DNA of 32,168 bases from Kiloniellaceae bacterium (GTDB taxonomy: Bacteria > Pseudomonadota > Alphaproteobacteria > Kiloniellales > J153), in contig JAJFGI010000220.1 of assembly GCA_021776215.1 (NCBI GenBank), positions 1 to 32,168 of the forward strand. The letters run 5' to 3'. Below the pieces are notes generated by a model. That model saw nothing but the letters and a program-made list of their open reading frames with translations, was not told the DNA's origin and made no database searches. Both the position numbers and the translations under genes were made by a program. This document shows, in pieces, positions 1-32,168 of the stretch. The first letter of the stretch is position 1. The number at the start of each line of letters is the position of its first letter.

Positions 1-158
1 GACAGGGCGTCGATCCTCGGATTCCATCAGGGCCCGCGGCAAAGACTATGCTGCATCAAAAGGCCGGATAGATGACTGCAAACCCAACCCGCCTCTATTC
101 ATCAAAACCACTTGCAATCAGAGGGCCGTCCATAGATGACAGCACCGTCCTTATCTAT

Positions 159-173
159 TAACGTGACAAAGCC
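159..173 (-). repeat. IS-end-like 15-mer, copy 1
   Basis: TAACGTGACAAAGCC (plus strand) differs by one base from the copy at 9381-9395. No transposase sequence is visible in the remaining bases 1-158, so this may be a lone IS end or a coincidence. Confidence 0.3.
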
Positions 174-181
174 CATGCACG

Positions 182-367
182 CTAAGTCGGTCGGTCGTCT
201 CGCCGCCCGGCTTCAGGAAACAACCAGATCGCGCCTGTCATGGTAACGCCCAAGACAAGAGCGAACCATTTCAAGAATCCTTGGCCGGCCTGATTCTCGA
301 AATAGAATACAGCGACGGCAAGCAGTGCCACGACGAAGCTTAACATGGTCCGGATATTCGTTGGCAT
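182..367 (-). CDS. small two-helix membrane protein, unknown function
   Basis: A 61-residue protein with two hydrophobic stretches, about residues 8-24 and 32-50, and a short charged C-terminal tail (GRRDDRPT). It is probably a small inner-membrane protein. I do not recognise a family. The start is supported by an AGGAGG ribosome binding site 7 bases upstream of the ATG on the minus strand. It is divergent from the PanB-family gene, and the spacer between them holds the palindrome at 434-448, so it may belong to the same regulon. The good ribosome binding site and clean membrane topology make it more likely real than not. No function can be assigned. Confidence 0.6.
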   Translation of the reverse strand: MPTNIRTMLSFVVALLAVAVFYFENQAGQGFLKWFALVLGVTMTGAIWLFPEAGRRDDRPT

Positions 368-433
368 AGCCCTACCTCCTCACCTGTTCGCCCCGAATTC
401 GCGACATGACACTTGCCCTCACGATAAAGGATA

Positions 434-448
434 CTGATAATATATCAG
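434..448. promoter_or_regulatory. palindromic operator candidate, site 1
   Basis: CTGATAATATATCAG has perfect 5-bp arms (CTGAT/ATCAG) around an AT-rich centre. It ends 26 bases before the GTG start of the PanB-family gene. Related sequences occur at 2836-2850 and 6280-6297, each in front of another transcription unit of the same locus. A likely ligand is the GntR-family protein encoded at 1396-2115, because such regulators usually bind short palindromes near their own operon. That assignment is inference. Confidence 0.55.
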
Positions 449-474
449 AAATAGATCAGAGGAAAGTCCGAACG

Positions 475-1353
475 GTGAGCGAGCAAGCCAAGCCAACCCG
501 CAAGAAGCGGACGATCACGGAAATTCGCGAGTCAAAAACCACCGGCGAGAAGATGGTCTACATGTCGGTGCCCGACTATACCTCGGCGCAATGGGCCGAG
601 ATGGGCGGTGTCGATGTGGCGGTCGTCGGGGACAGCCTGGCGATGATCGCCCACGGCCATGCCAACACCATCCCGGCCACCATGGATATGATGATCATGC
701 ACGCCTCGGCGGTGCGCAAAGGAGCGCCGAACACCTTCGTCCTCGGCTGCATGCCCTATCAAAGCTACAACACCATCGATCGGGCCCTGGGTAACGCCAC
801 GCGGTTCATGCAGGAGGCCGGCAGCGATGCGGTCAAGCCCCAGGGCGGCAAAAGCCAGGCGCATATCCTGAAGGCGCTGGTCGATGCCGGTATACCGACG
901 GCTTCGCACATTGGGTTGACACCGCACACGGTGGCGATGTTCGGCGGCTTCAAGATCCAGGGGCGAACCGCGGAAGCGGCCATGAAAGTCCTGGAGGACG
1001 CGCTGGCAATCCAGGATGCGGGCTGTTTCATGCTGGAATTCGAGGCCGTGCCCGGTGCCATCGCGACGCTGATTTCACAACAGCTTGAGATTCCCACCAT
1101 CGGTATTGGAGCAGGCGTCGGCACCGACGGTCAAATTCTGCTGTGCTATGATCTGCTCGGCGTCTTCACCGATTTCAAACCGAAGTTCACCAAGCGATAT
1201 GCGAACCTGACCGAGGTCGCGGTGACCGGGATCTCCCAGTACGTCAGGGAGGTCAAGGCGGGCACCTTCCCCGACGAGGACCACACTTATAGTGTTAGCG
1301 ACGCTGAATACGAGAAATTCTCGACCATGCTGGAACGCCGCAAGCAGATATAA
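475..1353 (+). CDS. PanB-family (ketopantoate hydroxymethyltransferase-like) enzyme with altered metal site
   Basis: A 292-residue (beta/alpha)8-type protein that aligns along its length with PanB, which makes ketopantoate from 2-oxoisovalerate and methylene-tetrahydrofolate. Shared blocks are VGDSLAM (D53), RKGAPN, VK.QGG, HIGLTPH, FGGFKIQGR, GIGAG and DGQILL. Compared with E. coli PanB from memory, the first metal Asp (D45) is kept as D53 and the catalytic Glu (E181) as E190. Metal ligand D84 is replaced by Cys92 and E114 by Gln123. This argues against ordinary pantothenate synthesis and for a changed metal or reaction within the same fold. The GTG at 475 is chosen because AGAGGAAAG lies just upstream; an in-frame ATG at 406 would place the operator inside the gene. 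A GntR gene follows after about 40 bases, suggesting one operon. Confidence 0.8.
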   Translation: MSEQAKPTRKKRTITEIRESKTTGEKMVYMSVPDYTSAQWAEMGGVDVAVVGDSLAMIAHGHANTIPATMDMMIMHASAVRKGAPNTFVLGCMPYQSYNTIDRALGNATRFMQEAGSDAVKPQGGKSQAHILKALVDAGIPTASHIGLTPHTVAMFGGFKIQGRTAEAAMKVLEDALAIQDAGCFMLEFEAVPGAIATLISQQLEIPTIGIGAGVGTDGQILLCYDLLGVFTDFKPKFTKRYANLTEVAVTGISQYVREVKAGTFPDEDHTYSVSDAEYEKFSTMLERRKQI

Positions 1354-1395
1354 TCCGACACCGCGACAAGGGTAGCATCACGAGAGGATTTGAGT

Positions 1396-2115
1396 TTGCC
1401 CAATCCCAGAGCCGCCGCCAGAACTGCCCCTGTGGCGAGGCCTCGTGCTGACAGCCAGACCGATCAAGCTTACAACGTGTTGGAGGAACAGATTGTCACG
1501 CTCTGCCTGGAGCCGGGTGCGGTCTTATCGGAAAACCGGCTCGCCGATGCACTCGGCTTCGGCCGGACACCGATTCGCGAGGCCTTGCAGCGTCTTGCCC
1601 GCGAGGGCTTGGTCGTCATTCTGCCGCGCAAGGGCATACTGGTAGCCGAGATCAACCCGCGTAAGCAACTCCTGGCCCTGGAAGTGCGCCGCGAGCTGGA
1701 GCGCTTGCTGGCGCGTGCGGGGGCGATGCGCGCCACGGCGGTGGAGCGGGCCCGGTTCCTGGAAATTGCCGAAGGCATGGAACGGGCCGCCAAGGACAAC
1801 GACGACATCAGCTTCATGCGCTTCGACCACGAGCTGAATTTTCTCGAGTCCCAGGCGGCCCACAACGAATATGCCAGCCGGGCCATGGGCCTATTGCATG
1901 GCATGTCGCGGCGTTTTTGGTACATGCACTATAAGGAAGCGGCCGATTTGCCCCTGTGCGCCCGCTTGCACGCGCAATTGGCGCGGCGGATCGCCATGGG
2001 GGATGCCGACGAGGCGGCCCGTGCCTCGGACCAGCTGCTCGACTATGCCGAAACGTTTACCCGTGCCACTTTAGGCGCCGGCGCCCTGTCGGTCGGCGGT
2101 TCACGGACGTCCTGA
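1396..2115 (+). CDS. GntR-family transcriptional regulator (FCD-type)
   Basis: About 239 residues. The N-terminal winged helix-turn-helix covers roughly residues 25-85, with the typical pattern ENRLADALGFGRTPIREALQRLAREGLV followed by a G-rich wing. The C-terminal all-helical ligand domain resembles FCD, with D/H-containing helices (RFDHELN, RLHAQLARRIAMGD). The last His of the usual FCD metal site is not evident. A TTG at 1390 is also in frame, but GAGAGG is almost adjacent to it, so the TTG at 1396 has better spacing; both are unusual starts. It lies directly downstream of the PanB-family gene. It is the obvious candidate to read the palindromes at 434, 2836 and 6280, and its ligand may be the TRAP substrate or a pathway intermediate (inference). 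Confidence 0.88.
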   Translation: MPNPRAAARTAPVARPRADSQTDQAYNVLEEQIVTLCLEPGAVLSENRLADALGFGRTPIREALQRLAREGLVVILPRKGILVAEINPRKQLLALEVRRELERLLARAGAMRATAVERARFLEIAEGMERAAKDNDDISFMRFDHELNFLESQAAHNEYASRAMGLLHGMSRRFWYMHYKEAADLPLCARLHAQLARRIAMGDADEAARASDQLLDYAETFTRATLGAGALSVGGSRTS

Positions 2116-2169
2116 TCGGTTACGGGGCTTTCGGCGGGGACGGGAGATGGGAGATGCGGGTCGGGGGTC

Positions 2170-2715
2170 TTACCGCGTGATCCGTTCGTATAGGGCGCGG
2201 AACCCGGTTTCGAGATGGTCACCAAAGAGCGGATCCATATTCTTGGCGAACGCCCGCCGCATCGCCGCCCAGTCGTCGGCGCTCAGGAACACTTTCGCGG
2301 CCGGCAGCACATCCCGCTCTTCCACGCCCATGTGTTCGCGTTGCGTGCGGACGAATCGGCGCCCGGCATCGAGTAGCGCATCGAGGCCTTTCGGGTATTC
2401 CCGGTCAAAGGACTTGAGGACCGCGTCCAAGCGTTCCAGATGCTGCGCGCCAGCAACATGCTGGCGTTCCAGTTCATCCAGCACCGAGCTTAGCTCTGGC
2501 CGGATCCGGCGCAGCGCCGGGAACAGGAACTGTTCTTCCTTGGGATGATGCAGCTTTTCGGGAAAAACTCGTACGTAATAAACAATCGAAAACAGCAAAT
2601 CGAGATTTGGCTTCGGCCCATCTGCGGACAGGTGATCAAGCGTCTCGTCCAAGACCTTTAGGACACGGTCGAGATTCCGATGTTCCGCCTGAATGAACTC
2701 AATCGCATCAGCCAT
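2170..2715 (-). CDS. hemerythrin HHE-domain protein
   Basis: A 181-residue helical protein with the hemerythrin-like metal ligand series H12 (AEHRNL), H57 and E61 (HHPKEEQFLFP), H86 (ERQH), and H128 and E132 (REHMGVEE). This predicts a cytoplasmic di-iron four-helix bundle that binds oxygen, NO or iron. Its physiological role is not readable from sequence. The ATG at 2715 is chosen because homologous hemerythrin sequence starts there; the frame stays open to 2919, but that extension would run through the palindrome at 2836-2850. It is divergent from the DUF6166-like gene and shares the control region with it. It converges with the GntR gene, with about 54 bases between them. Confidence 0.85.
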   Translation of the reverse strand: MADAIEFIQAEHRNLDRVLKVLDETLDHLSADGPKPNLDLLFSIVYYVRVFPEKLHHPKEEQFLFPALRRIRPELSSVLDELERQHVAGAQHLERLDAVLKSFDREYPKGLDALLDAGRRFVRTQREHMGVEERDVLPAAKVFLSADDWAAMRRAFAKNMDPLFGDHLETGFRALYERITR

Positions 2716-2835
2716 GGCACGGGCCTTTCGCTGAACTTCGCGGCTTCGCCGATGGTTCCGGGCCGCTGCCCGCCCGTGCCGGCAAGCTTGCCATGCAAAG
2801 CCGACTTTACATGAGCGCCATATCTCAGTAGCATA

Positions 2836-2850
2836 CTGTAGATATATCAG
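2836..2850. promoter_or_regulatory. palindromic operator candidate, site 2
   Basis: CTGTAGATATATCAG shares the right half ATATATCAG and the outer CTG with sites 1 and 3. It sits in the divergent spacer between the hemerythrin gene (minus strand) and the DUF6166-like/TRAP genes (plus strand), where one bound protein could control both directions. Confidence 0.5.
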
Positions 2851-2872
2851 CCAGTAGAGATTGCTCCCGCGG

Positions 2873-3184
2873 GTGCCGACAACAAAGAAATACACCGGAT
2901 CACGAACCATGGACGGCATCGAAGTCCTGGTCGATGGCCGGCGGCTTGATGAGCGCTACGACTTGAAGAAATTCACCAGTGGAGGCTTCGAGTGGACCTA
3001 CGAGGGGGCGGCACCGCAGCAGCTGGCGCTGGCACTGCTCGCCGATCATTTGGGTGACGATCAAGCGGCCCTCAAGCTTTGCCAACCCTTGATGCGCGCG
3101 GTCGTGGCAAACCTCGAAAACGATTGGCAACTGACCGGGCAGGACATCGACGACGCACTGAAGCGGCTTGAGACAAATAGGTGA
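2873..3184 (+). CDS. DUF6166-like small protein
   Basis: About 103 residues. The pattern KKYTGSR near the start, then V.GR.LD.R.DL..F...GFEWTYEGAAPQQLALALLADHLGDD..AL.L.Q and a C-terminal W.LT..DID.AL, matches my memory of the uncharacterised DUF6166 family. The gene has no signal peptide or membrane segment, so the protein is probably cytoplasmic. The start is uncertain. GTG at 2873 keeps the conserved KKYTGSR block; TTG at 2861 and ATG at 2909 are alternatives, and ATG 2909 would cut the block off. It lies 85 bases upstream of dctP, downstream of operator site 2. Its role in this locus is unknown. Confidence 0.65.
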   Translation: MPTTKKYTGSRTMDGIEVLVDGRRLDERYDLKKFTSGGFEWTYEGAAPQQLALALLADHLGDDQAALKLCQPLMRAVVANLENDWQLTGQDIDDALKRLETNR

Positions 3185-3229
3185 CGGACCCGGCAGTTCG
3201 ACAACCGTGCGCCGGCTCAACAACAAAGA

Positions 3230-3250
3230 GGCAGGTATTAGTTGCCTGCC
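3230..3250 (+). other. short hairpin upstream of dctP
   Basis: GGCAGG and CCTGCC form a 6-bp stem around a 9-base loop, just before the dctP ribosome binding site (AGGGAGGG). There is no T-run. It could be a weak attenuator or a 5' stabilising element; it may also be chance. Confidence 0.3.
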
Positions 3251-3269
3251 GAAACAGGGAGGGAAAGAA

Positions 3270-4325
3270 ATGAACGTCATGCGAAATATCAAGATGCTTG
3301 CGGTGGCGGCCGCGGTGGGCCTTGGCGCCCTGTTTTCCGCCGACGCGGGCGCCGAAACCGTCAAGTGGAAGATGGCCACCAGTTGGAGCGGCGGGCCGCT
3401 GATGGAGATCGGTGCCCAGGCCTTCGCCGACAAGGTCAAGCTGTTCACCGAGGGTCGCGTGGAAATACAGGTTTTTCCGGGCGGGCAGTTGGGCTCCGCC
3501 TTGAAGGTTGCGGAAACCGTGCGCAACGGTGTCGCCGAGGTCGGGCACACCTGGATGGGCTATGATTGGGGTCAAGACAAGGCCACGGTCGTGTTTGGCG
3601 GCTTTGCCGGTAGCATGGACTCCGAGCACATGTTGCACTGGCTCTACGAGGCCGGTGGCGCGGAGATGTGGGCGCAGTTTCGGGACGAGAAGTTCGGCGT
3701 CGTCTCCATGCCGCTTTTCATCCGTACGGCGGAAGTCTTCCTGCATTCGCGCAAGCCGGTCCGGACGCTGGCCGACCTGCAAGGCTTGAAGCTGCGCACG
3801 GCCGGTGCCTGGCTGGAAATGGCCAAGGATCTCGGGGCCGCACCGGTGACCATGCCGGGCGGCGAGGTCTATACCTCGTTGGAGCGTGGCGCCATCGATG
3901 CGACCGAATGGGGCACCTTGTGGGAGAATATCTCCCCCGGTTTTCATAAGATCGCCAAGTACGTGATCATCCCCGGCGTCCACCAGCCTGTGGCCCCCTT
4001 CGAGGTCATGTTCAACAAGGAGGCCTGGAGCAAGATATCCGATCTCGACCGGACCTTGATCCAACAGGCCGCCAAACTGGTCACCTTCGAATCGTGGACC
4101 CGGATCGGCCAGGAAGACGCCAAGGCCTTGGATTTCTACCGCAAGGCGGGCAACGAAATCATTGAGCTGGATGTCGCTGTCCAAAAACAAACCAAGAAGA
4201 TCGCCAACGAATGGGCCGAAACTCAGGCCAAGGAGAATCCCTGGTTCGAGAAGGCCTGGCGGTCGCAAGTCGAATTCGAGTCTCTCTGGAAGGATGCCGC
4301 GCGGTATCGAAACGTGCAGGGCTGA
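3270..4325 (+). CDS. dctP: TRAP transporter solute-binding protein, DctP/TakP type
   Basis: A 351-residue periplasmic binding protein. A Sec signal peptide (residues 1 to about 28, hydrophobic core AVAAAVGLGALFSA, cleavage near AGA-ET) is followed by a typical DctP fold. The ligand-domain features are KLRTAG (R176, the position of the carboxylate-binding Arg of this family) and ATEW (W214), followed by GFHKIAKY..IPGVHQP. This stretch resembles the 2-oxoacid-binding TakP group more than the C4-dicarboxylate group. A monocarboxylate or 2-oxoacid ligand is therefore plausible, but this is inference. The start has a strong AGGGAGGG site. The small and large permease genes follow, after a stable hairpin at 4342-4367. 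Confidence 0.93.
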   Translation: MNVMRNIKMLAVAAAVGLGALFSADAGAETVKWKMATSWSGGPLMEIGAQAFADKVKLFTEGRVEIQVFPGGQLGSALKVAETVRNGVAEVGHTWMGYDWGQDKATVVFGGFAGSMDSEHMLHWLYEAGGAEMWAQFRDEKFGVVSMPLFIRTAEVFLHSRKPVRTLADLQGLKLRTAGAWLEMAKDLGAAPVTMPGGEVYTSLERGAIDATEWGTLWENISPGFHKIAKYVIIPGVHQPVAPFEVMFNKEAWSKISDLDRTLIQQAAKLVTFESWTRIGQEDAKALDFYRKAGNEIIELDVAVQKQTKKIANEWAETQAKENPWFEKAWRSQVEFESLWKDAARYRNVQG

Positions 4326-4341
4326 AGGTCATACGCACAGT

Positions 4342-4367
4342 GATGGGGGCGCTTCGGCGCCCTCATC
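4342..4367 (+). other. stable hairpin between dctP and dctQ (UUCG loop)
   Basis: Eleven base pairs (4342-4352 with 4357-4367, one G-T wobble) are closed by a TTCG tetraloop in C(UUCG)G context. No T-run follows, so a full intrinsic terminator is unlikely. More likely it marks and stabilises the 3' end of a dctP-only transcript, or gives partial termination before the permease genes. Confidence 0.75.
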
Positions 4368-4403
4368 GCCCACGCCATTTGCGGTAGTTGTAAGAGCTCC
4401 GCC

Positions 4404-4922
4404 ATGCATGTTCTGGTCCGCCTGATCGAACGTCTGTCCGGTGGATTCGGACTGCTTGGCGCGATCATAGTCGCCCCCTTGATTCTGGCGACCGTCTATG
4501 AGGTGTTTTCCCGCTACCTGTTCAACGCCCCGACGATCTGGGCCTACGAGATCGCCTATATGGCGATGGGCACCAACTTCCTGCTCGGGGCGGCCGTCAC
4601 CTTGCGTGACCGCGGCCATATCCGTATCGACCTGCTCTATGCCCGTTGGTCCCCCCGAACCCAGGCGCTGATCGATATTGTCGGCTATACCTGCCTCTTC
4701 CTGCCGGTCGCCTGGTGGGTCAGCTGGGGTCTCTGGAAGTACGCGTACTACGCCTTTCTGTCCGGTGAAACCTCGGGCGATTCGGCCTGGAATCCGATCA
4801 TCTGGCCATTCCGTCTGGTCTTTTTCGCGGGTTTTGTATCGCTGGCGTTGCAGGCCGCGGCGGAGTTGATCAAGGCGGCCTATATTCTGGCTGGCCGGAC
4901 GCCGCCGGGGGCATCGCGATGA
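4404..4922 (+). CDS. dctQ: TRAP transporter small permease, DctQ family
   Basis: A 172-residue integral membrane protein with four predicted helices (about residues 15-38, 50-70, 92-113 and 132-158). The family signature runs YEVFSRYLFN.PT.WAYEIAYMAMG. and continues into LRDRGHIRIDLLY. It forms the Na+-driven TRAP complex with the large permease and receives substrate from DctP. It overlaps dctM by four bases (ATGA), indicating translational coupling. Confidence 0.93.
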   Translation: MHVLVRLIERLSGGFGLLGAIIVAPLILATVYEVFSRYLFNAPTIWAYEIAYMAMGTNFLLGAAVTLRDRGHIRIDLLYARWSPRTQALIDIVGYTCLFLPVAWWVSWGLWKYAYYAFLSGETSGDSAWNPIIWPFRLVFFAGFVSLALQAAAELIKAAYILAGRTPPGASR

Positions 4923-6241
4923 GCGATTATCTCGCGCTCCTGATGTTTCCGGCGCTGCTGTTCGCCCTGTTCATGGGATTTCCGGTGGCGTTCTCCATGA
5001 TGGGTGTGGCGCTGATCTTCGGTCTGATGACTTTCGGCGATTCGGTGATCTTTCAATTCGTCCAAAAGGTCAACGATGTGGCGTCGAATTTCGTCCTCGC
5101 GGCGGTGCCGTTATTCGTATTCATGGGCGCCATGCTCGAGCGGTCCGGAATCGCGGAAGAGCTTTTTGAGGCCGTGCATCTTTGGACCCGCCGGCTGCCG
5201 GGCGGTCTGGCGGTCGGCACGATCATCATGTGCGTCATTTTCGCCGCCTCGACCGGCGTCATCGGGGCGACGGAAACCGTGGTCGGCCTGCTCGCGATCC
5301 CGGTCATGATGCGGTACGCCTACGACAAGGGCCTGATTTCCGGAACGATTTGCGCCGGCGGATCGCTGGGCACCATTATCCCGCCGTCCGTGGTCGTCGT
5401 CATTCTGGGCCCGGTTGCCGACGTCTCGGTTGGCGACCTGTTCGTCGGCATGATCTTCCCCGGATTGCTGATGGCTGGCTTATACCTGGTCTATATCCTG
5501 GTCCGGTGCACCCTTGATCCGCGCGCCGGGCCACGCCTGCCGCGCAGCGATAGCGATCCGCCGTTGGGTGCCAAGCTGCGTACCACGGTGGTTGCCCTGG
5601 TTCCGCCGGTGCTGATGATTTTCGCAGTGCTCGGTTCGATCATGTTCGGCTGGGCGGCGCCGACCGAAGCTGCCGGTCTGGGGGCATTCGGCGCGATCCT
5701 GCTGACCGTGGCATACCGCTCCTTTTCGCTCGGCGTTCTGTGGGAAGCCTTGATGAAGACCCTGAAGGTGACGTGCATGATCATGCTGATCCTGCTCGGC
5801 GGCAACATGTTCGCGGGTGTCTTCGTCGGTTCCGGCGGTGTCACCCTGGCCAACGATCTGGTCCGTTCCGCGGACCTCAGCGGTTGGGCCACCCTCGTAT
5901 TGTTCCTGTCGGTCAGCTTCATCGCCGGGTTCTTCCTCGATTGGATTTCTGTCCTGCTGATCTTCATTCCGGTGTTCATCCCGCTGGTGGTTAGCTTCGG
6001 CTTCGATCCGGTGTGGTTTTGCATCCTGTTCCTGATCGTGATCCAGACCAGCTATCTGACCCCGCCCATGGCGCCGGCCATATTCTACCTGCGCGGCATT
6101 AGCCCGCCGGAGATTACGCTGACGCACATGTTCCGAGGGGTGATCCCCTTCATCGTGCTGCAAATCACGACCCTGGCGATTGTTGCCGCCTATCCGCCGC
6201 TGGTGCTGTGGCTGCCGACCAAGCTTCTAGGCTTCCAATAG
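4919..6241 (+). CDS. dctM: TRAP transporter large permease, DctM family
   Basis: A 440-residue membrane protein of 11-12 predicted helices, full length for DctM. Recognisable segments are the N-terminal GFPVAFSMMGVAL, the motif AASTGVIGATETVVGLLAIPVMM, GSLGTIIPPS, and the C-terminal repeat FFLDWISVLLIFIPVFIPLV followed by QTSYLTPPMAPAIFYLRG. It is the substrate-translocating subunit. It is the last gene of this TRAP set; the dioxygenase gene downstream has its own operator candidate at 6280-6297. Confidence 0.94.
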   Translation: MSDYLALLMFPALLFALFMGFPVAFSMMGVALIFGLMTFGDSVIFQFVQKVNDVASNFVLAAVPLFVFMGAMLERSGIAEELFEAVHLWTRRLPGGLAVGTIIMCVIFAASTGVIGATETVVGLLAIPVMMRYAYDKGLISGTICAGGSLGTIIPPSVVVVILGPVADVSVGDLFVGMIFPGLLMAGLYLVYILVRCTLDPRAGPRLPRSDSDPPLGAKLRTTVVALVPPVLMIFAVLGSIMFGWAAPTEAAGLGAFGAILLTVAYRSFSLGVLWEALMKTLKVTCMIMLILLGGNMFAGVFVGSGGVTLANDLVRSADLSGWATLVLFLSVSFIAGFFLDWISVLLIFIPVFIPLVVSFGFDPVWFCILFLIVIQTSYLTPPMAPAIFYLRGISPPEITLTHMFRGVIPFIVLQITTLAIVAAYPPLVLWLPTKLLGFQ

Positions 6242-6279
6242 AGGCGCAAGGTAGCTTGACTACTCGATCTTTCTGATGT

Positions 6280-6297
6280 ATCTGTAATATATCAGAT
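6280..6297. promoter_or_regulatory. palindromic operator candidate, site 3
   Basis: ATCTGTAATATATCAGAT has matching arms ATCTG/CAGAT and contains the TAATATATCAG half seen in site 1. It lies in the spacer after dctM and about 80 bases before the preferred start of the PhyH-family gene. A second CTGAT lies just upstream (6273-6277). Confidence 0.55.
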
Positions 6298-6376
6298 GAG
6301 GTTGCCACCTCTGGAATGGCCGGTTCCGATGCGGTTTGAAATCGACCGTATCGAACAAGTGCGGGAGTTTTACGCC

Positions 6377-7273
6377 ATGACACCCGAGGATGTGCTGTCG
6401 ATCGAACCGAAGGTCCTGACCCGCAAGCAGCGCGACTCCTATTTCGCCGATGGCTACCTGCTGGTCGAGCAGGCAATTCCGGAGGAGTGGATTGAGAGGC
6501 TGCGCGCGGTCACCATTGAGATGGTCGAGGAAAGCCGCGCCATCACAAAGTCTGATACCATTTGGGACCTAGAGGCCGGCCATAGCGCCGCGTCGCCGCG
6601 CCTGCGCCGCTTGTCGAGCCCGAACGACAAGCACCCGACCTACTGGGAGTTTGCTTCGCAGTCGGTCATCCCGGATATCATCGCCGATCTTGTGGGACCG
6701 AATGTAAAGTTCCACCATTCGAAGCTAAATTTCAAATGGGCGCAGGGTGGCGAAGAGGTCAAGTGGCACCAGGACATCGGCTTCTGGCCGCACACGAATT
6801 ACAGCCCCTGCACGGTCGGCACCTACATCTACGACTGTGGGATGGACCAGGGCCCGGTCGGCGTGATCAAGGGCAGTCACGACGGGCCGCTCTATGATCA
6901 GTATGCCAACGGCACCTGGACCGGGTGCCTGTCCGAGGCCGATGCCGCGGCGATCGATCCCGCCAAGATCGTTTATTTGGATGGCCCGGCCGGTTCGATC
7001 ACGATCCACAACTGCCGCACCATACACGGGTCGAAGCCGAACACCTCGGACCTGGGCCGGCCGCTGTTACTCAACGTCTATGCCGCGGCCGACGCTTTTC
7101 CGTATACGCACAACCCGATCTATTCGAAATATGATCAGCAGATCGTGCGCGGTCAGCCGGTTCACTGGGCGCATCACGATCCGCGGCCCTGTTTGGTGCC
7201 GCCGGATTGGTCGGGAGGTTATTCATCGATCTTCGCCTTGCAACAGGCCGAAGGCAAGACGGCCGCGGAATGA
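6377..7273 (+). CDS. phytanoyl-CoA dioxygenase (PhyH) family protein
   Basis: A 298-residue protein of the Fe(II)/2-oxoglutarate dioxygenase superfamily. Visible features are the N-terminal LTRKQRDSYFADGYLLVE, the metal pair H131 and D133 (KWHQDIGFWPH), a distal His in CRTIHGSK (H217), and an Arg ten residues on (GRPLLLNVY, R228) suited to 2-oxoglutarate. It presumably hydroxylates a small carboxylic or lipid-like substrate. It lacks the ectoine hydroxylase EctD signature, so it is not EctD despite the nearby ectoine island. The ATG at 6377 has GGGAG upstream. An in-frame ATG at 6296 overlaps the operator and one at 6329 is possible. It is followed by the membrane hydroxylase gene, probably in one operon. 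Confidence 0.87.
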   Translation: MTPEDVLSIEPKVLTRKQRDSYFADGYLLVEQAIPEEWIERLRAVTIEMVEESRAITKSDTIWDLEAGHSAASPRLRRLSSPNDKHPTYWEFASQSVIPDIIADLVGPNVKFHHSKLNFKWAQGGEEVKWHQDIGFWPHTNYSPCTVGTYIYDCGMDQGPVGVIKGSHDGPLYDQYANGTWTGCLSEADAAAIDPAKIVYLDGPAGSITIHNCRTIHGSKPNTSDLGRPLLLNVYAAADAFPYTHNPIYSKYDQQIVRGQPVHWAHHDPRPCLVPPDWSGGYSSIFALQQAEGKTAAE

Positions 7274-7323
7274 TACGGCATGAAACAAACGCATCGCCCG
7301 CCGATACGTAGGAGATTTGAATC

Positions 7324-8094
7324 ATGATCAGCGATAAACAAGCCCGTTTTCGCAAGGAGTACCGCTCGCGGATAGCCGGTTGGTACAATGGTTATTTCCA
7401 CGTCGCGGTCATCTACGCCCTGGGCGGGGCCGCGCTGTACTACTTTGTGCAGCACATTCATGATGTGCGGTGGTGGGAGTGGCTGACCATCCCGTTGGTT
7501 TTTCTTCTATGCAACATGTTCGAGTGGGCCGTGCATCGCTATGTCATGCACCGGCCAATCAACAACCCCGGCGCGCGTGCAGTGTATTCACGCCATACCT
7601 TGAACCATCATCAGTTCTTCTCTGATTCAGAGATGCGTTTCCGAGATCACAAGGACTGGCGTGTGACGGTGTTTCCGCCCTTCGCGCTGGTCACCTTCAT
7701 CATTATGTCGACCCCGCCGGCCGTAATCCTGGGACTCTTGATCTCCGCCAACGTCGGTTGGCTGCTGATCAGCACAACAGTCAGCATGTATCTGATCTAT
7801 GAGTTCATGCACTTCTGCTGCCACGTGGAGGAGAACTGGTTCGTGCGCTATTGTCCGTTTGTGAACACCTTGCGGCGCCACCATTTTGCCCACCACAACA
7901 CCCGGTTGATGATGGAGGTCAACATGAACCTGACCTTCCCCATCGCCGACTGGATGTTCGGGACCTCAGACCTAGATCGCGGGCTATTGGGGCACATCTT
8001 CAATGGCTACAACACGCAACACATCAAGAAGAACCTGCGTGGCCAACCGACGCCTCCAAGCATGATCGGTGCTGCACCTGCATTGACGATTTAG
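7324..8094 (+). CDS. fatty acid hydroxylase / sterol desaturase superfamily membrane di-iron protein
   Basis: A 256-residue membrane protein with the His-box series of the family: HRYVMH (71-76), HTLNHH (91-96), HFCCH (163-167) and HHFAHH (186-191). Hydrophobic helices lie at about 25-45, 52-70, 117-141 and 143-162. It should bind two irons at the membrane face and hydroxylate or desaturate a lipid-like substrate. TAGGAGA upstream of the ATG supports the start. It follows the PhyH gene by 50 bases, so two different oxygenases are paired behind one operator. The substrate is unknown. Confidence 0.88.
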   Translation: MISDKQARFRKEYRSRIAGWYNGYFHVAVIYALGGAALYYFVQHIHDVRWWEWLTIPLVFLLCNMFEWAVHRYVMHRPINNPGARAVYSRHTLNHHQFFSDSEMRFRDHKDWRVTVFPPFALVTFIIMSTPPAVILGLLISANVGWLLISTTVSMYLIYEFMHFCCHVEENWFVRYCPFVNTLRRHHFAHHNTRLMMEVNMNLTFPIADWMFGTSDLDRGLLGHIFNGYNTQHIKKNLRGQPTPPSMIGAAPALTI

Positions 8095-8154
8095 CCAAAG
8101 GCAAAGTCAGAGCCAATCCGCTTGAGGCGGGCGGGGGACCTTGAAAGGGAGTCA

Positions 8155-8385
8155 ATGCGGTCCTTTGCGGTCGCCCAGAACAACCGCAACAATGGCTGCC
8201 TCGACGGCGAGTACGACTTCGACAGCTTCGAGGCGGCGCGTCATTTCGCTACCCTATGCGCCGGATATATACAGAACTTCTGCGAGAAATCAGTCGAAGC
8301 CATGAACCGCCTCGATCGTCCAGAGGGCGGCTCCTGGGACAATCCCTTTATTCCGCAACCCCCGTCCGGCGGTCACCAGGACTGA
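8155..8385 (+). CDS. small hypothetical protein
   Basis: A 76-residue protein beginning MRSFAVAQNNRNNG, with a helical middle part (FEAARHFATLCAGYIQNFCEKSVEAMNRL) and a Pro/Gly-rich tail. I do not recognise it. The ATG at 8155 has AAAGGGAG six or so bases upstream, better than the in-frame start at 8122. It is the last gene of region 1 before the repeat-bearing boundary. The composition looks like genuine coding sequence, but there is no other support. Confidence 0.5.
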   Translation: MRSFAVAQNNRNNGCLDGEYDFDSFEAARHFATLCAGYIQNFCEKSVEAMNRLDRPEGGSWDNPFIPQPPSGGHQD

Positions 8386-8518
8386 CCGGGGAGTATCGTT
8401 TAGTGCAATCTTGTGAGGCCAAATCCCGCATATCGTCGAAATAGCCGAGCCTGAGCAGATCAATTCGAGATATCGGTCTGGCCGTTGCCAGTAAGCTTCT
8501 CAAGCTATCATGAGAAAA

Positions 8519-8546
8519 TTCCCTGATCGGCTGAATAATTTCCCTG
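8519..8546 (+). repeat. TTCCCTG units at 21-bp spacing, left copy
   Basis: Two exact TTCCCTG motifs at 8519-8525 and 8540-8546, 21 bases start to start, each preceded by an A-rich run. The same unit and spacing are seen four times at 23025-23094. Confidence 0.7.
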
Positions 8547-8628
8547 CTCCAATACGTAGAGAATTTTGTCAAAAAGAACCGGAATATCAGATAGTTATGT
8601 TGTGCGGGAGGGTCTCAATCGGCCGTGA

Positions 8629-8709
8629 TTCGCGAAAATTCCCCGTTTTTTCCCTGCTAAACAGGGAATTCTGCAGAGACTGGTTCGCTCCAGACCACCC
8701 CCTCCGCCA
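8629..8709 (+). repeat. 81-bp direct repeat module, left copy
   Basis: Aligns without gaps to 23175-23255 with 68 of 81 identical bases, in the same orientation. It contains TTCCCTG (8650-8656), a 5-base spacer and the reverse complement CAGGGAA (8662-8668), giving a 7-bp inverted repeat. A conserved flank GAATTCTGCAGAGAC follows. Confidence 0.85.
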
Positions 8710-8718
8710 CGAATTAAG

Positions 8719-9282
8719 TTATTGATATCCCGGTGACTTGAACCGCTGCTGTTTTCGTTCTCGGCGTCGCACCGGCTGGTGTGAGTTTTCGGCCCGATTG
8801 TTCGCTCGTAATCCCTGATCGTGAACCGCAGACAGCCGTTCTTCGCGAATGGCGACAGAGTACGATTTGAGTTTGTCGGTGGTGATGCGCTTCGGCGCGA
8901 AACCCTGTCTCTTCAGCAACTTACGGAGCAATCGCCTCGCCGACTTGGCGCAGCGTCGTGGCTGGACCAGGAAGTCCAGCACTTCCCCTTCGTCATCGAC
9001 GGCCCGCCACAGCCAATGATTACGGCCACGGATTTTCATGACCATCTCGTCGAGGTGCCAGTCTGAGCTCGGCCGCGAACGGCTCCGACGGAGATAGCCA
9101 GCGATCCGTTGACCGAATTTCAGAAACCAGCGGCGAACCGTTTCGTTCGACACATCGACACCGCGTTCGGTTAGCAGATCCTCGACATCGCGGAAGGACA
9201 GTGTGAACCGGGCGTAGAGCCAGACCGCGTTCTGGATGATCTCGGACGGAAAGCGATGCCGCTTGAAAGATATCGGGGTCAT
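8719..9282 (-). pseudogene. IS6-family transposase, C-terminally truncated
   Basis: The 187 residues match IS6/IS26-type DDE transposases, which are usually about 235-240 residues. It starts MTPISFKRHRFPSEII, the normal N-terminus, followed by a helix-turn-helix region (RDVEDLL.ERGVDVSNETVRRW). The catalytic residues are D78 (WHLDE), D136 (ITTDK) and E165 (NRAENSHQP). Homology ends at RFKSPG, and two more codons lead to a stop, so about 50 C-terminal residues are lost. All three catalytic residues remain, but the missing end and missing right terminus suggest it cannot move by itself. Confidence 0.85.
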
Positions 9283-9323
9283 ACGGAGACCGTACCGGTC
9301 CCTCCCCGCGCCGGCCATCTACT

Positions 9324-9338
9324 TAACGTGTCAATGCC
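9324..9338 (-). repeat. IS-end-like 15-mer, copy 2
   Basis: TAACGTGTCAATGCC (plus strand). It differs at one base from TAACGTGACAATGCC at 9381-9395. It is probably the inner part of the IS6 left terminal repeat. Confidence 0.5.
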
Positions 9339-9380
9339 CCTGATAGAGCATCGACACGGATCTTTGCGGCCGCTTCCGAC

Positions 9381-9395
9381 TAACGTGACAATGCC
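9381..9395 (-). repeat. IS-end-like 15-mer, copy 3
   Basis: TAACGTGACAATGCC (plus strand), 57 bases beyond the copy at 9324 and in the same orientation. It may be a leftover end of a second IS copy. A related 15-mer, TAACGTGACAAAGCC, lies at 159-173. Confidence 0.45.
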
Positions 9396-9405
9396 AGTCG
9401 GTGAC

Positions 9406-10785
9406 CTAAAGTCGCGCCGCGACGTGTTCGACCGCGCCCTTGACGGTGTCAACGATGACGTCGGCCTCCGCTTTCGTCAGGCACAGGGGTGGGGCGAAGC
9501 CCAGGATGTCGCCCTGGGGCATGGCGCGTGCAATCACGCCGCGCTCGAGCAGTGCGGCGGCGGCCTGCGGGCCAACCTTTTTTGCCGGGTCGAAGAGGCG
9601 GCAATCCGCTTTGTCCTCGACCAACTCGACGGCGGCGAGTAAACCCTCGCCGCGCACCTCGCCGACGATCCGATGACCGCCGACCGCCTGGGCCAGCGAT
9701 CTGTTGAAGTACGCCCCGACCTCGCGCGCGTTGCCGACCAGGCCAAGCTCGTCGATCAGCTCCAGGTTCGCCACGCCGGCCGCGGCGCACAGCGGATGCG
9801 CCGAATAGGTCCAACCATGGCCGATCACGCCAAGCTGATCGGAGCCCTGCTCCAGGACCTTCCAGACGCGCTCGCCGACGATGACGCCTGACAGCGGCGC
9901 ATAAGCGCTGGTCAGGCCCTTGGCGATGGTGATCAGGTCCGGCTTGATACCGTAGTGGTCGGAGCCAAACATGGAGCCGAGCCGCCCGAACGCCGTGACC
10001 ACCTCATCCGCGATCAGCAGGATGTCGTATTTTTTCAGGACCGCCTGGATCTTCGCCCAATACCCCTTTGGCGGCGGTACGATACCGCCGGTGCCCAGAA
10101 CCGGCTCGCCGATGAAGGCGGCAACGGTTTCCGGCCCTTGCTCCAGGATCAGGGCTTCCAGATTGGCGGCGCATTGCTGCGAGAACGCCTCCTCGCTCTG
10201 GGCGCGGTCCGTGCGACGGAAATAATAGGGTGCATCGGTGTGCAGGATCGGCGCGCGCGGCAGGTCGAACGCCTTGTGGAACAGATCCAATCCGGTCAGG
10301 CTGCCGGTCATCACGCCCGAGCCGTGATAGCCGCGCCAGCGCGAGATAATCTTCTTCTTCTCGGGCCGGCCGAGGATGTTGTTATAGTACCAGACCAGCT
10401 TGATATTGGTCTCGTTGGCATCGGACCCGGAGAGGCCATAGTAGACCCGGCTCATGCCGGCCGGCGCGCGCTCGATGATCATGCGGGAGAGGCGAATTGC
10501 TGGCTCGGAACCATGCCCGGCATAGGCGTGGTAGTAGGCCAGCTTGTGCGCCTGCGCGGCGATCGCCTCGGCAATCTTGGTCCGGCCATACCCGACGTTG
10601 ACGCAGTAGAGACCGGCGAAGGCGTCTAGGCTGCGCTTGCCGTTGCGGTCGACGATATAGACGCCCTCACCGCCCTCGATCACGCGGGTCGGGCTTTCGC
10701 CGCGCGCGTGCTGGGCCATGTGGGTCGAGGGATGGAAGACGTGCTCCCTATCCCAAGCATCCAACTCGTCGCGGTTTTCCAACAT
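9406..10785 (-). CDS. atf: ectoine-pathway aminotransferase (DoeD/Atf type, class III PLP)
   Basis: A 459-residue class III (acetylornithine/diaminobutyrate-type) aminotransferase. PLP features are SGSDANE (120-125), the Asp of IADEV (D260) and the Schiff-base Lys of IAKGLTSAYAPLSG (K289); the WTYSAHPLCAAAG block follows. In known ectoine degradation this enzyme transaminates L-2,4-diaminobutyrate to aspartate semialdehyde. It is the last gene of the minus-strand asnC-ssd-atf group, 40 bases after ssd, and its 3' end points at the IS6 remnant. The ATG at 10785 has CGGAG upstream. Exact substrate is inferred from context, because class III enzymes are hard to tell apart by sequence. Confidence 0.88.
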   Translation of the reverse strand: MLENRDELDAWDREHVFHPSTHMAQHARGESPTRVIEGGEGVYIVDRNGKRSLDAFAGLYCVNVGYGRTKIAEAIAAQAHKLAYYHAYAGHGSEPAIRLSRMIIERAPAGMSRVYYGLSGSDANETNIKLVWYYNNILGRPEKKKIISRWRGYHGSGVMTGSLTGLDLFHKAFDLPRAPILHTDAPYYFRRTDRAQSEEAFSQQCAANLEALILEQGPETVAAFIGEPVLGTGGIVPPPKGYWAKIQAVLKKYDILLIADEVVTAFGRLGSMFGSDHYGIKPDLITIAKGLTSAYAPLSGVIVGERVWKVLEQGSDQLGVIGHGWTYSAHPLCAAAGVANLELIDELGLVGNAREVGAYFNRSLAQAVGGHRIVGEVRGEGLLAAVELVEDKADCRLFDPAKKVGPQAAAALLERGVIARAMPQGDILGFAPPLCLTKAEADVIVDTVKGAVEHVAARL

Positions 10786-10825
10786 GTTCAAACTCCGATT
10801 CTTTTGCTGCCGAGGCGCAGCGCGC

Positions 10826-12310
10826 TCAGCCGTTATCCAGGCAGAGATACTTGATCTCGGTAAAGGCCTCCATCCCCTGGCGCGCACCCTCGCGGCCCAG
10901 GCCGGATTGCTTGACTCCGCCGAAGGGGACCGGCGCGCCGGTGATCTTGACTCGATTGACCGCCACCATACCGTATTCCAGCGCCCGCCCGAAACGGCTG
11001 ATCCGACGAGTGTCGGCGGTGTAGAGATAGGCGACGAGGCCGTACTCGGTCGCGTTCGCCGCGGCAAGCACAGCGTCCTCGTCGTCGAACGGTGCAAGGG
11101 CGGCGACCGGACCGAAGGTTTCCTCATGCCAGATGCGCGCGTCCGTGGGCACGTCGGCGAGCACTGTTGGCTCGAAGAACAAGGACCCCGCCGTATGGTG
11201 CTTGCCACCGTTCACCAGGCGCGCACCGCGGGCCAGGGCATCGGCAACGTGATCTGCGCACTTGGCCACTGCCCGCTCGTGCATCAGCGGGCCGATCTCG
11301 ACGCTTTCGTTCAGGCCAGTGCCGACGTTCAGCGCACGGGCGCGCTCGGCGAAGGCGTCGACGAAACGCTTGTAAATATCCCGGTGAACGAAGAACCGAT
11401 TGGCCGCTAGGCAGTCCTGCCCGGAGGTCGCGAACTTGGCCGCAACCGCGCCGTCGATGGCGCGCTCGAAGTCGGCGTCCGGGAAGACGATGAATGGCGC
11501 GTGGCCGCCCAGTTCCATGATCAGGCGCTTGACGCTGGGCGCGCATTGCGCGGCGATCAAGCGGCCAACCTGGGTCGAGCCGGTGAAGCTCACCACCCGC
11601 ACGGCCGGGCTGGCGCAGAACGCGCCGACAATCTCAGGGGCATCGCCGGTGACGACGTTAAAGACGCCGGCCGGCATGCCCGCCCGCTCGGCCAATTCGG
11701 CCAGCGCCAGGGCGGAGTAGGGCGTGTACATCGATGGGTGGACGACCACGGTGCAGCCGGCGGCCAGCGCTGCCGCGCCCTTGCGGGTGATCATGGCCGA
11801 GGGGAAATTCCAGGGTGTGACCAGCGCGGCGACCCCGGCCGGTTCCCGCCGCACCATCGTATCCGCGTCGGGGAAGGGACTGGTCACCGATTCGACATTC
11901 AGGCGCTTGGCCTCCTCCGCGTACCAGGCGATGAACGAAGCGGCATAGTCGATCTCGCCGCGCGACTCGCCGATCGGCTTGCCCTGTTCCAAGGTCATCA
12001 AGACCGCCAGGTCCTCGCGGTTGGCCAGGATCTCGTTGTGCCAGGCATGCAGGATCGCCGCACGCTCCTGCGGCAGACGCTTACGCCAACCGCCGAACGC
12101 ATTTTCGGCGGCGGCCACGGCCTCGACCGCCTCGGTGGCGCCGAGGGCGGCGACCGTGCCCAGGCATTCGCCGGTGGCCGGGTTGTGGACCTCCCGCACG
12201 GTTCCATCGGTGGCGGCGCGCCAGCGGCCATCGATGTAGGCGTTTTCGCGGAACAGTCGCGGGTCATTCAGGCGCGACAGATCGCTCCAGATCACCATCT
12301 CGGCCAGCAT
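10826..12310 (-). CDS. ssd: succinate-semialdehyde dehydrogenase-type aldehyde dehydrogenase (DoeC/Ssd)
   Basis: A 494-residue aldehyde dehydrogenase of the GabD/SSADH clade. Features are TPWNFP (N168), the catalytic Glu in MELGGHAP (E266), the nucleophile in SGQDCLAANR (C300), and the C-terminal EETFGP and PFGGVKQSGLGREG. In ectoine degradation such enzymes oxidise aspartate semialdehyde to aspartate. Where most SSADHs have the cofactor-binding Lys (consensus V.KP...TP.SAL), this protein has His191 (VVVHPSMYTPYSAL). That may alter NAD/NADP handling or be normal for this clade; I cannot check. The ATG at 12310 has GAGAG upstream. Confidence 0.9.
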   Translation of the reverse strand: MLAEMVIWSDLSRLNDPRLFRENAYIDGRWRAATDGTVREVHNPATGECLGTVAALGATEAVEAVAAAENAFGGWRKRLPQERAAILHAWHNEILANREDLAVLMTLEQGKPIGESRGEIDYAASFIAWYAEEAKRLNVESVTSPFPDADTMVRREPAGVAALVTPWNFPSAMITRKGAAALAAGCTVVVHPSMYTPYSALALAELAERAGMPAGVFNVVTGDAPEIVGAFCASPAVRVVSFTGSTQVGRLIAAQCAPSVKRLIMELGGHAPFIVFPDADFERAIDGAVAAKFATSGQDCLAANRFFVHRDIYKRFVDAFAERARALNVGTGLNESVEIGPLMHERAVAKCADHVADALARGARLVNGGKHHTAGSLFFEPTVLADVPTDARIWHEETFGPVAALAPFDDEDAVLAAANATEYGLVAYLYTADTRRISRFGRALEYGMVAVNRVKITGAPVPFGGVKQSGLGREGARQGMEAFTEIKYLCLDNG

Positions 12311-12416
12311 TGTTCGATCTCTCAGGTTCCGAGTCTTGCTCACGACTGGAAGGATGGCCGAAACGGTCAGGCGGGGTGGGCCAAAGAATCGGGCCGGACA
12401 GCCCATACGGTCTGAG

Positions 12417-12995
12417 TCAGCGTCCGCTGGCAGATGATTTGCCGCGATGGCGGTCCGGGGTGTCGCCGAGGGCGGCGATCGCGAGGCGCACCGGTGTCTG
12501 GGGCAGGTTTTTGATCGCGCGGGTGACGACATAGGTGAAATAACGGTCGATCCCGATTTCGGCGACCAGCAGGCTGTCGATCAGGCGCTGGTACGCATCC
12601 ATGTCGGGCGTCACGATCTTGAGCAAGTAATCGATGCCACCGCCGGTGGCTTGGCATTCGACGATTTCATCGATCCGCTTCACCTGACGCTCGAACAGCT
12701 CGAAGTCCTGGAAGCGGTGCTGCTTGAGCGTGACCTCGACCAGGACCGTGGTCAGCGGGGCTAGTTTTTCGAGGGCGATGTCGGCCCGATAGCCGCGAAT
12801 GTAGCCCGCCTGTTCCAGGCGCCGCAGGCGCTCCCAGCACGGTGTCGGCGAGAGGCCGACCCGCTCCGCCAGCGCGGTTTTGGTCAGGCGTCCCTCGTCC
12901 TGCAGCACGGTGAGGATCTTGAGATCGATGGCATCCGGTCTGGCGTCGCGCATACCGGCACGATGCGGGCTGCATTTATCGTTGTCAATTGTCAT
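12417..12995 (-). CDS. asnC: Lrp/AsnC-family regulator of ectoine catabolism
   Basis: About 192 residues. The N-terminal AsnC helix-turn-helix (DAIDLKILTVLQDEGRLTKTALAERVGLSPTPCWERLRRLEQAGYI) is followed by a RAM ligand-binding domain (residues about 80-170) and a basic tail. Genes of this kind (asnC/doeX) sit in many ectoine-degradation clusters. The ATG at 12995 has GAGGA upstream. An alternative ATG at 12953 gives a protein nearer the usual length (about 155-178) and would place the inverted repeat at 12989-13023 fully in the spacer. It is divergent from enuR by only 21 bases and heads the asnC-ssd-atf group. Confidence 0.88.
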   Translation of the reverse strand: MTIDNDKCSPHRAGMRDARPDAIDLKILTVLQDEGRLTKTALAERVGLSPTPCWERLRRLEQAGYIRGYRADIALEKLAPLTTVLVEVTLKQHRFQDFELFERQVKRIDEIVECQATGGGIDYLLKIVTPDMDAYQRLIDSLLVAEIGIDRYFTYVVTRAIKNLPQTPVRLAIAALGDTPDRHRGKSSASGR

Positions 12996-13023
12996 GATTT
13001 TCCTCATGGTGGAATCATGACAA
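12989..13023. promoter_or_regulatory. inverted repeat in the asnC/enuR divergent region
   Basis: TTGTCATGAT (12989-12998) and its exact reverse complement ATCATGACAA (13014-13023) are separated by 15 bases. A similar pair with the same 15-base spacer lies at 14466-14500 before ehuA. A further TTGTCA at 12982 precedes it. It is a candidate operator for EnuR or AsnC. As annotated, both start codons fall inside the half-sites. Confidence 0.6.
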
Positions 13024-14405
13024 GCTGGCCACCCAGCCGAGATACTTTGAAACGCCCGGTCTATCGTTCGCTGGTCAACCTGGTCGCGCGCGCGATCGAG
13101 ACCGGCGAGCTCACGCCCGGCGCCCGACTGCCGACCCATCGGGATCTGGCGCACCGGCTTGATATCAGCATCCAGACCGTCAGCCGAGCCTACGAGGCGC
13201 TGATCCGCCGCGGTCTGATCGTCGGCGAGGTCGGCCGCGGCACGTTCGTGCGCCCCGACCGGGCCGATCCGGCGCCGCCGTTCATCACCGAGCGGGGGCC
13301 TGGCACCCTGATTGACCTATCGATCCTGAAACCGGTCGGTGACGCGGTTCATGTCGAGCGTATGAAGACGGCGCTTGCCGCCCTGCTCGATGACTTGCCG
13401 CTCAGCGCGCTGTTTTCCTTCCGGCCGAGCCTGGCGCATCGGCGATACCGCGAAGTCGCGGCCGATTGGCTCCGGCTCTGCGGTCTACAGGCCTCGCCGA
13501 ACGCCATTCTCATCACCAATGGCGCCAGTCCCGGCCTGACTATCGCGCTGATGTCCGCGGCCCGGCCGGGCGACGTCGTGGCGACCGAGGCGATCGGCCA
13601 TCACATGCTGCGGCCACAGGCCGCTTACCTTGGCCTGCGCCTCAAGGGATTGCCGATCGACGACGACGGGATCCTGCCCGAAGCGCTCGATCAGGCGTGC
13701 GCCAGCGAGGCGATCAAGGCCCTGTTCCTGGTCCCCTCGGCGGCCAATCCGACGGTTGCCATGGTCAGCCTCGCCCGGCGCGAGGCGATCGTCGAGATTG
13801 CCCGCCGGCACAACATCTACATCATCGAGAATGATGCCTGGGGGCCGCTGGTCGAGGGTCGCCCGCCGCCCATAGCCAGCCTGGCGCCGGAGCGCACCTT
13901 CTATATCACCAGTTTCACCAAGTGCGGCCTGCCGGGCCTGCGCATCGGCTACCTGGTGGCGCCCGACCTGATGATCAGCTCCGTCGCCAGCCGGCACTTG
14001 GTCACGAACTGGAGCGCGACCTCGATCATCGCCGAGATCGCCACCCGCTGGGTCTCCGACGGCACCGCCTGGGAGCTTGTGCAATGGCAACGGGCGGCCC
14101 TTAAGGCGCGCAATGCGTTGGCCACCGAGGTGCTGGGCGACATCGTGCGGCGCCAGCACCCGAACAGCCTGCACATCTGGCTGCCCCTGCCGCCCGCCTG
14201 GCGCGAGGATGAGTTCGTTGCCAACGCCCGCCTGCTCAACGTCGCCATCGCGCCCGGTGCCTCGTTCGTTGCGGAAGCAGATATGGCGACGTCCGCGGTG
14301 CGCATCTGCGTCGGTGCGACCACCGCCGACGAGTTGCGCCAAGGTCTCGAGGTGATCACGCGCATGGTCCGCGCCGAGCCGGAGCCGGCGCTGCTGGCGA
14401 TCTGA
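13017..14405 (+). CDS. enuR: MocR/GabR-type regulator of ectoine utilisation, EnuR
   Basis: A 462-residue MocR-type regulator. The N-terminal GntR winged helix covers residues about 12-80 (RLPTHRDLAHRLDISIQTVSRAYEALIRRGLIVGEVGRGTFV). The C-terminal domain has the aminotransferase fold I, with NGASPG, VPSAANPT, ENDAWGPL and the PLP Lys in SFTKCGLPGLRIGYL (K302). From memory the PLP lysine of Ruegeria pomeroyi EnuR is also Lys302. EnuR is known as a repressor of ectoine import and catabolism genes that senses pathway intermediates (N-acetyl-diaminobutyrate, diaminobutyrate) through PLP. Its position between the asnC group and ehuABCD-eutABCDE fits this. The start is ATG with GGTGGA just upstream. 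Confidence 0.92.
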   Translation: MTSWPPSRDTLKRPVYRSLVNLVARAIETGELTPGARLPTHRDLAHRLDISIQTVSRAYEALIRRGLIVGEVGRGTFVRPDRADPAPPFITERGPGTLIDLSILKPVGDAVHVERMKTALAALLDDLPLSALFSFRPSLAHRRYREVAADWLRLCGLQASPNAILITNGASPGLTIALMSAARPGDVVATEAIGHHMLRPQAAYLGLRLKGLPIDDDGILPEALDQACASEAIKALFLVPSAANPTVAMVSLARREAIVEIARRHNIYIIENDAWGPLVEGRPPPIASLAPERTFYITSFTKCGLPGLRIGYLVAPDLMISSVASRHLVTNWSATSIIAEIATRWVSDGTAWELVQWQRAALKARNALATEVLGDIVRRQHPNSLHIWLPLPPAWREDEFVANARLLNVAIAPGASFVAEADMATSAVRICVGATTADELRQGLEVITRMVRAEPEPALLAI

Positions 14406-14431
14406 AATGCCGGTTGTCGCGTGAACCGAAT

Positions 14432-14441
14432 ATTGTCATGA
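14432..14441. promoter_or_regulatory. additional ATTGTCATGA half-site upstream of ehuA
   Basis: ATTGTCATGA matches nine bases of the left arm of the asnC/enuR inverted repeat. It lies 33 bases (about three helical turns) before the next ATTGTCAT at 14465, as expected for cooperative binding. Confidence 0.45.
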
Positions 14442-14465
14442 GTTAATATTTCGTTTGACGATGAA

Positions 14466-14500
14466 TTGTCATTGTTTCATCGTCAGTGAAATCATAACAA
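14466..14500. promoter_or_regulatory. inverted repeat upstream of ehuA
   Basis: TTGTCATTGT (14466-14475) and ATCATAACAA (14491-14500) match the asnC/enuR half-sites at 8/10 and 9/10 positions with the identical 15-base spacer. The site ends 26 bases before the ehuA ATG and is probably the operator through which EnuR (or AsnC) controls the uptake and catabolic operon. Confidence 0.6.
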
Positions 14501-14526
14501 TATCCGGTTGGGGAGGATGCGCCCGG

Positions 14527-15312
14527 ATGCCGTCACCGATGATCGAAATCGACAAGGTGTGCAAAAGCTTCGGCGAGTTTCAGGTGCTCCGCGACCTGAC
14601 CTTCACCGTCGCGCCGGGGGAAAAGCTGGCCCTGATCGGGCCCAGTGGCTCCGGCAAGACCACGATCCTGCGCATCCTGATGACCTTGGAGACGATCAAC
14701 GCCGGCCACATCAAGGTCGATGGCGATCATCTGTGGCATAAGCCGGCCAACGGCAACCTGGTTCCCGCCGATGAGGCGCATCTGCATCTGATGCGCGCGA
14801 AGATTGGCATGGTCTTCCAGCTCTTCAACCTATTCCCGCACATGACCGTGCTGCGCAACGTCATGTTGGCGCCGATGCTGACCAAGCGCACCGGGCGCAA
14901 GGACGCGCAAAGCCGCGCGATGGACCTTCTCGACATGGTCGGCATGGCCGACAAGGCGACATCGATGCCGGCGCAGCTTTCCGGCTGCCAGAAGCAACGC
15001 GTCGCCATCGCCCGGGCCCTGGCGCTGTCGCCGAAGATCATGCTGTTCGACGAGGTGACCTCCGCGCTCGATCCGGAACTCGTCGAGGAAGTCCTCAACG
15101 TCATGCGCAAGCTCGCCGCCGAGACCGACATGACCATGCTTTTGGTCACCCACGAAATGGGGTTTGCCCATGATTTTGCCGATCGCGTGCTGTTCTTCGA
15201 TGGCGGCAAGATCGTCGAGGAAGGCAAGCCGGACGAGATTTTCAGACATCCGAAACAGGAGCGCACACAGGCATTCCTGAGAAAAATCATCGCGGCCGGG
15301 CACCGTGTCTGA
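14527..15312 (+). CDS. ehuA: ectoine/hydroxyectoine ABC transporter ATPase, EhuA
   Basis: A 261-residue polar-amino-acid-type ABC ATPase. Walker A is GPSGSGKT (38-45), the Q-loop is at Q98, Walker B is IMLFDE (171-176), followed by the D-loop SALD and the H-loop His209 (LLVTHEM). The signature is LSGCQKQR (151-158), where nearly all relatives have LSGGQ: a Gly-to-Cys change in a functional motif. The enzyme energises the EhuC/EhuD channel. The ATG at 14527 has GGGGAGG about 10 bases upstream; the frame is open further upstream, but that would include the operator. It leads the ehuABCD-eutABCDE gene string. Confidence 0.9.
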
Positions 15313-15375
15313 CCGCCAAGGTACGACGATTTAACCGCAAGCAATGAACCGCAATAAAACCAAGGAGATGGGAAC

Positions 15376-16224
15376 GTGAACATAATCAAAATTCTGGCCG
15401 GAACAGCCGGCATCGCCATACTGGCATCATTCGGCGCCCCGGCGCCGGCATCTGCCGACAAGCTTGAAGATTTGCGGGCACAGGGCTTTGCCCGCGTCGC
15501 CATCGCCAACGAACCGCCGTTCACGGCTGTCGGTGCCGACGGCAAGGTGTCGGGTGCCGCTCCGGATGTCGCGCGCGAAATATTCAAGCGCCTCGGCGTC
15601 GCGGATATCGTTGCGTCGATCTCCGAATACGGTGCGATGATTCCGGGCCTACAGGCAGGACGTCACGATGCGGTTACCGCCGGCCTGTTCATGAAGCCGG
15701 AACGCTGCGAAGCGGTCGCTTACTCCGAGCCGGTCCTGTGCGATGCTGAAGCCTTTCTGCTCAAGAAGGGCAACCCGAAAGGCTTTGTAAGCTACGCCGA
15801 TATTGCCAATGACCCGACAGGCACGATTGGCGCGCCCGGCGGCGGCACCGAGGAAAAACTGGCCCTTGAAGCCGGCGTGCCCCGGGACCGGGTGATCGTT
15901 GTTCCGGATGGTCAAAGCGGCCTGAAAATGCTGCAGGATGGCCGAATCGACGCGTATTCTCTGCCCGTGCTGTCGATCAACGATCTCGTCAAGAAAGCCA
16001 ACGACCCGAACCTCGAGGTCGTCGCGCCGGTCAAGGGCGCGCCGGTCTATTGCGATGGTGCCGCCTTTAAGAAGGGCGACGAGGCTCTGCGCGATGCCTA
16101 CGACGTCGAACTGGCCAAGCTCAAGAAGTCCGGCGAATTCGCCAAGATCATCGAGCCCTACGGCTTCTCGGCAGCCGCCGCGATGTCGACCAGCCGCGAG
16201 AAGCTCTGCACCGCCGCGAAGTAA
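15376..16224 (+). CDS. ehuB: ectoine/hydroxyectoine-binding periplasmic protein, EhuB
   Basis: A 282-residue solute-binding protein of the amino-acid family 3 type. It has a Sec signal peptide (residues 1-27, cleavage near ASA-DK). The residues E46, F49, Y85, F105 and R110 have exactly the relative spacing (3, 36, 20, 5) of the ligand residues I recall for Sinorhizobium meliloti EhuB (E21, F24, Y60, F80, R85). This strongly supports ectoine binding through an aromatic cage and a carboxylate-binding Arg. The start is GTG with AAGGAGA upstream. A perfect 11-bp hairpin follows the stop codon and separates it from the permease genes. Confidence 0.93.
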   Translation: MNIIKILAGTAGIAILASFGAPAPASADKLEDLRAQGFARVAIANEPPFTAVGADGKVSGAAPDVAREIFKRLGVADIVASISEYGAMIPGLQAGRHDAVTAGLFMKPERCEAVAYSEPVLCDAEAFLLKKGNPKGFVSYADIANDPTGTIGAPGGGTEEKLALEAGVPRDRVIVVPDGQSGLKMLQDGRIDAYSLPVLSINDLVKKANDPNLEVVAPVKGAPVYCDGAAFKKGDEALRDAYDVELAKLKKSGEFAKIIEPYGFSAAAAMSTSREKLCTAAK

Positions 16225-16243
16225 ACCGACGATCCAAACAGTA

Positions 16244-16271
16244 CCCTCTCCCCGCGAAAACGGGGAGAGGG
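16244..16271 (+). other. stable hairpin between ehuB and ehuC
   Basis: A perfect 11-bp GC-rich stem (CCCTCTCCCCG pairs with CGGGGAGAGGG) with the six-base loop CGAAAA. No T-run follows. It probably acts as a 3' stabiliser or partial attenuator, giving more binding protein than permease. C/T-rich hairpins of this form are also common intergenic repeats. Confidence 0.75.
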
Positions 16272-16392
16272 GCACCAACGTCACCGCTTCATCCTTCCCC
16301 CGCTTCTAGCGGTGTGACGGACCGGGCGGGCGCTGTTGGATACTCATGCTCCGGGCCGCGCGTAACACAGGTATCTGGAAAGCACTTCGCCC

Positions 16393-17052
16393 ATGGGCCA
16401 ATGGACCGGATACATAGGATTGATCCTCGATGGAGCGCTGGTGACGATCCAGCTGACGCTCATGGGATCCATACTGGCGCTGGCCATGGCCTTCGTCGCG
16501 GGACTGGCGCGGCTGTCGCGTTTCGTTGCTGCGCGCGTCCTGGCGACCGCTTACATCGAATTTTTTCGCGGGACATCTATTTTCGTCCAGTTGTTCTGGG
16601 CTTATTTCGTGCTGCCATTTTTCGGTATCGCGCTATCGCCCCTGCAGGCTGGTATTCTGGCGCTTGGCCTGAATGTTGGCGCATACGGCGCGGAAGTTGT
16701 GCGCGGGGCGGTCCAGTCGGTCGGCCGCGAGCAGTATGAAGCCTGCATTGCCCTCAATCTCAACCGCTGGCAGTCGATGTATCGCGTCATCCTGCCACAG
16801 GCGCTGTTGGTGATGCTGCCGACCTTCGGCAACAATGCGATCGAGCTGTTGAAGGCGACCGCGGTCGTCTCGCTGATCTCGCTGAGCGATATGACCTTTC
16901 AGGCGCAGGTGGTGCGGGCGCAGACCGGCAATACATTGGTGCCGTTTGCGACCATCTTGATTCTCTATTTCGCCATGGCCAGTGCAATTTCTTACGGTGT
17001 GCGCGGCCTCGAACGCCGCATGGCGCGCGGCCTCGACGGGGTCAGGACCTAG
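16393..17052 (+). CDS. ehuC: ectoine/hydroxyectoine ABC transporter permease, EhuC
   Basis: A 219-residue HisM/GlnP-type permease with about five membrane helices. The N-terminal TIQLTLMGSILALAMAF, the FRGTSIFVQLFW block and the EAA loop (EQYEACIALNLNRWQSMYRVILPQA, about residues 115-139) are typical of polar amino-acid importers. It pairs with EhuD as the heterodimeric channel. GGAAAG lies upstream of the ATG. It starts 169 bases after ehuB, and ehuD follows two bases after its stop. Confidence 0.92.
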   Translation: MGQWTGYIGLILDGALVTIQLTLMGSILALAMAFVAGLARLSRFVAARVLATAYIEFFRGTSIFVQLFWAYFVLPFFGIALSPLQAGILALGLNVGAYGAEVVRGAVQSVGREQYEACIALNLNRWQSMYRVILPQALLVMLPTFGNNAIELLKATAVVSLISLSDMTFQAQVVRAQTGNTLVPFATILILYFAMASAISYGVRGLERRMARGLDGVRT

Positions 17053-17054
17053 TC

Positions 17055-17717
17055 ATGGAATGGGACTGGAATTTCGTCTGGCAGATTCTTCCGACGCTTG
17101 TCGAAGGCGTGAAAATCACGATTCTCGCCACCCTGCTTGGTTCGGTGCTGGCGGCCGTCGTCGGGATGGGTATTGCGCTGGCGCGACGGTCGCCCAACAA
17201 GTTTTTGTCGCGCCCGGTCGGCTTCCTGGCCGAATTCATTCGGGGCACGCCACTGCTCGTGCAGCTGTATTTCATCTTTTTTGTGCTGCCTGACGCCGGG
17301 ATTACTCTGGCGCCGCTGGTCGCCGGCGTGATCGGGCTTGGACTGCATTACGGCACCTATACAGCCGAGGTGTATCGCGCCGGCATCGACAATGTACCGC
17401 GCGGTCAGTGGGAAGCGGCAAAAGCCTGCAATCTCAGCGCCCCGCAGACGTGGACCCGCATCATCCTGCCACAGGCACTCCCGCCGATGATCCCGGCGCT
17501 GGCCAACTATTTCATCGCCATGTTTAAGGAAACGCCCCTACTTTCGGCCATTACCGTTCTGGAATTGATGAACCAGGCGAAAAGCGTCGCCAACTCGAGC
17601 TACCGCTACATCGAGCCGATCACGCTGGTGGGCGTGTTCTTCCTGGTCATCAGCATCCCCTCGGTCATCTTTCTACGCCAGCTCGAACGCCGGTACAGCG
17701 GCCGGCCGGGCCGGTGA
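17055..17717 (+). CDS. ehuD: ectoine/hydroxyectoine ABC transporter permease, EhuD
   Basis: A 220-residue permease of the same family, with TVKIT-like GVKITILATLLGSVLAAVVGMGIAL, FIRGTPLLVQLYFIFFVLP and the EAA loop GQWEAAKACNLSAPQTWTRIILPQALPPMIP. About five membrane helices. It forms the channel with EhuC, energised by EhuA and fed by EhuB. It is tightly coupled to ehuC, and eutA starts nine bases after its stop. Confidence 0.92.
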   Translation: MEWDWNFVWQILPTLVEGVKITILATLLGSVLAAVVGMGIALARRSPNKFLSRPVGFLAEFIRGTPLLVQLYFIFFVLPDAGITLAPLVAGVIGLGLHYGTYTAEVYRAGIDNVPRGQWEAAKACNLSAPQTWTRIILPQALPPMIPALANYFIAMFKETPLLSAITVLELMNQAKSVANSSYRYIEPITLVGVFFLVISIPSVIFLRQLERRYSGRPGR

Positions 17718-17726
17718 AGGCGCGAC

Positions 17727-18524
17727 ATGAAAACAGACATCGTCAGTCAGAGCGACATGCCTTTGGCCTTCGATGACCGGCCGGTGCCGCGCCGCATCGG
17801 CCTAGTCCTGCTGGCGACGGACCACACCACGGAGCGTGATTTCGCACGGATCTGCCAACCCGATGAGGTCGGGGTTTACGCCAACCGGATTGCCTACGAA
17901 AACCCGACGACGCCGGAGAACTTATCGCTTATGCGGCCGCGCTTGACCGAAGGCGCGGCGCTGATCCTGCCCGGTGAGTCTCTGGATGCGCTCTACTACA
18001 GTTGCACGGCGGCCTCGGTGGTCATCGGCGACGAGGCCGTGGAGGCCGCCGTACATGTCGCCAAGCCGGGCGTTCCGGTGATAACGCCGAGTGGCGCGGC
18101 CCGCACCGCCTTCCAGGCCCTGGGTGTGCGACGGATCAGCATCCTAACGCCCTATCTGCCGGAAACCAGCGCGCCCATAGCCGGGTATTTCCAGGCGCGC
18201 GGCCTTGATGTGGCCAATTTGACATGCCTCGGCCTCGATGACGACCGGGAGATGGCACGAGTCAGCCTCGCGACCATCGTCACCGCGGCGTGCGAGACCA
18301 TTTCGACCGATGCGGACGCGTTGTTCATTTCCTGCACCGGTTTGCGCGCGGCCGAGGTTGCTGGCGAGATCGAGCGGCGGATCGGCAAGCCGGTCGTGAC
18401 CAGCAATCAGGCGGGCATCTGGCTGACCCTGCGCCGCGCCGGGATCGAACGGCCCATTGAGGGTCACGGCCGCCTCACGCAACTGCCTTCGCCGCCGTCC
18501 AACGCGCGAGCCGCCCGTGCCTGA
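17727..18524 (+). CDS. eutA: ectoine/hydroxyectoine utilisation protein EutA (Asp/Glu racemase-like)
   Basis: A 265-residue protein of the aspartate/glutamate racemase and arylmalonate decarboxylase superfamily. The two catalytic-type cysteines are in YYSCTAASVVIG (C93) and FISCTGLRAAE (C203), in the expected two-domain pseudo-symmetric arrangement. In known clusters EutA acts with EutB and EutC in converting 5-hydroxyectoine to ectoine, presumably handling stereochemistry. GAAGG precedes the ATG. It overlaps eutB by eight bases if eutB starts at the GTG. Confidence 0.9.
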   Translation: MKTDIVSQSDMPLAFDDRPVPRRIGLVLLATDHTTERDFARICQPDEVGVYANRIAYENPTTPENLSLMRPRLTEGAALILPGESLDALYYSCTAASVVIGDEAVEAAVHVAKPGVPVITPSGAARTAFQALGVRRISILTPYLPETSAPIAGYFQARGLDVANLTCLGLDDDREMARVSLATIVTAACETISTDADALFISCTGLRAAEVAGEIERRIGKPVVTSNQAGIWLTLRRAGIERPIEGHGRLTQLPSPPSNARAARA

Positions 18525-19512
18525 CTCCGCGACAGTATCTCTCAAGGATATCGAGCGGGCCCGTCGAGCGATCGCCGGTCGGGTCCGTCTGACACCGGTC
18601 GACGTGTCGGCAACCTTGAGCGCGCTGATCGGCGCGCCGGTTCTCCTCAAGCTCGAACATCAGCAGATCACCGGCAGCTTCAAGCTGCGCGGCGCGACCA
18701 ACGCGGTCCTCAACCTGAGCGAGGCGCAAAGGACACGCGGCGTGGTCGGCGTCTCGACCGGCAATCACGGGCGCGGGCTGGCCTACGCGGCCCGCGAGAC
18801 CGGCGTGCGCTGCGTCATCTGCATGTCGGCACTGGTGCCCAAGAACAAGGTCGATGGCATCAAGGCGCAGGGCGCGGAGGTGCGCATCGTCGGTCGCTCC
18901 CAGGATGACGCGCAGGCGGAGGTCGACCGCCTGGTCGCCGACGAGGGCATGACCATGCTGCCGCCGTTCGAGCATCCCGACATCATCGCCGGGCAAGGTA
19001 CCATCGGCCTCGAGATCCTCGAGCAAGTGCCGGCGGTCGAGACCGTCATCGTGCCGGTCTCCGGCGGCGGCTTGATTTCCGGCGTGGCCGCCGTGCTCAA
19101 GGCGCGCAAGCCGGCCGTGCGGATCATCGGCGTTTCGATGGAGCGCGGCGCCGCCATGCACCAGTGCCAGAAGGCCGGCAAGCCGGTCTTCGTCGAAGAG
19201 CTGACGACGCTCGCCGACTCGCTGGGCGGTGGGATCAGGCTCGACAACCGCTACACTTTCGGCATGGTGCGCAACCTGGTGGACGATTTGGTGCTGGTCA
19301 GCGAGTCCAAGATCGCCGGGGCGATTCGCCACACCTATCGGGTGGAACGCCAGATCGTCGAGGGCGCCGGCGCTGTCGGCATCGCCGCGCTCCAGGCCAG
19401 GCGGATTGCCGATCCCGGCGTCACCGTGGTCGTGCTCAGCGGCGGCAATATCGACATGGACCTGCACTATCGAATCATCTGTGGCGAGGATGTCGACGTG
19501 ACCAAGGAATAG
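18517..19512 (+). CDS. eutB: hydroxyectoine utilisation dehydratase EutB (threonine dehydratase-like)
   Basis: A 331-residue fold-type II PLP enzyme related to threonine/serine dehydratases. The Schiff-base Lys is in ITGSFKLRGATN (K56), and the phosphate-binding SGGGLISG loop and C-terminal VVLSGGNID are present. It is thought to remove the hydroxyl group of hydroxyectoine-derived substrate with EutA and EutC. The chosen start is GTG 18517, overlapping the end of eutA; longer in-frame starts reach 18457 but lie in eutA coding sequence. No strong ribosome binding site is seen, consistent with translational coupling. Confidence 0.9.
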   Translation: MPDSATVSLKDIERARRAIAGRVRLTPVDVSATLSALIGAPVLLKLEHQQITGSFKLRGATNAVLNLSEAQRTRGVVGVSTGNHGRGLAYAARETGVRCVICMSALVPKNKVDGIKAQGAEVRIVGRSQDDAQAEVDRLVADEGMTMLPPFEHPDIIAGQGTIGLEILEQVPAVETVIVPVSGGGLISGVAAVLKARKPAVRIIGVSMERGAAMHQCQKAGKPVFVEELTTLADSLGGGIRLDNRYTFGMVRNLVDDLVLVSESKIAGAIRHTYRVERQIVEGAGAVGIAALQARRIADPGVTVVVLSGGNIDMDLHYRIICGEDVDVTKE

Positions 19513-19517
19513 GACGC

Positions 19518-20510
19518 ATGCCCACGATCAAGATCCTGACCGAAGCAGATCTGCGCGCCGCCGTGCAGCTAGACCTTGGTGCGGTCGCCTGCGTCGAGGC
19601 GGCGTTCACCGCCCTGGCGACCAAGCCGGTCGTCATGCCGCCGATCCTGCGCCTCGACATCCCGCAGCATAACGGCGAGGTCGATGTGAAGACCGCCTAT
19701 GTGCCGGGGCTCGACAGCTTCGCCATCAAGATCTCGCCCGGCTTTTTCGACAACCCGAAAATCGGCTTGCCCAGCGTCAACGGCCTGATGGTTCTGTTCA
19801 GCGCCCGGACCGGATTGGTAGAGGCCCTGCTGCTCGACAACGGTTATCTGACCGATGTGCGCACCGCCGCGGCCGGCGCGGTGGCCGCCAAGCATCTGGC
19901 CCGGCCGGACGCCAAGATCGCGGCGATCCTGGGGGCCGGTGTGCAGGCTCAGTTGCAGCTCAAGGCGCTGACTCTGGTGCGGCCGATTGAGCGCGCCCGC
20001 ATCTGGGCGCGGCGGATGGATCAAGCCAGCGCGGCGGCGGCGGCAGCCTCGGCCGAGTTGGGTATCCCGGTCGAGCCGGCGGCGCCGGTGGAAGATGCGG
20101 TGCGCGGCGCCGATATCATCGTCACCACGACTCCGGCGACCAAGCCGATCCTGATGGCCGCATGGCTGGAACCCGGCCAGCACGTCACGGCCATGGGATC
20201 CGACGCCGAGCATAAGAACGAACTCGATCCCGCGTTGGTCGCGCGCGCCGATCTCTACGTCGCCGACAGTTTGACGCAGGTGCGCCGCCTGGGCGAGCTG
20301 CATCACGCCATCAAGGCCGGCTTGGTAGCCGCCGGTGCACCATTTCCAGAGCTCGGCGCGGTGATTGCCGGCATCCAGGCGGGCCGGCCATCGGCAGCGG
20401 CGATCACGGTCGCCGATCTGACCGGCACCGGCGTGCAGGACACGGCCATCGCCACTTTGGCCCGGCAAAGGGCGCTCGCCGCCGGCGCCGGCACCGATTT
20501 CGAATCGTGA
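19518..20510 (+). CDS. eutC: ectoine utilisation protein EutC (ornithine cyclodeaminase-like)
   Basis: A 330-residue ornithine cyclodeaminase/mu-crystallin family protein. Recognisable parts are the N-terminal helix and substrate region (KISPGFFDNP), LTDVRTAAAGAVAAKHLARPDA, the Rossmann motif ILGAGVQAQLQ (138-148) and AMGSDAEHKNELD. It presumably uses NAD(H) in the hydroxyectoine-to-ectoine steps with EutA/EutB. It starts six bases after the eutB stop with AGGA/TAGG sequence upstream, and is followed by eutD after 22 bases. Confidence 0.9.
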   Translation: MPTIKILTEADLRAAVQLDLGAVACVEAAFTALATKPVVMPPILRLDIPQHNGEVDVKTAYVPGLDSFAIKISPGFFDNPKIGLPSVNGLMVLFSARTGLVEALLLDNGYLTDVRTAAAGAVAAKHLARPDAKIAAILGAGVQAQLQLKALTLVRPIERARIWARRMDQASAAAAAASAELGIPVEPAAPVEDAVRGADIIVTTTPATKPILMAAWLEPGQHVTAMGSDAEHKNELDPALVARADLYVADSLTQVRRLGELHHAIKAGLVAAGAPFPELGAVIAGIQAGRPSAAAITVADLTGTGVQDTAIATLARQRALAAGAGTDFES

Positions 20511-20532
20511 TGGATTTTGTGGAGACGCCGCC

Positions 20533-21714
20533 ATGACCCAGGTCGACTTGAATTTCAGTCGCGCTGAGTACGCCGAGCGGCTGGCCAAGACCCGGGCGGC
20601 GATGGCGCGCGCCGGTTTGGACCTGTTGATCGTCTCCGACCCATCGAATATGGCCTGGCTGACCGGCTACGATGGCTGGTCGTTCTACGTGCATCAATGC
20701 GTGCTGGTGCCGCCCGACGGCGAGCCGGTGTGGTTCGGCCGGGGCCAGGATGCCAACGGCGCCAAGCGCACGGCCTACATCGGCCACGACCGGATCGTCG
20801 GCTACCCGGACCATTACGTGCAGTCGACCGAGCGCCATCCCATGGACTACCTGTCGGGCATCATCGAGGCGCGCGGTTGGGGGAAAGGCCATGTCGGCGT
20901 CGAGATGGACAACTACTGGTTCTCCGCCGCCGCCTTTGCCTCACTGCAAAGGCACCTGCCCAATGCGCGCTTCAAGGACGCAACCGCCCTTGTAAACTGG
21001 CAGCGCGCGGTGAAGTCCGAAAAGGAGCTGGAGTACATGCGCCGCGCCGCGCGCATTGTCGAGGCGATGCATGGGCGAATCGTCGAAAAGATCGAGCCGG
21101 GCATGCGCAAATGCGACCTGGTGGCCGAAATCTATGACGCCGGCATTCGCGGCGTTGACGGGTTTGGCGGCGACTATCCGGCGATCGTGCCGCTGCTGCC
21201 CTCGGGCGAGGATGCCTCGGCGCCGCACCTGACCTGGGACGACAAGCCGATGCGCGCCGGCGAGGGTACGTTCTTCGAGATCGCCGGCTGCTACAAGCGC
21301 TACCACTGCCCTTTGTCGCGCACGGTCTTCCTCGGCAAGCCGGACCAGAAATTTCTGGACGGCGAGAAGGCGGTGCTGGAAGGGATGGAGGCCGGCCTCG
21401 CGCAAGCCAAGGTGGGCAACGTTTGCGAGGATATCGCCAATGCCTTTTTCGCGGTCCTCAAGACGTACGGCATCATCAAGGACAACCGCACCGGTTATCC
21501 CATCGGCCTCAGCTATCCACCCGACTGGGGCGAGCGCACTATGAGCCTGCGGCCGGGCGACCGGACCGAATTGAAAGAAAACATGACCTTCCACTTCATG
21601 ACCGGGCTGTGGCTCGAGGATTGGGGCATGGAGATCACCGAAAGCATCGTCATCGGCGCCAACGGTCCGGAATGCCTGGCCAACGTGCCGCGCAAGCTGG
21701 TCATCATGAATTGA
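20533..21714 (+). CDS. eutD: ectoine hydrolase EutD/DoeA
   Basis: A 393-residue protein with a creatinase-type N-terminal domain (about 1-155) and an M24 'pita-bread' domain (about 165-393). It matches known ectoine hydrolases throughout, for example SDPSNMAWLTGYDGWSFYVHQ and LSYPPDWGERTMSLRPGD. The first two M24 metal aspartates are not conserved: the segment reads FFEIAGCYKRYHCPLSRT instead of the D...D pattern, as in metal-free creatinase-like enzymes. It opens the ectoine ring to N-acetyl-diaminobutyrates, which EutE deacetylates; EutD and EutE are known to work as a pair. TGGAGA precedes the ATG. Confidence 0.95.
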   Translation: MTQVDLNFSRAEYAERLAKTRAAMARAGLDLLIVSDPSNMAWLTGYDGWSFYVHQCVLVPPDGEPVWFGRGQDANGAKRTAYIGHDRIVGYPDHYVQSTERHPMDYLSGIIEARGWGKGHVGVEMDNYWFSAAAFASLQRHLPNARFKDATALVNWQRAVKSEKELEYMRRAARIVEAMHGRIVEKIEPGMRKCDLVAEIYDAGIRGVDGFGGDYPAIVPLLPSGEDASAPHLTWDDKPMRAGEGTFFEIAGCYKRYHCPLSRTVFLGKPDQKFLDGEKAVLEGMEAGLAQAKVGNVCEDIANAFFAVLKTYGIIKDNRTGYPIGLSYPPDWGERTMSLRPGDRTELKENMTFHFMTGLWLEDWGMEITESIVIGANGPECLANVPRKLVIMN

Positions 21715-21722
21715 GGTGAGGC

Positions 21723-22733
21723 GTGAGAGTTGGGCAGTCGATAAAAACAAATCCGATCACGCCGTCGGTTGATTTCGAAAGGGACGGGGTCCAGCACGGC
21801 CATCTGCGCCTACCTTACAGCCGTGACGATTCGGCGTGGGGGTCGATTATGATTCCCATCACGGTGGTGCGGCGCGGGAAAGGCGCGACCGCCCTGCTGA
21901 CCGGAGGCAACCACGGCGACGAATACGAGGGCCCAATCGCGCTTTACGACCTGGCGCAAAAGTTGACACCCGAGGAGGTCAGCGGACGGGTCATCATCGT
22001 GCCGGCAATGAACTATCCGGCGTTCCGCGCCGCCACCCGCATTTCGCCGATCGACAAGGGCAACATGAACCGGTCCTTTCCCGGCCGTCCGGATGGTTCC
22101 GTGACCGAGAAAATCGCCGACTTTTTCCAGCGCACCCTGCTGCCCATGGCCGATGTCGTCCTGGACATCCATGCCGGCGGCAAGACCCTCGATTTCGTAC
22201 CTTTCGCCGCGGCCCATGTGTTATCCGACAAGAGGCAACAGGCGCGCTGTGTCGAAGCGCTGCAGGCGTTCAGCGCGCCCTATTCGATGATGCTGATGGA
22301 AATCGATTCCGCCGGCATGTACGACACCGCCGCGGAGGAGATGGGCAAGGTCTTCGTCTCGACCGAGCTGGGCGGCGGCGGCACGGCGACTGCGCGCTCC
22401 GCCGCGATCGGCAAGAAAGGCGTGCGGAACCTGCTGATCCACGCCGGCATCTTGAGCGGCGCGCCGATCATCGAGCCGACGATCCGCTTGGACATGCCGT
22501 CAACCGATTGTTTTGCATTCAGCGAACACGACGGTCTGGTGGAGCCATATGTCGACCTCGGTCAGACGGTCCGCAAGGACGACCTTCTGGCCCGGGTTTG
22601 GACCATCGACCGCACCGGTCTGCCGGCCGCCGAATATCGCGCCAAGATGGATGGCATCCTCGCGGCCCGGCATTTTCCGGGCCGCATCACCCTAGGCGAT
22701 TGCCTGGCGGTGCTGGCCATCAAAGTCGATTAA
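21723..22733 (+). CDS. eutE: N-alpha-acetyl-L-2,4-diaminobutyrate deacetylase EutE/DoeB
   Basis: A 336-residue zinc deacetylase of the AstE/aspartoacylase (M14-like) family. Zinc ligands are H64 and E67 (GGNHGDEYEGP) and H150 (LDIHAGG), and the probable catalytic Glu is in STELGGGG (E215). The C-terminal beta domain spans about 255-336. It releases acetate from the EutD product to give L-2,4-diaminobutyrate, the substrate of the aminotransferase at 9406. The start is GTG with GAGGTGAGG just upstream, eight bases after the eutD stop. It is the last gene of the plus-strand ectoine operon. Confidence 0.94.
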   Translation: MRVGQSIKTNPITPSVDFERDGVQHGHLRLPYSRDDSAWGSIMIPITVVRRGKGATALLTGGNHGDEYEGPIALYDLAQKLTPEEVSGRVIIVPAMNYPAFRAATRISPIDKGNMNRSFPGRPDGSVTEKIADFFQRTLLPMADVVLDIHAGGKTLDFVPFAAAHVLSDKRQQARCVEALQAFSAPYSMMLMEIDSAGMYDTAAEEMGKVFVSTELGGGGTATARSAAIGKKGVRNLLIHAGILSGAPIIEPTIRLDMPSTDCFAFSEHDGLVEPYVDLGQTVRKDDLLARVWTIDRTGLPAAEYRAKMDGILAARHFPGRITLGDCLAVLAIKVD

Positions 22734-22787
22734 GCACAGCCGGTGCCCACCGAGACTCGCCTCGGAACCCGGCGAAGGCGCGCGAAT

Positions 22788-22806
22788 CCCTGGGCGGAAG
22801 CCCGGG
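22788..22806 (+). terminator. possible weak terminator after eutE
   Basis: GGGC/GCCC closed by GGAA and extended by CCC/GGG with a bulged T, about 55 bases after the eutE stop. There is no T-run, so function as an intrinsic terminator is doubtful. Confidence 0.25.
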
Positions 22807-23024
22807 CTCCCGATCGAGGAGTAACATCTGTGCGGCCAATCGCTGCTTGCCATAGGGCCGGCGGCTTACGGCGCCCAAGCAGAAAATTCGGGGGGTTACG
22901 CACTCACGAAATAGCCACTCACACGCCCGCATCGTAGTCCGCAAAGACTGAGCGAGAATTTTATCCGGTAGGCTCCGATGGTTGCGCGCCGAGGACTTGA
23001 ACCTGCCGCAATGCAGTTGAAACG

Positions 23025-23094
23025 TTCCCTGCTACGCAGACACGGTTCCCTGTTAGCGCGAGAAAAATCCCTGATTCGCCGCCAAAATTCCCTG
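23025..23094 (+). repeat. tandem TTCCCTG array with exact 21-bp period
   Basis: TTCCCTG at 23025, 23046 and 23088 and ATCCCTG at 23067, each start exactly 21 bases after the last. The bases between are largely diverged except for A-rich sequence before the motif. 21 bp equals two helical turns and seven codons. Confidence 0.85.
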
Positions 23095-23174
23095 TTCCCA
23101 TTCTTTGGAAATTTGTAACTAACCCACTGAATTGACGAGCGGATTCCACTGGAAATCTTGCCAAATTAGCCAAG

Positions 23175-23255
23175 TTCGCGAAATTTCCCTGTATTTTCCC
23201 TATTTAACAGGGAATTCTGCAGAGACGGGTTCGCACAAGACTGCCCGCACCGCCA
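23175..23255 (+). repeat. 81-bp direct repeat module, right copy
   Basis: Ungapped match to 8629-8709 (68/81). It holds TTCCCTG at 23185, TTCCCTA at 23196 and CAGGGAA at 23208, in the same spacing as the left copy, then GAATTCTGCAGAGACGGG. The two copies bracket the ectoine island in direct orientation, about 14.5 kb apart. Confidence 0.85.
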
Positions 23256-23992
23256 ACCTTTTCTTCTAGATATTTTCCGTGTTCCTGTGAACGTGCTACG
23301 GCCCGAGGAAACGCCCCGAATAGTAGCACAGCTTCGGACCTCCAATTGCCGGTATCCTCCGATTTCTTCTCTACAGCCACGTTTTCTCCAGACCTCTGGA
23401 CTCGCGCCAAAGATACGAGGTCGAGATCTGGCCGAGTTTCAACGACTTGAATCCGAGACACAGGGTACGGCTCGAATCTTCTTCCCTCGACCGGGACTGA
23501 TGCCCGGCCAACGTGCTCACCGAGTGCTTTCGGCTGTCATAGGCGATGCGCGCATATCCCACTCGGAAACTATTGCGATGTACCAGCTACGATGCGCGCT
23601 CTTCAGGAACTTAGCTCCGGTTCTGGCCGAAAAGCCAACTCACTCAAATGATCGGACGTAGATCGGGCTCCGACCCTCCAGGGACAAACAATCGCCGACG
23701 CTATGTTTCGGCTCGGTTTGGTCTGATCTGTGCCCAGAAGCAGACACTCCGGGGCCGCTAACCAAGTGCGAGTTTGAACCGGACCGGGCCTGTGCTGTCC
23801 GATCGCATGTTGCCTGCTGTTGAGTAGGCTACGTCCACACCTACGTCCGGGCCCTCTGACCCATCAAAGCCGAAGCATCGGAATGCTCACGCGACGAACC
23901 TTTTTAGCGGTCTCGTCTGCGCGCTTGTTAGCCTCATTTAATTCCTCCTGAAGCGCGCCAAATCCCTTCTAGACCTGACAAAGCCATCGGAG

Positions 23993-24808
23993 CTATCTCT
24001 GGAGCTGGCGTTTTTCCACGAAATCCAGGGGGTTGATGCTTCGTTCGATCTCGTGAATTTCTCGCCGAAGACTCTCGACGATCTCACCCAAGCGTTCGGG
24101 ATCGAGTCTCGCGCTCGTCATGTTGATGGCGATGGAGCCGACCACATCGCGGCCTTGGGGAAGGATTGGCACGGCAATGGCGGAGATTCCTTCCACCAAC
24201 CGGCCGTGGTCGAACGCGTAACCTTGTTTCCGGATTTCCGGCAACCGCCCGTTGATCTCGTCCGCCGACAATCTATTGAACTTGCCATAGAGCGGAGCGT
24301 TCATCTCAAGGATGACGTTGGCCTCTTCGGCCGGAAGGTAAGCGAGAATGGCCTGACCCGCCGGACCGACCCCGAGCGGGATTTGCCCGCCTATTTGGCC
24401 CGTCAAGCTGTCGATCATATAGCTGCCTTCCTGGCGGTCGACGCACACGGTGTTGAAGCCACTGCGTGCCATGAGGAACACTGTGTCCCCGGTTTCAGCC
24501 GCTAGCCGCAACAGAGCCGGGTGGCAGACACGCCTGAAGCCCGTTCCGTCGGCCGCTTGTGCGCCCAACGCGAAGAGTGAGAGACCGAGCCGATATCGCT
24601 TGGTTGCTCGCTCGCGCTCTATGAGGCCGTGGCGCTCGAGGCCGGCAATGATCCGATGCGCCGTCGATGCCTTGAGGTCGACCGCCTCGGCCAACTCCGA
24701 CGCCTTCGCCCCCTGGCTACCGACGTCTCCCAAGAATTTCAGGATCGCCACGGCCCTGTCGAGAAGCTGCGTTCCCGTGGCTTTCTCGGTATCGTTCTCT
24801 TCCGACAA
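23993..24808 (-). CDS. IclR-family transcriptional regulator
   Basis: A 271-residue IclR-type protein. The N-terminal winged helix (about residues 15-75: LDRAVAILKFLGD...ASELAEAVDLKASTAHRIIAGLERHGLIER) is followed by the IclR effector domain (about 90-255) with GQAILAYLP and GISAIAVPI. It probably controls the adjacent oxidoreductase/TRAP locus, with the inverted repeat at 26417-26439 a candidate site. The start is TTG in the only suitable position (GAAAG upstream); an out-of-frame ATG nearby ends at once. It lies 163 bases downstream of the MmgE/PrpD gene on the same strand. Confidence 0.9.
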   Translation of the reverse strand: MSEENDTEKATGTQLLDRAVAILKFLGDVGSQGAKASELAEAVDLKASTAHRIIAGLERHGLIERERATKRYRLGLSLFALGAQAADGTGFRRVCHPALLRLAAETGDTVFLMARSGFNTVCVDRQEGSYMIDSLTGQIGGQIPLGVGPAGQAILAYLPAEEANVILEMNAPLYGKFNRLSADEINGRLPEIRKQGYAFDHGRLVEGISAIAVPILPQGRDVVGSIAINMTSARLDPERLGEIVESLRREIHEIERSINPLDFVEKRQLQR

Positions 24809-24971
24809 TCCCTAACTTTCGCTCATCTGTGTGAACTGTGAACGTCCCATCGCTAATGGCCAATGAACAGGCCTGTTTCAACGATATTTTTACCAAACTC
24901 CGCTCCGGAAACGTCTGAAATCGGACAAGATGGTTTGAGAAAAGTATATCCCAGATCCTGAGCTTGGCCCA

Positions 24972-26342
24972 TTACGCCTTCTGAACCGTCAATCTAGGCA
25001 ACGGTTCCCGGGTTGCAACCATTGGGGTCGCCAAAGCGGTGCGAAGCGGCAGGATATCCCCGCCGCGCAGCGCGCAGATACCGGCCATAAGCGCCGATTC
25101 GAAGCTCGGATCGATGAGCTGCCGCGCGGCCGTGTCGAATTTCGATTCCAGGTCTGCCCACGTCATCGGATTGGCAGGTTCGCCCTTAGGGGAGAGTACG
25201 GTATGGGCCGAATGGCCGCGTGGTGTCGTGACCACCACGCGTGCGGGCACGGCATTCGGAAACATTGCATCCAGCTCAGGATCGACTATCAGATTTATGC
25301 GCTTGGCGAGCGCCAATACTTCCGGGTCTTGCAAAAAGCTCTCTTTCAATGGCAACAGCGCTTCCGTTCCGCGCAGCGCCGCGAGCGCCAGGCAGAACGG
25401 GACACTGTACTGGGCAGCCTCCAGATTATCGGGGGCCAGGTCGTTGTTGAGGCGGAGCGTGCGGCCGAAGGTATGAACCTCGATGGCCTCTATGGCCGCT
25501 GTTGCAATCTTCTCTTTCGCTTGCAGCTCAAGCAGAGCCTCGATCGCGGCATGGGCCCAGCGGCAACAGCTATAGGGCTTGAAATAGATACCGTCGATGA
25601 GCCAGCCGTTACCCAGCGCGGTTGTCAGTTTTACTGGATCATAGAGCCGCTCATTGTCGAACAGATCCACCGGGCCCGTGAAGCCTGCCGCCGCCAGGTC
25701 CACCGCTGCAAGCCCCGTTGCCGTCGCCCAGGGGATGCCCTCCTTGACGTGATTGCCCATGACGCGCGAGTAGGCGACCGCCGCCAGATTCGGCGCGCTC
25801 GATCCGGCGATGGCGATGGCCTGGGCGATCTCGCCGGGCGATAACCCGCGCAGCCAGCCAGCCGCCGCGGCCGCGCCTTGGCCGCACCAAGGCCCGGTGA
25901 CCAGGGTGTCGAGGCTCTTGATATCCCGGGCCGAGGCAACGCGCACAGCGATCTCGTACCCCAAGGCGATCGCGACGATCACTTGGTCAGCGTCCACGTC
26001 ATACGCATCTGCCGTCGCAAAAACCGCCGGAATAATCGACGCCCCCGGGTGGCCGGCGGCGGCACGATGACCGTCGTCCAGGTCGAGCATGGAGGCGATG
26101 GCAGCATTCGCGAAGGCGGCGCCAGGGACCGTCAGTCGGCCGGGCGAAAACCAAGCCGCGGCGGGTCCGGTTCCCCAGATTGCCGGTGCCGCATTGCGGG
26201 CGGCCCGCCCACCCGGACTGTCATATCCGACGACCGCCGCTGTCATCAGGTCAAACACGGCACTGACAGCAATGGCCCGGGTCGATTCCGGCACCGACTT
26301 GGTTTCGGTAATGAAATCAGCAAGGTCCCGCGCGATTGCCAT
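24972..26342 (-). CDS. MmgE/PrpD-family protein
   Basis: A 456-residue all-helical protein of the MmgE/PrpD family, whose best-known member is 2-methylcitrate dehydratase; others are cis-aconitate decarboxylase and cyclase/isomerase-like enzymes. Family features are LDLDDGHRAAAGHPGASIIPA (substrate-site His residues), NLAAVAYSRVMGNHVKEGIPWATATGLAAVDLAA, and YFKPYSCCRWAHAAIEALLEL. No prpB/prpC genes accompany it, so a methylcitrate role is unlikely; it probably acts on a polar carboxylic intermediate of the neighbouring pathway. The ATG at 26342 has GGGAGG upstream. It is divergent from the 2Fe-2S/oxidoreductase operon. Confidence 0.9.
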   Translation of the reverse strand: MAIARDLADFITETKSVPESTRAIAVSAVFDLMTAAVVGYDSPGGRAARNAAPAIWGTGPAAAWFSPGRLTVPGAAFANAAIASMLDLDDGHRAAAGHPGASIIPAVFATADAYDVDADQVIVAIALGYEIAVRVASARDIKSLDTLVTGPWCGQGAAAAAGWLRGLSPGEIAQAIAIAGSSAPNLAAVAYSRVMGNHVKEGIPWATATGLAAVDLAAAGFTGPVDLFDNERLYDPVKLTTALGNGWLIDGIYFKPYSCCRWAHAAIEALLELQAKEKIATAAIEAIEVHTFGRTLRLNNDLAPDNLEAAQYSVPFCLALAALRGTEALLPLKESFLQDPEVLALAKRINLIVDPELDAMFPNAVPARVVVTTPRGHSAHTVLSPKGEPANPMTWADLESKFDTAARQLIDPSFESALMAGICALRGGDILPLRTALATPMVATREPLPRLTVQKA

Positions 26343-26416
26343 GCTCGCCTCCCAGGCATTGTCGGGCAACCACAACGTGGGTCACCAGCCACGCAAATTA
26401 CATAACACCATAATAC

Positions 26417-26439
26417 GGAATAATCTACTTGATTAATCC
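26417..26439. promoter_or_regulatory. inverted repeat in the prpD-like/oxidoreductase divergent region
   Basis: GGAATAATC and GATTAATCC (8 of 9 positions complementary) are separated by five bases in a very AT-rich spacer between divergent operons. It is a candidate operator for the IclR regulator encoded at 23993-24808. CCATAATA also occurs on both sides (26408-26415 and 26438-26445). Confidence 0.5.
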
Positions 26440-26492
26440 ATAATATGAGATATACGATGTCCTTCAATGACTGGCTCATAGAGCAATTTCCA

Positions 26493-26511
26493 CCGCCGGA
26501 CGAACCGGCGG
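26493..26511 (+). other. leader hairpin before the 2Fe-2S gene
   Basis: A perfect 7-bp stem CCGCCGG/CCGGCGG with the loop ACGAA, ending ten bases before the GGGAGG ribosome binding site. It may stabilise the leader or be an operator; no T-run follows. Confidence 0.4.
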
Positions 26512-26535
26512 GGACCTTTAGGGAGGATGGGCAGG

Positions 26536-26847
26536 GTGCCCCAGGCCGCTGACTCGCAAGGCCAATTCCGGCGAATCGATTCCATCGATCGGCCCAGGAT
26601 ACGGTGCGTGGTGGATGGCGAAACGGTTGAAGCCCTCACGGGCGACACCGTGATGACGATGCTGCTACTGAGGGGACGCGACCTACGGGGTTTTGAGTTC
26701 GGCGACGAGCGCCGTGCCGGTTTTTGCTTGATCGGCGTTTGCCAGGACTGCTGGGTTCGCCGGGCCGACGGCACGCCGTTACGCGCCTGTACCACCCTGA
26801 TCGAACCGGGCATGGCGCTTGTGACAAGAGGTACCGAGAATGCCTAG
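26536..26847 (+). CDS. small (2Fe-2S)-binding subunit, HcnA/hydroxyproline-dehydrogenase-like
   Basis: A 103-residue ferredoxin-like protein with the plant-type cluster ligands C64, C69, C72 and C85 (FCLIGVCQDCWV...RAC). Such small subunits accompany two flavoprotein subunits in HcnABC, opine oxidases, sarcosine-oxidase-like and D-hydroxyproline dehydrogenases. The GTG at 26536 is preferred because GGGAGG directly abuts the ATG at 26527, leaving no spacing; the difference is three residues. It overlaps the next gene by eight bases. Confidence 0.9.
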   Translation: MPQAADSQGQFRRIDSIDRPRIRCVVDGETVEALTGDTVMTMLLLRGRDLRGFEFGDERRAGFCLIGVCQDCWVRRADGTPLRACTTLIEPGMALVTRGTENA

Positions 26848-28219
26848 TGTCGTCATCATCGGCGCCGGGCCGGCCGGCGTACGCGCGGCCGAAACGCTCG
26901 TCCGGGCGGGCCTTCGGGCCACGGTGATCGATGAGGCGCCTAGCAGCGGCGGTCAGATTTATCGCCGGCCGCCGCCCAGCATCGTTCGCGATTCCAAGAA
27001 AGTCTATGGCTTCGAAGCGGCACGCGCACGAAGCGTGCACCGAGCCTTCGACGATCTACAGGAGCAGATCGACTATTGGCCTGACAGTACGGTCTGGAGC
27101 GCGCAGGGCCGCAAGCTCGGCGTCATCACCAAGTCCGGCCCGAGGGACGCGGCGTGGGACCGGCTGATTCTGGCGACAGGCGCCATGGATAGGGTGATCC
27201 CCTTCAAGGGTTGGACGCTACCCGGTGTCTTTACCCTCGGCGGCGCGCAGGTCGCCCTCAAGTATCAGGCCTGCGCCATCGGAGAGCGCCCGATCTTTCT
27301 GGGCACCGGACCGTTGCTGTACCTGGTCGCCTACCAGTACGCGGCAGCCGGCGTGAAGGTGGCGGCGGTTCTTGACACCGCGACCGCCGGCGCCAAGCGC
27401 CGTGCATTCTTTGGTCTTATCAGCGGCGGCCGCACGTTCCTGAAGGGACTCTATTATCTCGCCTGGCTGCGTGCGCACGGAATTCCGGTGGTATCCGGCG
27501 CGCGGCCGGTGTGTGCTCACGCCGGCCCGGACGGTGCGGTCCGTGAGCTGGAATGGCGGGATGGGCACGGTTCCCTGCACCGGACCGCCTGCGATTCGAT
27601 TGCCACGGGATTTGGACTGAATCCCGAGACTCAGATCGCCGATCTCTGCGATGTCCCGTGTGTCTTTGACTCCGGGCAGCGACAGTGGGTGCCCGTCCAA
27701 GATTCCGATGGCCGTGCCGCCGTCGCGGGAGTCTATCTTGCCGGCGATGGCGCCGGTATTAAAGGGGCTGCTGCTGCCGAACTGAGTGGCGAGCGAGCGG
27801 CGCATGCTCTTCTTCATGACCTCGGCCATGCAGGAAGTGCCGAACGCATAAAGACTCTCAATGGGCGGCTGCGCCGGTTCGAGCGTTTCCGCAGGGCGCT
27901 GGACGAAAAAGCGTTCAAGTTTCCGGCCGACCTTGCCGCCTCGGCAGACGACGATCTCATGATCTGCCGCTGCGAGGGCATCACCGCCGGCGCGTTGCGC
28001 CATGCGGCACGCGAACACGGCGTGGCGGAGATCAACCGCGCCAAGGCCTTCACCCGGGTCGGTATGGGACGTTGCCAGGGGCGCATCTGCGGGCCCGCGG
28101 CGGGCGAAATTCTTGCCAATAGTCTGGGCGTTTCGCTGGAAGCAGTTGGGCGGTTACGCGGGCAGGTGCCGATCAAACCGGTGCCGATGGCCGCTTTTCT
28201 CGATGGCGCCGTGCCATGA
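26840..28219 (+). CDS. FAD/NAD(P)-binding oxidoreductase with C-terminal BFD-type 2Fe-2S domain
   Basis: A 459-residue HcnB/opine-oxidase-subunit-A-like flavoprotein. The N-terminal dinucleotide site is IIGAGPAGVRAAE (6-18). A central pyridine-nucleotide-disulfide fold with ATGAMDR and VYLAGDGAGI (near 298-307) follows. The C-terminal BFD-like 2Fe-2S domain (about 373-425) has C376, C378, C412 and C417 (CRC...C.GRIC). It should carry electrons between the amine-oxidising FAD subunit and an acceptor. It overlaps both neighbours, by 8 bases upstream and 4 downstream, so the three subunits are made together. Confidence 0.92.
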   Translation: MPSVVIIGAGPAGVRAAETLVRAGLRATVIDEAPSSGGQIYRRPPPSIVRDSKKVYGFEAARARSVHRAFDDLQEQIDYWPDSTVWSAQGRKLGVITKSGPRDAAWDRLILATGAMDRVIPFKGWTLPGVFTLGGAQVALKYQACAIGERPIFLGTGPLLYLVAYQYAAAGVKVAAVLDTATAGAKRRAFFGLISGGRTFLKGLYYLAWLRAHGIPVVSGARPVCAHAGPDGAVRELEWRDGHGSLHRTACDSIATGFGLNPETQIADLCDVPCVFDSGQRQWVPVQDSDGRAAVAGVYLAGDGAGIKGAAAAELSGERAAHALLHDLGHAGSAERIKTLNGRLRRFERFRRALDEKAFKFPADLAASADDDLMICRCEGITAGALRHAAREHGVAEINRAKAFTRVGMGRCQGRICGPAAGEILANSLGVSLEAVGRLRGQVPIKPVPMAAFLDGAVP

Positions 28220-29406
28220 CGGGCTTCGACGTAGCGATTATCGGGGGCGGGCTGGTCGGTTGTTCCGCGGCCCTCCATCTGAGTCGCCGCGATGCGTCCG
28301 TGGTTCTGTTGGAGCGCCGTCACTGCGGCAGCCAGGCCAGCGGGGTGAACTATGGCGGTGTGCGGCAGCAGGGACGGGACTTGGCGGAACTGCCCCTGGC
28401 GCGGCGCAGCCGACGGATCTGGGCCGATCTCGAGACGCTGGTCGGCACGGATTGCGAGTTCGAGGTCACGGGGCATTTGAAGCTGGCGCGCTCCGAGGCC
28501 GAAATGGCGGAGCTCGAGGATTATGCGGAGCGGGCCCGCGACTTTGATCTAACGCTTGAGCCCCTCGGCCCCGCTCAAATCCGCGCGCGGTTTCCTTGGC
28601 TCGGGGATGCCATCGTCGGTGGCTCGTTCTGCGCGGAAGACGGCCACGCCAATCCACGACTCGTTGCGCCGGCCCTCGCTCGCGCGGCTGTCGCGGCGGG
28701 AGCGGATATTCGTGAGGGCGCCGAGGTCGTTGGCGCCACCCATGACGGTCACATCTTCGAGTTGCGGCTGTCCGATAGCACGATGCTTCGTGCGCGACGA
28801 CTCATCAACGCCGCCGGGGCCTGGGGCTCGACCGTTTCCACCTGGTTCGGTGAGCCGGTGCCGGAGGACGTGATGGCGCCGAACATGTGCGTCACCGACC
28901 CGATACCATACTTCCTGGCGCCGAACCTCGGCGTTTGTGGTGGCGACATCTACGTCCGGCAGATTCGTCGCGGCAACGTTATCTTCGGGGGCGGGGTCGG
29001 CGTCGCCGACCGAACCCAAGTTAAGGCTCGCCCTCTGGCCGAAATCACCGCCCAGGCCGTCCGGTTGGCGGTCGGGCTCGTGCCGAGACTGGCAACCGCA
29101 CAAGTGATCCGCACTTGGTCGGGTATCGAGGGCGTCATGCCGGATGGACTTCCGGTGATCGGCCCGAGCGAAACCACGCCCGGCATACTCCATGCCTTCG
29201 GCTTCTCCGGCCACGGGTTTCAATTGGGGCCGGGCGTGGGGGCGGTGCTCTGCGAACTGGCTCTCGATGATGCGACATCGACGCCCATCGATCCCTTCCG
29301 CATAAATCGTTTTTCGATTGACGAGACATCGCGGCAAACAATTGGGCCTGCCGCGAACTCGCGCGAGCGGCCGTCGGATGCAGTCCGCCGGTCATCGGTC
29401 TCTTAG
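28216..29406 (+). CDS. FAD-dependent amine/imino-acid oxidoreductase (DAO family, HcnC-like)
   Basis: A 396-residue DAO-family flavoprotein. Features are IIGGGLVGCSAALHLSRR (8-25), the catalytic-domain stretch INAAGAWGS, and the C-terminal FAD-contact region SGIEGVMPDGLPVIG...HAFGFSGHGFQLGPGVG. With the two preceding subunits it forms a membrane-linked or soluble dehydrogenase for an N-substituted or D-amino acid (candidates: D-hydroxyproline, D-proline, opines, sarcosine). The substrate cannot be chosen from sequence alone; no hydroxyproline epimerase is in the window. The start codon forms an ATGA overlap with the upstream gene. Confidence 0.91.
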   Translation: MTGFDVAIIGGGLVGCSAALHLSRRDASVVLLERRHCGSQASGVNYGGVRQQGRDLAELPLARRSRRIWADLETLVGTDCEFEVTGHLKLARSEAEMAELEDYAERARDFDLTLEPLGPAQIRARFPWLGDAIVGGSFCAEDGHANPRLVAPALARAAVAAGADIREGAEVVGATHDGHIFELRLSDSTMLRARRLINAAGAWGSTVSTWFGEPVPEDVMAPNMCVTDPIPYFLAPNLGVCGGDIYVRQIRRGNVIFGGGVGVADRTQVKARPLAEITAQAVRLAVGLVPRLATAQVIRTWSGIEGVMPDGLPVIGPSETTPGILHAFGFSGHGFQLGPGVGAVLCELALDDATSTPIDPFRINRFSIDETSRQTIGPAANSRERPSDAVRRSSVS

Positions 29407-29444
29407 GCCCAACATGACAGCTACGCCGCTAGAAGGAGGCAAGA

Positions 29445-30467
29445 ATGTACAACAAGATTGAACAGGGTCTTCGCGTCAGTACGCAATTCCTGATATTTAT
29501 GGCTGCCCTATCATGGGGCATCTCAGTCGCATCGGCGGCCGAGTGGCGGCTTTCGACGTCATATCAGCCTGATTCGGAGGCCCATGCGGGATCTCTGGAT
29601 TTCGCCGAGCGCGTCAAAGCCAAGTCCAATGGACGCATCGACATAAAAATCTATCCAACGAACCAACTCGGCGATTGGACCGAGGTCTACGAGCAAGTCA
29701 TGAGCGGTGCCGTTGAAATGACGATGGGTGCGGTTCCGTCTACGTTCGACAAGCGCCTGGCGATCGACTCATTCCCGTACGCGGTCACGGATTATGCGGA
29801 AGCGGCCAAGGCCTACGCTCCGGGCGGTTACATGTATGAAATCGTCGATGACATTGTCGCCGGCCAAGGTGTCAAGATTTTGAGCACCTGGGCCCTGGGT
29901 ATGGGCGGTGGTGCTTTCACCAAGGCCGTTCCGGAGCCGCAAAATCCCGACGCCAGCCAAAAGATGAAGATTCGCGTCTGGCCGGGAGGCGTCACCCACC
30001 GGGCGCTGATGGAGCGCTTCGGCTTCAGCGTGACTATGGTCCCGTGGGACGAGGTCTATACGGCGTTGCAGACCGGCGTCATGGATGGCGTCATTGGGGG
30101 TAATCCCGAACTGACGGTCACCCATTTCAAAGACATCACCAAGATGTACATCCAGTACAACGATCACTTCGAGAACCACTACATCATGATGAACAAGGCG
30201 CTGTGGAACTCACTGTCGGCAGAGGACCGGGGCGCGGTTCAGGACGCGGCCGTGGAGGTCATGAATGCGCGCTTCCCCGTGGCAGAGGAATCCGACAACG
30301 CATACATGCAACAGTTGAGAGATGCCGGCATCGAAGTCGTGACACTGAACTCGGAGCAGGCAGCGAAGTTTGCTGCGGTCGCTCGCCGGGATGTCTGGCC
30401 GACCATCAAGGAAGAAATCGGCGATGAGCTCTACCAGCGCCTCAACAAGGAGCTGGGACTTCAGTGA
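29445..30467 (+). CDS. dctP: TRAP transporter solute-binding protein, DctP family (second system)
   Basis: A 340-residue periplasmic protein. It has a signal peptide (about 1-31, ending VASA-AEW) and a DctP fold with the carboxylate-binding Arg in MKIRVWPGG (R177). TMVPWDEVYTALQTGVMDGVIGGNPE follows. It is preceded by a strong AGAAGGAGG site and lies 38 bases after the flavoprotein gene, so the transporter likely imports the substrate of that dehydrogenase. It is clearly different from the TakP-like DctP at 3270. A 12-bp hairpin follows before the small permease gene. Confidence 0.92.
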   Translation: MYNKIEQGLRVSTQFLIFMAALSWGISVASAAEWRLSTSYQPDSEAHAGSLDFAERVKAKSNGRIDIKIYPTNQLGDWTEVYEQVMSGAVEMTMGAVPSTFDKRLAIDSFPYAVTDYAEAAKAYAPGGYMYEIVDDIVAGQGVKILSTWALGMGGGAFTKAVPEPQNPDASQKMKIRVWPGGVTHRALMERFGFSVTMVPWDEVYTALQTGVMDGVIGGNPELTVTHFKDITKMYIQYNDHFENHYIMMNKALWNSLSAEDRGAVQDAAVEVMNARFPVAEESDNAYMQQLRDAGIEVVTLNSEQAAKFAAVARRDVWPTIKEEIGDELYQRLNKELGLQ

Positions 30468-30487
30468 TCTGATTGACGTGAGTCCGT

Positions 30488-30519
30488 GTGGCGGTCGCGT
30501 CGCCTGGCGCGACCGCCAC
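30488..30519 (+). other. stable hairpin between dctP and dctQ (second TRAP)
   Basis: A perfect 12-bp stem (GTGGCGGTCGCG pairs with CGCGACCGCCAC) with an 8-base loop, 20 bases after the dctP stop. No T-run. It sits at the same place in the operon as the hairpins at 4342 and 16244. Confidence 0.8.
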
Positions 30520-30581
30520 TTCAATCCGCAGAGCTCCCCTCTGGGTCGGCGGAAACATCGGATCAGGGCAAAGAGTTATCG

Positions 30582-31145
30582 ATGACCGGTTCACAACAGA
30601 AATCAAGGCTATACCGCCTGGGGGAAACGGTCTGGCGTGTGAAGCTGTGGCTCAAAAAGGCGACGCTGGTCATAACATGCGCGCTGTTCACCATAATCAT
30701 ACTCATTGAAATCGTCTTTCGCTACTTCCTGTTTCTTCCTCTCCACGGCATGGAAGAACTCGCCACGTATTTGGCGGTTTGGACCTATTTCATCGGTGGC
30801 GCGTACGGCGCCTATGAGCGTTCGCACATCTCCGCCAGCCTGATCGAAATGCTGGTGAAGAGCGACCGGATCAATTTGCTCATAAAGGTTCTCGCCAACG
30901 TGATCACCGTTGTGGTCGCCGTGTGGATGAGCATATGGGCGTTTGAATACCTGGCCTGGAGCATTCGCCTGGGCCCGCGCTCGCTCGAGCTGAGAACCCC
31001 ACTCTATTGGGTTCATGCGTCGATGTTCGTCGGTCTGGCGTTGATGTCGTTCTATTTCGCGATCGAGCTCGTCGAGAACTTGCGAAAGGTAGGCCGTTCC
31101 GGAGATGGGGCCTCGATGGTGAAAAACAGCGGGGACGTTCGGTAA
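30582..31145 (+). CDS. dctQ: TRAP transporter small permease, DctQ family (second system)
   Basis: A 187-residue membrane protein with four predicted helices (about 28-46, 60-78, 103-125 and 146-168). DctQ features are IEIVFRYFLFLPLHGMEELATYLAVWTYFIGGAYGAYERSHI. The charged tail is longer than in the first DctQ. The ATG at 30582 has AAAGAG upstream. The large permease gene follows after one base. Confidence 0.9.
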   Translation: MTGSQQKSRLYRLGETVWRVKLWLKKATLVITCALFTIIILIEIVFRYFLFLPLHGMEELATYLAVWTYFIGGAYGAYERSHISASLIEMLVKSDRINLLIKVLANVITVVVAVWMSIWAFEYLAWSIRLGPRSLELRTPLYWVHASMFVGLALMSFYFAIELVENLRKVGRSGDGASMVKNSGDVR

Positions 31146-31146
31146 C

Positions 31147-32168
31147 ATGGATATCAACGTCATCCTCGACATTCTTCTACTGACCGTCCTGCTGATTCTG
31201 GGCGTGCCGGTTCCATTCTGCTTCGCGGCCGCTGTTCTGTTTCTATTCTTGACCGGCGACTATGCCTCGACAAATTTCCTGGTGGCGGCGGGTTTCAACA
31301 AGACGTCGTCCATCATTCTTTTGGCGATGCCGCTCTTCATCCTCGTGGGCGAGATCATGAGCACTGGGAGCCTCGCAAGCCGCCTGGTGGATTTCTGCGA
31401 CAGCATATTTGGGCGCTTCAAGGGCGGACTGGGGATCGTCGTCATCGCGGTCACGGCGGTCTTTGGAGCCATATCGGGGACAGCATCATCGGCGGTCGCC
31501 GCCATGGGCACCATCATGGTGCCACGCATGGTGGAGCGTGGGTACGACCGGGGATATGCCGCCGCACTGGTGGCGAACTCTTCCGTCCTGGCGCTCCTTA
31601 TCCCGCCGAGTTCGGCACAAATTGTCTACGGTTGGATATCCGGCACATCCATCGCGGCCTGCTTTCTGGCGCCAATCATCCCGGCATTTCTTCTGATGAC
31701 TCTGTTTAGCGGCTGGAATTTCGTGCTCACACGGAAAATGCCTATTCAGCAACCGGCCGCCGTCGAATTCAAAGAAGCCGCGCGGGACGTTGTTCTAAAG
31801 GGCCGTCGGGCCACATTCGGGCTGGTCATGCCCGTTATCATCTTGGCGTCCATCTACGGCGGCATTGCCACGCCCACGGAAGCGGCGGCCGTGGCGGTGG
31901 CCTATGCGGTCCTGGTCGGCCTCCTTGTGTATCGGGACGTTTCTTTCCGGGATCTGTGGCGCGTCGGCCATAAGGCTGGAACGACAGTCGGTGTCGTCAT
32001 GATTCTGGTTTTTTTCGCGGTCATGCTCAGTCGCCTGTTCACGATGGAGAACGTGCCGCAGGCAGTCGTCGAAGTTCTGCTGTCTGTAACCGACAACAAG
32101 TACGTCATCCTGCTCATGATCAATCTGTTCCTGATCATTCTCGGCATGCTCATGGATGATTTCAGCGG
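31147..32168 (+). CDS. dctM: TRAP transporter large permease, DctM family (partial, runs off window)
   Basis: An open frame from the ATG at 31147 to the window end gives 340 complete codons with no stop, about 80 percent of a normal DctM. Features are LGVPVPFCFAAAVLFL, ILLAMPLFILVGEIM, AVFGAISGTASSAVAAMGTIMVP, LIPPSSAQIVYGW and TPTEAAAVAVAYA, all typical of the family. At least eight hydrophobic helices are visible. GGGGA precedes the start. The C-terminal part lies beyond the window. Confidence 0.92.
   Translation, partial: MDINVILDILLLTVLLILGVPVPFCFAAAVLFLFLTGDYASTNFLVAAGFNKTSSIILLAMPLFILVGEIMSTGSLASRLVDFCDSIFGRFKGGLGIVVIAVTAVFGAISGTASSAVAAMGTIMVPRMVERGYDRGYAAALVANSSVLALLIPPSSAQIVYGWISGTSIAACFLAPIIPAFLLMTLFSGWNFVLTRKMPIQQPAAVEFKEAARDVVLKGRRATFGLVMPVIILASIYGGIATPTEAAAVAVAYAVLVGLLVYRDVSFRDLWRVGHKAGTTVGVVMILVFFAVMLSRLFTMENVPQAVVEVLLSVTDNKYVILLMINLFLIILGMLMDDFS

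Follow-up and report, generated by a model that had tools for sequence, protein, structure and literature searches.

Which protein reads the two matched inverted repeats at the control regions of this ectoine cluster? In the window (the whole 32,168-nucleotide stretch of DNA analysed here), the first-pass annotation described one repeat between asnC and enuR and a second before ehuA, with identical 15-bp spacers, and proposed that they form an operator for EnuR or AsnC. We analysed both repeats by pattern and matrix scans, by shuffling and by comparison with orthologous clusters.

Two inverted repeats in an ectoine cluster

The gene layout of the window is of the S. meliloti type as described in PMC5924519 (Table 1). 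The enuR product (also EhuR or EutR) scores 665 bits against NCBIfam EhuR, above a cutoff of 480 that separates EnuR from near paralogues imperfectly (488–509 bits in L011, L039, L041, L042, L053, L058 and L137). It contains a GntR winged helix and an Aminotran_1_2 domain (Pfam), and the lysine at residue 302, within ITSFTKCGLPG, is the expected PLP lysine; Lys302 carries PLP in R. pomeroyi EnuR (PMC8739950). The divergent run consists of asnC, then a succinate-semialdehyde-type dehydrogenase gene (ssd), then a class-III aminotransferase gene, and an IS6-family transposase gene (window 8719–9318) adjoins its end. A second solute-uptake cluster lies near the ectoine genes, at window 3168–7270, where a PhyH-type dioxygenase that weakly matches ectoine hydroxylase (47 bits against a cutoff of 336) comes after a TRAP transporter (DctP, DctQ, DctM). 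Close relatives from the window's own family (L139–L142, in G392, G391, G390 and G387) encode eutDE at 71–85% identity with no adjacent enuR or asnC and no clear ehuABCD. Probably, then, these relatives control ectoine use in another way, or the window cluster was acquired.

Table 1. Genes and predicted regulatory sites of the ectoine cluster, in window coordinates
Feature	Position	Strand	Basis or score
asnC, Lrp/AsnC-family regulator	12417–12953	-	AsnC_trans_reg and HTH domains
IR1, inverted repeat over the enuR start, predicted EnuR operator	12989–13023	.	geometry conserved in orthologues
IR1 left box ATTGTCATGATTTT	12988–13001	+	25.5 bits, best window site
IR1 right box CTTGTCATGATTCC, spans the enuR start codon	13011–13024	-	14.3 bits
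enuR (EhuR/EutR), MocR-type PLP-dependent repressor	13017–14405	+	NCBIfam EhuR match
ehuA operator box 1 (conserved) ATTGTCATGAGTTA	14432–14445	+	22.5 bits
Decayed box 2 TTTGACGATGAATT	14454–14467	+	aligned with orthologue ATTGACATGATTT; <8 bits
Putative -35 element TTGACG, ehuA promoter	14455–14460	+	aligned with conserved TTGACA
IR2, brackets the -10 element, lineage-specific predicted EnuR operator	14466–14500	.	pattern, matrix, shuffles
IR2 left box ATTGTCATTGTTTC	14465–14478	+	12.4 bits
Putative -10 element CATCGT	14478–14483	+	17 bp after -35; conserved in orthologues
IR2 right box ATTGTTATGATTTC	14488–14501	-	17.9 bits
ehuA, first gene of ehuABCD-eutABCDE	14527–15312	+	TIGR03005, 439 bits

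The coordinates and sequence first given for both repeats are exact. IR1 reads TTGTCATGAT-N15-ATCATGACAA as originally noted (in full, TTGTCATGATTTTCCTCATGGTGGAATCATGACAA), and its arms are perfect over 11 bp each around N13. IR2 reads TTGTCATTGT-N15-ATCATAACAA (in full, TTGTCATTGTTTCATCGTCAGTGAAATCATAACAA); its 10-bp arms pair at seven of ten positions, with several more pairs just inside them. The additional copy ATTGTCATGA reported at 14432 is likewise present, and the next copy follows 33 bp later, at 14465. The two spacers are identical in length only: they agree at 6 of 15 bases, which gives no support to a recent duplication of IR1 into IR2.

Chance was rejected as the origin of the repeats by pattern matches, an assembly scan and shuffles. 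The repeat pattern had no other match in the 32-kb window at three or fewer mismatches (0.02 expected), and elsewhere in the 3.85-Mb assembly a refined pattern matched nothing. When each intergenic region was dinucleotide-shuffled, the observed score for a 35-bp box pair was never reached (0/4,000 for both repeats); with any length from 20 to 59 bp allowed for IR2, 2 of 4,000 shuffles reached it. We also scanned the window with a 14-column box matrix whose training sites all lay downstream of enuR (catabolic promoters) in other genomes, with the window excluded. Its four best sites were those at 12988 (+), 14432 (+), 14488 (-) and 13011 (-), and the box at 14465 (+) ranked seventh; maxima in simulated sequences of window length were 11 to 17 bits. 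Because no window data entered the matrix, four of the five boxes head an independent scan. On these sequence comparisons, the predicted EnuR recognition unit is ATTG(T/A)CATGATTT.

The enuR start and the ehuA promoter across orthologues

The comparison covered 56 enuR orthologues from whole genomes, named plasmids (for example, pSymB of S. meliloti 1021) and one MAG contig; a scan of genome contigs yielded two relatives only. In the window, the right arm of IR1 overlays the enuR start codon (ATGACAA, start 13017), a feature absent from the first-pass annotation. An inverted box lies across the enuR ATG in 47 of the 56 orthologues, and in 24 of the 56 there is also a facing box at an outer length of 35–36 bp, a geometry that IR1 fits. 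Outer lengths of 24 bp (G433) and 47 bp (G443 and G451) occur as well. Of the 50 orthologues with an initial Met-Thr, 49 have ATGACA as the enuR start, although ACA makes up 11% of their other Thr codons (P ~4e-43, with orthologue relatedness ignored). This near-invariant second codon means that the DNA itself, and not the protein alone, is constrained. The reading of IR1 as a conserved predicted EnuR operator over the enuR start codon is thus strongly supported by comparative sequence, and the half-site and spacing conservation expected of the repeats holds for this one.

The compact enuR operator of L144 (G433, 11848–11873), TTGTCATGA-N6-TCATGACAA, is 24 bp long, one helical turn shorter than IR1. 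Directly upstream of IR1, at window 12982–12991, TTGTCAATTG is a poor EnuR box; its counterpart ATTGTCAATTG hardly varies upstream of enuR among rhizobia, and the element may belong to the asnC promoter or to a different site. Several rhizobia (L121, L126, L130, L131, L178 and L180) have a further inverted EnuR-like box of 8–14 bits about 84 bp upstream of enuR, near asnC, which is absent from the window.

At the catabolic promoter, 35 of the 56 orthologues have two boxes in the same orientation, 22–23 bp apart (ATTGTCATGATATTATTATT...ATTGACATGATTT). The second box contains the -35 hexamer, and in many of them CATCGT follows 17 bp later. Aligned with these promoters, the window copy at 14432 is box 1 and TTTGACGATGAATT is box 2, and CATCGT takes its conserved place, which together define a conserved predicted operator and promoter at 14432–14483 that had gone unremarked. 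The window ehuA promoter lacks the direct repeat of two good boxes 22–23 bp apart, and in place of a good box 2 it has the boxes at 14465 and 14488, which bracket the -10 element. The left box of IR2 starts 33 bp after box 1 and so is shifted roughly one helical turn downstream of where the second box usually sits.

No inverted pair of IR2 length was found at ehuA among the 56 orthologues compared, and IR2 is known from one draft assembly only. The alignment therefore marks the 14432 copy as the conserved part and IR2 as the lineage-specific part of the site; judged by sequence, IR2 is a lineage-specific addition to, or replacement of, the predicted ancestral operator. That the two control regions share a single matched inverted repeat is accordingly true of the window genome only, whereas in 35 orthologues ehuA has a direct repeat; what IR2 shares with them is the half-site and not its position or orientation.

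Its absence from every orthologue, the weakness of its left box and the conservation of box 1 and the -35/-10 layout would all fit an IR2 that arose as a side effect while the promoter diverged and has little or no function, with IR1 a real EnuR operator and ehuA controlled through box 1 and the decayed box 2 alone. We consider this unlikely, given the strong right box, the 35-bp geometry shared with IR1 and the failure of local shuffles to yield such a pair; moreover, a decayed box 2 would leave ehuA with a one-box operator. A function for IR2 nevertheless is the least certain step of the mechanism that we propose below.

The conserved promoter also bears on whether the arms are promoter hexamers (TTGTCA-N18-AATCAT) instead of operators. 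A consensus scan does give promoter-like matches in both repeats, and IR1 read on the minus strand could act as a promoter for asnC. Read on the plus strand, however, IR1 would place the transcription start within enuR; the promoter that is conserved at ehuA is a different one, TTGAC-N17-CATCGT; and hexamers leave the inverted symmetry and the co-occurrence with enuR unexplained. As a whole explanation this reading was rejected, on the consensus scan and the conserved TTGAC-N17-CATCGT, and we regard it as extremely improbable. Because a promoter and an operator may overlap, it is mainly an addition to the operator reading.

Assignment to EnuR or AsnC

The box ATTG(T/A)CATGA, present at the catabolic promoter and at enuR, is conserved together with enuR. 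In a test set of 61 ectoine loci, box pairs occurred in 5 of 12 enuR-positive loci and in none of the enuR-negative ones (0/15 with asnC and 0/34 without it; 866 kb), where enuR-negative denotes no recognised enuR near the ectoine genes and not genome-wide absence. Several of the enuR-positive loci without a pair have EnuR variants with an altered box. Three loci with enuR and no adjacent asnC (L133, L135 and L136) still have the boxes. By these comparisons, the predicted boxes track enuR and not asnC. At the threshold applied, no box pairs were recognised in divergent EnuR clades (L009, L010, L011, L036, L037, L149–L151 and L157), and the link between the boxes and enuR is therefore not universal.

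These results bear directly on the proposal that the repeats are operators of AsnC, of the Lrp/AsnC family, which in R. pomeroyi acts as an activator of ectoine catabolism. This protein is a natural candidate: its gene is separated from IR1 by 35 bp, an R. pomeroyi strain mutated in asnC shows no ectoine use, and the H. elongata AsnC homologue binds the control region of its cluster (both PMC5924519). Nonetheless, the 15 asnC-positive loci without a recognised enuR nearby have no box pair, the three enuR loci without adjacent asnC keep the boxes, and most orthologues have a box across the enuR start, all of which make an AsnC operator very improbable. The EnuR half of the original proposal thus gains strong comparative support and the AsnC half is disfavoured.

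We also compared residue 57 of the EnuR recognition helix with the boxes. Arg accompanies A at box position 10, and Lys accompanies C (64 and 9 boxes, with one exception). Since the tree needs about two independent changes, this covariation is suggestive but not significant, and we dropped it as proof of binding.

A proposed mechanism and its relation to known systems

We conclude that the repeats are very probably operator boxes, as predicted from sequence, of EnuR, a PLP-dependent repressor of MocR/GabR type whose gene lies between them. Between asnC and enuR, the enuR start is overlaid by two predicted boxes in facing orientation, separated by roughly three helical turns; EnuR bound to IR1 would most likely autorepress enuR and perhaps control the divergent asnC-ssd-aminotransferase genes jointly with it. 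At ehuA, box 1 of a putative ancestral direct-repeat operator appears to have been retained while box 2 decayed, to be replaced, probably, by the 14465 box one helical turn on and the inverted 14488 box. EnuR on the 14432 box and IR2 would cover the promoter between the -35 element and the transcription start, blocking RNA polymerase. α-ADABA, the product of ectoine hydrolase, would then react with PLP on Lys302 and release EnuR from both promoters. In this scheme, we infer the binding of EnuR to these exact boxes, the autoregulation and the function of IR2.

Much of this scheme has precedent. EnuR is a PLP-bound repressor with α-ADABA as inducer and DABA as a weaker one, EnuR/EutR sites are predicted in 69 genomes, and repression with its inducer is known, and EnuR binding to such DNA reported, from R. 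pomeroyi and S. meliloti (PMC8739950, PMC5320631 and PMC5924519). The regulator, its operator sequence and its target genes are already known, and the window adds a known kind of operator with one lineage-specific rearrangement, at ehuA. Beyond this, the analysis assigns the repeats to EnuR over AsnC on comparative evidence and maps both predicted operators in testable form, among them the box that, unusually, overlaps the enuR start codon.

The closest counterpart is the asnC-enuR-ehuABCD-eutABCDE locus on pSymB of S. meliloti, which is EhuR-controlled (Yu et al. 2017, as cited in PMC8739950). This locus (L118) resembles the window in gene order, in inverted boxes over the enuR start (36 bp there), in the place of ehuA box 1 and in the -35/-10 layout. 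It differs in having a direct repeat 23 bp apart at ehuA and no IR2, and its left box at enuR is degenerate (TTGAGCTGATTT). At the uehABC-usp-eut promoter of R. pomeroyi DSS-3 (PMC8739950), EnuR sites overlap -35 and -10, as the predicted sites do in the window; that system, by contrast, has a TRAP instead of an ABC transporter and short palindromic sites, and its enuR promoter is reported as not ectoine-responsive, unlike our proposal for the window.

The EutR (EnuR) motif of Suvorova and Rodionov 2016 (PMC5320631), in the form quoted in PMC8739950, has the consensus ATTGT-N6-ACAAT, a notation that differs from that of our boxes. It concerns the same regulator family, the targets ehu, eut and doeC/D/X, and the same strong half ATTGTCAT; the window boxes differ in having no good second half ACAAT at N6 and in being paired at 33–35 bp, inverted or widely spaced. 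No window box matches both halves: the strong half stands alone in ATTGT-CATGAG-TTAAT and ATTGT-CATGAT-TTTCC. Rhizobial boxes deviate likewise, whereas those of L136 and L160 fit both halves.

According to Table 2 of PMC5320631, the commonest MocR-family operator has three boxes, two direct and one inverted, and the window boxes at 14432 (+), 14465 (+) and 14488 (-) match this architecture; the EutR motifs in the consulted text are palindromic, and a three-box form for EnuR is undescribed there. The same text notes that MocR box distances are one or several helix turns, and the spacings seen here (24, 35–36 and 47 bp inverted; 22–23 and 33 bp direct) fit this remark and suggest that either box orientation may be readable if helical phase is kept. 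We tentatively raise the possibility that the ehuA operator was rebuilt in this lineage from a 22–23-bp direct repeat into a three-box site that copies the enuR geometry, a head-to-tail MocR dimer reading a box either way; such a site would combine a direct box 33 bp away with an inverted box that completes a 35-bp inverted repeat. The inverted and direct pairs within one regulon, spaced in helical phase, offer natural material on how head-to-tail MocR dimers bind both repeat types.
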